DNA of 64,000 nucleotides from Maribellus sp. YY47 (GTDB taxonomy: Bacteria; Bacteroidota; Bacteroidia; Bacteroidales; Prolixibacteraceae): positions 62,001 through 126,000 of the forward strand of contig NZ_JALGYW010000008.1 of NCBI RefSeq assembly GCF_023111095.1, read 5' to 3'. Made by a program: the position numbers and the translations under genes. Shown piece by piece: positions 1 to 64,000 of this stretch (within the stretch, counting starts at the first letter, position 1; every line of letters starts with the position of its first letter). Under the pieces are notes generated by a model, which did no database searches, was not told the DNA's origin, and saw only the letters and a program-made list of their open reading frames with translations.

Positions 1-1012
1 TTTGCTCTTTGTTTCCCGGAATGGCAAAGTATCCGTCGAATTCGAAAGCATCAGAGGGAGGATCATAAACCGGGCGAAACGCGTAACCGCCTTTTTGATG
101 TGCATAGTCGATCCATGCCTGTTTGGTTTGCATGTCCTGGACCTGTAGTCCATCGTAGTCTTTACATCCGTAAATGGGCGAAAATCCGACATCGGCTAAA
201 ACCGGCAAGTCGACTTGCTGCACCCACGTTTTTATTTCCTGTTGGGCGAGGAAATCCATGTAGCCATCAAAAATAAACCAGCTGTTTCCTTCATTCATTC
301 CCCTGCCAATAATGTCTAACGGATGCCCGGGAGTGCAGGTAACGCTTTTAAGTAGGGTGGAGGCGCCAAACCATCCTTTTTTCAGGTTGAAATTTGTTGT
401 AATTTCCCGGGTATCGGCGATGAGCTGAATGAGTTTTTCTGCTTTGGCGTGATCGGCGGTAAGAATGGCAAAAAGTTTTTTATCCCCGGTTTTTGAAACA
501 AAGGCATAAACGGGTTCAAAATCGATTGCCTCGAATTGATAACAGTTTAATGCTGTGGCCCAGCTAAAAATTACTTTTGCTTGTGCTTCCAGTTCAGCTC
601 CAAAAGCTGTTCCCGGACTAACGATAGCAAGTATATTGACATCAGTCAATTCTCCGGAGAGTTCTTCTTTTGAGGGCTGGTCAAGAAATTTATAAGGGTT
701 TTGGAAAAGAGCGGAGATGAAGCCCTCCTGCAGAAATAATCCGGGAATGCCCATGTCGTCAGCTACGTCAATTTTACTTTGCAAGATGGTTGGTTGCAGA
801 TTAGTGATGGCAGTTTTAAAGAGGTTTCCGTAGCGATTCCAAATCGTATAATCGTTATGCCAGTGGTTGGTATAACCGTTAAACTGAAGTTTGTTTTCGA
901 TGGGTTTGGCCAGTTTGTCCTGCTCTTTATTGATCTGTCCGTTGGAAGACAGTGAGTGAAACAGGAAAAGGATGAAAATTACAGTTAACTGAATTTTAAA
1001 TGTTGATTTCAT
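1..1012 (-). CDS. Secreted protein of unknown function, 3' end beyond the window
   Basis: The minus-strand frame is open from an ATG at 1012 to the left edge (about 337 codons), so the C-terminus is missing. I read it by hand from the reverse complement and checked the frame line by line over roughly the first 180 codons. The N-terminus (MKSTFKIQLTVIFILFLF) is a clear signal peptide, with likely cleavage shortly before or after residues NGQ near position 25. The mature part is soluble-looking and contains a WHNDYTIWNRYG stretch and several aromatic-rich segments. I do not recognise the family. It lies 116 bp downstream of susD on the same strand, beyond a hairpin terminator, so it may belong to the same polysaccharide- or nutrient-uptake locus with read-through or its own promoter. 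Its function is not assigned. Confidence 0.8.
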   Translation of the reverse strand, partial: MKSTFKIQLTVIFILFLFHSLSSNGQINKEQDKLAKPIENKLQFNGYTNHWHNDYTIWNRYGNLFKTAITNLQPTILQSKIDVADDMGIPGLFLQEGFISALFQNPYKFLDQPSKEELSGELTDVNILAIVSPGTAFGAELEAQAKVIFSWATALNCYQFEAIDFEPVYAFVSKTGDKKLFAILTADHAKAEKLIQLIADTREITTNFNLKKGWFGASTLLKSVTCTPGHPLDIIGRGMNEGNSWFIFDGYMDFLAQQEIKTWVQQVDLPVLADVGFSPIYGCKDYDGLQVQDMQTKQAWIDYAHQKGGYAFRPVYDPPSDAFEFDGYFAIPGNKEQ

Positions 1013-1077
1013 AAGCCTGGTTTTAGATGAAGCTAAGAAAAGGGGTAAAGTCAGAATAGAAAGAACGCAGAATAGAA

Positions 1078-1107
1078 AAAAGGCCGCCACAATCAGGCGG
1101 CCTTTAT
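1078..1107 (-). terminator. Intrinsic terminator after susD
   Basis: On the minus strand, seven-base GC-rich arms (GGCCGCC and GGCGGCC) enclose a seven-base loop and are followed directly by a run of T. This is a classic intrinsic terminator 22 bp beyond the susD stop. It would end the susC-susD transcript, with possible read-through into the secreted-protein gene. Confidence 0.85.
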
Positions 1108-1128
1108 ATGGATTACTGAACTAAAAGA

Positions 1129-2709
1129 CTAGAAGTTGGCACCACCGGTATCCCACCAAAGACGGGTTGCGATGTCGTCTTTGGCACCTGTCCCCATAGT
1201 AGCAACGGCAGCAGCAACACCTGTCGGATTATTGTCGCGTTCGCCAATTGCAAAAACCTGTCGTTTCAGGAATTCATTGGCAGGGATAACTCCCCAGTCT
1301 GAATTACTATCGTTTTTGGTATTGTACGGCAGTTTCGGATAACCCGTTCTCCGGTGATCACACCAGGGTTCATTGGCATTTGTGAAATCGTTGATCCATT
1401 TCTGGGTGATGATCTTCTCCAGTTTGCGTTCATTGCTGTCGGCAGCGTTCCATGCCACTGTAATATTCGACCTGGAAGTCCAGTTATTTCTGGAGTCTTT
1501 TGGATCGACATAGTTGATTGGTGTGCTTGTAGCATCAGCTAAGTAAGCATCTACTCCGCCTGCTCCCCAATGGGCAAACGAAGCCTTTACACCGTTTTCG
1601 TAATTCTCCTGCGCATCTCCGGCACCATCCCATCCACGAAGTGCAGCTTCAGCTTTTGCAAAATATACTTCCGCACACGAAAATGAGATTCTGGAAGTGA
1701 CCGATTTGAAGGATTCACTTACCGTAGAATAAGTTAAACGTTGGTCTTTTGCTTCGAGATATGCCCCACTGTGAATGCCTTTGTAAGGGTAAGCAGGATG
1801 GTCGGGATACAGTGTATTGTCGGTAGCCGGTTCAAAATATTTTTCAATTCGCGGGTCTTTCAACCCTACCAAAAATGATTCCATTGCAGCACTCATACGT
1901 GTATCACCCCATTCGAAACAGATAACGGCTAAATACAATTTATTGCCATAGAGCGCTACATTAAAATTATCACTTTCGGTAAGTATTAAACCGGCAGCAT
2001 CGCTCATTGCTTTCTCTCCCTGTGCTTTTGCCAGATCAGGAGCTGTTTTTGAAATTCTGATGGCCAGTCTTAACCGTAAGGAGTTAATGAACTTTAACCA
2101 TTTGTTGATGTCTCCGTTGTAGCTGGCATCAAATTTTTTCAACCCTGTGTAATCTTTGTTGGCAGCGAAAACTGCCTGAACTTCATCCAACGTGGCGAAT
2201 AAGTTGTCGTATAATTCAGGTTCACTGTCGTAAATATTGGATTGACCTTTTATGCCATAATTGGAATAGATTACCGGACCGTGAAAAGAGGTAAGTTTAG
2301 AGATGGCGTATGCCTGCACCAGTTTTGCCCAGGCTGAAAATACTTCATAGCCACCTTCGTTGGCCATTTTTATTACCTGTGCTCCCGGAGACATAATATT
2401 GTTATAAATGCGGTTCCAGTTGTTGTTGCTTGAGTTCCAGGTAATGTAATAAGTTGTATTATTTGCTCCTCCTACAAATGGTGTTGGACATCCAACGTGT
2501 CGCACCCAGTTGTCGTGAGAAAGGTCTTCGTCGATTTGCCCTCCGAACAGATTGTAAAGCATGTTCTGAAAAGGCGAGCCCAACAAGTTAAAGTCCTGTT
2601 CAAGTTCCTTATCCGAAATTTGGAATTGATTTCTGTTTGCCTCTTCGAAATTATCGGTACATGCCAAAAATCCAAGAGTAAATATGATTGCAAAAAATAT
2701 CTTTTTCAT
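1129..2709 (-). CDS. SusD/RagB-like nutrient-binding outer-membrane lipoprotein
   Basis: This 526-residue protein begins with a lipoprotein signal (MKKIFFAIIFTLGFLACTD); the lipobox cysteine is residue 17. The rest matches the SusD-like family often called SusD/RagB nutrient-binding lipoprotein (the SusD-like_2 type): an all-helical TPR-like fold with an FHGPVIYSNYG region and a typical SAWAKLVQAYAISKL helix. Proteins of this family sit on the cell surface as a lid over their SusC transporter and capture oligosaccharides or peptides. The gene follows the susC-like gene after only 12 bp, so they are co-transcribed. The substrate cannot be read from the sequence; no glycoside hydrolase sits in the same operon within the window. 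Confidence 0.93.
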   Translation of the reverse strand: MKKIFFAIIFTLGFLACTDNFEEANRNQFQISDKELEQDFNLLGSPFQNMLYNLFGGQIDEDLSHDNWVRHVGCPTPFVGGANNTTYYITWNSSNNNWNRIYNNIMSPGAQVIKMANEGGYEVFSAWAKLVQAYAISKLTSFHGPVIYSNYGIKGQSNIYDSEPELYDNLFATLDEVQAVFAANKDYTGLKKFDASYNGDINKWLKFINSLRLRLAIRISKTAPDLAKAQGEKAMSDAAGLILTESDNFNVALYGNKLYLAVICFEWGDTRMSAAMESFLVGLKDPRIEKYFEPATDNTLYPDHPAYPYKGIHSGAYLEAKDQRLTYSTVSESFKSVTSRISFSCAEVYFAKAEAALRGWDGAGDAQENYENGVKASFAHWGAGGVDAYLADATSTPINYVDPKDSRNNWTSRSNITVAWNAADSNERKLEKIITQKWINDFTNANEPWCDHRRTGYPKLPYNTKNDSNSDWGVIPANEFLKRQVFAIGERDNNPTGVAAAVATMGTGAKDDIATRLWWDTGGANF

Positions 2710-2721
2710 AATTCTTCAGTT

Positions 2722-5700
2722 TTAGAAAGTTACTTTAATGTTAAAGCCGTAAGTCCTGGTTGCAGGAACGTTAAAGTTGTCGAGCGACTGTGAACTATTG
2801 TTGGTACTCATTGCTAACTCCGGATCAAAAGGCGCTTTCTTATAGAAGATAAATAAATTCTGGCCAACAAGCGACAGGTTAACACCAGCCAAAGGAAGAT
2901 TAAGCTTTTTAACATCCAGGTCATAAGCAATGGACAACTGGCTTAAACGAATACTGGTTCGGTCATAAACGTAAGGCTCAAGGATCCCATTACGACCTCC
3001 TGTCCCTTTTCCTTCCGAATAGTATAAATAAGGATCTATCTGAGTTACCGGAGTCGTTCCCTGGATACCGTTGATTTCAACATACCCCAGGTCTCTTGCA
3101 TCGCCTGTCCTTTTGCTAACTCCCCAGCCGTCGAGCATTGATTCGGTTTGACTAACCGATTTTCCCCCAAATTTACCGGAGATAAGTGCTCCAATGGTAA
3201 CACGGTTCCATTGAATATTATTATTCCACGAAAGAGTAAAATCGGGTAATAAATTCCCCAGATATCCCACGGTCCAGTCATTAACATCGTGCTTTGCAGC
3301 TGTTTTTAAAGGATTGCCGTTTTTGGGGTCGAGCATAATACGTCCCTGGTCATCGCGGCGGAACATAAAACCGTAGAGGTCGCCAAAAGAGCCACCTGCT
3401 CTCAGGAATGTTTCGTAACCTTCTGAAGATCCCATTCCGATAATACGGGTTGGGTCATCCGGATCCAATTCAACAATCTCGTTGTTATTGGTAAAAAAGT
3501 TAAATGCAGTACTCCATTCCACCGCACTGGTTTGAACCGGAATAAAGTCAACGGTAAGTTCAACTCCTTTGTTTACAATCTCACCCACGTTAATGTTTTT
3601 GGTTGTGTACAAACCTCTTTCTTCAGGCGGCAAACTTATGTTCAGGAACTGGTTGGTACTCTTGTTGTAATAATAAGTAAAATCAGCTCCAACCCGTCCT
3701 TCAAACAATTTAAATTCAAAACCAAGCTCATTACTGGTTATCTTTTCAGGTTTCAAATCAGTCCAGGGTTGCCTGGTGTTTCTATTGATACCTCCAAGAG
3801 AACCTGATATGGTATGATCTGAACGAATGGCATTCCATGGCACTTCTTTTGCTGCCTGGGCGCTGGAACCTCTCACTTTCAGGAAAGAAATAAATTCGGG
3901 CAATTCGAAGACATTGCTAAGAAGTGCAACCAAACCCACCGATGGATAAAAATAGGATGGTCCGTCTGTGGTGCCGACAAGTGTTGAAGACCAGTCGTTT
4001 CGGGCAGAAACATCAAGATACAGCATGTCGTTATATCCCAGGTTGATGCTACCATAAACCGACTGCAGGATGGTTTCGCCACCCGATTCGGTGATTACTG
4101 TGTTGGTCGGATAGTTTTGTGTTGAGAATACATTCGGATACAACAGACTGTTAGTACCATTGTCGGCGCTCATCCCCAGCCAGCTATGTTTTGAATAGCT
4201 TGCTCCAATAAATCCGGATGCTTCTAATTTTCCAAATTTGTTGTCGTATTTCAGTAGTGCATCGGAATACAACTTGGTATCGGTGCTGTTGGCGAAAACA
4301 TACCTTCCGTTTGCCGAAACATTGGTAACGTTTGAACCGGCATAATCTTTCTGAGTCATTTTGCGGTCAACGTATTCATATGTTCCTCTTGCGGCAAGAG
4401 TAAGATGATCGGTCATACTATAGTTGCCTGATACCATTGCAATAATCCTCTTCGTTTGTTCTTCCTCGGGTTCCATGTTGATAATCCAATAGGGATTGCT
4501 GATATGGTGGTCAACAACATATACGTTCTGGAGATACATGTTCCTTTTTTCGTCAAAATACTTGTAATTGGTTTTGTAATCTTCCCAGTTTCTTTCTCTT
4601 GGGAAATTATATAAACCCGTTAATGGATTAAGGTAATACCCCGCAACATTTCGGTTCTTAACATTTTCGGTTGCCAGCATCACATTGGAAGACAGCGTTA
4701 ACTTATCGTCCAATAGTTTGGTTGACTGTTTTAACGAAAGGTTGTTTTTATTGTATTCGTTGTTGGGAATAATACCTTCGGCAGAAGTATTCGAGTAAGA
4801 AAAATATGCCGTAGTTACTTTGTTTCCGCCACTAACCGTTACGCTGTTTACTAAGTTGTTACCAACCTGAAAGAAATCTTTCATTTGATCTTCAGAGTAG
4901 TTGGTACCGCCTTTGGTTGACGACCAACTTTCTTTTGCCCCGTTTAACGCACCGTAATCAAATTGTAATTCGGGATAAAGCAGAACACTTTCAAAAGTTG
5001 TGGTAGAACTTAACGTTACATTGGTTTTCCCCTCACGTCCCTTTTTAGTAGTGATAAGCACAACACCATTTGCGCCCTGGCTACCGTAAAGAATGGAGGC
5101 ATTTAAGCCTTTTAATACGTTAATGCTTTCGATGTCATCCGGATTAAGTTGCGACAAACCGTCGCCCTGGTCAGCTCCACCCCACATTCCGGGCTGGCCG
5201 CGTTTGATGTTCATAATTGGTACACCGTCGATTACGTAGAGCGGTTCGCTGGTTCCTCCCAACGACTTGAATCCTCTGAGAACAACTCTCGTTGAACCTC
5301 CTGCTCCGGACGAACTCTTTTCAATCTCCAAACCTGCGGCTTTTCCATTTAAGGCATCCATGAAGTTAATGCTTTTGGCTTTCATTAATTCTTCTCCCGA
5401 TACCTCCTGAGAAGCATAAGTCAAAGTCTTTTTGTCTCGCCGGATACCTAATGCTGTAACAACAACCTCTTCAAGGCTTTTAGTATCAACAAGCATCTGA
5501 ATGTTTTCTTCCGCTTGTCCTGAATAGGTAATTTCCTGGGAAATCATGCCAATAAAGCTAAAAACAACAACGTCTCCTCTTTTTACATTATTAAGGACAT
5601 AGTTTCCATCCATATCCGTAATCGTCCCATTCGACGTGTTTTGCACAACCACCGATACTCCCGGGAGAGGAAGGTTGGAATCGTCGGTAACCTTACCCTT

Positions 5701-5835
5701 TAAAACTCCCTGAGCACTTAATGCTGACGCAAAGCAGGTCATCAATAGTGCATTTAAAACGAAAATAACCACTGATTTTTTAATCGTCAGCCATTTTAGA
5801 TGATCGTGGCTGAACTCCAACCGAAATTTTTTCAT
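2722..5835 (-). CDS. SusC/RagA-family TonB-linked outer-membrane transporter
   Basis: I prefer the ATG at 5835 (1037 residues, starting MKKFRLEFSH) over an in-frame ATG 30 bp upstream, because it places the signal peptide (VVIFVLNALLMTCFASALSAQ) at a normal distance. After the signal come a carboxypeptidase-regulatory-like domain (GKVTDDSNLPLPGVSV, residues about 44-115), a TonB-box-like EEVVVTALGI, a plug domain containing LRGFKSLGGTSEPLYVIDG, and a long beta-barrel ending in an aromatic-terminated strand (FNIKVTF). The protein imports a ligand captured by the adjacent SusD-like lipoprotein, powered by TonB. No N-terminal sigma/anti-sigma signalling extension is seen, consistent with control by the divergent membrane regulator next door rather than by an ECF sigma pair (inference). 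Confidence 0.94.
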   Translation of the reverse strand: MKKFRLEFSHDHLKWLTIKKSVVIFVLNALLMTCFASALSAQGVLKGKVTDDSNLPLPGVSVVVQNTSNGTITDMDGNYVLNNVKRGDVVVFSFIGMISQEITYSGQAEENIQMLVDTKSLEEVVVTALGIRRDKKTLTYASQEVSGEELMKAKSINFMDALNGKAAGLEIEKSSSGAGGSTRVVLRGFKSLGGTSEPLYVIDGVPIMNIKRGQPGMWGGADQGDGLSQLNPDDIESINVLKGLNASILYGSQGANGVVLITTKKGREGKTNVTLSSTTTFESVLLYPELQFDYGALNGAKESWSSTKGGTNYSEDQMKDFFQVGNNLVNSVTVSGGNKVTTAYFSYSNTSAEGIIPNNEYNKNNLSLKQSTKLLDDKLTLSSNVMLATENVKNRNVAGYYLNPLTGLYNFPRERNWEDYKTNYKYFDEKRNMYLQNVYVVDHHISNPYWIINMEPEEEQTKRIIAMVSGNYSMTDHLTLAARGTYEYVDRKMTQKDYAGSNVTNVSANGRYVFANSTDTKLYSDALLKYDNKFGKLEASGFIGASYSKHSWLGMSADNGTNSLLYPNVFSTQNYPTNTVITESGGETILQSVYGSINLGYNDMLYLDVSARNDWSSTLVGTTDGPSYFYPSVGLVALLSNVFELPEFISFLKVRGSSAQAAKEVPWNAIRSDHTISGSLGGINRNTRQPWTDLKPEKITSNELGFEFKLFEGRVGADFTYYYNKSTNQFLNISLPPEERGLYTTKNINVGEIVNKGVELTVDFIPVQTSAVEWSTAFNFFTNNNEIVELDPDDPTRIIGMGSSEGYETFLRAGGSFGDLYGFMFRRDDQGRIMLDPKNGNPLKTAAKHDVNDWTVGYLGNLLPDFTLSWNNNIQWNRVTIGALISGKFGGKSVSQTESMLDGWGVSKRTGDARDLGYVEINGIQGTTPVTQIDPYLYYSEGKGTGGRNGILEPYVYDRTSIRLSQLSIAYDLDVKKLNLPLAGVNLSLVGQNLFIFYKKAPFDPELAMSTNNSSQSLDNFNVPATRTYGFNIKVTF

Positions 5836-6247
5836 AAGTAGTTTATTTGTTAATGATCTGATCAAAATACGGTAGATCGATCACTTTCTATTTTTGTGCC
5901 GGAGTAATTTTTTTTGATTTCTTGTTAATCTGGATTAATTTAGGATTAATATATTTGTAATACGATGTTATTCAGGGGGATGTATTAAGCGTTTTTGTTT
6001 TGAAAAGAGCGTTTTCTTTTGTTGAATTGAAGATTGTTTGGATAAAAGTTTAAGAATTTCTTAAAAATTAATCAAAACGATATCATTGTAGACTATAATA
6101 TGTCTTTCTTGGTGTTGTTGTTGAAAACCTGACTAAAGCAGAATGTAAACTTACAATTTGAGTGGTGAGTCGTGCCTTTTTTTACATGGAGCAGAAGGTG
6201 CGGTGGTTCATCCTATAATTGTTAAAATGGTTTTACAAAAATCTTAT
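5836..6247. promoter_or_regulatory. Divergent intergenic region between susC-like gene and membrane regulator
   Basis: This 412-bp AT-rich gap separates two divergent genes. A good match to the Bacteroidota -7 box (TATATTTG, consensus TAnnTTTG) lies on the plus strand at 5950-5957, reading toward the regulator, but almost 300 bp from its start. A weaker TATTTTG lies on the minus strand close to the susC start. Repeated TTAATC/GGATTAAT words between about 5925 and 5950 could be operator half-sites. I see no hairpin terminator or ORF in the gap. Confidence 0.4.
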
Positions 6248-8794
6248 ATGAATATAAAACGGCTGTTGTATTGTTTCTCAATCATTTTGTTAGCTGCTGT
6301 CGGTGTTCGTGCAGATGAACACCGGGGCGTTTACTTTCGGTCGAAAGAAGTAGGGGTGGAAGAAAGAACCGGGATTGATCTGACCAAAAATGGTGCAATA
6401 AAATACCTCGACAAGTTTACGATTGAATTCGAAATTTCTTTTCGCGAATATGCCGAGCGATATGGTTATATTTTTCGGTTAACGGATAAAGAAGGCGAGC
6501 ACAAAATTGATTTAATATGTAAAATTGATGAAACGTCGCCGGATCTCATTTTACTGGTCGACAGGAAAGAAACAAACCTGCAGTTGGGCATGACTCCTGA
6601 ACAAAAAAGGCTCACTAATGTATGGTATAAAATCAGGTTGAATGTCGATCCCGATTCCAGAGAAATAAGCCTTCAGTTTGCTGACAAAATTGTAACAGAT
6701 AGTATTGCGTTTCCTAAAAGGTTAAAACTGAAATGGGCATTCGGATGTGTGCAGAATTTCGGAAAAGGCATTGGCGAGGTTCCCCCTATATCAGTTCGAA
6801 ATATAAAATTTTATAATAACGATTACCTGACTTATTTCTGGCCATTGTCGTTTACAGATGGTACAACGGTAAGAGATTCAGTGCACGGCAAATCGGCTGA
6901 AATAGTTAATCCGGCCTGGGTAGTTGAACAGCATCAGAACTGGAGAAAGATCCGGACTCTGGAATTCGATGAGTTTCCTCAAATTGTTTACAAAGAAGAC
7001 CAGGAAGAAATTTATTTTGTTCAGCGCAGTAAAAAGTTACTTAAATACAACCTGAATACAGGAACGGAAATAACCTTAACGTATAAAAGCGGAAATCCTT
7101 TCTATGAAGACGGACAACAAGTATTCTTCAATAAAAAAGGAGAGCTGGTGGCTTATTCCGACTATCGGACACTTTCTCCAAAATTTGACGAAAAAATGCT
7201 AAGCTGGAATAACAGCTTTGATACGATCGCATATCTCCCTAAATATTGGCATCATAATCATTTGTTGCATCCCGAAAACGGAAAATATACAGCCGTATGC
7301 GGATACGGTTTTTTTAATTTCTTCAATACTTTCCGCGTTTTTGATGAGGCTTCTTCCACCTGGTCGGAATTAGAAATGAACGGCGACCGGATAGGGCCCC
7401 GTTATTTGGCGGCACTCGGACAAAGCCAAAAAGACAGTAATGTATACTATTTGTACGGAGGTGTTGGAAATGAAGACGGTAAACAGATTTTTGGGAAAAA
7501 CTTTTACTACGATTTGTTTAAAATAAATTTCAAGACCAATCATGTAACCAAAATGTATGAACCGCGGTTAATGCGAAAAGCAAATTTTGCTCCGCTTAAT
7601 ACCATGATCGTCGATGATTCCAGAAATGTGTTTTACACGCTTTGTTTTTCACTCAATCACTATGTCAGCGAACTTCAGCTATACAAGGGAAGCATGTTGG
7701 GCGACCAGGGTTTATTTTTCGGGAGTAAAATCCCTTATACGTTTACAGACATAAATTCCTACGCCGACCTTTATCAATGGCCATCGCATAATAAACTGGT
7801 GGTACTTACCATGCATAAAAAAACAGATGATAGATATGAGGTGAATTTGTATTCCATCAATTTTCCTCCTTCTGATTTTGTGTTTACCAAGCCGGTTAAT
7901 ATGGCTTCAAACCTGTTAGCTGATTCAAAATATCAGTTGTTACTTGCGGTAATGTTGTTAATCGTTGGCGCCGTGATTTTTTTCCTGATACAAAGAAGTA
8001 TTTATAGCGCAAAAAGACAGGATAATAAAAACAAGTTAATCATTCCTGCCGATCCGGAAGAAAAACCAAAGACCAAAGGGAAAGTATTATTATTTGGTGG
8101 TTTCCAGGTTTTTGATGAGCGAGGCAAAGACATCACTTATCGGTTTAGCCCTACACTTAGGGACCTTTTTTTGATGATGTTATTATTTACCATGAAAGAT
8201 AACAAAGGGATTTCGTCAACTCAAATACAGGAATATTTATGGCCGGAAAAACCCGAAGAGAAAGCAAAAAATAACCGCGGTGTTAATATCAAAAAGTTAA
8301 GATTTATTCTGGAAGACATCGGGGATATTAGTATTTCATACGATGGTAGTCAATGGCGAATCAGCCATAGCGAGGAAGTTTTTTGTGACCTTGAATATAT
8401 TCGGCAGGTGTATACTTCTAAAGATCAGCAATTTTTTATTCAGGAATTAAAAGAAAGTATCGAAACATTAGCCAAAGGTCCTTTTTTAGACGGGATAGAA
8501 AAAGACTGGCTGAATAATGTGAAAGCTGATATTACCAAAAGAATTGTTCGAAGGCTGGAGGATGCATTTAATATTCTTGATATTGTTGAGGATGCAAGCC
8601 TGATAAATGAAATTACAGAAGTAATTTTTATGTTCGACCAGGTGAATGAATCGGCATTGAAATACAGTTGTAAAATCCTTTACCAGCAGGGTAAATACAG
8701 TTTGGCGCAGGATGCTTATAATCAGTACGCCAAACGTTACAAACAGCTTTACGGGGAAGATTATCAGGGTGCGCTAAAAGAGCTGGTTAAATGA
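6248..8794 (+). CDS. Membrane-spanning regulator: periplasmic LamG/kelch-like sensor with cytoplasmic SARP/BTAD-like domain
   Basis: The frame is open from 6158, but the start at 6248 gives a proper signal sequence (MNIKRLLYCFSIILLAAVGVRA) and an 848-residue protein. The N-terminal third resembles a laminin-G/concanavalin-like sandwich. The middle (about residues 250-540) has kelch or propeller-like repeats, for example GPRYLAALGQ and YYLYGGVGNEDGKQIF. A transmembrane helix follows (about 563-585, LLLAVMLLIVGAVIFFLI). The cytoplasmic part starts with GKVLLFGGFQVFD and carries an OmpR/SARP-type winged helix (about 612-700), then a helical BTAD/TPR-like tail. This suggests a one-component transmembrane regulator that senses an extracytoplasmic ligand and binds DNA directly. 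It is divergent from the SusC/D pair, its probable target (inference). Domain names rest on pattern recognition, not a profile search. Confidence 0.8.
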   Translation: MNIKRLLYCFSIILLAAVGVRADEHRGVYFRSKEVGVEERTGIDLTKNGAIKYLDKFTIEFEISFREYAERYGYIFRLTDKEGEHKIDLICKIDETSPDLILLVDRKETNLQLGMTPEQKRLTNVWYKIRLNVDPDSREISLQFADKIVTDSIAFPKRLKLKWAFGCVQNFGKGIGEVPPISVRNIKFYNNDYLTYFWPLSFTDGTTVRDSVHGKSAEIVNPAWVVEQHQNWRKIRTLEFDEFPQIVYKEDQEEIYFVQRSKKLLKYNLNTGTEITLTYKSGNPFYEDGQQVFFNKKGELVAYSDYRTLSPKFDEKMLSWNNSFDTIAYLPKYWHHNHLLHPENGKYTAVCGYGFFNFFNTFRVFDEASSTWSELEMNGDRIGPRYLAALGQSQKDSNVYYLYGGVGNEDGKQIFGKNFYYDLFKINFKTNHVTKMYEPRLMRKANFAPLNTMIVDDSRNVFYTLCFSLNHYVSELQLYKGSMLGDQGLFFGSKIPYTFTDINSYADLYQWPSHNKLVVLTMHKKTDDRYEVNLYSINFPPSDFVFTKPVNMASNLLADSKYQLLLAVMLLIVGAVIFFLIQRSIYSAKRQDNKNKLIIPADPEEKPKTKGKVLLFGGFQVFDERGKDITYRFSPTLRDLFLMMLLFTMKDNKGISSTQIQEYLWPEKPEEKAKNNRGVNIKKLRFILEDIGDISISYDGSQWRISHSEEVFCDLEYIRQVYTSKDQQFFIQELKESIETLAKGPFLDGIEKDWLNNVKADITKRIVRRLEDAFNILDIVEDASLINEITEVIFMFDQVNESALKYSCKILYQQGKYSLAQDAYNQYAKRYKQLYGEDYQGALKELVK

Positions 8795-8800
8795 TCAATG

Positions 8801-8839
8801 GTACACCGACAACACAGTGAATTCTGAGTTGTCGGGTAC
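8801..8839. terminator. Hairpin between convergent genes
   Basis: GTAC plus CCGACAAC pairs with GTTGTCGG plus GTAC across a 14-base loop, with one bulged A. It sits between the end of the membrane regulator and the end of the E1 gene, where a shared terminator is expected, but neither side has a strong T run. It could be a weak bidirectional terminator or simply a stem. Confidence 0.35.
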
Positions 8840-8864
8840 AATACGCTGGCAAATTATTGTCGGA

Positions 8865-11276
8865 TTATAATTCCGGAAATCTGGAGGGTTCCACTTCCCT
8901 CATTATTTCATAGGCTTCTCTGAAAAGGCGTTCAACGTTGGGTTTCGAGAAATATTCACCATCGATGCCATAGGCCGGGCGGTGTTCTTTTGCCGCCAGG
9001 GTTCGTGGTGCAGTATCAAGGTAATCAAACGCTTTTTGCTCTTCCAGCACTTTTTGCATCATATAAGCGGTACCACCACCGGGTACATCTTCGTCCATAA
9101 AGATCACCTTGTTGGTTTTCTTGATTGATTCCAGGATTCTGTGATTAACATCGAAAGGCATTAAGGTTTGCACGTCAATAACTTCGAGTGATATTCCCTT
9201 GTATTTCTGAATTAAATCGGCCGCTTTTATGGCGTGATGAACGTTCCATGCGTATGTTACCACGGTAATATCGGTCCCTTCCCGCATAATTTCCGGAACC
9301 CCTAGCGGAACTTTGTATTCTCCGTGATTAACGGGTAGTTTCTCTTTTACATTGTAGGCTTTTAGCGGTTCGATTACCAGGGCCGGATCGTTTCCTTCGA
9401 GCAGGGTATTGTAGAATCCTGCTGCCTGGGTGAGGTTTCTTGGAACACAAAGGTACATCCCACGCAGCGAGCCCAGCAGCATTTGCATTGGTGATCCGGC
9501 ATGCCAGATACCTTGCAACTGATGTCCGCGTGTACGAACAATAACCGGGGCCGCCTGTTTTCCCATAGTCCGGTATTGCATGGTGGCCAGGTCGTCGCTT
9601 AGCTGCGATTGCGCATAAATCAGGTAATCGAGGTACTGAATTTCGGCAATGGGGCGAAAGCCGCAAAGCGCCAGTCCCACTCCTTGTCCGATTATGGTTG
9701 CTTCCCTGATTCCGGTGTCGGAAACACGGTGGATGCCATACTTTTGTTGCATTCCTTTCATTCCCTGGTTAACATCGCCCAGTTTCCCGGTATCTTCGCC
9801 AAAAGTTACCAGGTTCGGATATTTGGCAAAAAGGGCATCAAAGTTTTTGTTCACCACAAGCGATCCGTTTACCTCCTCCGACTTTTCGTTGTATTGCACC
9901 GGCACTGCCTGAATATTATGGATAGAATCCACTCCGCTACGGTGCAAGCTACTGCTGTAAAATTCCCGGGTTCGGTCTTCAAATTGCTTAATCCAGGCTT
10001 TCAACTTCGTTCTTTCTTCCTGTAAATCGGGCATCGGATGCAATTCCAGGTTTAAGCGTTTGGCAAAACTTAGATGAGAACGCCGGGTCGGGAAAATTTT
10101 ATCCGTCACTTTCTCAAAGCGGCGTAAACTCTGCAGGTCGCTTTTTTCATCAATTCTTTTTAGAATAGAAGTGATTGCTTCCCGTTCTTTGCTGAATCCG
10201 TTGACATAGTTATTCCAGGCGTTTTTACGCGCTTCTTTTACTCTTTTTTTCGCTGATTTCTCAATTTCTTCAATCATATCGAGGTCGGCAATACCCGATT
10301 CAAGCATCCATTTTCGCATCTGGTTTAGGGCATCAAACTCATTTTCCCAGTCGAGGCGTTCTTTTGACTTGTACCGCTCGTGCGATCCCGAAGTTGAATG
10401 TCCCAAAGGTTGGGTGAGTTCGTAGATGTGGAAAACCACCGGAGTCTGTGTTTCCCGGCAGAAGTCAATGCCTTGTTTAAAGGTGTTTACCAATTCCGGA
10501 TAATCCCATCCTTTGCATTTGTATATTTTTACGCCGTTGGTATTCTTTTCTTTTTCGAAACCTTTCAGTACTTCCGAAATGCTCGACTTGGTGGTTTGCA
10601 GTTCTATGGGGACGCTGATTCCAAATCCGTCGTCGTAAACCGCAATTGCCAGTGGTACCTGCATAACACCTGCTGCGTTGATGGTTTCAAAGAAAATACC
10701 TTCAGAAGTACTGGCGTCGCCGATACTGCCGAATGCCACTTCATTGCCTTTCATGTTATTCTTGATCCGGTGGATCAAATCAGGGGTTTCACGAACAATC
10801 TTCGCGCCCTGTGCCAGTCCCAGTAAACGTGGTATTTGACCGGCAGTTGGCGATATGTCAGAAGCTGAATTGTATTGGTCGGCCAGATCTTTGATTTCGC
10901 CTTCGGGTGTAATGTTACGCGTCGAAAAGTGGTTGTTAAAGTTACGTCCAGCAGTCGACGGATTGATCTCAATGTCGGTATCACCGTATATCATCGAAAA
11001 AAACTCTTCAGGTTGCAGCAAGCCTAAGGCCAGCATAAAAGTCTGGTCGCGGTAATATCCCGAACGCCAGTCGCCTTTTCTGAAACACTTGGCGTAGGCA
11101 AGTTGGGCCACTTCCTTTCCGTCGCCAAAAATGCCAAAATGAGCCCGCCCGTTGTGGACTTCTCTTCGTCCGGCGATACTTAACTGTCTGCTGAGGAAAG
11201 CCGTATAGTAATCTGTTAATGCTTCCTTCGTTGTTATCTGATGGTTGGATTTCAATGCAGTTTTTTCTGTAATCAT
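8865..11276 (-). CDS. Fused E1 (alpha-beta) of branched-chain 2-oxoacid dehydrogenase complex
   Basis: At 803 residues, this is an E1-alpha unit (about residues 25-390) fused to an E1-beta unit (about 445-800). The alpha half has the thiamine diphosphate motif region GDASTSEG...DDGFGISVP; the beta half has FGEDTGKLGDVNQG, RVSDTGIREATIIGQGVGLA and IVRTRGHQLQGIWHAGSP. The family decarboxylates 2-oxoacids, typically from Val/Leu/Ile, and passes the acyl group to a lipoyl E2; pyruvate-type activity cannot be excluded. Single-chain E1 proteins of this type are common in Bacteroidota. No E2 or E3 gene is adjacent, so those must be elsewhere. It reads convergently toward the membrane regulator and divergently from the beta-helix lipoprotein gene. 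The N-terminus of the call is secure, as the alternative starts are downstream of conserved sequence. Confidence 0.88.
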   Translation of the reverse strand: MITEKTALKSNHQITTKEALTDYYTAFLSRQLSIAGRREVHNGRAHFGIFGDGKEVAQLAYAKCFRKGDWRSGYYRDQTFMLALGLLQPEEFFSMIYGDTDIEINPSTAGRNFNNHFSTRNITPEGEIKDLADQYNSASDISPTAGQIPRLLGLAQGAKIVRETPDLIHRIKNNMKGNEVAFGSIGDASTSEGIFFETINAAGVMQVPLAIAVYDDGFGISVPIELQTTKSSISEVLKGFEKEKNTNGVKIYKCKGWDYPELVNTFKQGIDFCRETQTPVVFHIYELTQPLGHSTSGSHERYKSKERLDWENEFDALNQMRKWMLESGIADLDMIEEIEKSAKKRVKEARKNAWNNYVNGFSKEREAITSILKRIDEKSDLQSLRRFEKVTDKIFPTRRSHLSFAKRLNLELHPMPDLQEERTKLKAWIKQFEDRTREFYSSSLHRSGVDSIHNIQAVPVQYNEKSEEVNGSLVVNKNFDALFAKYPNLVTFGEDTGKLGDVNQGMKGMQQKYGIHRVSDTGIREATIIGQGVGLALCGFRPIAEIQYLDYLIYAQSQLSDDLATMQYRTMGKQAAPVIVRTRGHQLQGIWHAGSPMQMLLGSLRGMYLCVPRNLTQAAGFYNTLLEGNDPALVIEPLKAYNVKEKLPVNHGEYKVPLGVPEIMREGTDITVVTYAWNVHHAIKAADLIQKYKGISLEVIDVQTLMPFDVNHRILESIKKTNKVIFMDEDVPGGGTAYMMQKVLEEQKAFDYLDTAPRTLAAKEHRPAYGIDGEYFSKPNVERLFREAYEIMREVEPSRFPEL

Positions 11277-11418
11277 TTCTTTACTATTAAAACCGTTGGG
11301 TTTTTATGGGAAAATAACGTTTGAAATGGACAATTGTTCGGGGTTTTATTGGGTGAACCCTATTGGCGTTTGGCTGAATTTAGATATTTTTAGAAGCAAT
11401 AACCTTTACCTGCTGACT

Positions 11419-13239
11419 ATGAATAAACAGTATTCTTTAAAAAATTGGTGGCTCATTGCCGGGATTTTTATGTCCATTTCGTGTACGCAAAACAGCAACG
11501 AGTTCTATGTTTCTCCCAACGGAGATGATGGAAATTCAGGAACTGCAAACAAGCCATTTCGTACGGTTCAGAAAGCGCTGGACGCTCTTCCTCGCGACGT
11601 GGAGGGTAATTTTACTATTCATTTGACTGATGGCACCTATTATTTGGATGAACCACTTTCCATATTGTCGTCTAATTTTATTCATCCCGAAGCTCGTGTG
11701 ACAGTAAAAGCTGAACGCCATGCAAATCCGGTTATTTCGGGAGGTGTGCAGGTTCGTGGCTGGCAGAAGCTTGAAAACGGATTATGGGAAGCAAAAATTG
11801 AAACGGGGAAAACTCCCCGGGAATTATTTGTTGAAAATAAACGATGCGTGCGCGCGAGATTTCCGAATGAAGGTTTTTTACGGGTGAAAAAAGCGGGTGA
11901 AGATCGCCGGACAAATTTCTTTTTTGAAGCGGATGAGTTCCCGAAGCCTGAAAATTTAAGCGATGTGGAACTCGTGTTGCTGCACGATTGGTCGATTTCG
12001 AGAATCGGTATTAAAGAGATAGATGATCAAAAACATCAGTTGACAGCCATTGATTCTGTTGGGGCGAAGTCTCTTGCTTTTTTTAACATTGATGGCTGGG
12101 AAGAACATCCGAGGTATTTTCTGGAGAATGACAGGGCTTTTCTGGATATGGATTTTGAGTGGTATTTCGATGCTGAAACCAATAAACTATTGTTGAAATT
12201 GCCGGCCGATCAAAATCCGGAAGATATGGAGGTTTTTATTCCGGTTTCTGAAGGCCTTTTATCGATAAACGGATCAAAAGATCAGCCGATAAAAAATATT
12301 TCTTTCGACGGAATTACGTTTCGGCACAGTGCGTGGGAAATTCCTGAGCTGGGGTACTGCGGTATTCAGGCTTGTCATTATGATCCGCGTTCGGCTGGTC
12401 AGCAATGGACAGTGGTTCCGGCAGCAATAAATGCCGCATGGGCTGAAAATGTTGTTTTCCAAAATTGTGTTTTTCAAAATTTGGGTGGGGCAGGTCTTTG
12501 GTTTTCAGTTGGATGTAAAGATTGCAGCGTTGAAAATTCGTTGTTTTCGGATATTGCCGGGAATGGAATCATGATTGGGGAAGGGCAGGATCGGCGGGTA
12601 AACGGTAAGCCCTGGTGGCAGGAAACACCGGAAGATGTATCGATTGGAAATGCGGTTAAGAATTGCAAAGTGACACAATGTGGCGCACTTTTCTACGGTG
12701 CCGTGGGAATCTGGTGTGGATTAACGGCGGAAGTAAATGTAAAAGACAATCATGTTTACGATCTTCCTTATTCGGGAATATCCATTGGATGGATGTGGAG
12801 CCCGGTTCCAACACCTTGTCGGGCGAATGTCATCGATGGTAATCACATTCACGATATCATGAACGTGCTGAGCGATGGAGGTGGAATTTATATGCTGGGT
12901 TTACAACCGGGCAGCAAGTTGGTCAACAACCACATTCACGATGTGCAATTAAATGCGGGTAGAGCTGAAAGCAACGGAATGTTTTTGGATGAAGGAACCA
13001 CTGATGTGTTGGTTGCCCATAACCTGATTTACAATATTTCCAAGTCGCCTTTACGGTTTCACCGGGCAACCACCAATCTGGTAAAAGAAAACTACCTGTT
13101 TTGTACAGCTGGAAATCCACCGATTCGATACAACAATACCAATGAGGAAGATATTCAAAAAGTGGATAATGTGGTACTGACAGAAGGAGAGGAGAATTAC
13201 ACATTAAAGTTGAAGGAAGCGAAGGAACTGTTCAAGTGA
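11419..13239 (+). CDS. Right-handed beta-helix lipoprotein, GH141-like
   Basis: The open frame extends upstream to 11245, but the ATG at 11419 gives a lipoprotein signal (MNKQYSLKNWWLIAGIFMSI followed by SCTQ), so I use it (606 residues). The mature protein starts with FYVSPNGDDGNSGTANKPFR, the usual entry of parallel beta-helix carbohydrate-active proteins, and has many N-x-I/H-D-I coil repeats (HIHDIMN, NHIHDVQLN, HNLIYNIS). The order of motifs (ISGGVQVRGWQKL, then ELFVENKRCVRARFPNEG) resembles GH141-type enzymes such as fucosidases and xylanases, but I cannot confirm the family without a search. It is probably a surface or periplasmic glycan-degrading enzyme. The gene stands alone, divergent from the E1 gene and ending at a strong terminator. 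Confidence 0.78.
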   Translation: MNKQYSLKNWWLIAGIFMSISCTQNSNEFYVSPNGDDGNSGTANKPFRTVQKALDALPRDVEGNFTIHLTDGTYYLDEPLSILSSNFIHPEARVTVKAERHANPVISGGVQVRGWQKLENGLWEAKIETGKTPRELFVENKRCVRARFPNEGFLRVKKAGEDRRTNFFFEADEFPKPENLSDVELVLLHDWSISRIGIKEIDDQKHQLTAIDSVGAKSLAFFNIDGWEEHPRYFLENDRAFLDMDFEWYFDAETNKLLLKLPADQNPEDMEVFIPVSEGLLSINGSKDQPIKNISFDGITFRHSAWEIPELGYCGIQACHYDPRSAGQQWTVVPAAINAAWAENVVFQNCVFQNLGGAGLWFSVGCKDCSVENSLFSDIAGNGIMIGEGQDRRVNGKPWWQETPEDVSIGNAVKNCKVTQCGALFYGAVGIWCGLTAEVNVKDNHVYDLPYSGISIGWMWSPVPTPCRANVIDGNHIHDIMNVLSDGGGIYMLGLQPGSKLVNNHIHDVQLNAGRAESNGMFLDEGTTDVLVAHNLIYNISKSPLRFHRATTNLVKENYLFCTAGNPPIRYNNTNEEDIQKVDNVVLTEGEENYTLKLKEAKELFK

Positions 13240-13250
13240 ATGAATAAAAT

Positions 13251-13287
13251 AAAAGAACCGTTCTCTTTTTTCGGGAACGGTTCTTTT
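13251..13287. terminator. Strong bidirectional terminator
   Basis: AAAAGAACCGTTC (13251-13263) pairs perfectly with GAACGGTTCTTTT (13275-13287), and two further inner pairs extend the stem. The A run on one side and T run on the other make it work in both directions. It serves the convergent ends of the beta-helix lipoprotein gene and leuB. Confidence 0.9.
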
Positions 13288-13296
13288 TTAGGTGCA

Positions 13297-13341
13297 GGCG
13301 ATTTGCAATCGCCCGAAAAATCATGCGGTTTCAAACCGCAT
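13297..13341. repeat. Pair of REP-like palindromes
   Basis: Two short palindromes lie back to back: GGCGATT-TGC-AATCGCC (13297-13313) and ATGCGGTTT-C-AAACCGCAT (13323-13341), the second followed by GTCCC. The first 17-mer occurs again unchanged at 39952-39968, also between two convergent gene ends. They look like REP elements of the kind mobilised by RAYT transposases; no RAYT gene is in the window. Confidence 0.65.
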
Positions 13342-13346
13342 GTCCC

Positions 13347-14411
13347 TTAATTTTTTTCGATCCAGTGTGCAATCCAGTCGCCCACCTGCGAAGTTTTGTA
13401 AGCCGGCCCTTCAGCAATGTCTTCGGTAACCAAGCCTTCTTCCATGGAAGCAGCAACAGCGTCGCGGATCAGCTTCCCTTCTTCCTGCAGGTTAAAAGCA
13501 TATTCAAACATCATGGCAGCAGAAAGGATGGTGGCAATGGGGTTGGCAATGTCTTTCCCGGCAGCCTGCGGATACGAACCATGGATGGGTTCAAAAACCG
13601 AAGTGTGGATACCAACAGATGCAGAAGGCAATAGTCCCAGCGAACCGGTGATTACACTTGCTTCGTCGGTAAGGATATCGCCGAACATGTTTTCAGTCAC
13701 CATTACATCGAAATTCTTGGGCCACTGAATAATCTGCATGGCAGCATTATCGACAAACATGTATTCCGTTTTTATATCCGGATAGTTGGGCGCCATTTCC
13801 TGAGCTACTTCACGCCACAAACGCGAGCTTTCCAATACGTTGGCTTTGTCAACAACAGTAAGCTTTTTATTCCGTTTCGCAGCAAATTCGTAACCCAGTT
13901 TTAAAATACGTTCAACTTCTTCACGCGTGTAAATACAAGTGTCGAATGCCGTGTTTCCATCGTCTTTACGGCCTTTTTCGCCAAAATACATTCCACCGGT
14001 TAATTCGCGGATACAAACAAAATCGGCTCCTTCCACCAATTCGCGGCGTAAAGGCGATTTGTGCAACAACGACTCAAATGTTTCTACCGGACGAATATTG
14101 GCATACAAACCCAGTTTTTTACGCATGGCCAGCAGGCCTTGTTCCGGACGTACCGGAGCTTTTGGATTGTTGTCGAACTTCGGATCTCCGATGGCGCCAA
14201 AAAGAACAGCATCCGATTTCATACACAAATCGTGTGTTTCAGCCGGGTAGGGATCGCCTACCTGGTCAATGGCAGCTGCACCAGTCAGTCCGTATTCGTA
14301 TTCGAGTTCGTGATTAAATTTTTGCGCAATTGCTTTCACCGATTTCATCGCCTGTTCTACGATTTCAGGCCCAATCCCGTCTCCGGGAAGTACTGCAATA
14401 TTAATTTTCAT
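13347..14411 (-). CDS. leuB: 3-isopropylmalate dehydrogenase
   Basis: This 354-residue enzyme oxidises and decarboxylates 3-isopropylmalate to 2-ketoisocaproate (leucine step 3), and in citramalate-using organisms also converts 3-methylmalate to 2-ketobutyrate for isoleucine. Family hallmarks are the N-terminal [13 protein letters not shown], the [13 protein letters not shown] loop, [18 protein letters not shown], and the metal- and NAD-binding [23 protein letters not shown] and [18 protein letters not shown]. Length is normal. It is the last gene of the leu operon, 92 bp after the second synthase gene, and ends next to REP-like repeats and a strong terminator. Confidence 0.96.
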
Positions 14412-14502
14412 TGATTTAAAAATTAACGGCGATTCTTTTTTGATTTAAAGGATCTCCGAAGTTAACGGGACAGAGATTTTCCGGCTCTAACCCATTTGGT
14501 TT

Positions 14503-16086
14503 TTATGAAATTGTATTATTTATCTTGTCTAAAACCTCGGGATTGAATTCATTCTCGATGATATTCAACATCCGGATGGTAGCTTTAATAGCCGCAGCAT
14601 TCTGGTCAGGATCCAAACCTTTGGTTTTAAACTCATGCTTGTTCTGCCAGGTAATAACGGTTTCAACCAACGCATCGGTGTGTCCGCCCGGAGGAATGGT
14701 AACTACATAATCCACCAGTTTTGGGAATGATTTGCCCAAGCGCTTGTAAATTTTATGCAGAGCCTTTACAAATGCGTCGTACTGACCGTCGCCATCGCTA
14801 TATTCTTCGTATTCTTTTCCTTCTATTTCGAGGGCCACATTGGCAACCGGCCGAAGCCCCATGGTGTATGTAATCGAGTAGTTTATCACTCTTACCCTTT
14901 GTTCCACCAGGTCGCTGTGAAGCACGTCGGATACGATGTACGGTAAATCATCGTTGGTAATCGATTCTTTGTCGTCGGCCAGTTCGATAATCCGGTTGGT
15001 CACCTTTTTCAGCGATTCTGCATCCAGTTCAATTCCCAGCTCCTCCAGGTTCTTTTTGATGTTGGCCTTGCCCGAGGTTTTTCCGAGCGCATATTGACGA
15101 GTCCTCCCGAAACGTTCCGGTAAAAGATCGTTGAAATACAGGTTGTTTTTACTGTCGCCATCCGCATGAATTCCACTGCACTGTGTAAACACAAACTCCC
15201 CAATCAAAGGTTTATTGGTCGGAATGCGAATACCTGAAAACGATTCCACCAACTTCGAGATTTTATTGAGTTGGGTTTCGTTCACATTGGTGTGCATGTT
15301 CAGGTGATCCTTTATGGTGGCAATGACACTGGAAAGAGGGGCGTTTCCGGCTCTTTCACCCAAACCGTTAACGGTGGTGTGAACGCAACGAATTCCGGCT
15401 TTTAAGGCATGGAAAACATTGGCAATCGCCAAATCATAGTCGTTGTGCGCATGAAAATCAAAATCTACATCCGGGTAATTTTCGATCATCTCTTTGCAAA
15501 AATCATAGGTTTCATCCGGATCAAGGATCCCGAGGGTATCGGGTAACATGATGCGTCCGATTTTTTCCTGTTGCAAAGCGGAAATCATAAAATGTACATA
15601 GTCTTTTGAACTGCGCATTCCGTTCGACCAGTCCTCGAGGTAAACATTTACCCTGATTCCCATCTCTTCGGCATTGGCAATCACTTTGCGCACATCGCTC
15701 AGGTGTTCTTCCGGCGTTTTTCTGAGTTGTTCGGTAACGTGTTTGTACGAACCCTTGCAAAGCAGGTTGATTACTTTACATCCTGCGTCTGCAATCCATT
15801 GAAGCGATACTTTGCCATCAACAAAACCCAGCACCTCAATTTTGTCCAGGTGACCCCTTTCGGCGGCCCATTTCATGACGCGTTGTGTACCTTTGAATTC
15901 ACCTTCCGACACACGTGCCGAGGCAATTTCAATACGGTCCACTTTCACGTCTTCAAGAAGCACCCGGGCAACGCTCAGCTTTTCGTGTTCGCTGAACGAA
16001 ACCCCGGAGGTTTGCTCACCATCACGCAAGGTTGTATCCATTATGATGAGCTGCTTTCCTGAAACTTCCACTGTTTTTCCTGTCAT
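14503..16086 (-). CDS. LeuA-family acyltransferase, possibly citramalate synthase
   Basis: This 527-residue protein of the isopropylmalate/homocitrate/citramalate synthase family has the catalytic TIM barrel ([13 protein letters not shown], residues about 16-28; DFHAHNDYDLA metal site; VNGLGERAGNAPL) and a C-terminal LeuA-type regulatory domain (about 385-525). It is a distant paralogue of the canonical LeuA encoded in the same operon at 18732-20237. It lacks the opening I would expect of the CimA family used in many bacteria, so substrate is open: pyruvate (citramalate, isoleucine route) or 2-ketoisovalerate. The Ile/Leu leader peptide upstream of the operon would fit citramalate synthase. 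It sits between leuD and leuB; a LeuA paralogue in this place is, to my knowledge, a common arrangement in Bacteroidota. Confidence 0.85.
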   Translation of the reverse strand: MTGKTVEVSGKQLIIMDTTLRDGEQTSGVSFSEHEKLSVARVLLEDVKVDRIEIASARVSEGEFKGTQRVMKWAAERGHLDKIEVLGFVDGKVSLQWIADAGCKVINLLCKGSYKHVTEQLRKTPEEHLSDVRKVIANAEEMGIRVNVYLEDWSNGMRSSKDYVHFMISALQQEKIGRIMLPDTLGILDPDETYDFCKEMIENYPDVDFDFHAHNDYDLAIANVFHALKAGIRCVHTTVNGLGERAGNAPLSSVIATIKDHLNMHTNVNETQLNKISKLVESFSGIRIPTNKPLIGEFVFTQCSGIHADGDSKNNLYFNDLLPERFGRTRQYALGKTSGKANIKKNLEELGIELDAESLKKVTNRIIELADDKESITNDDLPYIVSDVLHSDLVEQRVRVINYSITYTMGLRPVANVALEIEGKEYEEYSDGDGQYDAFVKALHKIYKRLGKSFPKLVDYVVTIPPGGHTDALVETVITWQNKHEFKTKGLDPDQNAAAIKATIRMLNIIENEFNPEVLDKINNTIS

Positions 16087-16147
16087 TTTTCCTGTCTGTT
16101 TATTTTATCGAGCGCACGGACCTCTTTAGGTGAGCATCCTTTTCACA

Positions 16148-16732
16148 TTATCCTTCAAATGCGGCGATCTCGTCTTTCATTGCCACGAGGTAATCGATGT
16201 CGTCCAAACCGTTTTGCAAACAATGTTTTTTGTACGGATTGATTTCAAACTCGGCCGATTCTCCTGTAGCTGTTATTGTAAAAGTTTGTTTTTCGAGATC
16301 CACTTCAAAAGCTGTTGTTGCATCTTTTTCGATCGCATCAAATATTTTCTGAAGGAATTCAGGAGTAACAACAACGGGCAATAGTCCGTTGTTCAGGGCA
16401 TTCCCTTTAAAGATGTCGGCGAAGAAACTGGAAACCACTACGCGGAAACCATAATCGTAAATCGCCCAGGCTGCATGTTCGCGGCTGGAACCACTACCGA
16501 AGTTTTTTCCACCAACCAGTATTTTACCTGAATACTTGGGATTATTAAGCGGAAAATCAGCTTTGGGTGTTCCGTCTTTTTCGTAACGCCAGTCGCGGAA
16601 CAGGTTATCTCCAAATCCTTTGCGTTCCACTGCTTTCAGGAAACGGGCAGGAATAATTTGGTCAGTGTCCACATTTTCGATAGGAAGCGGCACTGCCGGT
16701 GTATTGATTACTGAAAATTTATCGTAAGCCAT
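16148..16732 (-). CDS. leuD: 3-isopropylmalate dehydratase small subunit
   Basis: At 194 residues this is the small (swivel-domain) subunit of isopropylmalate isomerase, which pairs with LeuC. Recognisable features are [20 protein letters not shown] near the N-terminus and the substrate-contacting [45 protein letters not shown]. Length is typical. It is separated from leuC by a 466-bp stretch that holds a four-helix-bundle gene, an unusual interruption of the normally adjacent leuC-leuD pair, and is followed 61 bp later by the second LeuA-like synthase. Confidence 0.96.
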
Positions 16733-16765
16733 TTTTTGAATATTTGAATATTAGAATTTTGAATG

Positions 16766-17152
16766 TCAGAGTTTCTTTTGAAGAGTCAGCCTTGATTTAA
16801 TAAGAATTGAGGCAATTTCATGTGCTTCATTCATTAGCAATTGAGTTTCCTTTTCTTCTGAAAGTTTTTCATCTTTTGAAAATTCCAGCCAGAATTCACT
16901 TTCATCTGCTTCTTCAATCGAAATACTCATTTTTGCAATCACTGTCGGAATCGTTTGTGCCACACAGGAAGCCCTGTAATTTGCCGCAACAGAAGTGGAA
17001 GATCTGATCAACTGATTTTGGACATGTTTGCCAAGCATGTTGCTCGGAAAGCTGAGCGCTAGCTTAACACAATCGTGCGAAAATTTTTTGGTCCGCTTCT
17101 TCATGTATTCCTTAAATTCTGCCAACTCATTCATTTCAACCTGCATTTCCAA
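16766..17152 (-). CDS. Four-helix-bundle protein (23S rRNA-IVS / S23 family)
   Basis: This small 128-residue helical protein has the diagnostic core FPSNMLGKHVQNQLIRSSTSVAANYRASCVAQ (residues about 35-66) and the later SISIEEADESEFWLEF helix. The family was first seen inside 23S rRNA intervening sequences and is widespread as stand-alone genes in Bacteroidota; its cell function is not known, although related folds serve as nucleic-acid-binding accessory proteins. Here the gene splits leuC from leuD, reads in the operon direction, and is flanked on both sides (16733-16765 and 17153-17198) by short low-complexity sequence like that found elsewhere in the window. This suggests it arrived as an insert. 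Confidence 0.85.
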   Translation of the reverse strand: MEMQVEMNELAEFKEYMKKRTKKFSHDCVKLALSFPSNMLGKHVQNQLIRSSTSVAANYRASCVAQTIPTVIAKMSISIEEADESEFWLEFSKDEKLSEEKETQLLMNEAHEIASILIKSRLTLQKKL

Positions 17153-17198
17153 AATAGTATCTTCTGACCTTCTAATCCTTAAGATTCCAACCTTCCAA

Positions 17199-18599
17199 TT
17201 ACATCATTTCTCTTGGGTCGGTTACAACTCCGGTAACAGCGGCAGCAGCAGCGGTAAGCGGACTGGCCAGCATGGTTCTGGAGCCCGGTCCCTGGCGACC
17301 TTCAAAATTTCGGTTGGTGGTTGAAACCGCATATTTTCCTTCTGGGATTTTGTCTTCGTTCATGGCCAGACAAGCCGAGCATCCGGGTTGACGTAGTTCG
17401 AACCCTGCAGCTTCCAGAATTTCGGTCAAGCCTTCTTCGCGAATCTGGCTTTCCACCCGTTTTGATCCCGGTACCAACCAGGCATCAACTCCCGGTGCTT
17501 TCTGCTTGCCTTTTACAAATTCGGCAAAAGCTCTAAAGTCTTCAATTCGTCCGTTGGTACAGCTCCCCAGGAAAACATAATCAACCGGTTTGCCTTTCAT
17601 CGAATCACCTTCGTGGTAACCCATGTACTGCAACGATTTGATGTAAGTGGTTTTGTCGGTGCCTTCCATTCCTTCCGAAGTAGGGATGCTTTGCGTTACG
17701 CCAACCCCCATTCCCGGGTTGGTTCCGTAGGTAATCATCGGCTCAATATCGGCTGCATCGTAAACGTATTCTGTGTCGAATACCGCTCCGTCGTCCGATT
17801 TCAGTTCTTTCCATTTCGCAACGGCATTGTCCCATTCTTCACCTTTTGGTGCAAACTGACGGCCTTTTACATACGCAAAAGTAGTTTCGTCGGGCGCAAT
17901 CATACCGCCGCGGGCGCCACTTTCAATACTCAGGTTACAAAGGGTCATACGACCTTCCATGCTCAAGCCGGTAATGGCCGAACCCGCGTATTCAATAAAG
18001 TGACCGGTACCACCGCTGGTCGAAATTTTTGAAATGATGTAAAGCGCAATGTCTTTTGCTGTTACTCCTTTGCTCAATTCACCATTAACAGTGATGCGCA
18101 TTTTCTTGGGTTTCGGCTGCATAATACATTGACTGGCAAATACCATTTCAACTTCACTTGTTCCGATACCAAAGGCAATGGCGCCAAAAGCTCCGTGAGT
18201 GGAAGTGTGGCTGTCGCCGCAAACAATGGTCATTCCGGGTTGGGTAAGCCCCATTTCCGGGCCAATGATGTGAACGATACCGTGTCCTTCCGACTGCAAA
18301 TCGTGGTAAACAATGCCATGTTCTGCGCAGTTCTGTTTCAGCTTTTCAACCTGGTTACGCGACAATTCATCTTTAATCGAAAGATGCTGATCCTGTGTAG
18401 GAACGTTATGGTCGGGTGTAGCTGTGGTTTTGTCGGGACGGAAAACTTTCAGCCCACGGTTTTTTAATCCTAAAAATGCTACCGGACTGGTAACTTCGTG
18501 GATCAGGTGACGGTCGATGTACAATACATTTGGACCGCCTTCGACCTTCTTCACCACGTGTGCGTCCCAAATTTTATCAAATAATGTTTTTGCTTCCAT
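17199..18599 (-). CDS. leuC: 3-isopropylmalate dehydratase large subunit
   Basis: This 466-residue aconitase-family protein is the catalytic large subunit that isomerises 2-isopropylmalate to 3-isopropylmalate. The [4Fe-4S] ligands are visible in FLGSCTNGR and [10 protein letters not shown]; other hallmarks are [42 protein letters not shown] and the C-terminal [22 protein letters not shown]. It is transcribed after leuA across a 132-bp low-complexity spacer. Its partner leuD is not immediately adjacent because of the inserted four-helix-bundle gene. Confidence 0.96.
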
Positions 18600-18731
18600 A
18601 ATCTTGATACTGGATTCTTGATACTGGATACTCGATATCGAATGTTGGATTCTTGATTCCGGGTGTTCGATTCGGAACTGGTATCTCCGTAAAATATTTA
18701 TTCTTTGAACTCTAAACTTTAAACTCTGAAC
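18600..18731. repeat. Low-complexity word-repeat spacer between leuA and leuC
   Basis: The spacer consists of degenerate repeats of words such as TTGATACTGGAT and GATTCTTGAT, then AACTCTAAACTTTAAACTC, just before the leuA stop. The last words recur in spacers near 34.1, 35.1 and 56.7 kb on the same strand. No ORF, terminator or promoter is apparent. Confidence 0.6.
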
Positions 18732-20237
18732 TTATTCTCCTACCGGCAATTTATTGATGGCATCAAGGAAAGCTTCCACCGAAGCGGTAATAATGTCGGT
18801 ATGCGCTCCAAAACCGTGATAGATAGAGTCCTGGTAGTCCACCTGCATGTGCACTTTACCAATGTCGTCGCTACCGCGGGTGATGGCCTGTACCAGGAAT
18901 TCTTCGATCACTACCTGGCGGTGAATGATTTTCTTCACGGCTGAAATAGCTGCATCAACCGGACCGTTTCCTGCCGAGGTGGCATCGAATTTCTCACCGG
19001 CAATATCCAAAACTACTGATGCCATTGGTTTCAGGCTTTTGCCGGAAATCACCTGCAGGTAATTCAGCTTGATTCGGTGTTCTTTGCGGGTGGCATCTCC
19101 AACCAGCAAAGCGATATCGTCATCACGGACGTCTTTTTTCTTATCCGCCAGTTTCAGGAACTCTTCGTATACTTCGTCCAGTTTTTCCTTGCTCAACTGG
19201 AAGCCCATCAGTTCAAGGCGGTGTTTCAATGCTGCACGACCACTTCTTGCTGTCAACAGAATTGCCGATTCGTTGATGCCCACATCGGTCGGATCCATGA
19301 TCTCGTAATTCTCACGGTTTTTCAACACGCCGTCCTGGTGGATTCCCGATGAATGCGCGAATGCATTTCTCCCCACTACTGCTTTGTTGGGTTGAACAGG
19401 CATGTTCATCAAGGTTGAAACCAAACGGCTGGTCTGGTAAATTTGTTTGGTGTTTACCCCTGTGTCAATTTGCAGCGCCTGGTAATGCGTCTTCAGGGTC
19501 ATTACCACTTCTTCCAGCGACGTATTACCGGCACGCTCGCCGATACCGTTAATGGTAACCTCTGCCTGACGGGCACCGTTTATAATCCCCGAAATGGTGT
19601 TGGCTGTTGCCATGCCCAAATCGTTGTGGCAGTGTGTAGAAATAATTGCTTTGTGAATGTTGGGTACGTTGTCGACCAGGTATTTGATTTTTGCCCCAAA
19701 ATCGTGCGGCAAGGTGTATCCGGTGGTATCCGGAATATTTACAACGGTTGCACCGGCTTTAATAACGGCTTCAATTACACGGGCCAGGTATTCGTTGCCT
19801 GTACGGCCTGCATCTTCGGCATAAAACTCTACATCTTCGACGTATTTTTTGGCATATTTAACCGCCTCAACCGCACGTTCGATGATGGCATCGGGGTTGG
19901 AGTTGAGTTTATGGTAAATATGAAAATCTGATGTTCCGATTCCGGTATGGATACGACCTTTTTTAGCGTATTTTAGGGATTCAGCTGCAACATCAATATC
20001 TTTCTGTACTGCGCGGGTAAGGGCACAAATGGTTGGCCAGGTAACCGCTTTTGAAATCTCAACTACCGATTCGAAATCGCCGGGGCTGGAAATAGGGAAT
20101 CCGGCTTCAATTACGTCAACGCCTAATTCCTGCAATGCTTTGGCAACTTCAATCTTTTCTACCGTATTCAACTGACACCCCGGGACCTGTTCGCCGTCCC
20201 TCAGGGTTGTGTCGAAAATGTACAGTCTGTCGCTCAT
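18732..20237 (-). CDS. leuA: 2-isopropylmalate synthase
   Basis: At 501 residues this is canonical LeuA, which condenses 2-ketoisovalerate with acetyl-CoA in the first leucine-specific step. The barrel shows [32 protein letters not shown] (metal-binding HxH) and [19 protein letters not shown]; the C-terminal allosteric leucine-binding domain (about 380-500) includes a [12 protein letters not shown] stretch. It is the first structural gene of the operon, about 120 bp downstream of an attenuator terminator, so expression is probably controlled by leader-peptide translation as well as by leucine feedback. Confidence 0.96.
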
Positions 20238-20261
20238 TTTAATTTATTTATCAGTTATTAT

Positions 20262-20359
20262 TTCCTTTTCTTTAGCTGCAAGTCTCAAGCTTCAAACTAC
20301 AAGTTTTTTAATCTTCCATCTTCTATCTTCTGACTTCCAACTTTCATCTTTCAATCATC
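20262..20359. repeat. Low-complexity spacer upstream of leuA
   Basis: Between the attenuator and the leuA start, pyrimidine-rich words (TTCCATCTTCTATCTTC, CTTTCATCTTTCAATC, AGCTGCAAGTCTCAAG) repeat with variation. Together with the spacer at 18600-18731 it brackets leuA on both sides. Confidence 0.5.
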
Positions 20360-20394
20360 AAAAAAGCCATCCTCTTATTTGAGAATGGCTTTTA
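20360..20394 (-). terminator. Attenuator terminator of the leu operon
   Basis: On the minus strand AAAAGCCATTCTC pairs with GAGGATGGCTTTT over a six-base loop (13 pairs, one G-U) and is followed by TTTTTT-type sequence. It lies 33 bp after the stop of an Ile/Leu-rich leader peptide. The 5' arm contains CCATTCTC, which can pair instead with GAGAATGG at 20421-20428, beginning inside the leader stop codon, so an antiterminator is available. Confidence 0.85.
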
Positions 20395-20420
20395 TTTATC
20401 CAATATCGTTAATCAACATA

Positions 20421-20428
20421 CCATTCTC
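20421..20428 (-). promoter_or_regulatory. Antiterminator 5' arm
   Basis: Minus-strand GAGAATGG is exactly complementary to CCATTCTC in the 5' arm of the attenuator terminator. Its first two bases belong to the TGA stop of the leader peptide. A ribosome stalled on the Ile/Leu codons upstream would leave this arm free to form the antiterminator; a ribosome reaching the stop would cover it and allow termination. Confidence 0.75.
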
Positions 20429-20492
20429 ATTTCTGTCTTGTTAGAAGAAGAATACCAAGGAGAATGTTAATAATGGAAATGTTGAATTTCAT
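20427..20492 (-). CDS. leu operon leader peptide (21 residues)
   Basis: This short minus-strand ORF starts with ATG at 20492 and ends with TGA at 20427-20429. The peptide begins MKFN, continues ISIINILLGILLL and ends TRQK. Ten of its 21 residues are isoleucine (5) or leucine (5), clustered in residues 5-17, and none is valine. It lies directly upstream of mutually exclusive antiterminator and terminator hairpins and of leuA. This is the layout of ribosome-mediated attenuation known for branched-chain amino-acid operons of enterobacteria. The A-rich sequence before the ATG is a usual weak Bacteroidota ribosome-binding site. Confidence 0.85.
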   Translation of the reverse strand: MKFNISIINILLGILLLTRQK

Positions 20493-20509
20493 GTCGTTTT
20501 CTTACGATT

Positions 20510-20525
20510 TCATGCAAATATCAAA
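20510..20525 (-). promoter_or_regulatory. Weak candidate promoter of the leu leader
   Basis: Minus-strand GATATTTG matches the Bacteroidota -7 consensus TAnnTTTG except at the first base. It would start transcription about 15 bp before the leader ATG. No clear -33 box is seen, so this is only the best local candidate. Confidence 0.3.
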
Positions 20526-20679
20526 AAAAATATTTAAAATGAAAATAAATGACGCTTTTTTATGCGAAAAGTTAATATTCATACTTTATAATCTGATTTT
20601 GAGTATGTGATTAATAAAAAAAGACAGGTATTCCGATCAAAGAGGCCGGATTACTTTTTGAATAGCACTTTCCCGTTTA

Positions 20680-22284
20680 TTATTCAACTTTGGAGGGTGA
20701 TTTTGCTTTTCCCTTTTCAGATTCTTCGGGTGCTGATTCTTTCTTTTCGGTTTTGCGAAATATATCGTCTTTTGAAACTGGCCTTAATTCAATCTGCCAG
20801 TTAAAATTGGAGAGTTTCTTGTTGTTATCTGTCACTTTCTCAAGCGGATTCAGTTCGCCTTCGGGTTTTTTTTGAAAAGCAATTTTATGAATTTTACCGT
20901 CCTGAAAACGAATGGAAATATTACTGCTTTCGGCGCGGTTTAATCCTATAATTTCTTCTTTTTCGCGGGCATAATACAGCGTTTGTCCGTTGCCATCCAC
21001 ATCGATGTAATCGAGCTTTCCGTTTTTGACATAACCCACCATGTTTTTTCCCTTGATCTGGTCGAACATGCCGGTGTCCTGTTCCGAGATGATAAAGCTA
21101 TTGTTGTACAGGCGTAACTCGTTGGGCGCATTGCTGTGTTGTATCATTTTAATATTCTCGGCGCTTAATTGCTGAATCCCCGACCATAATACCGGATTGA
21201 CGTGCAGTTCCACAACAGAATCTTTGGTGAAATAGATCATTGAATCGCACACACCCTGGATATCGCTACGGTAAAAACGCACACCGTAATAGGCATTTAC
21301 GATGTTTTCGCCTTCAATGGTGTCGGGCATGGTGCGCAGTGTATCGGCATGCAAATACAAACTGTCGGTTTGGTTGTAGGAAATAAAAACGGCAGAATCG
21401 GTGACGAGCGCCATTTCGGTTTGTTCGTTGTAATCCACCTTTTGTCCCTGAACAATGCTGCGGTTTTCATAGTCTTCGAGAAATACATTTCCCAACGCGT
21501 GCGTATCCCCAGTTGTTTTGTTAAAGGTGATTTGTTCGGCTTTCAAAAATTGAGTGTCGTTGTATATTCTCGGCGCTTTATTCAGGTCGGCATCTCCGGT
21601 AAGCGTGTTGTACCATCCTTCTTCAGCGTATAAAGTGTTGGATGAATCGCGTATGGTTGTGGCCGAAGAAAAATAAATAATTTCGGTTTTGGTGTTGTAT
21701 TTTATGTCTTCGCTATTCAGTGTGTATTTATCGTTAAAACCAACTACGCTATCCGTGAAGTGAACCATATCTTCATTCAAATAATACTGGCCTACTTTGC
21801 TGGTCAGCGTGTTGGTACTGTCCACAATCTTTCCCCCACAATCATAATAGCCAATATTGAGGTTCATATCGTAATCCAGCGTATCGGAGTACAAGGTGAT
21901 CTCTTTTTTTTCGAGTCTGACATCATGAATGGCCTGGGCAAAGCTTCTGTCTCCATCGTAAAAAATTTTACGGGCATAAAGATGGAGTGTGTCAGCCTGA
22001 TTGATATGAACATGGCCAAATGCATCCACCCGATTCGATCCTTCGTAGGTGTATGCACTGTCGCAATACATCAGAATGTTTTCATGTTTAATAATAACAT
22101 TGTCGAGCCAGCGCTGCGCATTGGCAATGGCAGTGCTTGTTTCGAGCGAGCCTGCATTCAGAATGTCGACTCTCTTTTTTTCCTGTGCCGGTGTAATAAC
22201 CGTAATAAACATCAATCCTGCCAGAAGAAGGAAAGCTAATCCCGGCTTTTGAGTCGGTGTACTATTAAAACGAAGTTGTTGCAT
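20680..22284 (-). CDS. OstA-like (LptA/LptD N-terminal domain) exported protein
   Basis: This 534-residue protein has an N-terminal signal (about residues 10-34, LAFLLLAGLMFITVITPAQ) and a long repetitive beta-rich region in which lines such as LYARKIFYDGDRSFAQAIHDVRLEKKEITLYSDTLDYD recur, typical of the OstA/LptA beta-jellyroll. The C-terminus is charged and disordered (EKKESAPEESEKGKAKSPSK). OstA-domain proteins carry lipopolysaccharide or lipooligosaccharide through the periplasm. The gene overlaps the stop of the MoxR gene by one base (TAATG), so they are translationally coupled, and it is the last gene of the block. Confidence 0.82.
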   Translation of the reverse strand: MQQLRFNSTPTQKPGLAFLLLAGLMFITVITPAQEKKRVDILNAGSLETSTAIANAQRWLDNVIIKHENILMYCDSAYTYEGSNRVDAFGHVHINQADTLHLYARKIFYDGDRSFAQAIHDVRLEKKEITLYSDTLDYDMNLNIGYYDCGGKIVDSTNTLTSKVGQYYLNEDMVHFTDSVVGFNDKYTLNSEDIKYNTKTEIIYFSSATTIRDSSNTLYAEEGWYNTLTGDADLNKAPRIYNDTQFLKAEQITFNKTTGDTHALGNVFLEDYENRSIVQGQKVDYNEQTEMALVTDSAVFISYNQTDSLYLHADTLRTMPDTIEGENIVNAYYGVRFYRSDIQGVCDSMIYFTKDSVVELHVNPVLWSGIQQLSAENIKMIQHSNAPNELRLYNNSFIISEQDTGMFDQIKGKNMVGYVKNGKLDYIDVDGNGQTLYYAREKEEIIGLNRAESSNISIRFQDGKIHKIAFQKKPEGELNPLEKVTDNNKKLSNFNWQIELRPVSKDDIFRKTEKKESAPEESEKGKAKSPSKVE

Positions 22285-23246
22285 TAAAGCAGTTTTGCAA
22301 TGATGTCGTCGATTGAAATATTTTCGGCTTCCGCCTTGTAGTTTTTGATGATCCGGTGCCGGAGAATGGAAGGAGCAATGGCTTTTACATCTTCAATGTC
22401 GGGCGAATATTTCCCGTGAAGCGCCGCATGTGTTTTAGCTCCCAGAACCAGGTATTGCGATGCTCTTGGTCCGGCGCCCCATTTCAGGTACTGGTTGGAG
22501 ACATCGGCAGCGGTTTCGGTGCCCGGGCGTGTTTTGGCCGCAAGTGTCACCGCATATCTGAGCACATTGTCGTTTACCGGTATTTTGCGGATCAGTTCCT
22601 GGAAGAACATGATTTCTTTCCCCGAAATCACCGTGTTGGCAGTCACATCAAGTGTTGACGTGGTATTTTTTACAATGGTGAGTTCGTCGGCCAGCTTGGG
22701 ATAATCGAGCCAAACCGAAAACATAAAACGGTCGAGTTGCGCTTCGGGTAGGGGATAGGTTCCTTCCTGTTCAATCGGGTTCTGAGTGGCCAAAACAAAG
22801 AATGGCCGGTCGAGATCGAAATGCTGCCCGGCTGCTGTTACTGCACGTTCCTGCATCGCTTCGAGCAAAGCCGATTGCGTTTTCGGAGGCGTACGGTTGA
22901 TTTCATCCGCTAAAATGATGTTGGCAAAAATGGGGCCCTGTACAAATTTAAAGTTACGCTCATTGTTCAGAATCTCGGTTCCGATAATGTCTGAAGGCAT
23001 TAAATCGGGTGTAAACTGGATACGATTGTATTTCAAGCCCAAAGTTTTCGCGATGGTGGTAACCAGCAACGTTTTGGCCAGTCCGGGTACACCGATCAAA
23101 AGCACATGGCCGCGGCTAAACAGCGAAACCAAAACCTGATCGATAACTTCATCCTGACCGTAAATCACCTTTTTGATTTCCGCCTTGAGCTCGTTAAATT
23201 TTTCGCGCAGGCCATCCAGCGCAGCAACATCATTTTTGTATTCCAT
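22284..23246 (-). CDS. MoxR-family AAA+ ATPase
   Basis: This 320-residue AAA+ protein has Walker A GVPGLAKT at residues 52-59, Walker B ILADEINR near 108-115, sensor-like FVLATQNPIEQEGTYPLPEAQLDRFMF, and a C-terminal lid domain. MoxR proteins act as chaperones for maturation of metal or membrane complexes, usually beside DUF58 and VWA genes, which are absent here. In this window it lies between a SurA-like isomerase gene (16 bp upstream) and the OstA-like gene, suggesting a role in envelope maturation (inference). Confidence 0.92.
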   Translation of the reverse strand: MEYKNDVAALDGLREKFNELKAEIKKVIYGQDEVIDQVLVSLFSRGHVLLIGVPGLAKTLLVTTIAKTLGLKYNRIQFTPDLMPSDIIGTEILNNERNFKFVQGPIFANIILADEINRTPPKTQSALLEAMQERAVTAAGQHFDLDRPFFVLATQNPIEQEGTYPLPEAQLDRFMFSVWLDYPKLADELTIVKNTTSTLDVTANTVISGKEIMFFQELIRKIPVNDNVLRYAVTLAAKTRPGTETAADVSNQYLKWGAGPRASQYLVLGAKTHAALHGKYSPDIEDVKAIAPSILRHRIIKNYKAEAENISIDDIIAKLL

Positions 23247-23262
23247 GGGCTAAATTCCGGTG

Positions 23263-24615
23263 TTATTTTATCCAGTGATCGAATTTGAAGTTACAGTTGG
23301 CGTAAGTGTTGTCGATACGGATATAAGTTTGCGACTGACGCTCAGCAATCCACTTTTCCAGCGTTTCTTCCTTTTTCTTCATCAGGTACATTTCTGCGAG
23401 TGTCTGGTAATCGTTTTGAAGATCGGCTTTGTGGGCATCGATCTTGTTGGTGAGCTTAATGATTTTGTAAACCATTTGCTGGTTCTCCGGATCAATGGTC
23501 TCAAACGGTTTTGAAATTTCGTTAAGATTCATGCCGGTCAAAACTTTACTTACATCGCCGTCCAGTTCTTCTACCGCAAATTTGGATGACATGGTGTTTG
23601 GATTGATCGCCATACCTCCGTTGTTGCGGCTGTTTTTATCGTAAGAGAACATGGCAGAGGCCTGTTCAAAGCTGATTTCATCTTTGCGAATCAGGTTGGC
23701 TAAACTGTCGAGACGGTTGTAGGCTTGTTCTTTGGCTTCTACCGAAACTTTAGGTTTCATCAGAATATGACGGGTGTTCACTTTTGACCCCTGTTTGTCG
23801 ACCAACTGAATAATGTGGTAACCAAAGGCACTTTTTACCACGTTTGAAACCTGGTCGCCTTTCAGGTTAAAAGCAGCTGCAGCATATGCAGGATCCAGTT
23901 GAGCACGTCCCGAGTAACCAATTACACCACCGTCTTTTGCCGAAGGGCCTTCAGAATAAATCACCGCCATGGCTGCAAAACTGGACCCGTTCTCAATTCT
24001 TTTTTTGATGTCGCGAAGCTGCGCTTTTACACGGTTTTCTTCGTCGAGGTCAATTTTTGGCTGAATGGTAATTTGTTCGTATTCATATTGTGTCGGAACA
24101 GTAGGTACTTCATCTTTGGTAAGATTTCTGTAATTGTAACGCACTTCGGATGGAGTTACCGCAACGTTCTCTACAATTTTATTACGCATTTTCTGGCTGT
24201 ACAATTGTTCCCGGATCGATTCCTGCATGTCTGCCTTTACCGAAGCCAACGGTTTTTTGAAATAAGCTTCCACTGCTTTTTCTGAACCGAAGTGGGCAAT
24301 GTACGACTGAAGCGTTCCGTCCATTTGCTGGTTTACTTCGCTGGGCGTAACAGTAATCAAGGTATCCAGCTCTGCTTCGGCAACCAGTAGTTTGTTGATC
24401 AGGTATTGCTCAAGGATTTCGCACTTCATATCGCCTTCGGAGGTAACCCCCTGTGCCTGCTGGCTGATGTGCATATTCTCGATGTCGGATTTCAGAATAA
24501 TATTTCCGCCTACAACGGCAACAATCTGGTCGATTACTTTGTCTTGTGCGGCAACGCTTCCTACGATAAAAAACGTAAGCAACAGCGTTCCAAAAATCTT
24601 TTGCATTTTATTCAT
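23263..24615 (-). CDS. SurA-like periplasmic peptidyl-prolyl isomerase
   Basis: The frame opens at 24633, but the ATG at 24615 (MNKMQKIFGTLLLTFFIVGSVAAQ) starts directly with a signal peptide; it gives 450 residues and overlaps the upstream gene by 8 bp. The order is SurA N-domain (DQIVAVVGGNIILKSDIE), a first parvulin domain (about 175-275, ending SAFGYHIIQLVDK) and a second, more divergent one (about 280-395, from TRHILMKP). SurA-type chaperones escort outer-membrane proteins through the periplasm. Two related proteins are encoded immediately upstream in the same operon, making a three-gene chaperone set. Confidence 0.9.
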   Translation of the reverse strand: MNKMQKIFGTLLLTFFIVGSVAAQDKVIDQIVAVVGGNIILKSDIENMHISQQAQGVTSEGDMKCEILEQYLINKLLVAEAELDTLITVTPSEVNQQMDGTLQSYIAHFGSEKAVEAYFKKPLASVKADMQESIREQLYSQKMRNKIVENVAVTPSEVRYNYRNLTKDEVPTVPTQYEYEQITIQPKIDLDEENRVKAQLRDIKKRIENGSSFAAMAVIYSEGPSAKDGGVIGYSGRAQLDPAYAAAAFNLKGDQVSNVVKSAFGYHIIQLVDKQGSKVNTRHILMKPKVSVEAKEQAYNRLDSLANLIRKDEISFEQASAMFSYDKNSRNNGGMAINPNTMSSKFAVEELDGDVSKVLTGMNLNEISKPFETIDPENQQMVYKIIKLTNKIDAHKADLQNDYQTLAEMYLMKKKEETLEKWIAERQSQTYIRIDNTYANCNFKFDHWIK

Positions 24616-25480
24616 TATTGATAGCTGTATCATAAATTTTAAATTTCTTTTTTCGTTCTCCTTCTTTGTAGATATTGTTTTCCACTTCGCGCAGAAACTT
24701 GATCTTACGCTGGTTTAATATTAGATTTTTTATGTCGTTTTCCACAAATTCGAGGGGTGCCAGATCGTTTGTTAGTTTGTAGTCGCGAATGCTGACAAGA
24801 TAATAATAATCTTCATCTGTCATTTCTTTCAGGCTGTTATTCCTCAAAAAAGCTTCAGGATCATCGATCGAAACCGGAAGACTGCGGTTAAGGACCTTGA
24901 AATCGATCCAGTTGTTGGCAATTTCAAAGTTCTTGGCGTAACGCGTGCAATAATCTTTCAGTACGCTTTGCCCTTCATCGGTCATGTCCTGCACCATGGT
25001 TTTCAACGCGTTAATATTGGCCAGTTCCTTGGGTATTTTCACATAAACCCCTTTTACGATGTAGCGGTCGAGGTTGAATGCGGCCTTGTTTTGATCGTAA
25101 TATTGCTGAATCTGATCTTCTGACACCACGGTGTCCATGCGTTGTTGCATCAACTCATTTTTATACCTGAAAATGATGAGTGAATTCCTGTATTCTTCCA
25201 ATTCGCGGGAAACGTCTTTCTGACTTTGCGACAGGTTTTCGTTGGCCTTCTGAATCATTAATTCCTGCTTCACCCATTTGTTGATGTAGTCGGTGGCAAT
25301 GATCAAACTGTCTTCTTTGGTGGCGTTTCCTGGGAATATTTTGAGCAGGTCTGATTTGTACAGAAAACGGTCGCCAACCTGGGCTACCGGTTCCTCTTTC
25401 GGCGCTTCGGTACACGCTTTTAACAGGATGCAGGCACCGATTATCAATAAATATTTTATTCCCTTTTTAAACACCATCAA
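24608..25480 (-). CDS. SurA N-domain-like lipoprotein without catalytic parvulin core
   Basis: This 290-residue protein has a lipoprotein signal (YLLIIGACILLKACTEAP). The mature part shows PVAQVGDRFLYKSDLLKIFP, a SurA-type N-terminal opening, then long amphipathic helices and an EDQIQQYYDQNKAAF segment typical of the SurA core. The conserved parvulin sequences (HILL..., FGYHI) present in both neighbours are missing, so it is probably a non-catalytic chaperone. It overlaps the preceding PPIase gene by 14 bp and the following SurA-like gene by 8 bp, a tight translationally coupled trio. Confidence 0.82.
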   Translation of the reverse strand: MMVFKKGIKYLLIIGACILLKACTEAPKEEPVAQVGDRFLYKSDLLKIFPGNATKEDSLIIATDYINKWVKQELMIQKANENLSQSQKDVSRELEEYRNSLIIFRYKNELMQQRMDTVVSEDQIQQYYDQNKAAFNLDRYIVKGVYVKIPKELANINALKTMVQDMTDEGQSVLKDYCTRYAKNFEIANNWIDFKVLNRSLPVSIDDPEAFLRNNSLKEMTDEDYYYLVSIRDYKLTNDLAPLEFVENDIKNLILNQRKIKFLREVENNIYKEGERKKKFKIYDTAINNE

Positions 25481-27362
25481 TCGTTTTTAATACTTTCCGG
25501 TTTACTTTTACTTTATATCTCGCGTGAAGTTCCTTCAACCAATTTTTTTCCAGGTATTGCTGGTAGTCTGAAATGTACAAACCACGTGCTTCGTCGAGTA
25601 GTTTTGGCTCAGGGCCGACTTTGTCCCCCCTTATAAACGTAGTTAAACTGTTAAAATTTTCGGGTTCGCTGCCGTTCCACACATAATAATCCACCACAGG
25701 ATTGGTGCCTTCTTCCCAGGCCCCGGTTTCAACTGTGAAAACTTCGCCGTTGGTGTTCAGGTGTTCCGCCACTTCCTCCACAGTTAAGTCGGCGCCAAAC
25801 AAATTATCGGCCTGGTCTCTTATTTCCTCGTTTTTGCAGCTTATAATACTGCCTTTAAAACGGTCCTTCCACATCGGTTTCTCTTTCATTTCGTTGTAGA
25901 ATCCCTGCAAACCAAGCGAATCTTCACTGGCAAAGTTCCATATCTTTTCCTGCGAAATGTTGAAGAGCAAAATACCATCGTGGTACTCCCGCATCAGGTA
26001 CCTGAAATCGGAATACTTGTCTTCGAGCTTTGAATCTTCCAGCGCGATGATTTCAGCATTTACCCATTCATCGTAATTCGACAGGATAAAACCTGTTTTT
26101 ATGTTTTTTGCCGAAAGCCATTTTTGAAGATCGGCTGTGGTGTAGTTTTTATTATCGATGATAAACAAAGTCAGGTCGGCGGGAATATTCTCCGAATCCA
26201 CATTTTTTCCCTCCAGCGATTGTTTTGCAGAGTTGTTTTCCGAGAAATTATATTCCATTTTGAGTTTCTCCACAAAAGCTTTTTCGCTCGATGTTCTGCG
26301 TTCGGGATCATGGGCAATGCGCGTTTCGATTTCTTTCTTCACATCATCGAACGAAGGCACCGGTTTTTGATCGAGCTTTTTGATGACGTGATACCCAAAA
26401 GGCGTTTCCACCGGTTTAGAAATGTCTCCTACGTTTTTCAGGTCGAAGGCCGGATTGGCAAATTGCGGAATAATTCTTCCGCGCGAAAACCACGGCATTT
26501 CTCCGCCTTTAACCGCTGAACGCCGGTCGTTGGATTCCTTCTTAGCGAGTTCTGCAAAATCAGCTCCGTTCTTTACCTGCTCATAAATCGAATCAATCTG
26601 CGTTTTTATCTCATTTTTGGTTTCTGCACTGGCATCTGCCGGAACATTTTTCATGATGTGCGCCACCAGGATTTCACCTTGATTGAGGCGAATATCATTC
26701 ACTTTCAGAATATGGTATCCAAAACTTGACCGGACAGGTTCCGAAATTTCACCAACCGGAGTGTTGTAAGCTGCATTTTCAAACGGATAAACCATCATAA
26801 ATGCCGAGAAATAGCCCAAATTTCCGTGGTTGTCTTTGGCCGACGGATCTTCAGAATATTCCACTGCCGCTTCACCAAAATCTCTTCCATCCAATAACTC
26901 CTGGCGGATTTTCCGGATTTTATTGAGCGTTTTTTGTTCCTCTTCGGGCGATGCATTTTTATCGAGGCGCAGCAAGATATGGCTGGCATCTACTTCCTGT
27001 GTCATTCTCCGGTACATTTCGTGCACCAGCTGGTCTTCAAAATTAATGTCAGTGAGGTAGTGCTCGGCAATCTCTTTGCGGTAACCTGCCAGTTCGTTGA
27101 TAAATGCCGCGCTGGTATCCATTTTTAGCCGTTCTGCCTCGGTTACCTTCAACTTAAAGTCGATGAACAAAGGCAGATACTCTTCCGGCGTTTTTTTGTC
27201 AGAATCGGCATAAACGTTTGTGTTATTTTTTTGATAAATGTATTCGAATTCGGCTTTGCTAACCGGTTTTCCATCGATTGTCAGCAATATTTCCGCGTCT
27301 TGTGCCCGCAAATGAAGTGCGGCACTCAAAATTAAAAGACATGAGAAGATGACCCGATACAT
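25467..27362 (-). CDS. Exported peptidyl-prolyl isomerase with two parvulin domains
   Basis: This 631-residue protein carries a signal peptide (MYRVIFSCLLILSAALHLRAQ) and two parvulin (PpiC-type) domains. The first runs from DASHILLRLDKNASPEEE to SSFGYHILKVND (about residues 122-225), the second from LVAHIMKNVP to TPFGYHVIKKLDQ (about 230-340). A roughly 280-residue C-terminal extension follows that I do not recognise. It is a periplasmic folding factor. It lies first in the envelope trio, 54 bp after guaB. Confidence 0.9.
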   Translation of the reverse strand: MYRVIFSCLLILSAALHLRAQDAEILLTIDGKPVSKAEFEYIYQKNNTNVYADSDKKTPEEYLPLFIDFKLKVTEAERLKMDTSAAFINELAGYRKEIAEHYLTDINFEDQLVHEMYRRMTQEVDASHILLRLDKNASPEEEQKTLNKIRKIRQELLDGRDFGEAAVEYSEDPSAKDNHGNLGYFSAFMMVYPFENAAYNTPVGEISEPVRSSFGYHILKVNDIRLNQGEILVAHIMKNVPADASAETKNEIKTQIDSIYEQVKNGADFAELAKKESNDRRSAVKGGEMPWFSRGRIIPQFANPAFDLKNVGDISKPVETPFGYHVIKKLDQKPVPSFDDVKKEIETRIAHDPERRTSSEKAFVEKLKMEYNFSENNSAKQSLEGKNVDSENIPADLTLFIIDNKNYTTADLQKWLSAKNIKTGFILSNYDEWVNAEIIALEDSKLEDKYSDFRYLMREYHDGILLFNISQEKIWNFASEDSLGLQGFYNEMKEKPMWKDRFKGSIISCKNEEIRDQADNLFGADLTVEEVAEHLNTNGEVFTVETGAWEEGTNPVVDYYVWNGSEPENFNSLTTFIRGDKVGPEPKLLDEARGLYISDYQQYLEKNWLKELHARYKVKVNRKVLKTIDGV

Positions 27363-27416
27363 TTATTCAAGGTTTTAACGATAAATTACAAGGTGCGCCT
27401 TATCGCAGCAGCGTTC

Positions 27417-28910
<1,494 letters not shown>

Positions 28911-28923
28911 TTATTTTAATGCG

Positions 28924-28931
28924 CAAAACTA
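28924..28931 (-). promoter_or_regulatory. guaB promoter -7 box
   Basis: Minus-strand TAGTTTTG is an exact match to the Bacteroidota -7 consensus TAnnTTTG, about 32 bp upstream of the guaB ATG. A convincing -33 TTTG at the right spacing is not seen. Confidence 0.5.
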
Positions 28932-29085
28932 CAAAAAAATAGCAGACTGCTGGCACTTAATTTCACCGTGCAATTATTTTGAACAATAAAAATTGTTAAA
29001 GCCTGAAATGATTTCTTAATTTGTATGAAATGAGCAGCGGAATTCAACACTGCATTGAAAAACGAAAGCTTTTCGCACCTTTTAT

Positions 29086-30993
29086 ATGAGTACGTACAAC
29101 CAAATATTAACCCGGTATTGGGGCTATCCCGATTTCAGGCCTTTGCAGCTCGAAATTATCGAGTCGGTTGCAGCAGGAAAAGACACCCTGGGATTGATGC
29201 CTACCGGCGGAGGAAAGTCGGTTACCTTCCAGGTGTTTTCGCTTTCGAAACCCGGCTTGTGTTTGGTGGTAACACCCTTGATTGCTTTAATGAAGGACCA
29301 GGTCGAGAACCTGAACCGTAAAGGCATTAAAGCGCTGGCCATTCACAGTGGTTTATCGAAACGCGAAATAAAACTCACCCTCGACAGTGCAGTCTGGGGC
29401 GATTACAAGTTTCTGTATGTTTCGCCCGAACGGTTGAACTCGGAACGTTTTATGGAGCGGCTGGAGCAAATGAACATCAACCTGCTGGCGGTCGACGAGG
29501 CGCACTGTATTTCGCAGTGGGGCTACGATTTCAGACCCAGTTACCTGAACATTGCAGAGGTACGTAAAACGTTAAAAGGGGTGCCGATACTGGCCTTAAC
29601 CGCCACCGCAACTCCGCGGGTTGCCGACGATATTCAGGATAAACTGGGATTTGCGGAAAAGAACCTGCAAAAAATGTCGTTCGAGCGCGAGAACCTGGCT
29701 TACCTGGTGCGGCAGGTCGAAGACAAGAACGGCTATTTGCTGAAAACCATTCAGAAAGCAAAAGGATCGGGGGTGATTTATGTGCGCAACCGTAAAGCCA
29801 CCCGCGAGGTGGCCGATTTTCTGAAACAGGAAAAGATCTCTGCCAGTCATTATCATGCGGGATTAAGCAACCTGGTACGCAGCGCACGACAGGATGCCTG
29901 GTTGAAAGGGCAAACGCGTGTAATTGTGGCCACCAATGCCTTTGGGATGGGGATCGATAAACCCGATGTGCGGTTTGTGGTTCACATCGATCCGCCCGAC
30001 TCGCTGGAAGCTTACTATCAGGAGGCCGGACGCGCAGGTCGCGATGGCAAAAAGGCGGCGGCGGTGCTGCTTTTTAACAATGCCGACCGGACAAAACTAA
30101 AAAAGCATGTTACTACGGCTTTTCCCGAGATATCTAATATTAAGCGGATTTACGAAGCGCTTTGTAACTATTTTCAGGTCGCAGTTGGCTTTGGTAAGGG
30201 GATGATCCACGAATTTGGCCTGCAGGCTTTTGCCCAGGCCTACAAATTTCAGCAGGCCATGGTATACAGCAGCCTGAAAATTCTGCAACGCGAAGGATAC
30301 CTCGAATTTACCGAGGAGGTAAATAATCCTTCCCGCATATCGTTTGTGATTTCGCGCGATGAACTGTACAAATACCAGGTAGCCAATGCAAGCTTCGACG
30401 ATTTTATAAAATTGCTGCTTCGGTCGTACACCGGATTGTTTAACGGTTATGTGGCCATCGACGAAGAACTGCTGGCCAAACGTGCCGGAATCGATCACGA
30501 CCGCGTTTATAATTACCTGAAACACCTTCGGAAGTCGAACGTGATTGATTATGTTCCGCGCAGCCAGTCTCCGTTTATTTATTTCAGTAAGGAAAGGGTG
30601 GCGATCGATCGCTTGAAAATTTCAAAAGAGAATTACGAGATCCGTAAAAAAGAGTATGCCGAACGCATTGAGTCGGTGTTGCATTATGCGGGTAGCTCGT
30701 CGGAATGCCGGAGTCAGATTCTGCTGAATTATTTTGGAGAAGACGATGCGGCGCCCTGTGGCGTTTGCGATGTTTGCAAAGCCCTGAAACAAATGGAGAT
30801 TTCAGCTTTTGAATTTAAAGCCATAGGGAAAAAAATTTCCAAAATCCTTGATTCTCCCCGTAAACTCGATGAGCTGATTTTTAAACTGGAAGGCGAACCC
30901 GAAAAAATGCGCGAAGTGCTCCGCTGGTACATCGATAACGAGAAAATAATTTACCGGGTGGATGGTTTGCTCGAATGGCAAGGGGAGCGGTGA
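29086..30993 (+). CDS. RecQ-family ATP-dependent DNA helicase
   Basis: This 635-residue superfamily-2 helicase has Walker A PTGGGKS (residues 39-45), the DEAH box with the RecQ aromatic loop (VDEAHCISQWGYDFRPSYL; GYD replaces the usual GHD), ALTATATPRV, and motif VI (YYQEAGRAGRDG). A zinc-binding region follows (CRSQILLNYFGEDDAAPCGVCDVC), then a winged-helix-like region. No HRDC domain is visible, as in many short Bacteroidota RecQ proteins. It unwinds DNA during recombination and fork repair. The gene is divergent from guaB and followed by a low-complexity spacer. Confidence 0.93.
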   Translation: MSTYNQILTRYWGYPDFRPLQLEIIESVAAGKDTLGLMPTGGGKSVTFQVFSLSKPGLCLVVTPLIALMKDQVENLNRKGIKALAIHSGLSKREIKLTLDSAVWGDYKFLYVSPERLNSERFMERLEQMNINLLAVDEAHCISQWGYDFRPSYLNIAEVRKTLKGVPILALTATATPRVADDIQDKLGFAEKNLQKMSFERENLAYLVRQVEDKNGYLLKTIQKAKGSGVIYVRNRKATREVADFLKQEKISASHYHAGLSNLVRSARQDAWLKGQTRVIVATNAFGMGIDKPDVRFVVHIDPPDSLEAYYQEAGRAGRDGKKAAAVLLFNNADRTKLKKHVTTAFPEISNIKRIYEALCNYFQVAVGFGKGMIHEFGLQAFAQAYKFQQAMVYSSLKILQREGYLEFTEEVNNPSRISFVISRDELYKYQVANASFDDFIKLLLRSYTGLFNGYVAIDEELLAKRAGIDHDRVYNYLKHLRKSNVIDYVPRSQSPFIYFSKERVAIDRLKISKENYEIRKKEYAERIESVLHYAGSSSECRSQILLNYFGEDDAAPCGVCDVCKALKQMEISAFEFKAIGKKISKILDSPRKLDELIFKLEGEPEKMREVLRWYIDNEKIIYRVDGLLEWQGER

Positions 30994-31002
30994 ACATAGT
31001 TC

Positions 31003-31120
31003 AAAGGGAATACAGAAATGCTTAAATAGCTTCAAGCCGCAAGTCAACCGTCATTAGGCATTGGGCATTAGTCAATCGTCAGAGGTTAGCAAACATTCAA
31101 TCCTTCAATCCTTGGTTCCT
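31003..31120. repeat. Low-complexity word-repeat spacer after recQ
   Basis: The spacer contains ATGCTTAAATAGCTTCAAG, CATTAGGCATTGGGCATTAG and CATTCAATCCTTCAATCC, words that recur with variation near 34.0, 34.8 and 35.1 kb on the same strand. No coding or terminator signal is seen. Confidence 0.55.
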
Positions 31121-31121
31121 C

Positions 31122-32525
31122 CTAGTTTCTATAAGGTACTGTGCCGGTGGAATCAATGGTATGTCCCCATTTTTCGATATAGGAAGGCCCCGTTAAGAAT
31201 TCATCGTCGAGACGGGTGAGTTCGCGGGAAAGTAATTCTTCCAAATCTTTGGCAGTGGATTCAAAAGCAGGATTTCCGGTAAGGTTATTTAACTGGTAGG
31301 GATCGGCAACATTATCAAAGAGCAACCAATCGCCCGATAAATCCTGAGCGTAAGTATACTGTTTTGTAATGAGTCCTCTGAACTCTCTTCCGCCATGGGA
31401 TCTGGACCATTGCCCGAAGGGTTGAACACAGCTGACAAGAGCAGCTTTTCGGTCATCCTCCCTTTTCCCTAGAATGACGTCGGTTATATCTTCTCCATCC
31501 AAACCGGCAGGTACATCGAGGCCCGACAAACCCAACAGGGTAGGCAAAATATCCAGTGTATTTATTAGGAAATCACTTTTTCTGCCTTCTTTCCCCAATA
31601 GTGCCGGATATTTAATAATGAAAGGTACTTTGGCTGATTCTTCATAAATTCTTTGCTTTTTCATCTGACCGTGGCTGTTAATCATATCTCCATGATCTGA
31701 GGTAAAAACAAAAATGGTATTGTCTTCCATATTACTTTGCCTGATAGCGTCCTGCAATTGTTGGATGTAACTATCTAGCGCAGAACAGTGGGCGTAATAG
31801 CCCCGAAGTATGGCTTTTGTTTCTTCGGCCAGTTCTTCCGGAACATTGGGGCGTAGCTGTATATCCTTATTTTTATATAAATCCTGAAATTCTTTTGGTG
31901 CCGTTTGATACGGTGCGTGAGGTGGTCCCCAGGAAAGTACCAAACAAAATGGATTTCCGCTTTTTGCCTGTTCTTTAATATAGGCAATTGCATCTTTCGT
32001 TTGCTCTTCTGCATCGTAGCCCTCCCACTTGTGCAGTTCGTCATCGTTTCCCCAGTAAAGCGAGTTATTGTAATTGTGAGAGCACTCCAGCACCTTCCAG
32101 TAGTCAAACCCCTGACGCCTTTCTTTGGGGATAAATGCAGAACGACCATTCCCGTCGAGGTGCCACTTCCCAATATATGCCGTATGGTATCCTTGCTGTT
32201 TAAACAGTTTTCCCAAACTCCGGGAATCGGGATTCAGCAAAACGTCGTTCATAAACATGCCATTTTTCAATACATATTGCCCGGTTAACAACATGGCCCG
32301 GTAAGGTGTGCATACCGGACAGGTGGAAATGGCGTTGGTAAAGCATAGTCCTTCGGTTGCCAGCTTGTCAAGGTTGGGGGTTAGCACATCGGTATTTCCG
32401 GCATACCCCGTTGATTGTGCCCGCCATTGATCGGCAAAAACAAATACGATGTTGGGTTTTTCAATTTTTTCGCTACACGAAATGAGGAACAATGCCAGGG
32501 AGATGATCAGACCAATGTTTTTCAT
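31122..32525 (-). CDS. Sulfatase lipoprotein (type I, FGly-dependent)
   Basis: This 467-residue sulfatase is exported by a lipoprotein signal (lipid cysteine C17 in LALFLISCSEK). The formylglycine signature is C72-T-P-Y-R within VCTPYRAMLLTGQY. Metal ligands appear in NIVFVFADQWRAQ (aspartate at residue 32) and in the FTSDHGDMINSHG segment. It removes sulfate from glycans, fitting a marine polysaccharide degrader; the exact substrate class cannot be assigned by eye. No maturase or SusC/D gene is adjacent. The gene reads toward recQ and is isolated by a spacer on one side and a cassette-like region on the other. Confidence 0.93.
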   Translation of the reverse strand: MKNIGLIISLALFLISCSEKIEKPNIVFVFADQWRAQSTGYAGNTDVLTPNLDKLATEGLCFTNAISTCPVCTPYRAMLLTGQYVLKNGMFMNDVLLNPDSRSLGKLFKQQGYHTAYIGKWHLDGNGRSAFIPKERRQGFDYWKVLECSHNYNNSLYWGNDDELHKWEGYDAEEQTKDAIAYIKEQAKSGNPFCLVLSWGPPHAPYQTAPKEFQDLYKNKDIQLRPNVPEELAEETKAILRGYYAHCSALDSYIQQLQDAIRQSNMEDNTIFVFTSDHGDMINSHGQMKKQRIYEESAKVPFIIKYPALLGKEGRKSDFLINTLDILPTLLGLSGLDVPAGLDGEDITDVILGKREDDRKAALVSCVQPFGQWSRSHGGREFRGLITKQYTYAQDLSGDWLLFDNVADPYQLNNLTGNPAFESTAKDLEELLSRELTRLDDEFLTGPSYIEKWGHTIDSTGTVPYRN

Positions 32526-32559
32526 TTTTTCTATGTTGAAAATTGTTTATCCTATCGTG

Positions 32560-32590
32560 TTTTAGCGCCGCTTACAACGTTAAGTGTTTA
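32560..32590. repeat. attC-like core sequence, left edge of cassette-like locus
   Basis: The segment GCTTACAACGTTAAGTG resembles the simple core site (GTTRRRY: GTTAAGT) of integron attC sites. It lies just upstream of the sulfatase gene and pairs in position with a similar core near 33895. The assignment is by motif only. Confidence 0.3.
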
Positions 32591-32706
32591 ATTTCGTAAC
32601 GCATTTCGGGATCAAAACCTATCTCGCAGATTTAAAGCGGAGAATACTGCTCGTAAACCTGTAAAAACCTTTTAAGTATTAAACCGTGTGTATTACTTTT
32701 TAAATT

Positions 32707-33081
32707 TCAACCCAACACCCACTTTGTAGCAGCTTCCAAAGTACTAAAAGGTTTAGAGCTATAGCCATCATCTTTGGTTTCTACTAAAATCGGAATTACG
32801 ATATCTCTTGCTTCCTCAGTAATTATGGCAATTTTAAAACCTCCGAATATATCCAAGTGTTTTTTATAGAAATCCACTATTGCAGTATACTCTTCAATTT
32901 TTATATTAAAGTTTGAATTTCGATAATCTAAAACGAATCCTTTACCCTGTTTGGGAATTAAATTATTTTCAAAAGCATATTCCCAGGAAGATACTATATC
33001 TTCAATATCGATTAATCCATAATAGCATTTAAATAAAATACCGAGTGAACTATCAAATTGGTATTCAAACTTTTTATCCAT
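32707..33081 (-). CDS. Small STAS/SpoIIAA-like protein of unknown function
   Basis: This 124-residue soluble protein starts MDKKFEYQFDSSLGILFKCYYG and has alternating beta strands and helices (GFVLDYRNSNF, FGGFKIAIITEE, FSTLEAATKWVLG) that resemble small SpoIIAA/STAS-like proteins of Bacteroidota. These are hypothetical in most genomes and I do not assign a role. It is very AT-rich compared with neighbouring conserved genes and lies in a cassette-like segment with a decayed gene, so it may be horizontally acquired. Confidence 0.65.
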   Translation of the reverse strand: MDKKFEYQFDSSLGILFKCYYGLIDIEDIVSSWEYAFENNLIPKQGKGFVLDYRNSNFNIKIEEYTAIVDFYKKHLDIFGGFKIAIITEEARDIVIPILVETKDDGYSSKPFSTLEAATKWVLG

Positions 33082-33144
33082 TTATATCAAAAATTAATCT
33101 AACATCAGATGCTACAATATAACAAAAAAATAATTTCAATAAAT

Positions 33145-33813
33145 TTAAAAATTACGGGTTAGTATCATCATGGTTCTTATGGACTGGATTTTCACGGGTG
33201 GGGCTGTGTTAAACGGTGGTGGTATGAGGTCGTAGCGGTCAGACGAGAGTCTGAGTGTCCGACTGAAACTGAAGCAGGGACGAGATTCGACTTGTCGAAT
33301 CCGCAAAACCCAGCCATGCCTTATACCAAGTTTTGAATTCCATTTTATGTTCTCCGGATTAATAACTTCATACATAGATGAGTATTTTTGCTGCAACTCA
33401 TTGTGAGTATTATTGTCTCGTTTTCCGTTTTTGTATAATTCATACGATTCTTCGTGATACAATTTTGGAATACTATCATTATGAGGACTTGTATAAGATA
33501 AATACTTTACACATGAAATTTCATTTTGATCATTATATTCAAAAATAGTCATGTGTTGACTATAGCTTTCATAACCGGAATAAGTTATAAGGTGTTTCCC
33601 TAAATTATTAAACCAAAATGATTCAACTAATTTTTCGTCTTTATAATCATAATGGAAATAATGATTGACATGACTAATAGCTTTTCCATAATCGACGGTA
33701 TCAATTTTGGGATAATCCTGTCTCAAAAGATTTAGTGGAAAGAAAAGCAATATTATGTATGTTATTTTTTCATAATCGCTGGTACCGGTAGTGTATGTTG
33801 CAATGCAACTCAT
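33145..33813 (-). pseudogene. Decayed or remodelled exported protein gene with repeat-derived 3' end
   Basis: The 222-codon frame looks altered at both ends. At the 5' end, the ATG at 33773 is followed by six A and then a stop; with one more A it would read MKKITYIILLFFPLNLL, a proper signal peptide, which instead appears in the frame only behind an odd lead (MSCIATYTTGTSDYE) that overlaps palindromic DNA. At the 3' end, the last about 55 residues (from HGWVLRIRQVESRP on) are encoded by a hairpin-rich element (33150-33330) rich in Arg, Ser and Pro, unlike the Tyr/Asn/Lys-rich middle. The middle part (KIDTVDYGKAISHVNHYFHY and on) looks like an exported hypothetical protein. The alternatives are a sequencing error in the homopolymer or a real gene with an unusual N-terminus. 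Confidence 0.55.
33235..33301. repeat. Hairpin-rich REP-like element inside the decayed gene
   Basis: It contains TCAGAC-GAGA-GTCTGA (33239-33254) with outer CGG/CCG pairs, and GATTCGAC-TT-GTCGAATC (33284-33301). The style (short palindromes near CGTCCC or GTCCC) is like the REP elements at 13.3 kb. It is read through in frame as the 3' end of the decayed gene. Confidence 0.5.
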
Positions 33814-33910
33814 ATATTATTAGTAGCTACTTGTGAACTTGTTGGTTTTCTTTTTTTTATATGTGTGGGTATGGGTGAGTGAGCTTTTGTTTTTTGCAAG
33901 CGTTGGGTTC
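33797..33910. repeat. Palindrome-rich boundary, attC-like core
   Basis: The segment holds GTTGCA-A-TGCAAC (33797-33809), the perfect 10-base palindrome AGTAGCTACT (33822-33831), a T-rich stretch, and GCAAGCGTTGGGT near 33898, which matches the GTTRRRY core of attC sites. The rest of the 33814-34145 gap has no ORF; its right part is low-complexity spacer. Confidence 0.35.
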
Positions 33911-34013
33911 AAGACATTCGGTATTTTGGTTGTTCATTGTTGCTCTGTCGAATTAAAAATAAACAGAAATTTCAATTAAACAATGGATCAATACCCATTC
34001 AACAATGCTTGAA

Positions 34014-34140
34014 TGCTAGATGCTTAAATAGCTGCAAGCTGCAAGTCACGAGCTGCTAGCTTCGAGTGGCGAGTCATTGGTCATTGGTCAATAGTCATTG
34101 GTCAGCTGGCATCAAACTGTTCAATCTCTAAACTCTAAAC
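34014..34140. repeat. Low-complexity word-repeat spacer
   Basis: The words AAATAGCTGCAAGCTGCAAG, GAGTCATTGGTCATTGGTC and CTCTAAACTCTAAACTCC follow each other. The 16-mer GGCGAGTCATTGGTCA at 34068-34083 recurs exactly at 34878-34893, on the other side of the YdeI-family gene. Confidence 0.6.
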
Positions 34141-34145
34141 TCCGC

Positions 34146-34727
34146 TTACAGGTCGTTTAGCCCTTTCCCTTCCAGTATTTGGGGGATTAGCTTTTCTACT
34201 CTTGCTTCGCGGGTTTTTGATTGTTTGGGTTTCGAAAAGTGTAGAATATAAGCCCTTTGCCGGCCCGGTGTCAGCGCCTCGAAAGCGGCCTTGAATTCGG
34301 GCATTTCATCCAGTTTGCTTTGAAGTTCTTCGGGAATCTGGTAGTCGGTGGTCTTTTTCAGTTTTACCCTCAGCCCGGATTTTTCCACCTGAATGGCTTC
34401 GTAGATATAGGCTTTCACGATTGATTCTTTTTCTTCGATTTCACGGATACTGTTAAACCGAATCTGCCGGCCCGCTTGCGTGTGGTCGCCCGGCCGCGTG
34501 AGCAGTTGGTGCGGGTCTTTTAGCAGCACCCCCTTAAAAAAGCCAAGCAGGCAATACTCTTTGAAACCGCTTATGATGACCACATTACTTTCGTTAAGCG
34601 TATAACAGGGTTGGCGCCATTTCAATTCTTCCGTTAGTCCGCAATCGAGAACGATGGCTCTTAACTTTTCCATTTCTTTGCCCCACCTCGGTGCATTTTG
34701 TAAAAAGTCATCCACATTAGGATTCAT
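34146..34727 (-). CDS. YdeI/OmpD-associated family protein (DUF1801-like)
   Basis: This 193-residue protein has the DUF1801-like N-terminal half (ELKWRQPCYTLNESNVVIISGFKEYCLLGFFKGVLL) and a C-terminal OmdA-type tail (FEALTPGRQRAYILHFSKPKQSKTREARVEKLIPQIL). Such proteins are common cytosolic proteins of unclear biochemical function, sometimes linked to stress responses. Length is normal. It stands alone, bracketed on both sides by low-complexity spacers that share an identical 16-mer, suggesting it may move or recombine as a unit. Confidence 0.88.
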   Translation of the reverse strand: MNPNVDDFLQNAPRWGKEMEKLRAIVLDCGLTEELKWRQPCYTLNESNVVIISGFKEYCLLGFFKGVLLKDPHQLLTRPGDHTQAGRQIRFNSIREIEEKESIVKAYIYEAIQVEKSGLRVKLKKTTDYQIPEELQSKLDEMPEFKAAFEALTPGRQRAYILHFSKPKQSKTREARVEKLIPQILEGKGLNDL

Positions 34728-34814
34728 GATGTTGGTATTTGGTACGTATCCTATTAAGCGTATTTAGGCTGAAAAAGTTTAGTGCCAACGCTTAAAATTT
34801 TAGTTGGAAGTTGC

Positions 34815-35220
34815 AGAAGGGGGTACTAAAATAGCTGCAAGGTGCAAGGTGCAAGCCACAAGCTGTGAGCTTCGCGGGGCGAGTCATTGGTCACTGGTCA
34901 TTGATTAATAGTCATTGGTCTCTGTAAATTCAATCAGTTCAATCTTCTTCAATCTAACTCAATCCCTCAATCTCTCAATCCCTCAGTCCTTAAATCCTTC
35001 AGCCACAATGCAAAAATGCATAAATGCGTGAATGCTGAAATGCTTGAATAGCTGAGAGTCAACGGTCATTAGTCAGCAGGGGGCAATCTGTATCAATCTC
35101 ATCAATCCCTGAACTCTGAACTCTAAACTCTGAACTTTGAATAATCAATCCTTCCATCCTTCAGTCCTTCAAGCCCTCAGTTCCTCAATCCCTGTCAACT
35201 GCGACTGAACATTTAACACT
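34815..35220. repeat. Long low-complexity word-repeat spacer
   Basis: This is the longest such spacer. It strings together GCAAGGTGCAAGGTGCAAG, CATTGGTC words, many CAATC(C/T)(C/T) words such as CTCAATCCCTCAATCTCTC, TGCAAAAATGCATAAATGCG, and AACTCTGAACTCTAAACTC. It fills most of the 575-bp gap 34728-35302. No ORF, tRNA or terminator is seen; the last 80 bp probably hold the promoter of the DUF5063 operon. Confidence 0.65.
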
Positions 35221-35302
35221 CTGTCGTTCGCTCTTCGCTTTCAGCTTACAGCAGTTATTAAAAATCTTTACTACTTTTGCAGCAGTTTTTTAAACGGGAG
35301 AA

Positions 35303-35929
35303 ATGAGTAATTCTGGCATCCAACCGGTGGTGTATTCAAAAAATGTGGTGGAATTTGTGACCGTAGCCAACGAATATTGTGCTACCATTGAAAACGTGGC
35401 GCGCCACACAGCTCTGGAGAATTTGAGCAAACTGCAGAAAATTCTGCCTTTGCTTTATTTGAAAGCAGCTATTCTGCCCGAGGTTGAACCTGTGATGGAT
35501 GAGGAGCTGGAAAAGTTTGTTTCTGAACTTGATTACAACACACTGCAACAGAAATGGCTGCAGTCGCTACACCGAAACGATAGTTATTACGAGGTTTTTG
35601 ATCCGAATATTCAGTTTGGAGAAGAAACCATGACCGCCAGTATTTCGGAAAACCTGGTCGATATTTACCAGGATATGAAAGACTTTATCACCTCATACAG
35701 TATTGGAAACGAGGAGGTGATGAACGACAGTTTGGCGGAGTGTATTTTTCATTTTAAAGAATTCTGGGGACAGCAACTGGTGAACGTGCTTCGCGCCATT
35801 CATATGCTGTTGGTCAACAACACCGATTTTTCTGAAGAAGAAAATGACGAACCTGCACCGGGAAAAGGAAATCCAAAATGGCTGGACAATTTCTGGGGCA
35901 CCAACGAAGAAGATAATACAGATGTTTAG
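35303..35929 (+). CDS. DUF5063-family protein
   Basis: This 208-residue acidic, all-helical protein starts MSNSGIQPVVYSKNVVEFVTVANEYC and contains LENLSKLQKILPLLYLKAAILP and ECIFHFKEFWGQQLVNVLRAIH, both typical of DUF5063. The family is broadly conserved in Bacteroidota and usually sits next to a 3'-5' exonuclease gene, exactly as here, where the stop overlaps the exonuclease start by 8 bp. The function is unknown; the strict pairing suggests a regulatory or partner role in RNA or DNA processing (inference). Confidence 0.85.
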   Translation: MSNSGIQPVVYSKNVVEFVTVANEYCATIENVARHTALENLSKLQKILPLLYLKAAILPEVEPVMDEELEKFVSELDYNTLQQKWLQSLHRNDSYYEVFDPNIQFGEETMTASISENLVDIYQDMKDFITSYSIGNEEVMNDSLAECIFHFKEFWGQQLVNVLRAIHMLLVNNTDFSEEENDEPAPGKGNPKWLDNFWGTNEEDNTDV

Positions 35930-36494
35930 AGAAAGTATTAGTAACGAGGAACTGACGGAAATGCCTTTGAAATGGTTCGAAGGCCGGATCGTTATGGTTG
36001 ACTCGGATCACAAATTACAACAGGCAGTGGAAGAACTGTCGAAGCATAAAATTATTGGTTTTGATACCGAAACCAAGCCTTCGTTTAAAAAGGGAGTGGG
36101 GAACAAAGTGGCCTTGCTGCAACTTTCTACCCGCCACACGGCCTATCTGATACGGGTGAACCGGGTGGGTTTGCCCGACGAAATTCGTGCCATTTTATCT
36201 GACAAAAGCATTATTAAACCCGGTGTTGCCATTCGCGACGATATCAAAGGTTTGCAGGAAATTACAGCTTTCGAACCTGCCGGTTTTGTCGAATTGCAGG
36301 ATCAGGCCAAAGATATGGGCATTCAGAATTTCAGCCTAAAAAAACTGACCGCCATTGCCTGTGGTTTCCGCATATCGAAAGGGCAGCAGCTTTCGAACTG
36401 GGAAGCGTCGGAGCTTACCGAAGCTCAGCAAATTTACGCTGCTACCGATGCCTGGGCTGCATTGGTGATTTTCGAACATTTTTCAAATAATTAA
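35922..36494 (+). CDS. 3'-5' exonuclease, DEDD superfamily
   Basis: The frame is open from 35844, but the ATG at 35922 (MFRESISNEELTEMP), overlapping the DUF5063 stop, fits translational coupling; it gives 190 residues. The catalytic motifs are GFDTETKPSF (ExoI, D and E), IKPGVAIRDDIKGL (ExoII, D) and YAATDAWAAL (ExoIII; Y-x3-D, so the DEDDy type, as in RNase D and WRN exonucleases). No helicase or HRDC domain is attached. The substrate, RNA or DNA, is not decided by sequence. It is followed 3 bp later by an rRNA methyltransferase gene, favouring an RNA role. Confidence 0.9.
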   Translation: MFRESISNEELTEMPLKWFEGRIVMVDSDHKLQQAVEELSKHKIIGFDTETKPSFKKGVGNKVALLQLSTRHTAYLIRVNRVGLPDEIRAILSDKSIIKPGVAIRDDIKGLQEITAFEPAGFVELQDQAKDMGIQNFSLKKLTAIACGFRISKGQQLSNWEASELTEAQQIYAATDAWAALVIFEHFSNN

Positions 36495-36497
36495 TTT

Positions 36498-37688
36498 ATG
36501 TCGGGCAAAGAGGTGAAAATCGTCCTGAAATCAGGGAAAGATCAATCATTGCGGCGCTTTCACCCCTGGGTGTTTTCGGGCGCAATTAAACAAATACATG
36601 GCGCTCCTGCCGAGGGCGATTCCGTAAAAATATATTCGAACAACAACGAATTTCTGGGAATCGGGCATTACCAGATCGGATCGATTGCCATTCGTATCGT
36701 ATCGTTCAAAGATACAGCACTTGATTTCGAATTCTGGAAAGGCAAAATTGAAAGTGCCTGGAACCTGCGGAAACGGCTTGGCCTGGTTGACGATCCGGAA
36801 ACCAATGTTTTTCGCCTCATTCATGGCGAAGGCGATGGAATGCCGGGGCTGGTAGTGGATTATTACAACGGAACGGCTGTGCTGCAGATGCATTCGATCG
36901 GGATGTACCTGAACCGCGATGTGCTGGTAAAAGCCTTGCAGGAGGTGTTGGGCGATCAGTTAAAAGCGGTGTACAACAAGAGCAGTAAAACACTGCCGTT
37001 TAAAGCCGAGGTAAAATCGGAAGATGGCTACCTGTGGGGAAACGAAAGTACTGGCGAAGTGCTCGAATACGGATTGAAATTCAAGGTTGACTGGGAAGAA
37101 GGGCAGAAGACCGGCTTTTTTGTCGATCAGCGCGAAAACCGCAAGCTGGTGCAAACCTATTCAAAAGGCCGCGATGTGCTGAATATGTTTTGTTACACCG
37201 GCGGATTTTCGTTTTATGCCATGAAAGGTGGCGCCAACATCGTACATTCTGTCGATGCTTCCGGAAAAGCGATCGAACTGACCCGCGAAAATGTGGAGCT
37301 GAATTTCCCGGGCGATCCGCGTCACGAAGCTTTCGTAGCCGATGGTTTTGAATATTTAAAAGACATTCAGGATAAATACGACCTGATCATTCTTGATCCG
37401 CCGGCATTTGCCAAACATCAGAACGCATTGTCGCAGGCGCTGAAAGGTTACAAACGGATTAACACACGGGCGTTTGAACAGATACGAAGCGGAGGTGTTT
37501 TATTTACGTTCTCGTGTTCGCAGGTGGTAACAAAAGATCGCTTTCGCGAGGCTGTTTTTTCGGCCGCTGCCATTGCCGGACGAAAAGTACGTATCCTGCA
37601 CCAGGTCACTCAACCGGCTGATCATCCGATCGATATTTATCATCCGGAAAGTGAATACCTGAAAGGATTGGTTTTGTACGTGGAATAG
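36498..37688 (+). CDS. Class I SAM-dependent rRNA methyltransferase, RlmI-like, with PUA domain
   Basis: This 396-residue protein has an N-terminal PUA domain (about residues 5-75, VFSGAIKQIHGAPAEGDSV) and a Rossmann methyltransferase core with RDVLNMFCYTGGFSFYAMKGGA (SAM site) and LIILDPPAFAKHQ (catalytic DPPAF motif of m5C enzymes). It resembles RlmI, which makes m5C in 23S rRNA. The short conserved linker (EEGQKTGFFVDQRENR) is typical. It belongs to the DUF5063-exonuclease-methyltransferase operon. Confidence 0.92.
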   Translation: MSGKEVKIVLKSGKDQSLRRFHPWVFSGAIKQIHGAPAEGDSVKIYSNNNEFLGIGHYQIGSIAIRIVSFKDTALDFEFWKGKIESAWNLRKRLGLVDDPETNVFRLIHGEGDGMPGLVVDYYNGTAVLQMHSIGMYLNRDVLVKALQEVLGDQLKAVYNKSSKTLPFKAEVKSEDGYLWGNESTGEVLEYGLKFKVDWEEGQKTGFFVDQRENRKLVQTYSKGRDVLNMFCYTGGFSFYAMKGGANIVHSVDASGKAIELTRENVELNFPGDPRHEAFVADGFEYLKDIQDKYDLIILDPPAFAKHQNALSQALKGYKRINTRAFEQIRSGGVLFTFSCSQVVTKDRFREAVFSAAAIAGRKVRILHQVTQPADHPIDIYHPESEYLKGLVLYVE

Positions 37689-37799
37689 CGAAGAACAGAT
37701 ATTTATAGTAATTGATCGTGATTGGTTGAGATTAATTGTCACTAAAACAATCAATTACTACAAATCACAATAAGTTGCAACAAGTCACAATTTTTAGAT

Positions 37800-38513
37800 A
37801 TGGAACTACAACAGTTAACCGAACAATACAACGCTCAGCACAGCGAAAAAACGATGCTCGAAAAGCTGCAATTTCTGGTGGAACAACACCCCGGGAAAGT
37901 AGTTTTTACCACGAGTTTTGGTTACGAAGATCAGGTAATTACCGACATTATTTTTGCCAACGATCTGGATATAAAAGTGGTTACGCTTGATACCGGCCGG
38001 CTTTTCCCTGAAACTTACAAAGTGTACCGAAGTACCCTGGAAAGATACAAGAAACCGATTCGGGTTTACTATCCTCCGACTGAGGAAGTGGAAGCGTTGG
38101 TGACAGAGAAAGGTCCGTTTAGTTTTTACGAGTCGCTCGAAAATCGCAAAGAATGTTGTTATATCAGGAAAGTAATTCCGTTAAAACGTGCTTTGGCCGA
38201 AAACGAAATCTGGATCACCGGTTTACGTGCGTCACAATCAAACAACCGGAGCGGGATGCAGGAATTTGAATGGGACGAAGGCAACGGTATCATCAAATTC
38301 AATCCGTTGATGGACTGGAGCCTGGAACAAACCATCGAGTATGTGAAAGCCAACCGTGTTCCATACAATGTGTTGCACGATAAAGGTTTTGTGAGCATCG
38401 GTTGCCAGCCTTGTACAAGAGCCATTCAACCCGGCGAAGATTTTCGTGCCGGTCGCTGGTGGTGGGAGCAAGGATCGGGTAAAGAATGCGGATTGCATTC
38501 GCTCAAAAAATAA
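37800..38513 (+). CDS. cysH: Assimilatory APS reductase (CysH family, [4Fe-4S] type)
   Basis: At 237 residues, this phosphoadenylyl/adenylyl-sulfate reductase has the four cysteine ligands of the APS-reductase [4Fe-4S] cluster: C119-C120 in RKECCYIRK and C202-x2-C205 in GCQPCTRA. The redox-active cysteine is C230 in KECGLHS. Presence of the cluster cysteines favours APS rather than PAPS as substrate. The enzyme makes sulfite for cysteine synthesis and needs thioredoxin as donor; a thioredoxin gene lies 360 bp downstream. No other sulfate-assimilation gene is adjacent. Confidence 0.93.
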   Translation: MELQQLTEQYNAQHSEKTMLEKLQFLVEQHPGKVVFTTSFGYEDQVITDIIFANDLDIKVVTLDTGRLFPETYKVYRSTLERYKKPIRVYYPPTEEVEALVTEKGPFSFYESLENRKECCYIRKVIPLKRALAENEIWITGLRASQSNNRSGMQEFEWDEGNGIIKFNPLMDWSLEQTIEYVKANRVPYNVLHDKGFVSIGCQPCTRAIQPGEDFRAGRWWWEQGSGKECGLHSLKK

Positions 38514-38656
38514 AAAGTTTATTTTCCTTTTTTAAACCAATACGTCCTCAGTGCAGAAAAGGGCTTCAAAAAAATCTATTTCTAATATCAATTATCTATC
38601 GAACGTGCTGAAACCAAATGCATTTCCGCTTGTTGTTAGATGATGAAAAACAAATT

Positions 38657-38896
38657 ATGGAAATAATTAAACAGAAAAAGATAGCGCTCATTTTTCTGGC
38701 ACTGGGTGCCATCGGAGGATTTTTGTACTGGAAATTTGTTGGTTGTACCAGCGGAACCTGTGCGATAAAATCGGTTTGGTACTGGAGTACCTTGTGGGGC
38801 GCGGCTGTTGGTTATCTGCTGGGAGACTTTATTAACGATCTTCTGGTCAGGGTAAAAAAGAAAAAGGGAAATAAGGATGATAGGGAAGTTCAATAA
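38657..38896 (+). CDS. DUF6132-family small membrane protein
   Basis: I use the ATG at 38657 (MEIIKQKK), 13 codons into the open frame, giving 79 residues with two transmembrane helices (IALIFLALGAIGGFLYW and TLWGAAVGYLLGDFI) around the conserved loop FVGCTSGTCAIKS with two cysteines, then a basic tail. This matches the DUF6132 family of Bacteroidota. The function is unknown; the CxxxxC loop and its common linkage to thioredoxin-like or rhodanese genes suggest redox or sulfur chemistry (inference). It overlaps the thioredoxin gene by 20 bp. Confidence 0.8.
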   Translation: MEIIKQKKIALIFLALGAIGGFLYWKFVGCTSGTCAIKSVWYWSTLWGAAVGYLLGDFINDLLVRVKKKKGNKDDREVQ

Positions 38897-39182
38897 TATA
38901 ATTAATTCGAGCCGTCCGGTTTTAGTTGATTTTTATGCCGAGTGGTGTGGTCCGTGCAAACAAATGCCGCCCATTCTGAAGCAAGTAAAAGACGAACTAA
39001 AAGAACAGGTGAGGATCATAAAAGTGGATGTTGACCGAAATCCGCAGATTGCGACAAAATACCAGATTCGCAGCATTCCAACGTTGATGCTTTTTAAAGA
39101 CGGTGAGCCAAAGTGGACAGGTTTAGGTGTTCGCTCGGCCGATGAAATTAAATTGATTGTACAGGCCCAGATCGATAATTAA
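38877..39182 (+). CDS. Thioredoxin
   Basis: This 101-residue thioredoxin has the active site WCGPCK (C24 and C27), the cis-proline loop RSIPTLMLF and no signal peptide. It is cytosolic and reduces disulfides; the nearby APS reductase is a plausible client. Its start lies inside the end of the DUF6132 gene, so the two are coupled. Confidence 0.93.
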   Translation: MIGKFNNIINSSRPVLVDFYAEWCGPCKQMPPILKQVKDELKEQVRIIKVDVDRNPQIATKYQIRSIPTLMLFKDGEPKWTGLGVRSADEIKLIVQAQIDN

Positions 39183-39193
39183 ATTCGACTGTT

Positions 39194-39931
39194 TTGGCTG
39201 ACGCTCAAAATATCTTTTACACCTCCATTTCGAAATATTATTCCGAAATTTTCCCGTATAACCCGGCACAACTAAAGTTTGTAGAGGCGAAACTTAGCGG
39301 TTTATCGGGTAAGACAATTCTGGATATTGGCTGTGCAACCGGAGAACTGGCTTATAATCTGGCTCTTGGCGGTGCATCGGTTACAGGAATTGATCTAAAT
39401 GAAGATTTGCTCGAACAGGCTCAGGAAAATAAAATCCATCCGAATCTGCATTTTCAAAAAGGAAATATGTTGAATTTGGAAACCGATTTTCCAGCAACTC
39501 AGTTTGATGCAGTGCTTTGTTTCGGAAATACGCTGGTGCATTTAAAATCGCTGGATGATGTTACTGATATGCTTAAGGCAACGCGTATCGTTCTAAAGCC
39601 CGGCGGAACTTTACTTTTGCAAATTCTGAACTACGATTATATTCTGGAGGATAAGGTAACAGAACTTCCCTGTATCGATGCTGAGAACATTACTTTTCTT
39701 CGCCATTATCAGTTTCGGGAAACAGGCGATTACATCGATTTTCAAACCGAGCTGGTGCTAAAACACAAAGTTTTAAGCATCCGCAACGAAACTCGTTTAC
39801 TGGCTTTAAAAAGCAAAGATTTGCTAAAAGCGCTAACGGAAGCCGGTTTTTCTGAAATCAATCTCTATTCTAACTTTAAACAGGACCCGTTTGGAGGAAA
39901 ACACCTGCCTCTTGTGGTAAGTTGCATTTAA
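39194..39931 (+). CDS. Class I SAM-dependent methyltransferase
   Basis: This 245-residue protein appears to start at a TTG (39194), only 11 bp after the thioredoxin stop; no in-frame ATG lies near enough to preserve the conserved N-terminus. The SAM site is ILDIGCATGELAYNLALGG, with VTGIDLNEDLL (acidic residue binding ribose) and FDAVLCFGNTLVHL. It is a small-molecule-type Methyltransf_25/11 family protein; its substrate is unknown. It probably ends the thioredoxin operon and is followed by a REP-like palindrome. Confidence 0.85.
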   Translation: MADAQNIFYTSISKYYSEIFPYNPAQLKFVEAKLSGLSGKTILDIGCATGELAYNLALGGASVTGIDLNEDLLEQAQENKIHPNLHFQKGNMLNLETDFPATQFDAVLCFGNTLVHLKSLDDVTDMLKATRIVLKPGGTLLLQILNYDYILEDKVTELPCIDAENITFLRHYQFRETGDYIDFQTELVLKHKVLSIRNETRLLALKSKDLLKALTEAGFSEINLYSNFKQDPFGGKHLPLVVSCI

Positions 39932-39951
39932 AATACGATACGAACTGGACA

Positions 39952-39968
39952 GGCGATTTGCAATCGCC
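39952..39968. repeat. REP-like palindrome, identical to that at 13297
   Basis: GGCGATT-TGC-AATCGCC is exactly the 17-mer at 13297-13313. It lies between the convergent ends of the methyltransferase and PepSY genes and is followed by seven or more A on the plus strand, so it may double as a terminator for the minus-strand gene. Confidence 0.65.
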
Positions 39969-39988
39969 TAAAAAAAATGATGTAGAAT

Positions 39989-41518
39989 TTAACCGCGTTT
40001 TTTCCGATACACCATCCACCAAACGATTACGCCGCTGATCAAAACAATCAATAAACAGATCCCGGCAAGCGGAACAAATAAAATGTAAAAGGGCCCGAGG
40101 ATGCTTTCAAAGATTCGCCCGGTGTGAATCTCCTGCGAAACATTCCACAACGACATGGGAGAGGCCTTGCGTATCTGTTGTGGCATATCGGGGAAAACTT
40201 TTCCGCTTAGACTGATCGCTCCGCTGTTGTAATCGAACCACCAGGCCTGGTTTTTGCTTTTTACAAGTCCGGCAGCCATATTTGCTCCAATCGGACGTAC
40301 CATTCCCGACGGCGCCTGGTACGGCGCTCCACTGAAGAAATCGGAAACCCGGCCGGTTTCAATATTCCAGATAAACATTCCGCTAAACGATCCCACCAGT
40401 AATTGGTGTTGATTTAATTTTTCCAGTACGTTGCATCCCATAACACTTACCGGTGGCTGGTTTTGTGCAGGCTGTAACGGACGCTGGAGCGTTTCATCGG
40501 CAAAATAAAAGCCATCGGAAGTGGAGAAGATGTATCTGTCCCGGGTTTCATCCCAATATACTCTTCTGAGTTTGTCCATCCACGGATTCGGGCTGTCGAG
40601 GTGCGTTCCCGGAATGATTCCGACCTGTTTGCTTGCAATGGCAATCAATAGCGGCGGACGCAGGTGAATTCCGGCAAAGGTGTTAATGATCAGGAACAGT
40701 GCAAAAATATAGCCCAGAACATTGTGCCAATGGAGGTTTTGTTTTTTTATGCCAACATATTTTTGTGTTGGCCGGGCTTTCTTTTTCCTCCGGCGGATAA
40801 TTTCGGGAAAGAAGAAATGCAATAAGCCTGTAACCGATAAAACGATGGTAATAATGCCCAACAAATCGACAATTAGTTTCCCTGTTAATCCAAACAACTC
40901 CCCACTGTGAAGTTGCCAGAAAGTGTCGAATAAACCTGTTTCTCGTTTATAATTGACTGGTGCCGGAAGCTGAACGGTTTGAAAACGGACTCCGTCGGTA
41001 CTGCTTAGCAGATAATCGCGGGTTAGCACCAATAGGGAGTCGCCTTTTAGGATAACGTCCGTAATCCGGTCGTTTTTTACGGGCAAGGTAATTTTCTCCC
41101 AATTCCCGTTTGTTGACGAACGAAAATATAATCCGAGGTGCGTCCCTGCGTACAGGTTTTGCTTGAAGGCAATCAGCGAATATATTTTTCGGTTGTCAAT
41201 TCCTTTGGGAAAGCCGTTGTTAAAGTCCTCAAAAGCTGAAAAAGCCGGATCGCTTTTCCAAACCCCTATATTTCCGTATATAAGAACAGTAGCCGAATCG
41301 ATTTCCAGCGAGCCTCTTACCGCAGATTGATTCCAGTTGCTGTAGGTGTAATTTTCGGGTAAAAGGCTACGGGAAACATCAACACCTGAAAACACACCGC
41401 GGTGATTCATGATGATTCCGGACGTGGCAAAAAGAACCGAAATAAAAGCAATGACAACAGCCGGCCACCGGTGAAGCTTTTTAAAAGTCTTTATGATTCG
41501 CGTTCGTTTCATTCCCAA
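39989..41518 (-). CDS. PepSY-associated transmembrane protein
   Basis: This 509-residue membrane protein starts with a helix (WPAVVIAFISVLFATSGIIMNH) typical of the PepSY_TM family and has further helices at LIVDLLGIITIVLSVTGLLHFFFP, WHNVLGYIFALFLIINTFAGIHL and FYILFVPLAGICLLIVLISGVIVWW. Large periplasmic loops with beta-propeller-like segments (ATVLIYGNIGVWKSD, LYAGTHLGLYFRS) lie between them. Family members are often linked to iron or flavin reduction at the membrane; the substrate is unknown. It is transcribed away from a terminator that closes the nrf operon. Confidence 0.8.
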   Translation of the reverse strand: MGMKRTRIIKTFKKLHRWPAVVIAFISVLFATSGIIMNHRGVFSGVDVSRSLLPENYTYSNWNQSAVRGSLEIDSATVLIYGNIGVWKSDPAFSAFEDFNNGFPKGIDNRKIYSLIAFKQNLYAGTHLGLYFRSSTNGNWEKITLPVKNDRITDVILKGDSLLVLTRDYLLSSTDGVRFQTVQLPAPVNYKRETGLFDTFWQLHSGELFGLTGKLIVDLLGIITIVLSVTGLLHFFFPEIIRRRKKKARPTQKYVGIKKQNLHWHNVLGYIFALFLIINTFAGIHLRPPLLIAIASKQVGIIPGTHLDSPNPWMDKLRRVYWDETRDRYIFSTSDGFYFADETLQRPLQPAQNQPPVSVMGCNVLEKLNQHQLLVGSFSGMFIWNIETGRVSDFFSGAPYQAPSGMVRPIGANMAAGLVKSKNQAWWFDYNSGAISLSGKVFPDMPQQIRKASPMSLWNVSQEIHTGRIFESILGPFYILFVPLAGICLLIVLISGVIVWWMVYRKKRG

Positions 41519-41616
41519 AAGGAAATTAATGGTTTATCGGCTTACAACCGATGGTTAAAGAATAAAAATTTCAGAATGATGTTCAATAGCTAATGATCTT
41601 TTTTTGACGATCTGTT

Positions 41617-41670
41617 AAAAGAGGGGACACCCGCAGGTCAATTCGGCTGACCTGCGGTGAATGTTCCCCT
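41617..41670 (-). terminator. Terminator of the nrfHA-porin operon
   Basis: On the minus strand CCGCAGGTCA pairs with TGACCTGCGG across a seven-base loop, with outer GGGGA/TCCCC pairing interrupted by a small internal loop, followed by CTTTT. It lies 65 bp past the porin stop codon. Confidence 0.75.
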
Positions 41671-41734
41671 TCTTTACCCTCTCTTCTTTCTTGTCCCTTC
41701 TGTCCGGAACATTCAAAAACAACAATGGCTTGAG

Positions 41735-42949
41735 TTAATTCATAAAACGAGGCGTTACTGAAAGCATCAGGTAACCCCAATATTGAAAAACGGAACTGTC
41801 GCCGCCTTTAATTAACTCTAAGCTGTCACCTGCAAAAAGCGTCGATAAACCAAGTGATATTTTAGTCATAGGATTTACTTTCCATGTTCCCGCCAAATCG
41901 AGTTCAGTACCGAGATAGCGGTCAAAATCTTCAGCGAAGTCTGCCGCCGCACCAAAATAGTGCAGGTGGGCATTGAATCCCCATTTTTCACCGCTGTAGT
42001 CATATTTCAGATAAACATCGTTTAGCCCAACACTGCCGATGTGGTTACTCACATAGAAATAATCCATAAAACCGTTGAACTTGTGATTGGTGCCATACAA
42101 CGGGGTGAAAGCTTTGTATTTTGAATCGTTGTAGGAGGTTCCTGAAAGATGTTCAACACCCAGCGTAAAACGATCTGCCGATGCTTCCAATAACAAATTA
42201 AGTGCACTGATGTCTTTCCCCGAAACATGTTTTCCTCCCTGATAGTAAAGATTGGCGGCCAGCTTAAGCGGTTTTACGTTGGTGGTAATTCTTCCTCCTA
42301 GCGTTTGACTGTATTTTGTTTTCTGATCGGCATTTTCCACAACCGGAACACCATTGTTTAAAACCAAAAGACTTAGCTGAATGGTTTCCCAGTTCTGATG
42401 AAACCAAACAAATTGTAAATCTTTGTAGGCATCCGGACCGTCGTAATAACTATCCGTTAAGTTTCCGTTTTCGTGATGCGCAACTCCGAAATGGAGGTCA
42501 AAGTCTTTTTTTAGTTTGAACAGGGCCACATCGTGCGACCGTGCCTGCTGTGCCCAGCCTACATTTCCAAAAATTCGTTGATCATCGTACACCAGTTCCT
42601 GTCTGCCTGCTTTAAGAGAGAACTCCGGTGTAAAAAGTATTTCGGCCCAGGCTTCGTGCAGCGACGCAGAGAAATCTTCGTTCGAAACCAGTTGTGGTTG
42701 ATTTCCCCACTGCCGGACATCCTGCAAAACCAAACCCGTATTTATGAATTCATTTTTGAATCCGAAATTCAACCGGGTACGCTGCGTGGTTATCGTCGAT
42801 GCATCCTGATCTTCCGCAGCCAGCGTTTTATACCCGTGACTTAATTCGGTTCTTGGTCTGAATTCTCCGCTCAGAGAGAACTGTGCCATCGAGTTTTGAG
42901 CGACGACGAGGCTCAATACTAGTAGAGCAATAATTTTTATTTTGATCAT
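41735..42949 (-). CDS. Alginate-export-like outer-membrane porin
   Basis: This 404-residue protein has a signal peptide (MIKIKIIALLVLSLVVAQNSMAQ) followed by strands typical of the alginate-export (AlgE-like) beta-barrel family: FSLSGEFRPRTELSHGYK, TQRTRLNFGFKNEFINTGLVLQDVRQWG and the FSLKAGRQELVYDDQRIFG motif. It ends in a C-terminal aromatic strand region. It is 18 bp downstream of nrfA on the same strand and precedes a terminator, so it is the last gene of the nitrite-reductase operon. It may admit nitrite/nitrate or another anion (inference). Confidence 0.85.
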   Translation of the reverse strand: MIKIKIIALLVLSLVVAQNSMAQFSLSGEFRPRTELSHGYKTLAAEDQDASTITTQRTRLNFGFKNEFINTGLVLQDVRQWGNQPQLVSNEDFSASLHEAWAEILFTPEFSLKAGRQELVYDDQRIFGNVGWAQQARSHDVALFKLKKDFDLHFGVAHHENGNLTDSYYDGPDAYKDLQFVWFHQNWETIQLSLLVLNNGVPVVENADQKTKYSQTLGGRITTNVKPLKLAANLYYQGGKHVSGKDISALNLLLEASADRFTLGVEHLSGTSYNDSKYKAFTPLYGTNHKFNGFMDYFYVSNHIGSVGLNDVYLKYDYSGEKWGFNAHLHYFGAAADFAEDFDRYLGTELDLAGTWKVNPMTKISLGLSTLFAGDSLELIKGGDSSVFQYWGYLMLSVTPRFMN

Positions 42950-42967
42950 GTCGTAGTTTTTGTGTGA

Positions 42968-44473
42968 TTAGTTTAGATCATAGGTTTTTTCCCGTTCTTC
43001 CGCCTGCTTCATCCATTCAGGAACAACAGTTTCCAGGAATTCCTTTTTGTCTGCGTTGAGTTGATCCATATCGAGGCCAACAAATTTTTGAGCTTTGGCT
43101 TTTGTTTCGATATCAGGATAAGGAACTTCCTCGTTGTGTCCAAGGTTGGCGAGCAAACGAGCCAGTTTTATGCGGGTTTCCTGAGCAATGGTGATGCCGG
43201 TCGAAATTACACGCCCTACTTCAACAGGCGAGTGAAAAGATGCGCCGTGGCTGGCAGCAGCATAATCCCAGCGCCATTGTGCATGTCTGATTCCAAGTAA
43301 AATATCTTTCATGCTGGCATCGGTGGCGCCAAGGTCCCAGGCTTTTTTTGCTTCCACATGGGCCCTTACCAGCAACTCTTCCAGTTTGTCGCGGTTTTCG
43401 ATGATTTTATCCTGACGTTCGTAAACATTGGCCATTAAAGTTCCGGCTTCTTCGCGGTGGCAAACCTGGCACGAATTGGCAATGTTGTTCAGCGGCGATT
43501 GCATTTTATGGTCGGTGAATTTCTGGCCTCCCTCGCTTTTGTATGGCATGTGACAGTCGGCACAAGAAACACCGCGCTGTGCATGAATACCGGTCATGTA
43601 AGTTTCGTATCCCGGATGCTGGGCTTTTAGCATGGGAGCTTTACTTATCGAATGAGTCCAGTCGCTGAATTCAATGTTGTCATAGTATTCTTCCATGGCT
43701 TCAGCCGAAAAACCATTATCCCAGGGGAAAGTGAGGTACTGTGCACCATCTACTTTCTTTTTGTCGAAATAATATTCCACATGACATTGAGCACACACAA
43801 GGCTGCGCATTTCCTGGTGACTCACTTTTTTGATGTCGCGTCCCATTCGTTCAAAAGCTTCCACCAATGCGGGGCGGGTGATGGTTAAGTTCATCGTTTC
43901 ATTATCGTGGCAGTCGGCACAGCCAATAGGATTTACTACTTCAGCTCCCAGTTCTGCCCAGCTTCCGGTATAAAAGGCAGCTACTCCTTTTTGATTCATT
44001 AAGCGCGGTACGTCGGGGCTTTTACAAGTCATGCAGGTGGATGGCATCGGTCCTTCCTTTGTTGTTTTCGGAGCTCCGGTGCGCAAAGTATTTTGTATAT
44101 CGGTAACGGCGTAATAATGTCCGCGTCCCTGGTTGTAATCTTTCGAAAAGCCATAGCCGGCCCACAGAACCACGAGTCTCGGATCCACTTCCAGCATATC
44201 GATCATGGTGTTTCCGTTGTATTTGCTGCGGAACGTGGTGTCAGCAGTTCCGTAATAGGATTGAAATTCGCGCGGATAGTTTTGTCCCCAAACTTCGTTT
44301 CTGGGTTCAAACTGACCGATTTCTACTTTGGGCACGTTTACATAGGCGGCTTCGGCGCGTCGTTCGATAATGGACGACGCTAAAAGTCCCAATAAAAAAA
44401 CGACCACGACAGTTGCAATAAAAAGTCCCCAGTTTAACAGGGTTCGTTTTGATGATTTTGAATGAGTTGTCAT
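42968..44473 (-). CDS. nrfA: Cytochrome c nitrite reductase, pentaheme catalytic subunit
   Basis: At 501 residues, with an N-terminal anchor or uncleaved signal helix (about 12-32), this is NrfA, which reduces nitrite to ammonium with six electrons. Five heme motifs are visible: the catalytic CMTCK (C147-K151, lysine-ligated) and four CxxCH at 185-189 (CADCH), 227-231 (CAQCH), 304-308 (CADCH) and 335-339 (CQVCH). The active-site region HAQRGVSCADCHMP and the KMQSPLNN loop are present. It follows nrfH after 11 bp. Confidence 0.97.
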   Translation of the reverse strand: MTTHSKSSKRTLLNWGLFIATVVVVFLLGLLASSIIERRAEAAYVNVPKVEIGQFEPRNEVWGQNYPREFQSYYGTADTTFRSKYNGNTMIDMLEVDPRLVVLWAGYGFSKDYNQGRGHYYAVTDIQNTLRTGAPKTTKEGPMPSTCMTCKSPDVPRLMNQKGVAAFYTGSWAELGAEVVNPIGCADCHDNETMNLTITRPALVEAFERMGRDIKKVSHQEMRSLVCAQCHVEYYFDKKKVDGAQYLTFPWDNGFSAEAMEEYYDNIEFSDWTHSISKAPMLKAQHPGYETYMTGIHAQRGVSCADCHMPYKSEGGQKFTDHKMQSPLNNIANSCQVCHREEAGTLMANVYERQDKIIENRDKLEELLVRAHVEAKKAWDLGATDASMKDILLGIRHAQWRWDYAAASHGASFHSPVEVGRVISTGITIAQETRIKLARLLANLGHNEEVPYPDIETKAKAQKFVGLDMDQLNADKKEFLETVVPEWMKQAEEREKTYDLN

Positions 44474-44484
44474 AGAAAAGGTAT

Positions 44485-45060
44485 TTAGTTGTTTTTAATA
44501 TATTCTTTGATCCATGCAGGAACCGGGCTTTCCGGTAGTGGTACCTGGGCGTTTGGTACGCTCGAAAGGCTGTTCACTCTGCCGTGTGGTACTTCGCGGT
44601 GGCATTCCCAGCATATGCGGTCCTGGGTATGTGCAACATGCGCTTGCACTGACGATGTCAGTTTGGGATCGGTTACCAGTTGGCTGTGACAGCGAATACA
44701 ATTATTCTGAACCACTTCTTTCCCGGCTTCGTGTATAAATATCACCTGTGGTTCCATCCTTAAGGTGAACATGGTAGCGTGCCGCAAACCGTCTTTGGCT
44801 TTGAAATAGTATTTGTTCAGTACATTGTTATGCGGAACATGGCAGTCGTTACAGTGCGCTACTTCACGGTGAGAGCTGTGTGTCCAGGTAGCATACTGTG
44901 GCGCCATGATGTGACAGTTGGTGCAGGTTTCCGGTCGGTCGGAAAGATAAGAGTGGGCTTTCGAAACATAAAATGTGAAAGCAATCAGACCCGCAAATAC
45001 GCTGGTAATCATTAGCACCGGGAATTTCCATTTTTCAGGAGGCAGCAACTTTTTTATCAT
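44485..45060 (-). CDS. nrfH: Cytochrome c nitrite reductase, membrane quinol-oxidising subunit
   Basis: This 191-residue NapC/NirT-type tetraheme protein has one N-terminal transmembrane helix (about 13-33) and four CxxCH motifs at 46-50, 70-74, 121-125 and 150-154. NrfH takes electrons from menaquinol and passes them to NrfA. It is the first gene of the operon. A perfect 9+9 base inverted repeat lies 63 bp upstream of the start (centre to ATG), probably the operator of an Fnr/Crp-type regulator. Confidence 0.96.
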   Translation of the reverse strand: MIKKLLPPEKWKFPVLMITSVFAGLIAFTFYVSKAHSYLSDRPETCTNCHIMAPQYATWTHSSHREVAHCNDCHVPHNNVLNKYYFKAKDGLRHATMFTLRMEPQVIFIHEAGKEVVQNNCIRCHSQLVTDPKLTSSVQAHVAHTQDRICWECHREVPHGRVNSLSSVPNAQVPLPESPVPAWIKEYIKNN

Positions 45061-45112
45061 GGTTGTAATGGGTTTAATTACGGAGATAAAAATCCGGCAA
45101 TTCGCTTCAATA

Positions 45113-45134
45113 TTTTGTAACAGATGTTACAAAA
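45113..45134. promoter_or_regulatory. FNR/Crp-type palindromic operator upstream of nrfH
   Basis: TTTTGTAAC (45113-45121) and GTTACAAAA (45126-45134) are perfect inverted repeats separated by AGAT. The layout TGTAAC-N4-GTTACA is typical of Crp/Fnr-superfamily sites that control nitrogen-oxide and anaerobic genes. It could serve nrfH on the left and, less likely at about 150 bp, iorA on the right. Confidence 0.7.
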
Positions 45135-45251
45135 TCGCGTTTTATGTTTGGTTTTTACTTGCCGAAAAGAATCGTTACGTTGAATGATTCTATTTAATCT
45201 GAAATTGATATGTAACTGACAATTAAAAGCGGTTTAATAACGATGCTTTTC

Positions 45252-45259
45252 TATTTTTG
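45252..45259 (+). promoter_or_regulatory. iorA promoter -7 box
   Basis: TATTTTTG fits the Bacteroidota TAnnTTTG box exactly and lies 25 bp upstream of the iorA ATG. The -33 element is unclear. Confidence 0.45.
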
Positions 45260-45284
45260 TCGGTCTATTTATTAAAAAATCAAG

Positions 45285-46904
45285 ATGAAGCAAAACCTAT
45301 ATTTGGGAGTTGAAGCTATTGGACAGGCAGCTATCGATGGAGGAATCTCCGGCGTTTATGCCTATCCGGGAACTCCTTCTACTGAAATTACCGAATTTAT
45401 CCAGGACAGTAAACAGGCAGCAGAAAAAGGGATCAGAAGTAAATGGTCGGCCAATGAAAAAACGGCTTACGAAGCTGCGCTGGGAATGTCGTATGCCGGG
45501 AAACGATCGATTGTTTGTATGAAACATGTGGGACTGAATGTGGCTGCTGATGCGTTCATGAACTCAGCGATCACCGGAATTAACGGCGGTTTAATTGTTA
45601 CCGTAGCCGACGACCCGTCGATGCACTCTTCTCAAAATGAACAGGACTCACGTTTTTACGCCAAGTTTGCCATGATTCCGATACTGGAACCTTCCAATCA
45701 GCAGGAAGCTTACGATATGGTTTACAATGGATTCAGTCTTTCTGAAGAACTGGGAGTGCCGGTAATGGTGCGAATTACCACTCGTTTAGCGCATTCGCGT
45801 GCCGGAGTGATCCGAAAGGCAGAGAAGGAAACCAATCCGTTAAAACTTTCGCAGCAGCCTTCGCAATTTGTGTTGCTGCCCGCTATTGCCCGTCAGCGGT
45901 ATAAAGGCTTGCTAAAAAAACAGAAAGACTTTGAAGAAGCCTCGTTTACTTCGGAATATAATTTTCTGAAGAAAGGTACCGATAAAACCCTGGGGATTAT
46001 TGCCTGTGGAATTACCATTAATTACCTGAATGAACATTATAAAACCAAGGAATGTCCGTACACAATTCTGAAAATTTCGCAGTATCCGCTGCCCGAAAAG
46101 ATGTTGCACGAAATAGAGAAAGAGTGTGAAGAAGTACTGGTGCTTGAAGAAGGTTATCCACTGGTGGAAGAGGCTGTGAAAGGCATCTTTAACAAGCATA
46201 TTAAAGTAAGTGGGCGCTTAAGCGGTACTTTACCTCGCGACGGCGAACTGAATGCCGACCTGGTTGCCGCAGCTTTAGGACTCGAAACGTTGGAAGGCGC
46301 AACTGTTCCTGAGTTGGTGGTAAACAGGCCACCCGCACTTTGCCAGGGATGCGGCCACCAGGATATGTACAAGGCGCTGAACGAAGCTGCGGATAAATAT
46401 TCAAAAGGAAGGGTTTTCTCTGATATAGGTTGCTATACGCTTGGCGCTTTGCCTCCGTATCAAAGTATTTATTCGTGTGTCGACATGGGAGCTTCCATTA
46501 CAATGGCCAAAGGAGCTGCCGATGCAGGTTTGGTTCCTTCGTTTGCCGTAATCGGAGACTCTACTTTTACTCATTCAGGAATTACCGGTTTGCTCGATGC
46601 CGTGAACGATAACTCTAATATTGTGGTGGTGATTTCCGACAATGAATCGGTTTCGATGACCGGCGGACAGGAATCTTCAGCGCTTGGGAAAATCGAAAGC
46701 ATTTGCGAAGGAGTGGGCGTTGACCCGAAACACATCCGCATGTTGGTTCCGATGAAAAAGTACCACGAACTGATGGTGAGCACTATTGAAGAGGAAATTG
46801 CTTATGAAGGCGTGTCGGTGATTATTTTCAGACGTGAATGTATTCAGGCCGCAGCGAAAAGACTCCGTGCTGAAAAGAAAATCAAACAAAACCCAAAATT
46901 GTAA
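45285..46904 (+). CDS. iorA: Indolepyruvate ferredoxin oxidoreductase, alpha subunit (no ferredoxin domain)
   Basis: At 539 residues, this thiamine-diphosphate enzyme converts aryl-2-oxoacids (indolepyruvate, phenylpyruvate) plus CoA to arylacetyl-CoA and CO2, reversibly, with ferredoxin. It has the N-terminal pyrimidine domain (YAYPGTPSTEITEF, MKHVGLNVAADAFMN) and the C-terminal cofactor domain (CQGCGHQDMYKAL; GDSTFTHSGITGL...SDNESVSMTGGQ). The classical two-[4Fe-4S] ferredoxin domain at the C-terminus is absent; the protein ends at ECIQAAAKRLRAEKK. It therefore depends on separate electron carriers. The beta subunit is encoded downstream across a structured 120-bp gap. Confidence 0.93.
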   Translation: MKQNLYLGVEAIGQAAIDGGISGVYAYPGTPSTEITEFIQDSKQAAEKGIRSKWSANEKTAYEAALGMSYAGKRSIVCMKHVGLNVAADAFMNSAITGINGGLIVTVADDPSMHSSQNEQDSRFYAKFAMIPILEPSNQQEAYDMVYNGFSLSEELGVPVMVRITTRLAHSRAGVIRKAEKETNPLKLSQQPSQFVLLPAIARQRYKGLLKKQKDFEEASFTSEYNFLKKGTDKTLGIIACGITINYLNEHYKTKECPYTILKISQYPLPEKMLHEIEKECEEVLVLEEGYPLVEEAVKGIFNKHIKVSGRLSGTLPRDGELNADLVAAALGLETLEGATVPELVVNRPPALCQGCGHQDMYKALNEAADKYSKGRVFSDIGCYTLGALPPYQSIYSCVDMGASITMAKGAADAGLVPSFAVIGDSTFTHSGITGLLDAVNDNSNIVVVISDNESVSMTGGQESSALGKIESICEGVGVDPKHIRMLVPMKKYHELMVSTIEEEIAYEGVSVIIFRRECIQAAAKRLRAEKKIKQNPKL

Positions 46905-46920
46905 CCATTATAAAGTAAGC

Positions 46921-47003
46921 ATGGGAATGGAATTCATGCACGGATACAGGGTTATCCTTTAATCTACTTGGTGCGAATTCTCCCGGGAGCCCGGGATTCC
47001 CAT
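46921..47003 (+). ncRNA. Predicted 83-nt structured RNA element between iorA and iorB
   Basis: Nested pairings close on themselves: ATGGGAAT (46921-46928) with ATTCCCAT (46996-47003); inside it GAATTC (46930-46935) with GAATTC (46975-46980) and, after a two-base bulge, GCAC (46938-46941) with GTGC (46971-46974); then GGATA-CAGGGT-TATCC (46942-46957); and a separate CCCGG-GAGC-CCGGG hairpin (46982-46995). No U run follows, so it is not a terminator. It is not a canonical tRNA. It could stabilise or process the iorA-iorB mRNA, or bind a ligand or protein. Confidence 0.5.
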
Positions 47004-47024
47004 AAAACAATAAAATTAAAACAG

Positions 47025-47606
47025 ATGAAAACTGATATTATATTAGCCGGAGTTGGCGGTCAGGGAATTTTATCCATCGCATCAATTTTGGGCGACGCTG
47101 CGCTTGAAGAAGGCCTTTTTCTGAAACAGGCAGAAACACACGGAATGAGCCAGCGGGGAGGAGCTGTGGTCTCGCATCTGCGTATTTCGGATGCGCCAAT
47201 TGCAGCCGACCTAATTCCCAAAGGAGGCGCCGACATTATTCTTTCTGTAGAACCCATGGAAGCATTGCGCTATTTGCCCTTTCTTTCGCCCACCGGATAT
47301 ATTGTTACCAATACCACGCCGTTTATCAATATTCCCAATTATCCGGATGTTGAAAAACTGATGGAGGAAGTTCGCAAACAACCGCGATTCGTCGCCATCG
47401 ATGCGGATCAGATTGCTACCGAAATAGGCAACAAACGAGCCATGAATATGGTGATGCTGGGAGCAGCAACTCCTTTTGTACAGGTTGATCCGGATAAAAT
47501 TATTCGAGGGATTGAGCATATTTTTAAAAGCAAGGGCGAGGCTGTTGTAGAGTTAAACCGAAATGCTTTTATGTCGGGAAGAGAGTTTGCATTGGCGAAC
47601 AAGTAA
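47025..47606 (+). CDS. iorB: Indolepyruvate ferredoxin oxidoreductase, beta subunit
   Basis: I use the ATG at 47025 (MKTDIILAGVGGQGILS); upstream codons in the open frame run through the structured element. The 193-residue protein is the gamma-type domain of 2-oxoacid:ferredoxin oxidoreductases, with GVGGQGILSIASILGDAA and the ETHGMSQRGGAVVSHLR motif that contacts CoA/partner subunit. It forms the IorAB heterodimer with the upstream gene product. A hairpin terminator follows. Confidence 0.94.
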   Translation: MKTDIILAGVGGQGILSIASILGDAALEEGLFLKQAETHGMSQRGGAVVSHLRISDAPIAADLIPKGGADIILSVEPMEALRYLPFLSPTGYIVTNTTPFINIPNYPDVEKLMEEVRKQPRFVAIDADQIATEIGNKRAMNMVMLGAATPFVQVDPDKIIRGIEHIFKSKGEAVVELNRNAFMSGREFALANK

Positions 47607-47621
47607 TCCCGGTTTCTGACA

Positions 47622-47680
47622 ACCCAAAGAAGTCCCGTTTTTTATGTTTTTACCATAATGAACGGGTCTTTTTTTATCTG
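47622..47680 (+). terminator. Terminator after iorB
   Basis: CCCGTT pairs with AACGGG, extended beyond one T-T mismatch by AAG/CTT, across a long T-rich loop, and is followed by a run of seven T. It separates iorAB from the porin-ligase operon. Confidence 0.65.
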
Positions 47681-47891
47681 CTTGTTTGAAATCAAAATAA
47701 ATAAGAAGTCATTGGTGTCAAATTGTAAGCTCCCGATTGATTTGGCTTCTTATTTTGTTAATTTTGAATGCGATGTTTGGGATTGCTACACATAATAGTC
47801 TTTGGGAATTAACCTTTATTTGGCCGGGAAGTTAATACCGTCCCGGAACGATTCAACCTTTATTCTTTCTTTACAAAAAACCAAAAATCAG

Positions 47892-49181
47892 ATGAACAAA
47901 TTTTTTTCAATAGCATGGATATTTCTTGTCCTTACAGGAATAACGCATGCACAAGATCAAAACTTTGTACAAGTCGGTAAAGCATCAGTTCAGCTCTACG
48001 GATTTGTTAGAAGTGAGTATTATTACGATTCATACAAAGGAGTAAACGCCGCACAAGATAACTTCTATTTAGTACCACTTTACAAAGGACAAGATGGTAA
48101 CGGAGAAGATCTTAACCGGCAGGGAATTACCGGTTTTACTGCTATGGCGACACGTTTCGGTATGAACATTACCGGGCCCGAGATTTTGGGGGCCAAATCG
48201 TCGGCAAATTTCGAAACCGATTTCGCGGGAATCGTTTCGTGTTATCCAGAGGTGCTTCGGTTAAGAAAAGCATACGTTAAACTCGATTGGGAGAAAACAT
48301 CGTTGCTGGTCGGACAAACCTGGCATCCATTGTGGAACGGAAGCGGTGCGTTTTTCCCACAGGTAGGCGGTTTAAATACAGGTAGCCCTTATAACCCGTT
48401 CAACCGTTCGCCGCAAGTCGACTTCGATTACCGGATGAGCAAAACGCTCACATTGTCATTGACAGCGCTTTATGAGCAACAATATGCTTCAAAAGGATTT
48501 TACGATACACCCAATACCAACAGTACCAACCTTGCCAAACGAAATGCGGGAATCCCCGAACTGGTAGCAGGTCTTTATTATAATTCGGGTGGTGTAAGTG
48601 TAGGTGTGGCTGGTGCATTCAATGTCATTCAGCCCATTGATGTTACCGAAGGCACCGAAGGGAAATTTAAAACGGAAGAGTTGAATACCAGTTTCGTTGG
48701 CATGACTTATTTGGGTTACAAAAGCGATAAACTGTTTGTGCTGGCCAAAGGAATGCTGGGGCAGAATATGGTAAACATGCTGATGCTGGGTGGATACGGC
48801 GTAAAAGATTACGATGCAGCAACAGGAGCAATGACCTATACCAACTATTCCAATTACAGTTCTTTGCTCAATATTGTTTACGGAAATGAATATCAGGTTG
48901 GATTCCTTGCCGGGCTTTCCGGAAATTTAGGTACCGCCGAGGAGCTTTATAATTTCGATGGCGCCGCCAAAACCCTGGGGCTGATGCCTAATATTAAACA
49001 GGCTTGCCGTGTTGCGCCATATTTTGCCTACAATTATAAAAACCTGCGCTTTGTTGCGGAATATGAATTGGATTCAGCTGATTACGGAACCGGGAACTTT
49101 GATTTTAAGGATGGTTTGTACGAGGATACAACAAATGCTACTAACCACCGAATTTTATTGATGTTGATGTACAATTTTTAG
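47892..49181 (+). CDS. Outer-membrane porin-like beta-barrel protein
   Basis: The ATG at 47892, 30 codons into the open frame, begins a signal peptide (MNKFFSIAWIFLVLTGITHAQ); the mature barrel is about 408 residues and starts with VQVGKASVQLYGFVRSEYYYD, a usual first strand of DcaP-like porins. Strands alternate throughout (FETDFAGIVSCYPEVLRLRKAYVKLDW), and the protein ends in the aromatic strand HRILLMLMYNF. It lies 3 bp before the first phenylacetate-CoA ligase gene and so probably brings aromatic acids or related substrates across the outer membrane (inference). Confidence 0.83.
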   Translation: MNKFFSIAWIFLVLTGITHAQDQNFVQVGKASVQLYGFVRSEYYYDSYKGVNAAQDNFYLVPLYKGQDGNGEDLNRQGITGFTAMATRFGMNITGPEILGAKSSANFETDFAGIVSCYPEVLRLRKAYVKLDWEKTSLLVGQTWHPLWNGSGAFFPQVGGLNTGSPYNPFNRSPQVDFDYRMSKTLTLSLTALYEQQYASKGFYDTPNTNSTNLAKRNAGIPELVAGLYYNSGGVSVGVAGAFNVIQPIDVTEGTEGKFKTEELNTSFVGMTYLGYKSDKLFVLAKGMLGQNMVNMLMLGGYGVKDYDAATGAMTYTNYSNYSSLLNIVYGNEYQVGFLAGLSGNLGTAEELYNFDGAAKTLGLMPNIKQACRVAPYFAYNYKNLRFVAEYELDSADYGTGNFDFKDGLYEDTTNATNHRILLMLMYNF

Positions 49182-49184
49182 CGG

Positions 49185-50504
49185 ATGAAAAGAGAATACT
49201 GGCAGGAGGAGTTGGAGGTTTTACACCGAAACGAGCTAAAAAAATTACAGGTTGAACGATTGCAGGCTACCCTCGGCCATGCGGGGCGTTCGCCTTTCTA
49301 CAATAAAGTCTTTCAACAAAAAAATATAAAGGCAGACAATATAAAAGATGTTGAACAAATCTGGGATTTGCCTTTTACAACAAAACAGGATTTGCGCGAA
49401 AATTTTCCGTATGGTTTTCTTACCATGCCCAAAAAGGAAATTGTTCGTTTGCACAGTTCAAGCGGTACTACCGGAAACCCTACTGTTGTTTTTCACAACC
49501 GCCACGACCTGGATTCGTGGGCAAATTTAGTGGCCCGTTCATTGTTTATAGCCGGCGTGCGCGATACCGATGTGTTTCAGAATATTTGTGGTTACGGACT
49601 TTTTACCGGAGGGCTGGGTTTTCAGTACGGAATTGAGAAGCTGGGGGCGTTGAGCATTCCTGCAGGAGCAGGAAACAGTCTTCGTCAGATAAAACTGATG
49701 CGCGACTACGGTACTACTGCGGCACATGCCATTCCGAGTTATCTGGGGCGTTTGTACGAAGTTTTTGAGGCCGAAGGACTGGACCCGAAGAAAGATACTC
49801 AATTGCGGATTTTTGTTATCGGCGCCGAGCCGCATACCGACGAACAACGCAGACGCATCGAGGAAATGTACGGCGTAAAGGCATATAATTCTTTTGGATT
49901 AACCGAAATGAATGGGCCCGGAGTGGCTTTCGAATGCGAATATCAGGACGGAATGCACATTTGGGAAGATGCTTACCTGGTCGAAATTGTAAATCCTGAT
50001 ACCCTGGAACCGGTTCCTGACGGCGACTATGGCGAATTGGTAATTACTACGCTCGACCGTCAGGCTATGCCTTTGATCCGCTACCGCACCCGCGATATCA
50101 CCCGCATTATTCCGGACCGGTGTAAATGCGGCCGCACACACCGCCGCATCGACCGTATTACAGGGCGTTCCGACGATATGTTTATCATAAAAGGATGTAA
50201 TGTATTCCCGATGCAAATCGAAGGCATTTTGCTGAAAATCCCTGAAGTGGGCTCCGATTATATGATTACGCTCGAAACCATGAACGGCAACGATGAAATG
50301 GTGGTGGAAGTGGAAGTAAAAAAGGATTGGTTCAGGGGCGATATCCGTCGGCTCGAAAGTTTAACCCGGTCGATTACCGCACAAATCAGGGATGAAGTGC
50401 TGGTTAAACCTGCGGTGAAACTGGTGGAAGCAGGTTCGCTGCCCAAACCGGAAGGAAAAGCTGTACGGGTTATTGATCTGCGAAACGGCGGAATAAAGAA
50501 TTAA
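49185..50504 (+). CDS. paaK: Phenylacetate-CoA ligase (copy 1)
   Basis: This 439-residue adenylate-forming enzyme activates phenylacetate or another arylacetate with ATP and CoA; run in reverse it yields ATP from arylacetyl-CoA. The AMP-binding P-loop SSGTTGNPT is at 92-100. [35 protein letters not shown] and RYRTRDITRII follow, and the short C-terminal domain includes GRSDDMFIIKGCNVFPMQIE. It is followed closely by a double-ACT sensor protein, a common partnership. A second, more distant paralogue lies 3 kb downstream. Confidence 0.93.
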   Translation: MKREYWQEELEVLHRNELKKLQVERLQATLGHAGRSPFYNKVFQQKNIKADNIKDVEQIWDLPFTTKQDLRENFPYGFLTMPKKEIVRLHSSSGTTGNPTVVFHNRHDLDSWANLVARSLFIAGVRDTDVFQNICGYGLFTGGLGFQYGIEKLGALSIPAGAGNSLRQIKLMRDYGTTAAHAIPSYLGRLYEVFEAEGLDPKKDTQLRIFVIGAEPHTDEQRRRIEEMYGVKAYNSFGLTEMNGPGVAFECEYQDGMHIWEDAYLVEIVNPDTLEPVPDGDYGELVITTLDRQAMPLIRYRTRDITRIIPDRCKCGRTHRRIDRITGRSDDMFIIKGCNVFPMQIEGILLKIPEVGSDYMITLETMNGNDEMVVEVEVKKDWFRGDIRRLESLTRSITAQIRDEVLVKPAVKLVEAGSLPKPEGKAVRVIDLRNGGIKN

Positions 50505-50533
50505 CATCAAATCAACCGACTTAAACTAAAAAA

Positions 50534-50980
50534 ATGGCTTACGAAATATCTATTTTTCTTGAAAATAAAATCGGGCATTTTAAACGGGTAACAACGGTTC
50601 TGAAAGAGAATAAAATCAATATCCGCTCGATTTTCATCAACGATACGGCCAATGGGTGGGGCATCCTTAATTTGTTGGTCGATCAGCCGGAAAAAGCATA
50701 CGAAGTACTTTCCGAAAAAAGCATCTCAGTTGCCTTACGAGAGGTAATTGCCCTTGAAATGAAGGACGAAACCGGTGGCCTCGACGATTTATTGTTACAG
50801 GTTGCACAAGCCGGGGTGAATTTTAATAATGCTGCCGGACGGATCATTGAAGCAACCGGAAGGGCTATACTTATCCTGGATGTGCCTGACTATGAGGAAA
50901 CAATTGAAAAATTGAAAAAACAAGGACTGAAGATTCTGGATGACAGCACGGTGTATGGACGACAAAACGAATCAAATTAA
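50534..50980 (+). CDS. Double ACT-domain protein (copy 1)
   Basis: This 148-residue protein consists of two ACT domains (about 1-70 and 72-140): SIFLENKIGHFKRVTTVLKENKINIRSIF begins the first, and GGLDDLLLQVAQAGVNFNNA the second. ACT domains bind amino acids and often regulate enzymes. No catalytic or DNA-binding domain is attached. It sits 29 bp after a phenylacetate-CoA ligase, so it may sense aromatic amino acids and modulate the ligase (inference). Two paralogues follow in the locus. Confidence 0.88.
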   Translation: MAYEISIFLENKIGHFKRVTTVLKENKINIRSIFINDTANGWGILNLLVDQPEKAYEVLSEKSISVALREVIALEMKDETGGLDDLLLQVAQAGVNFNNAAGRIIEATGRAILILDVPDYEETIEKLKKQGLKILDDSTVYGRQNESN

Positions 50981-51002
50981 TTAAACTATAAAAATCAGAC
51001 TT

Positions 51003-51179
51003 ATGCTTGGAATACACGACCCCGGTATAATATTGGGTTATCTGTTTTCAATTTTAGGATTAGTGGCCTGCGTGGTTTATGGCCTTCTGTTTTGGAACAA
51101 AGGGGTAGCTACTTCCGAAGAAATTCAGGAAGATTTGGAATGGGAAAATAAAGATCATCAATTAACCGAAGAGATTTAA
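51003..51179 (+). CDS. Symporter small accessory protein
   Basis: This 58-residue ORF has ATG at 51003 and TAA at 51177-51179. It begins MLGIHDPGIILGYLFSILG, forms one transmembrane helix (about 9-30) and ends in an acidic tail (TSEEIQEDLEWENKDHQL). It is 10 bp before the sodium/solute symporter gene and matches the small accessory proteins that precede some SSS-family transporters. It is likely a membrane partner needed for symporter stability or activity. Confidence 0.82.
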   Translation: MLGIHDPGIILGYLFSILGLVACVVYGLLFWNKGVATSEEIQEDLEWENKDHQLTEEI

Positions 51180-51189
51180 GACAACTACT

Positions 51190-52776
51190 ATGAATACATT
51201 TACTTTGGGATTGGTAGTTGTAATCTACCTCCTCGTTATCGCTTATCTAGGATACCGGGGGTATACACAAACCAAAACCGCTAAAGATTATTTGCTTGCA
51301 GGGCGCGAAATTCATCCTTTTGTAATGGCAATGTCTTATGGGGCAACTTTTATATCCACTTCTGCAATTATTGGTTTTGGCGGTATTGGCGGTGTCTATG
51401 GCATGGGATTGATCTGGCTGACAGCGCTCAATATTATTATCGGGATATTTATTGCCTTTATTTTCTTTGGGCGTATCACCCGTAGGATGGGGCACAACCT
51501 TGACGCACACACTTTCCCTGAATTTTTGGGGAACAGGTTTCAATCGAAAAAGATACAGATCATCAGCGGAGCAATAATTTTTGTTTCCATGCCGCTGTAC
51601 GCGGCCGTGGTGCTTATTGGCGGGGCACGGTTTATCGAAAGCATTTTTGAAATCGATTTTTCACTGGCGCTTACCTTTTTCTCGATCATTATAGCTGCCT
51701 ATGTAATTGCGGGCGGCCTGAAAGGTGTGATGTACACCGATGCCCTCCAGGGGACTATTATGTTTTTAAGTATGTTTTTCCTGCTGATTGTCAGTTATGT
51801 AAAACTGGGTGGTGTAAGTTCGGCACACGAAGCGCTGACCAATATGGCCAACCTTGTTCCGGAAAGCCTGCAGGCCAAAGGGCACGAAGGCTGGACTGCA
51901 TTTCCGAAAATGAACTCAGCCTGGTGGTGGATTTTAACGACCAACATCTTTCTGGGTGTGGGAATTGGCGTACTGGCACAACCTCAGCTGGTGGTGCGTT
52001 TTATGACCGTGAAAAGCAACCGGGAACTGAATCGCGCCGTTTTGATTGGCGGCATTTTTATCTTCGTAGTAACCGGTTTTATTTATACCGTTGGCGCTCT
52101 TACCAATGTCTATTTTTACAGAGAATCGGGGCAACTGGCCATCGATGCGGCACAGGGAAATGTCGATTTGATCATTCCAAATTACATTAATTCAGCAATG
52201 CCCGAATGGTTTGTTTACCTGTTTATGCTGGCCTTACTGTCTGCAGGAATGTCGACCCTTAGCTCGCAATTCCATACCATGGGGACTGCTTTGGGCCGCG
52301 ATTTTATCGAGAATATTTTTCCGAAGAAAAAAATGAATTCGATGCTGATTTCCAAATTGGGCATTTTGGTCGCTATTGTCATCAGCATCATTATCGGTTA
52401 TAAACTTCCGGGAGGAATTGTTGCCAGGGGAACAGCTATCTTTTTTGGTATTTGTGCCGCCACTTTCTTACCCGTTTATTTTGGAGCCTTGTATTGGAAA
52501 CGGACAACAAAAGCTGCAGTGGTCTGGAGCATCCTTGCCGGATTGTTGGCGAGCGCTTTTGCTCTTGGCTTTATGCACCTGAAAGAATCGGAACCGCTTG
52601 GTATTTGTCAGGCCATTTTCGGAGCACCAACTATTGCCAGCGGATACCCCTGGATGATTATGGATCCAATTGTAATTGCATTACCCGTTTCCGTGGTTGT
52701 TCTGGTTTTGGTATCGCTGTTTACCGAAAATGTATCGGAAGAACACCTTGGTAAATGTTACCGGGGAATAAAATAA
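51190..52776 (+). CDS. Sodium:solute symporter (SSS family)
   Basis: At 528 residues with about 13 transmembrane helices, it shows the SSS-family signatures DYLLAGREIHPFVMAMSYGATFISTSAIIGF, the GGLKGVMYTDALQG sodium-site region and LLSAGMSTLSSQFHTMGTALGRDF. The family brings in acetate, proline, sugars or carboxylates with sodium. Placed between two phenylacetate-CoA ligases, it is a strong candidate for arylacetate or branched-chain carboxylate uptake, or for product export (inference). Confidence 0.93.
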   Translation: MNTFTLGLVVVIYLLVIAYLGYRGYTQTKTAKDYLLAGREIHPFVMAMSYGATFISTSAIIGFGGIGGVYGMGLIWLTALNIIIGIFIAFIFFGRITRRMGHNLDAHTFPEFLGNRFQSKKIQIISGAIIFVSMPLYAAVVLIGGARFIESIFEIDFSLALTFFSIIIAAYVIAGGLKGVMYTDALQGTIMFLSMFFLLIVSYVKLGGVSSAHEALTNMANLVPESLQAKGHEGWTAFPKMNSAWWWILTTNIFLGVGIGVLAQPQLVVRFMTVKSNRELNRAVLIGGIFIFVVTGFIYTVGALTNVYFYRESGQLAIDAAQGNVDLIIPNYINSAMPEWFVYLFMLALLSAGMSTLSSQFHTMGTALGRDFIENIFPKKKMNSMLISKLGILVAIVISIIIGYKLPGGIVARGTAIFFGICAATFLPVYFGALYWKRTTKAAVVWSILAGLLASAFALGFMHLKESEPLGICQAIFGAPTIASGYPWMIMDPIVIALPVSVVVLVLVSLFTENVSEEHLGKCYRGIK

Positions 52777-52852
52777 TAATTGCATGGATAATGTTTGTCC
52801 GATAAGTTTTACTTTTATGTTCCTGGTAATAAACTAATCAAAAAAAGAGATC

Positions 52853-53284
52853 ATGGCATTTACACTATCGGTTTTTCTCGAGAATAAAATTACCCGCTTT
52901 GAGGAAGTAACAGCTTCGTTAAGAAGCGAGCGTATCAATATTCGTTCATTGTCGTTAACCGGCATGCCTCATGGCTGGGGAATACTTAATTTGCTGGTCG
53001 ATCAGCCCGAACGCGCTTATAAATTGCTGTCGGATAAGGGTAATTCGGTGTCGATGGAAGAAGTAATTGCAGTGGCAATGGAAGACGAGGCCGGAGGGTT
53101 GGATGAAATGCTCCTTAAAATTGCTAAAGCCGGAATTCATGTCGAAAATGCGTATACCCGCCTGATTGCCGAAAAGAATATAGCAGTTCTGCTGTTGGTG
53201 GTACAGGACTTTATTGAAGCCAAAAAAAGACTGGAGGCAAACCATGTAGTGGTACTCGACGACAAAATAGTGTATGGAAAATAG
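52853..53284 (+). CDS. Double ACT-domain protein (copy 2)
   Basis: The 143-residue protein is a clear paralogue of copy 1 (SVFLENKITRFEEVTASLRSERINIRSLSL; GWGILNLLVDQPERAYKLLS in both). It has two ACT domains and nothing else. It follows the symporter after 76 bp and precedes the second phenylacetate-CoA ligase. The duplication of an ACT-ligase pair around the symporter gives a near-symmetric module. Confidence 0.88.
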   Translation: MAFTLSVFLENKITRFEEVTASLRSERINIRSLSLTGMPHGWGILNLLVDQPERAYKLLSDKGNSVSMEEVIAVAMEDEAGGLDEMLLKIAKAGIHVENAYTRLIAEKNIAVLLLVVQDFIEAKKRLEANHVVVLDDKIVYGK

Positions 53285-53360
53285 CGCCTTGTCGCCGCAG
53301 GAAAAGGATTTTCGTTGAAATCGAAATCAGGAGAACTTTAAACAGAAATAATATATATAA

Positions 53361-54659
53361 ATGATCTGGAATAAAACTATTGAGTGTGCTTCGCGGGACG
53401 AAATGGCAGCCATTCAATCAGAAAGACTTATTCGCACTGTGCAGAGGGTTTATCATAATATCCCGAGTTACCGAACAAAGATGCAGGAAATGGGATTGGT
53501 TCCCGGCGATATCAAAAGTGTGGAAGACATTTCAAAACTTCCGTTTACCATCAAATCCGATTTGCGCGACAATTATCCGTTTGGAATGTTTACCGTGCCG
53601 ATGAGCGAGATTGTACGTTTACACGCCAGCTCCGGAACAACAGGGAAACCAACGGTAGTGGGATATACACGCAACGACCTGCAAATGTGGGCCGAAGTGG
53701 TAACCCGTTCGCTGGGAATGGCGGGTGTTCATCAAAAAGATATCGTTCAGGTAGCATACGGCTACGGATTGTTTACCGGCGGGCTCGGGCTGCATTACGG
53801 AACCGAAAACCTCGGGGCAACAGTTATCCCGATTTCGGGAGGAAATACCCAGAAACAAATTCAGTTGATGCAAGACTTCGGAAGTACGGTTATTGCCTGT
53901 ACACCTTCATATGCACTGTTTTTAGCCGAAGTGATGAAAGATATGGGAGTGGCCCCGGAATCACTAAAACTGCGTGTCGGGATTTTTGGCGCTGAACCCT
54001 GGAGCGAGAGCATGCGCAAGGAAATCGAAAACAAACTGAAAATAAAGGCTATCGATATTTACGGACTTAGCGAAGTAGTTGGACCCGGTGTTTCGTGCGA
54101 ATGCGAATACCAGTGCGGAATGCATGTTAATGAAGATCATTTTATCCCGGAAATTATAAATCCGGAAACACTCGAACCGGTTGCCCCCGGCGAGATCGGA
54201 GAGCTGGTTTTCAGTACAATAACAAAAGAAGGTATCCCGATTCTGCGTTACCGTACCCGCGATTTAACCCGCTTGATTTACGATAAATGCCAATGCGGAC
54301 GCACGTTGGTGCGCATGGAAAAATGCATGGGCCGCAGCGACGATATGCTGATTATTCGCGGTGTAAATGTTTTCCCGTCGCAGGTCGAAAGTGTATTGCT
54401 GAGCATGAGCGAAACCGAGCCGCATTATTTGCTGATTGTCGACAGGGTCGGAACACTCGATGTGCTGAAGCTGATGGTGGAAGTGCAGGAACAGTTTTTC
54501 TCGGATGAAGTAAAAGAGTTGGAGGCGTTGAAGAAAAAAATAACCAGCAACATTCAAAGTACGCTGGGCATTTCGGTCGATGTAAAACTGGTAGAGCCCA
54601 AAACCATCGAGCGCACTGCCGGAAAAGCCAAAAGAGTAATTGATAACCGCAAAATCTAA
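53361..54659 (+). CDS. paaK: Phenylacetate-CoA ligase (copy 2)
   Basis: This 432-residue protein has the P-loop SSGTTGKPT (residues 90-98), [38 protein letters not shown] and [20 protein letters not shown]. It is clearly related to the ligase at 49185 but differs in the regions that line the acyl pocket, so it may prefer another acid, such as indoleacetate, 4-hydroxyphenylacetate or phenylacetate. It is followed by ACT copy 3 after 5 bp. Confidence 0.93.
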
Positions 54660-54664
54660 CTACC

Positions 54665-55060
54665 ATGATCATAAAACAAGTTTCCGTATTTCTGGAAAAT
54701 AAATCGGGCCGGCTAAGCGAAGTGACGCGTATCCTGGGCGATGCCGGAATAAATATTTCAGCCTTTACCATTGCCGATACTTCCGATTTCGGAATTTTGA
54801 GGATGGTGCTTTCCGATCCGGATAAAGCCTGCACCGTGTTAAAGGCCAGCGATTTCTCGGTTAAAACAACCGACGTTTTACTGGCAAACAGTTCGAATAA
54901 ACCGGGAGGATTGGCGGAATTGCTGGAGTTGCTGAATGCAAAAGGTGCCTTTATCGAATACATGTATGCGTTTTCGATGAACGATAACAAAGCAACCATT
55001 GTGATCCGGCCCACCAACATTCAAAAATGCGCAGCTATTCTCGAAGAATATAAGGGATAA
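54665..55060 (+). CDS. Double ACT-domain protein (copy 3)
   Basis: This 131-residue protein has two ACT domains (about 1-65 and 68-128): VSVFLENKSGRLSEVTRILGDAGINISAF and GGLAELLELLNAKGAFIEYMYAF. It is more distant from copies 1 and 2. It ends the ligase operon, and the gene has a likely promoter for pheA downstream. Confidence 0.88.
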   Translation: MIIKQVSVFLENKSGRLSEVTRILGDAGINISAFTIADTSDFGILRMVLSDPDKACTVLKASDFSVKTTDVLLANSSNKPGGLAELLELLNAKGAFIEYMYAFSMNDNKATIVIRPTNIQKCAAILEEYKG

Positions 55061-55160
55061 TAGACTGCCGGAAATAAATTGATTTTGGAATCCAATCTGA
55101 AGTGTTGCGTTAATTTCTCCCTGAAAATAGCGCATCACTGAAATCTTTATCCATTATTTG

Positions 55161-55168
55161 TATCTTTG
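55161..55168 (+). promoter_or_regulatory. pheA promoter -7 box
   Basis: TATCTTTG matches TAnnTTTG and sits 20 bp before the prephenate dehydratase ATG. A -33 element is not evident. Confidence 0.45.
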
Positions 55169-55188
55169 GGTTCTTTAAAATTTATCAC

Positions 55189-56019
55189 ATGAAGCGTATC
55201 GCCATTCAAGGCATTGCGGGGTCTTTCCACGAAGATGCAGCAAGAAAATATTTTGAGGATGATGTGGAAGTGGTTGAATGCAAGACGTTCACCACGGTTT
55301 GCGAAATGATTGACGCCGACAAGGTTGATTTTGCTGTGATGGCTATCGAAAATTCCATAGCCGGAAGTTTGCTCAAGAACTACCAGCTGATTCGTGATTT
55401 TCATTTACGTATAATCGGTGAAATTTACCTGCATATTCAAATGAATCTGATGGTTAACGAAGGAGTAACTCCGGCAGACATCAAGCATATTCATACACAT
55501 CCGATTGCTTTGCAGCAATGCATGGAATTCATCGAATGCTATTATCCAAATGCTCAGTTGCATGAGAAACTCGATACTGCAGCTTCTGCTAAATTAGTGG
55601 CCGAAGAGAAGATGACAAACGCCGCGGCAATCGGTAATTTACGTTCGGCCGAATTATACGGGTTAAAAGTGATCGAAACCGGTATTGAAACCAACAAGAA
55701 AAATTATACCCGTTTTTTGATTTTATCGAAACACGGTAATCCTACAGAAGGAACCAACAAAGCATCGGTTTGCTTCGAAGTGGGCCACTTCTACGGGGCG
55801 TTGGCCAGGGTGTTAAACACCTTTGCCGAAAATGAAATTAACCTTACGAAAATACAGTCGGTCCCGATTGTCGGGAAGCCCAACGAGTATACTTTCCATG
55901 TGGATATCGAGTGGGAAAATGGCGCTAACTACGACCGTGCCATCCATCAGGTCCTGAAAAGCGCTTCAAGTCTGTCTATTTTAGGAGAGTACAAAAGAGG
56001 TGAATTGCAAAACCAATAA
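55189..56019 (+). CDS. pheA: Prephenate dehydratase
   Basis: This 276-residue enzyme converts prephenate to phenylpyruvate. It has the N-terminal IAIQGIAGSFHEDAA, the core ENSIAGSL and the catalytic NYTRFLIL region, followed by the C-terminal ACT domain (about 193-270; VCFEVGHFYGALARVLNTFAENEINLTKIQS) that senses phenylalanine. No chorismate mutase is fused. Located beside the arylacetate module, it supplies phenylpyruvate, the intermediate shared with IorAB. Confidence 0.94.
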   Translation: MKRIAIQGIAGSFHEDAARKYFEDDVEVVECKTFTTVCEMIDADKVDFAVMAIENSIAGSLLKNYQLIRDFHLRIIGEIYLHIQMNLMVNEGVTPADIKHIHTHPIALQQCMEFIECYYPNAQLHEKLDTAASAKLVAEEKMTNAAAIGNLRSAELYGLKVIETGIETNKKNYTRFLILSKHGNPTEGTNKASVCFEVGHFYGALARVLNTFAENEINLTKIQSVPIVGKPNEYTFHVDIEWENGANYDRAIHQVLKSASSLSILGEYKRGELQNQ

Positions 56020-56037
56020 AAAACTAAATTTATAGAT

Positions 56038-56562
56038 ATGAGTAAAATAGCTATTTTTTATGGTCCGGTTGGCGGTGCCGTTAACCGTGTCGCCGATAAA
56101 ATCAAAGAAATGATCGGCGCTGACAAAGTAGAAATGATTGCAGTAAAAAATGCGTCGTCTGCTGACATTGAAAAATACGATAAGATCATATTTGGGCTTT
56201 CAACTGTTGGTAAAGACACCTGGGATTCCAGCTTCTCTAACAACGACTGGGGCCGTTTTTTACCTGAGATCGGCAAAGTGGATTACAGCAATAAAACAGT
56301 AGCTGTTTTTGGTCTGGGCGACCACGTTACCTATGCGCACGGTTTTGTTGATCACATTGGTTTGCTGGGAAAAGAATTAATGGCAAACGGCGCTGTTTTG
56401 GTCGGACAGGTTTCTACCGAAGGTTACGAGTTTGACGAATCAGACGCCGTTGTCGATGGTAAATTTCTGGGACTTCCGGTAGATGAGGATTTCGAACCGG
56501 AAATGACCGATGAACGCGTTGCCGGCTGGATCGAACAAATTCGTGGCAATTTCGGATTTTAA
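56038..56562 (+). CDS. fldA: Flavodoxin
   Basis: At 174 residues this is a long-chain flavodoxin (AIFYGPVGGAVNRVADKI; LSTVGKDTWDSSFSNNDWGRF; FGLGDHVTYAHGFVDHIGLLG). The usual phosphate-loop T/S-x-T-G-N-T is replaced by YGPVGGAVNR, a variant seen in Bacteroidota. It carries electrons at low potential and may replace ferredoxin as partner of the 2-oxoacid oxidoreductases in this locus (inference). It is 18 bp after pheA, so co-transcribed. Confidence 0.9.
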   Translation: MSKIAIFYGPVGGAVNRVADKIKEMIGADKVEMIAVKNASSADIEKYDKIIFGLSTVGKDTWDSSFSNNDWGRFLPEIGKVDYSNKTVAVFGLGDHVTYAHGFVDHIGLLGKELMANGAVLVGQVSTEGYEFDESDAVVDGKFLGLPVDEDFEPEMTDERVAGWIEQIRGNFGF

Positions 56563-56708
56563 GAATAAGGATTGAAGGACAAAGAAGAAAATGCTTAATT
56601 GCGGAAATGCTTTAATGCGTAACTTCCGCAATCGACCATCTAATATCGGGTATCCGGCATCCAATATCGAGAATCAACTCTGAACATTGAACTTTAAACT
56701 CTAAACAA
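56563..56708. repeat. Low-complexity spacer before aminotransferase
   Basis: It contains AAAATGCTTAATTGCGG, TATCGGGTATCCGGCATCC and AACATTGAACTTTAAACTC, words of the same type as in the spacers at 18.7 and 35.1 kb. Together with the one at 58650 it brackets the aminotransferase and Crp genes. Confidence 0.55.
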
Positions 56709-56717
56709 TTGAGTTTT

Positions 56718-58043
56718 ATGAACAATTCTCCATTAGACAAGGCACTTGTCGATGAAAAGATAAAGCAACTTCGTATTCCGAACGTGGGCAAAGCCTCCAT
56801 TCGAGAGTTGGTAGCATTGGTAAACCTGGTAGAAGAAGCTACCGGTTTTAAATATGTTCGTATGGAAATGGGTGTTCCGGGATTACCTCCGGCCCAGGTG
56901 GGAGTAGATGCCGAAAAGGAAGCGCTTGACAGGGGAGTGGCTGCCATTTATCCGATGGTGGACGGTATTAAACCCTTGAAAGAGGAAGCTTCGAAGTTTA
57001 TCAAAAACTTCCTGAATGTTGATCTCGCTCCCGAAGGTTGTATTCCAACTACCGGCTCTATGCAGGGAACCTTTGTCGCTTTTTTGGCGGCTGCCAATGT
57101 CGATAAAAAGAAGGAGACTGCTTTGTTTATCGATCCGGGATTCCCGGTGCAAAAACAGCAGATGATGGTGCTGGATCTGAAATACGAAACATTCGATGTT
57201 TACAATTTCAGGGGAGAAAAACTTCGCGAAAAACTGGAATCAATCCTTTCAAAAGGTAATATCAATTCAATCATTTATTCCAGCCCGAATAACCCGGCCT
57301 GGATTTGTTTTACCGAAGACGAACTAAAAATTATTGGCGAACTGGCTACCAAGTACGATGTAATCGTAATGGAAGACCTTGCTTATTTTGGAATGGATCT
57401 CCGTCAGGATCTTTCCATCCCCGGAGTTCCTCCGTATCAGCCAAGTGTAGCCAATTATACCGATAATTATATCTTGTTTATTTCGAGTTCGAAGATCTTT
57501 TCATATGCCGGTCAGCGTATTGGGATTATGGCAATTTCAGATCAATTATTTGGTCGCGATTACCCCGATTTGCAGGAACGCTTTAAAGGCACTTCGTTTG
57601 GAGCCATCGTCACCTTGCGTTTGTTGTATTCGCTTTCTTCGGGCACCAGTCATTCTGCGCAATGGGCTTTGGCAGGAATGTTAAAGGCGGTGAACGAAGG
57701 CCGTTACAATTTTGTTGAAGGCATCAAGGAATATGGAGAGCGGGCGCACCAAATGAAAGCGCTTTTCCTGAAACACGGCTTTGAACTGGTGTACAAAACC
57801 GACCTGGGTGTACCGATCGGAGATGGATTTTATTTTACCATTGGTTACCCTGGGATGAGCGGTAACGACTTGGTGGCTCATCTATTGTATTATGGTGTAA
57901 GTGCCATTGCGCTCGATAATACGGGGAGTAGCGAACAAGGGCTCAGGGCTTGTGTATCGTTTGTTCAACGCAGTCAGTTTGAAGATTTGGATACCCGATT
58001 GAGACTATTTAACGAGAATTTTTCAAAAAAAACTGAACAGTAA
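56718..58043 (+). CDS. PLP-dependent aminotransferase, class I/II
   Basis: Starting at the ATG at 56718 (MNNSPLDKALVDEKI), this 441-residue fold-type I aminotransferase has the PLP lysine in SSSKIFSYAGQRIG, the YSSPNNPAWICFTEDEL region and a C-terminal domain with arginine RACVSF. The exact amino donor or acceptor cannot be assigned; its neighbours suggest it makes or uses aromatic or branched-chain amino acids. It has no operon partner upstream because of the spacer, and the Crp/Fnr gene follows 39 bp later. Confidence 0.9.
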   Translation: MNNSPLDKALVDEKIKQLRIPNVGKASIRELVALVNLVEEATGFKYVRMEMGVPGLPPAQVGVDAEKEALDRGVAAIYPMVDGIKPLKEEASKFIKNFLNVDLAPEGCIPTTGSMQGTFVAFLAAANVDKKKETALFIDPGFPVQKQQMMVLDLKYETFDVYNFRGEKLREKLESILSKGNINSIIYSSPNNPAWICFTEDELKIIGELATKYDVIVMEDLAYFGMDLRQDLSIPGVPPYQPSVANYTDNYILFISSSKIFSYAGQRIGIMAISDQLFGRDYPDLQERFKGTSFGAIVTLRLLYSLSSGTSHSAQWALAGMLKAVNEGRYNFVEGIKEYGERAHQMKALFLKHGFELVYKTDLGVPIGDGFYFTIGYPGMSGNDLVAHLLYYGVSAIALDNTGSSEQGLRACVSFVQRSQFEDLDTRLRLFNENFSKKTEQ

Positions 58044-58082
58044 AATTTCCATGAAAGAGTAATACGGAGGTGAGAAGTGCAG

Positions 58083-58649
58083 ATGGATAAAAACAAAATA
58101 ATTACCCGATACGAACACACTCTGGAATTGCTAAAGGATTTTAACCTGAACAGTGATCCGGTGTTGCTTCCGAAGGGCGAATTGTTTATCGATTACGGCG
58201 AGAAAAATCACAAAATCGGTATTTTACTCGAAGGACTTCTTTATGCCACTTATTTGTCGGACAGCGGCACCGAGTGGGTTTCGCGGTTCTTTTTTCCTCC
58301 CAATAATTTTATCGTGAGCAATCACCGTGGTTTTGTGTTAGGCAAGGATTCAACTGAATGTATTCGTGCCTACGAAGATTCAAGACTCATTTACATCGAA
58401 AAAGAGCAGTTTAAGGATTTACTGGATTCGAATCATAAGTTCGAGCGTACCGTTCGTATTTTGGCCGAGGAAAGTTACATTCAGGCGATGGACCGCATTC
58501 ACTCGTTTCAGTCGCTGAATGCGGAACAGCGCATCCGGAAATTCTTTGGTGATTATCCCGAACTGGCCCAAAAAGTACAACGGCAGCATGTCGCCTCCTA
58601 TCTGGGAATCCACCGGAACATTTTAACCCGGATACTTTATAAGTTGTAG
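58083..58649 (+). CDS. Crp/Fnr-family transcriptional regulator
   Basis: This 188-residue protein has a cyclic-nucleotide-binding-like beta-roll (about 25-115, PKGELFIDYGEKNHKIGILLEGLLYATYLS) and a C-terminal helix-turn-helix (VQRQHVASYLGIHRNILTRILYKL). No cysteine cluster for an Fnr-type Fe-S centre is seen. A GTG two codons upstream (58077) is an alternative start, well placed behind an unusually strong GGAGG at 58066-58070. It may control the surrounding oxidoreductase genes (inference). Confidence 0.88.
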   Translation: MDKNKIITRYEHTLELLKDFNLNSDPVLLPKGELFIDYGEKNHKIGILLEGLLYATYLSDSGTEWVSRFFFPPNNFIVSNHRGFVLGKDSTECIRAYEDSRLIYIEKEQFKDLLDSNHKFERTVRILAEESYIQAMDRIHSFQSLNAEQRIRKFFGDYPELAQKVQRQHVASYLGIHRNILTRILYKL

Positions 58650-59053
58650 CAAAGGCAAAGAGCAAGGGGCAAAGAGCACAGAGCTTCGGGCTTGTCAGTT
58701 GATTTTCGGATTTTATTCTTATTTCAACAAGGATCCGAACTGTTGCACAATTTCTCCCTCACAATCAATCTTCGTCAATCTTTATCGATCTTCTCCAATC
58801 TCCATCAATCTCTTTCAATCTTTCCCATCTTCCGAAAAGCAACAATAGTTGCGCAATTTTCATGTTGTATAAAATAGTTTTGTTCATTGAAGTGAGAACT
58901 CAAAAAGAAAAGTTGTGACAAAACTATAATCTGAAAGTAAATTTCCCTATATAATTTATAATTAGAACTGTGATTTAAATTCGTTTAAATTGCTGATATT
59001 TATAGGTTTTTTCAATAGTTTTAGAACATTAAATTTGTTAGAAAAATTGACAT
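58650..59053. repeat. Low-complexity spacer and promoter region before the VOR operon
   Basis: The first about 190 bp contain GGCAAAGAGCAAGGGGCAAAG and many CAATC(T) words (TCAATCTTTATCGATCTTC, CATCAATCTCTTTCAATC). The rest is AT-rich and ends with a good -7 box, TAAATTTG at 59030-59037, 17 bp before the ferredoxin ATG. No ORF is seen. Confidence 0.55.
59030..59037 (+). promoter_or_regulatory. VOR operon promoter -7 box
   Basis: TAAATTTG matches the Bacteroidota -7 consensus and lies just upstream of the ferredoxin-type subunit gene. Confidence 0.45.
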
Positions 59054-59281
59054 ATGGCAAAAGTAATTGGAGCAGTTGTCGTCGATAAGGAGGCATGCAA
59101 AGGCTGTAGTGTATGTGTTGAAGCCTGTCCGCATGATGTATTGGCGCTTCATTTGGAAGTTAACAGTAAAGGTTATCATTATTCGTATATGCAAAATCCG
59201 GAGGCGTGTGTCGGATGTGCCAATTGTGGCGTGGTTTGTCCGGATACCTGTATAACGGTTTATCGAGCAAAAGCGAGTTAG
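59054..59281 (+). CDS. 2-oxoacid:ferredoxin oxidoreductase, ferredoxin-like delta subunit
   Basis: This 75-residue protein has two [4Fe-4S] motifs, CKGCSVCVEACP and CVGCANCGVVCPDTC. It is the electron-transfer subunit of the four-subunit enzyme encoded by this and the next three genes, which resembles 2-ketoisovalerate/2-ketoglutarate ferredoxin oxidoreductases. Confidence 0.92.
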   Translation: MAKVIGAVVVDKEACKGCSVCVEACPHDVLALHLEVNSKGYHYSYMQNPEACVGCANCGVVCPDTCITVYRAKAS

Positions 59282-59314
59282 TTAAATTGAACATCGAAAA
59301 AAGAAGCATACAAA

Positions 59315-60436
59315 ATGGGCGAAATAAAATTGATGAAAGGTAATGAGGTACTGGCCGAAGCCGCCATCCGCTGCGGATGCGATGGTTATTTTGGCTATCC
59401 CATTACACCTCAGTCCGAAGTAATGGAAACACTAATGGCCCGCGAACCGTGGAAGGAAACCGGCATGGTGGTTCTGCAGGCTGAAAGTGAAGTTGCATCG
59501 ATCAATATGGTGTATGGAGCGGCTGCAACAGGTAAAAAAATAATGACTTCTTCTTCCAGTCCGGGTATTAGCCTGATGGCCGAAGGAATTTCCTATTTAG
59601 CCGGGGCCGAGTTACCCTGTCTGCTGGTAAATGTACAGCGTGGCGGCCCGGGTTTGGGAACCATACAACCTTCGCAGGCCGATTATTTTCAGGCTGTAAA
59701 AGGAGGAGGGCACGGCGATTATAAATTAATTGTTCTGGCACCTTCTTCGGTACAGGAAATGAACGACTTTGTTGACCTGGGCTTTGAACTGGCATTTAAA
59801 TACCGTAATCCTGCCATGATTTTGGCTGACGGCGCCATTGGCCAGATGATGGAAAAAGTAGAGCTGGCCGATTACAAGCCACGTTGGACAAAAGAAGAAG
59901 TGGTAGAGAAAAATGGCGGGTGGGCAACAACAGGAAAACCGTCTTCACGTAAAAAGAATGTGATCACTTCACTCGAAATGGCTTCCAACGATATGGAAGT
60001 CAGAAATATTAATCTTCAGGCTAAATACCGGAAGATGGAAGAAGAGGATGTACGTTATGAGGCCATTCAGTGTGACGATGCCGAATTTATTCTGGTAGCT
60101 TTCGGAACCGCGGCGCGTGTTTGCCAGAAAGCGGTGGAAGTAGCCCGTGCCAAAGGATTAAAGGTGGGTTTATTAAGACCGATTACTTTGTTCCCTTTCC
60201 CCAAAACAATAATAAAAGAACTGGCCCGAAAAGCAGTGGGTTTCCTTTCTGTTGAAATGAGCGCCGGCCAGATGGTCGAGGATATAAAACTGGCCGTTTA
60301 CGATGCCGGAAGCAATGCGCGTGTAAACTATTTTGGAAGGATGGGGGGTATTATTCCCACACCGACTGAAGTAGTGGAGGCTTTGGAAGATAAATTTTCA
60401 TGGGAGTTAAGTTATGGAGTTAAAAGAAGTTACTAA
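59315..60436 (+). CDS. vorB: 2-ketoisovalerate ferredoxin oxidoreductase, alpha subunit (VorB type)
   Basis: This 373-residue protein has the pyrimidine-binding alpha domain: IRCGCDGYFGYPITPQSEVME, QAESEVASINMVYGAAATGKKIMTSSSSPGISLMAEG and VNVQRGGPGLGTIQPSQADY. It closely follows VorB/KorA-type subunits. It pairs with the thiamine-diphosphate beta subunit, whose start overlaps its end by 23 bp. Confidence 0.88.
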   Translation: MGEIKLMKGNEVLAEAAIRCGCDGYFGYPITPQSEVMETLMAREPWKETGMVVLQAESEVASINMVYGAAATGKKIMTSSSSPGISLMAEGISYLAGAELPCLLVNVQRGGPGLGTIQPSQADYFQAVKGGGHGDYKLIVLAPSSVQEMNDFVDLGFELAFKYRNPAMILADGAIGQMMEKVELADYKPRWTKEEVVEKNGGWATTGKPSSRKKNVITSLEMASNDMEVRNINLQAKYRKMEEEDVRYEAIQCDDAEFILVAFGTAARVCQKAVEVARAKGLKVGLLRPITLFPFPKTIIKELARKAVGFLSVEMSAGQMVEDIKLAVYDAGSNARVNYFGRMGGIIPTPTEVVEALEDKFSWELSYGVKRSY

Positions 60437-61235
60437 AACAGATGTTACGATGGATATTCAGGATATTATAAAACCCGAAAACCTGGTTTATCAAAAAACA
60501 AAGCTGTTAACTGATACGCCAATGCACTACTGCCCGGGATGTTCTCACGGGGTGGTGCATAAAATTCTGGCTGAGCTCATCGATGAAATGGGACTTCAGG
60601 ATAAAAGCATTGGTGTGGCGCCGGTAGGTTGCGCCGTTTTTGCTTACAATTATATCGACATCGACTGGCAGGAAGCTGCTCACGGTCGTGCTCCGGCAGT
60701 CGCCACTGGTATTTCACGGGTTAATCCCGATGCTTTTGTATTTACCTACCAGGGCGATGGCGATTTAGCTTCTATCGGAGCGGCTGAAATTATGCACGCC
60801 TGCAATCGCGGAGAAAATATCCTGGTTATTTTTATCAATAACGGTATTTACGGGATGACCGGCGGACAGATGGCGCCTACAACTTTGGAGGGAATGGTTA
60901 CTGCTACCACTCCAAACGGAAGAAACGTTGAGTTGAATGGTTACCCAATGAGGATCACAAACCTGATTGCGCAATTGCCCGGCACATCTTATGTAACACG
61001 TCAGTCGGTTCATACGGCCGGTGGCGTGCGCAAATGTAAAAAAGCCGTAAAAAAAGCTATTCAGAATGTACTCGACAAAAAAGGAACTTCTTTTGTTGAA
61101 GTAGTTTCCACCTGCAACTCGGGATGGAAATTATCTCCGGTGGCTTCCAATAAGTGGATGGAAGAAAATATGATCCCTTATTATCCCTTGGGCGATATGA
61201 AAGACAGTGTGAAAGGTGAACATTCCGAGAATTAA
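60414..61235 (+). CDS. 2-ketoisovalerate/2-oxoacid ferredoxin oxidoreductase, thiamine-diphosphate beta subunit
   Basis: This 273-residue subunit (a start at 60450 is also possible) has CPGCSHGVVHKIL, VGCAVFAYNYIDIDWQEAAHGRAPAVATGISR and the thiamine-diphosphate motif YQGDGDLASIGAAEI...FINNGIYGMTGGQMAPTT. It catalyses the reversible decarboxylation of a 2-oxoacid to acyl-CoA with the alpha and gamma subunits. The order delta-alpha-beta-gamma is usual for VOR/KOR operons. The exact 2-oxoacid needs biochemical or phylogenetic confirmation. Confidence 0.9.
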   Translation: MELKEVTKTDVTMDIQDIIKPENLVYQKTKLLTDTPMHYCPGCSHGVVHKILAELIDEMGLQDKSIGVAPVGCAVFAYNYIDIDWQEAAHGRAPAVATGISRVNPDAFVFTYQGDGDLASIGAAEIMHACNRGENILVIFINNGIYGMTGGQMAPTTLEGMVTATTPNGRNVELNGYPMRITNLIAQLPGTSYVTRQSVHTAGGVRKCKKAVKKAIQNVLDKKGTSFVEVVSTCNSGWKLSPVASNKWMEENMIPYYPLGDMKDSVKGEHSEN

Positions 61236-61247
61236 ATTTTTGAAGCA

Positions 61248-61799
61248 ATGACAGAAGAAATGATAATCGCCGGTTTTGGCGGACAAGGTGTACTTTCGAT
61301 GGGCAAAATTCTGGCCTATTCAGGAATTATGGAAGATAAAGAAGTAACCTGGTTTCCTTCGTACGGACCCGAAATGCGCGGTGGAACGGCTAACGTAACC
61401 GTTATTGTTAGCGATACACGAATCAGTTCGCCCGTGTTGCAGGAATACGATACTGCCATTATCCTGAATCAGCAAAGTATGGATAAATTTGAGAAGGCTG
61501 TTAAACCGGGAGGCGTTTTGCTTTACGATCCCAATGGAATCGTTAATCCGCCTACACGAACCGATATCAATATTTTTAAGGTGGAGGCAACCAAAGCTTC
61601 TGTTGAAATGGGAAATCCCAAAGTATTCAACATGATTGTTTTTGGCAGTTACCTTAAGGTGCGCCCCATTTTGTCGCTTGACAATGTTGAAAAAGGTTTG
61701 GCAAAATCGCTGCCTGAAAGGTATCATAAACTTATTCCGCTTAACCTCGATGCCATGCAAAAAGGCCGCGAAATTGTGGAAGAGGTGAATGTAGTTTAG
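61248..61799 (+). CDS. 2-oxoacid:acceptor oxidoreductase, gamma subunit
   Basis: The 183-residue gamma subunit has IAGFGGQGVLSMGKILAYSG and FPSYGPEMRGGTANVTVIVSDTRISSP. It completes the VOR-type complex and ends the operon at a clear terminator. It is related to, but distinct from, IorB at 47025. Confidence 0.92.
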   Translation: MTEEMIIAGFGGQGVLSMGKILAYSGIMEDKEVTWFPSYGPEMRGGTANVTVIVSDTRISSPVLQEYDTAIILNQQSMDKFEKAVKPGGVLLYDPNGIVNPPTRTDINIFKVEATKASVEMGNPKVFNMIVFGSYLKVRPILSLDNVEKGLAKSLPERYHKLIPLNLDAMQKGREIVEEVNVV

Positions 61800-61818
61800 T
61801 AAATATAGATCACGACAC

Positions 61819-61856
61819 AGAAGCCTCTCATCCTTTTTAGGATGGGGGGCTTTTTA
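61819..61856 (+). terminator. Terminator of the VOR operon
   Basis: AGCCTCTCATCC pairs with GGATGGGGGGCT (two G-U pairs) across a short T-rich loop, followed by TTTTTATTT. It lies 20 bp after the gamma-subunit stop. Confidence 0.85.
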
Positions 61857-62278
61857 TTTGTGGTAATAGAGAAATATAGCACGTCTGACAGCGAGGTTGG
61901 CACCATTGTAAATTCGATTCATCTCCGGAAATATCCTTGCTTAAAGCATTTTATATCATACATATCCATAAATAAGTACCAACTTATTTTCTGAAAATAC
62001 CGACAACCAATTGTTTGGTGGAGTTATAGCAAAAAACTTTGATGCCAATGGCGGTTTTCCCTTAACTGTGTTGGTATGGAAATGTATCGGTGTTTCCTTT
62101 GGCGATTTCCCGCCAATCCGGGGCATCTAAATATTTTTAAACTTGTTTTTAGACACTTTATAAATAATCATTTTCAGGTATTATCTGAAGTGATTTTTTT
62201 CTAATTCAAGTCAAAAATTGCATATTTCGTGCCTGTTGCAAAAACCTACAGTCTCTAATTTTTCATAATCAGGATACG
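61857..62278. other. Non-coding gap with a small palindrome
   Basis: This 422-bp stretch has no supported ORF. TTGGCG-ATTTCC-CGCCAA near 62098-62118 forms a small hairpin. The AT-rich last 150 bp probably hold the promoter of the following lipoprotein gene, but no convincing -7 box is seen. Confidence 0.4.
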
Positions 62279-64000
62279 ATGTCAGATAAAAATACCCGGT
62301 TAAATTCGATTGTCACTTTTATACTTTTTGTTAGTATCATTATTAGTTTTCAGTCTTGTCAGGATAAAACACAAAACATATCCTTTTTCTATCCTTTTGA
62401 AGGAACGCTTTATCCGAAAGACATTGCTCCTCCAAACTTTGTATGGAACGAAACCACCCCGGAAGTTAGTAACTGGTTGGTAACCTTAAAATTGGGAGAA
62501 AACATCATCGTTGATAAAGTTAGTGTTGAAGAACCGAGGTGGAAACCGTCGAAAGAAACCTGGAGTAATGTGTGCAATGTCTACAATCAGGATTATACCC
62601 TTACTGTTCAGGGAATAAATAAAAGCACAGTAAGCGAGGGAAAAGTTACTTTTGCAATTTCGCAGGATGCAGTTGAAGCACCCATTTTTTTCAGAAGCGT
62701 TCCACTGCCTTTTAAGTTTGCCAAAGAAAATATGAAAAACCTGCTTTGGCATTTAGGTAGCATCAGCACCGAAGAAAAGCCGCATCGTATTTTGGGAAAT
62801 ATACCCGTTTGTGCCAACTGCCATTCCTTTTCTGATGATGGAAAATACATTGGAATGGACGTAGATGCAGCGAACGACAAAGGATCGTATGTTATTACCG
62901 AATTCGAAAAGGAAACAAAATTTACCAACGATAACATTATTGATTGGGATGAATCGCAAAACGGTGCATTTACCTACGGCTTACTTTCCAAGATGTCGCC
63001 CGATGGCAGGTATTCAATCAGCACATTACATGATTGTGAGATATTTATCGAACAAAACGACCTCGAATTTTCTCAATTGTTTTTCCCTTTTAAAGGGATT
63101 TTAATGACCTACGACCGGTTTAATGAAACGTTCACTCCTCTACCGGGGGCTGCCGATACCAATCTGGTTCAGTCGAATCCCGCTTGGACACCCGATGGAC
63201 AAAACATCCTTTTCGCGAGAGCAAAAGCAAAACATTATGAAGAAAGCGGGATACAAAATGGATCAAGAGCAAAGTTGAAAGACATGGAGCGCTACAAAAA
63301 ATTTGAACAAAGTTATGTTTCGCGCGACTCGCTTTTTAAATACGACATTTATACGATACCTTTTAACGAAGGAAGAGGCGGAATTGCAACACCGTTGAAA
63401 GGTGCCTCAGGAAATGGAATGAGTAATTATTTCCCGCGAATTTCACCCGATGGAAAATGGATCGTTTACAACCAGGCCGAAAGTTTTATGCTGCTTCAAA
63501 AAGACAGCAAATTATGGATTGTTCCGGCTGAAGGAGGAGAAGCAAGAATGCTTACATGTAACCAGGACGTGATGAATTCGTGGCATTCCTGGTCTCCAAA
63601 CAGCAAATGGCTGGTATTTTCCACCAAAAAATTCGGAGCCTATACGCAGCTCTTTTTAACCCATATCGACGAAAACGGCAACGATTCGCCACCTGTGTAT
63701 CTCGATAATTTCTCGTTTGATAAATACGCCAACAATATTCCCGAATTCGTAAACATGAAGTACGATCCCGAGTTGGTAATTAATCCCCTGTTTTTAGCCG
63801 AAGATGAGTTCTTGATCCGCGAGGGGGAAATACTTCAGGAAAAAGGGATGAACAACGAAGCCTACAAAAGTTTTTCGGAAGCCATTGCGAAATTTCCGAA
63901 GTCGGCAGATGCCTACTACAAAAGGGGTTATACCGCCTTGCAGCTCGATCAGTATAAACTGGCCATTGATGATTTGGACAAGGCAATATCGCTTGAAAAG
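62279..64000 (+). CDS. Lipoprotein with CxxCH motif, TolB-like (PD40) propeller and TPR, 3' end beyond window
   Basis: The frame is open from an ATG at 62279 to the right edge (574 codons), so the end is missing. It begins with a lipoprotein signal (VTFILFVSIIISFQSCQDK, lipid cysteine C27). A single heme-type motif C178-A-N-C181-H182 lies in NIPVCANCHSFSDDGKYIGMD, at the start of a TolB-like propeller with PD40 repeats (KMSPDGRYSISTL, AWTPDGQNILFARAK, RISPDGKWIVYNQA, SWSPNSKWLVFSTK). Near the edge, a TPR starts (EAYKSFSEAIAKFPKSADAYYKRGYTALQL). Such CxxCH-propeller-TPR lipoproteins occur in Bacteroidota, often near sulfatases or SusC/D systems. Whether heme is bound is not known. Confidence 0.8.
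   Translation, partial: MSDKNTRLNSIVTFILFVSIIISFQSCQDKTQNISFFYPFEGTLYPKDIAPPNFVWNETTPEVSNWLVTLKLGENIIVDKVSVEEPRWKPSKETWSNVCNVYNQDYTLTVQGINKSTVSEGKVTFAISQDAVEAPIFFRSVPLPFKFAKENMKNLLWHLGSISTEEKPHRILGNIPVCANCHSFSDDGKYIGMDVDAANDKGSYVITEFEKETKFTNDNIIDWDESQNGAFTYGLLSKMSPDGRYSISTLHDCEIFIEQNDLEFSQLFFPFKGILMTYDRFNETFTPLPGAADTNLVQSNPAWTPDGQNILFARAKAKHYEESGIQNGSRAKLKDMERYKKFEQSYVSRDSLFKYDIYTIPFNEGRGGIATPLKGASGNGMSNYFPRISPDGKWIVYNQAESFMLLQKDSKLWIVPAEGGEARMLTCNQDVMNSWHSWSPNSKWLVFSTKKFGAYTQLFLTHIDENGNDSPPVYLDNFSFDKYANNIPEFVNMKYDPELVINPLFLAEDEFLIREGEILQEKGMNNEAYKSFSEAIAKFPKSADAYYKRGYTALQLDQYKLAIDDLDKAISLEK

Follow-up and report, generated by a model that had tools for sequence, protein, structure and literature searches.

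Upstream of leuA in Maribellus sp. YY47, a short ORF rich in isoleucine and leucine codons is followed by a hairpin with a T run, which raises the question of whether the two form a ribosome-mediated transcription attenuator and, if so, which amino acids the operon downstream would answer to. The locus was analysed within a window of 64 kb (the whole stretch of DNA under study, G000:C54:62001-126000, from a genome of 5.04 Mb) and in near and distant relatives. From the sequences compared, we hold it very probable that a ribosome-mediated attenuator with dual Ile/Leu specificity precedes leuA-leuC-leuD-cimA-leuB.

The leu operon and the elements of its leader

The genes of the operon and of its interior were assigned as follows.

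18732-20237, minus strand: leuA, 2-isopropylmalate synthase (NF002086, 747 bits; TIGR00973, 687 bits; both above cut-off)
17199-18599, minus strand: leuC, isopropylmalate dehydratase large subunit (TIGR00170, 662.5 bits, above cut-off)
16766-17152, minus strand: four-helix-bundle protein, between leuC and leuD (TIGR02436, 69 bits, above cut-off)
16148-16732, minus strand: leuD, isopropylmalate dehydratase small subunit (TIGR00171, 193 bits, above cut-off)
14503-16086, minus strand: cimA-like, citramalate synthase of the Leptospira type (NF042433, 669.9 bits, cut-off 950)
13347-14411, minus strand: leuB, 3-isopropylmalate dehydrogenase (TIGR00169, 459 bits, above cut-off)

The closest named relatives of LeuA come mostly from Prolixibacteraceae, and also include Draconibacterium orientale (89% identity) and one Odoribacter. 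The product of 14503-16086 reaches only 348 bits with the best LeuA model, and among solved structures it matches Leptospira citramalate synthase 3ble with 407 bits, the next structure giving 200; we call it CimA-like because its score stays below the curated cut-off of NF042433, although the nearest solved structure is a citramalate synthase. LeuCD and LeuB are able to act after either synthase, LeuA or CimA, and the operon therefore plausibly serves isoleucine as well as leucine. The same genome also encodes an IlvA-like protein of full length, which scores 337 bits against a cut-off of 378.75, so that CimA may not be the sole source of 2-oxobutyrate.

The elements that precede leuA, listed in the direction of transcription, are these.

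20514-20545, minus strand: promoter-like region, with TTTTCATTTT (20545-20536) and GATATTTGC (20522-20514)
20427-20492, minus strand: leader peptide ORF MKFNISIINILLGILLLTRQK, ATG to TGA, 21 codons with 5 Ile, 5 Leu and 0 Val
20472-20485, minus strand: region 1, TCAACAT (20485-20479) and CCATT (20476-20472) inside the leader; pairs with region 2 and the sequence after it
20421-20428, minus strand: region 2, the antiterminator arm GAGAATGG, whose first base is the second of the stop codon TGA (20429-20427)
20381-20388, minus strand: region 3, CCATTCTC, exact complement of GAGAATGG and common to the 2:3 antiterminator and the 3:4 terminator
20360-20393, minus strand: intrinsic terminator, 13-bp stem of 20393-20381 with 20374-20362, T run 20365-20360

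Re-reading the sequence bore out the original prediction part by part: a 21-codon minus-strand ORF with all of its Ile codons (5, 7, 8, 10 and 14) and Leu codons (11, 12, 15, 16 and 17) within residues 5-17, an antiterminator arm that begins in the leader stop codon, the exact complementarity of that arm to a segment of the terminator, a 13-bp terminator ending in a T run, and leuA some 120 bp downstream, the distance from T run to leuA start (20237) being 122 nt. Its broader claim, that all sequence parts of ribosome-mediated attenuation are present, likewise appears correct, as ORF, terminator and a mutually exclusive antiterminator arm were all found. Missing from it was a further helix, in which the leader arms CCATT and TCAACAT pair with the antiterminator region (helix 1:2), and which is extended by ATGTTGA (20419-20413) just past region 2. 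When 20355-20500 was folded as RNA, this helix was seen, with TCAACAT and CCATT of the leader facing AATGG and ATGTTGA, which lie at the stop codon and beyond it; the energy of the fold was -34.4 kcal/mol, as against -22.0 ± 3.2 for shuffled sequences (z = -3.85), none of 200 shuffles being as low.

The promoter-like TTTTCATTTT and GATATTTGC resemble the Bacteroidota -33/-7 promoter consensus. TTTTCATTTT is present in 32 of the 36 loci of the alignment described below, and [CG]ATATTTGC in 34 of them, its end lying 16-24 nt upstream of the leader start codon.

In order to gauge chance, both strands of the window were scanned for a strong stem with a T run, preceded by a 12-32-residue ORF in which Ile/Leu/Val make up 45% or more and whose stop codon lies no more than 60 nt upstream. 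Seven terminator-like sites were found, and exactly one full match, the leu leader site; 60 dinucleotide shuffles, again on both strands, averaged 0.03 matches each, never with an antiterminator that reached 8 bp. The combination of leader, antiterminator and terminator is not due to chance.

Conservation within the genus and a model of the switch

The original prediction was to be abandoned if close relatives lacked the leader or the alternative pairing. The same-genus sample comprised 37 genomes including Maribellus sp. YY47, 35 of which have a readable leuA start, and leader, antiterminator and terminator were all present in 32 of these 35, so that the prediction passed. The remaining loci are L113, where a contig end cuts the leader and the visible remainder is intact; L023, where the T run is interrupted; and L031, where leader and antiterminator are lost. 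The last belongs to a genome of 2.2 Mb (G023), in which a remnant of the terminator survives some 165-300 nt before leuA and the switch seems to have decayed naturally.

An alignment of 36 loci (A1) was built from the 32 and four named records, chosen for a terminator and a complement of at least 6 bp; L023, L031 and L113 were left out, as were L032 and L037 (repeat loci of G022 and G015) and L122 (another family). Region 3, CCATTCTC, is invariant in all 36 sequences. Every sequence forms the 12 terminator pairs (100% of 408 cells), and 35 of them form all nine antiterminator pairs, the remaining one having a single gap (100% of 305 cells); these figures partly reflect selection because the rows had been chosen for terminator and complement. 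Both helices vary almost only by G-U changes, and their covariation therefore says little within the genus. Covariation of both had been proposed as a check on the prediction; among the A1 sequences a single terminator pair changes on both sides, and no two-sided change was seen in the antiterminator helix.

Helix 1:2 was more informative. In A1, 91.6% of its cells are paired, as against 28-60% in slid controls; 4 of its 12 pairs have two-sided changes, a count reached by 2 of 500 shuffles, and there are 10 two-sided cells, a number that none of 500 shuffles equalled, in controls that ignore relatedness. The predicted helix 1:2 thus carries compensatory changes.

The leader frame is kept in the relatives: four rows share a common 9-nt in-frame gap, and single-base gaps occur near the start (L001, L003 and L004) or before the stop (L027 and L033), where the start or stop codon is shifted. 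Seven leader positions surrounding an invariant Gly have T as second codon base in 36 of 36 sequences; Ile and Leu interchange there, and Val occupies only 1 of 252 cells. A single transition turns ATT into GTT, so the scarcity of Val looks like selection rather than missing opportunity, and we regard the putative leader ORF as being under coding constraint for Ile/Leu codons. The duplex of antiterminator and terminator was compared separately with shuffled leader ends, in loci selected for leader and terminator but not for the antiterminator; the native duplex was the better one at P<=0.05 in 33 of the 36 close loci.

From this arrangement we infer stalling, termination, the regulatory response and isoleucine sensing along the following lines. 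Transcription would start shortly upstream of the leader ORF, as the promoter-like element suggests. With Ile- and Leu-tRNAs charged, the ribosome would reach the stop codon and mask GAGAATGG; CCATTCTC would then pair with its downstream arm, and the terminator would halt transcription before leuA. When isoleucine or leucine is scarce, the ribosome would stall at an Ile or Leu codon and leave GAGAATGG exposed to pair with CCATTCTC, so that no terminator could form and the operon would be transcribed. Isoleucine would count as a signal because the CimA-like enzyme probably makes this an isoleucine operon too.

These states were modelled in 35 of the 36 A1 sequences by masking 29 nt around the ribosome A site, in transcripts that end at the terminator loop. 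The mean probability of the 2:3 antiterminator was 0.89 with the ribosome on Ile/Leu codons and 0.00 with the ribosome on the stop codon, the latter because the antiterminator starts in the stop codon itself. In the Maribellus sequence a stall anywhere from codon 2 to codon 18 brought the antiterminator near 1; in some relatives, L020, L026 and L116 among them, a ribosome on the last Leu codons left it below 0.3. Without a ribosome the antiterminator had a mean of 0.42, mixed across sequences, and 0.88 in Maribellus, where helix 1:2, though conserved and covarying, does not dominate; given this mixed result, termination in untranslated transcripts is uncertain in this species and that classical branch is unsupported by the model. 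At equilibrium, the complete leader without a ribosome favoured the terminator (0.95), so that the switch must rely on timing during transcription.

The hairpin lies downstream of an LptA-like gene (20680-22284) on the same strand, and it might be the plain 3' terminator of that gene, with the short ORF arising by chance. We consider this most improbable: the hairpin stands about 290 nt beyond the LptA-like stop and behind the conserved promoter-like element, leader ORF and antiterminator are conserved together with it upstream of leuA, and the shuffled windows yielded no match with an antiterminator of comparable length. A terminator with an alternative pairing would also be compatible with a T-box, a riboswitch or a protein-binding leader that controlled the operon, the ORF being incidental. 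Against such a known RNA switch, neither the window nor seven related loci matched any Rfam family, T-boxes and riboswitches included, at the gathering score; a permissive scan around the leader gave matches that were all far below threshold, among them Phe_leader with 16 of 55 bits; and the ORF shows a constraint of its own, to Ile/Leu codons, which leaves this account with very little likelihood. The enterobacterial Leu leader of Rfam, which we take to be RF00512, had no match in the window at gathering score and was absent from the weak matches. The attenuator remains by far the preferred reading.

Distribution across the class and the choice of leader codons

Leader and terminator were sought in distant relatives by a script covering 330 nt upstream of leuA. 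A class-wide sample of 296 genomes yielded 10 matching genomes of the same order, 9 of which have the layout before leuA. It was also found in 6 of 13 same-order genomes of other families from the first search (the script found none in 7), and in 33 of 74 loci from named records beyond the close relatives (none found by the script in 41). The distant set amounted to 48 loci in all, and the script missed at least L050, whose leader lies outside the 330 nt; L056, L057, L070 and L083 have a branched-chain ORF but no T run that could be detected. In 43 of the 48 distant loci the native leader end formed a stronger pairing to the terminator arm than shuffled ends did (P<=0.05). The predicted leu attenuator layout is common in Bacteroidales rather than an isolated case.

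Loci of Bacteroides and Prevotella typically have GCCTTTCTCACTTCC as the terminator arm, and their antiterminator lies within the last leader codons, typically as GGAAGTGAG or GGAAGTGA (Gly-Ser-Glu/Asp codons), with a partner, CTCACTTCC, that extends into the loop. A search for the antiterminator that was limited to the 5' arm of the terminator missed many of these loci, which were found once the loop was added. The position of the antiterminator explains the Gly-Ser-Glu/Asp codons at the leader end, and probably the Val codons there too: 40 of the 46 Val codons in distant leaders lie in the last third, as against 6 among the 376 Ile/Leu/Val codons of the front two thirds.

For the other orders of the class, 19 of the 63 matched genomes were examined, and outside family f31 only L186 had the layout. 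In this locus (G272, outside Bacteroidales), about 75-185 nt upstream of leuA, an ORF MIIKYTISLNRLPLTKTV ends in GTGTGAGAAGGGG, opposite a terminator with CCCTTTCTC; the genome carries a CimA-like gene elsewhere.

Family f31 offers a contrast in codon content. No CimA was found in the 8 of its 13 searched genomes that have leuA (87-100% complete), where the CimA query matched their own LeuA with 132-172 bits and everything else with less than 24 bits, as compared with 687 for the CimA-like gene of G272. Six of the eight have a leucine-rich short ORF before leuA, with a total of 38 Leu, 3 Ile and 1 Val, and two do not. The Ile share is 0 to 0.29 in f31, as against a median of 0.52 (lowest 0.14) in the 48 distant leaders, a comparison that rests for f31 on 6 of 8 loci, one of which (L199) had its leader picked by eye. 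An obvious terminator was seen by eye only in L177 and L201 among the six Leu-dominated ORFs (L177, L178, L198, L199, L200 and L201); since most of them have no clear T-run terminator, their mode of action may differ. As the six loci represent one lineage with few obvious terminators, the contrast is suggestive and not proof.

Within the genomes that carry both, leu and ilv leaders could be compared directly. The ilvD operon of Maribellus sp. YY47 has its own leader (L138, G000:C34), MRLTINILVVLVLILGISERG, whose ATG lies inside a longer TTG-started frame and which holds Ile, Leu and Val codons; it is followed by a terminator, AAGCCTTTCTCAGAACCGGGAAAGGC. Leader and terminator of the ilvD operon also occur in relatives of this genome. 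In L138 the terminator arm CCTTTCTC stands opposite GAGAGGGG at the leader end, the leu equivalents being CCATTCTC and GAGAATGG, and when leu and ilv arms were swapped within a genome the native pairing had the better energy in 25 of 25 genomes (P 1.2e-5, for genomes that are not independent). Across these 25 genomes, the leu leaders hold 134 Ile, 143 Leu and 4 Val among 281 branched-chain codons, whereas the ilv leaders hold 95 Ile, 99 Leu and 91 Val among 285; for Val codons the difference has a Fisher P of 7e-26, relatedness being ignored. Since the ilv genes are needed for three amino acids and the leu-cimA operon for two, the Val codons seem to follow the pathway.

The attenuator could be real and yet sense leucine only, its Ile codons serving as hydrophobic filler in an A+T-rich genome. 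In keeping with this, leuA, leuC, leuD and leuB all serve leucine, Ile and Leu swap at several leader positions, the IlvA-like protein may provide isoleucine separately, and L096 of Phocaeicola plebeius has CimA and nevertheless a Leu-dominated leader (Ile 2, Leu 8). Val would be an equally good filler, however, and is all but absent from the front two thirds of the 48 distant leaders while being frequent in ilv leaders; Bacteroidales loci at 46-59% G+C retain their Ile codons, whereas f31 loci at 42-59% G+C are Leu-dominated; and the first branched-chain codons that a ribosome would meet in the Maribellus leader are Ile. A leucine-only sensor is accordingly unlikely, if less so than the two accounts weighed above, and a dual Ile/Leu sensor remains our preferred reading. 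The suggestion in the original prediction that isoleucine acts as a second signal finds independent support in the CimA-like gene of the operon, in the Val-frequent ilv leaders and in the Leu-dominated leaders of f31, and we infer that the Ile codons of the leader fit the CimA-like gene.

Whether leaders and cimA go together across loci was less clear. A leader is present in 28 of 50 cimA-positive loci and in 1 of 8 loci with leuB directly next (Fisher P 0.052, with relatedness ignored, 16 of 74 loci unresolved and at least L050 missed by the 330-nt scan), and the link between having a leader and having cimA in the operon is no more than suggestive. Individual loci also depart from the pattern: besides L096, Ancylomarina L082 is a counter-example, with an Ile-rich leader and no cimA between leuD and leuB. 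In L102 (Ile 1, Leu 6), as in f31, no CimA was seen in the stretch available. On balance, we lean towards the view that leader codons track the output of the operon, with an Ile/Leu sensor where cimA is present (Bacteroidales), a Leu-dominated leader in f31, and Val codons kept for ilv.

Relation to known leaders

The leu leader of enterobacteria contains a run of four Leu codons. The Maribellus leader is like enterobacterial leuL in that a leader rich in codons for the product precedes leuA and that terminator and antiterminator are mutually exclusive; it is unlike leuL in that Ile equals Leu, the arm common to both helices (CCATTCTC) is short, Rfam gives no match and a cimA-like gene is part of the operon. 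The enterobacterial ilvGMEDA and the Corynebacterium ilvBNC leaders control ilv genes and read valine too. Maribellus differs from both in that its ilv operon has a separate leader of its own with Ile, Leu and Val. What it shares with ilvL (ilvGMEDA) and with the Corynebacterium ilvBNC uORF (PMC10272879) is that one leader reads several branched-chain amino acids.

In the same phylum, data from Flavobacterium psychrophilum are reported to give strong hints of attenuation by leader peptides ahead of amino acid operons (PMC9723704); the section concerned mentions neither a leu leader nor any pairing or codon specificity. The Bacteroides thetaiotaomicron transcriptome is described as having long leaders with short ORFs that recall leader peptides (PMC7366714), and the main text of a 2010 survey of premature terminators contains neither words beginning with bacteroid- nor leuA (PMC2965389). 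Almost no literature was found on Bacteroidetes or Bacteroides together with leader peptides, and none of the titles and abstract openings found names a leu leader in Bacteroidales; the attenuation survey of Lopatovskaya 2010 may list cases from Bacteroidota.

The attenuation mechanism itself is known; its lineage-wide distribution and the match of codons to pathway appear to be new. Comparative, covariation and within-genome evidence here points to classical attenuation as a device in wide use among Bacteroidales, which are prominent in the gut, and dual Ile/Leu control of the leu-cimA operon can now be tested in cultured relatives such as Bacteroides. The data also suggest that leader codons could help to tell the pathway of an ambiguous LeuA-like enzyme (LeuA or CimA). 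If codons do track operon output, the wiring of the pathways could be read from leader peptides throughout the phylum.

The Maribellus genome was also inspected for leaders of other amino acid pathways. No thr leader was recognised before its three aspartokinase genes. Upstream of hisG (L189, G000:C4), a short ORF with HHGHH, MNFRLGHHGHHGSIQPTGRL, is followed by a terminator, GAGGCTTGCC..GGTAAGCCTC, probably a his attenuator. At L195 (G000:C23), three adjacent Trp codons, MRINNNIWWWHSNFLQHS, are found together with a strong terminator, a probable trp attenuator; the ORF precedes a gene for a chorismate-binding enzyme, possibly trpE.
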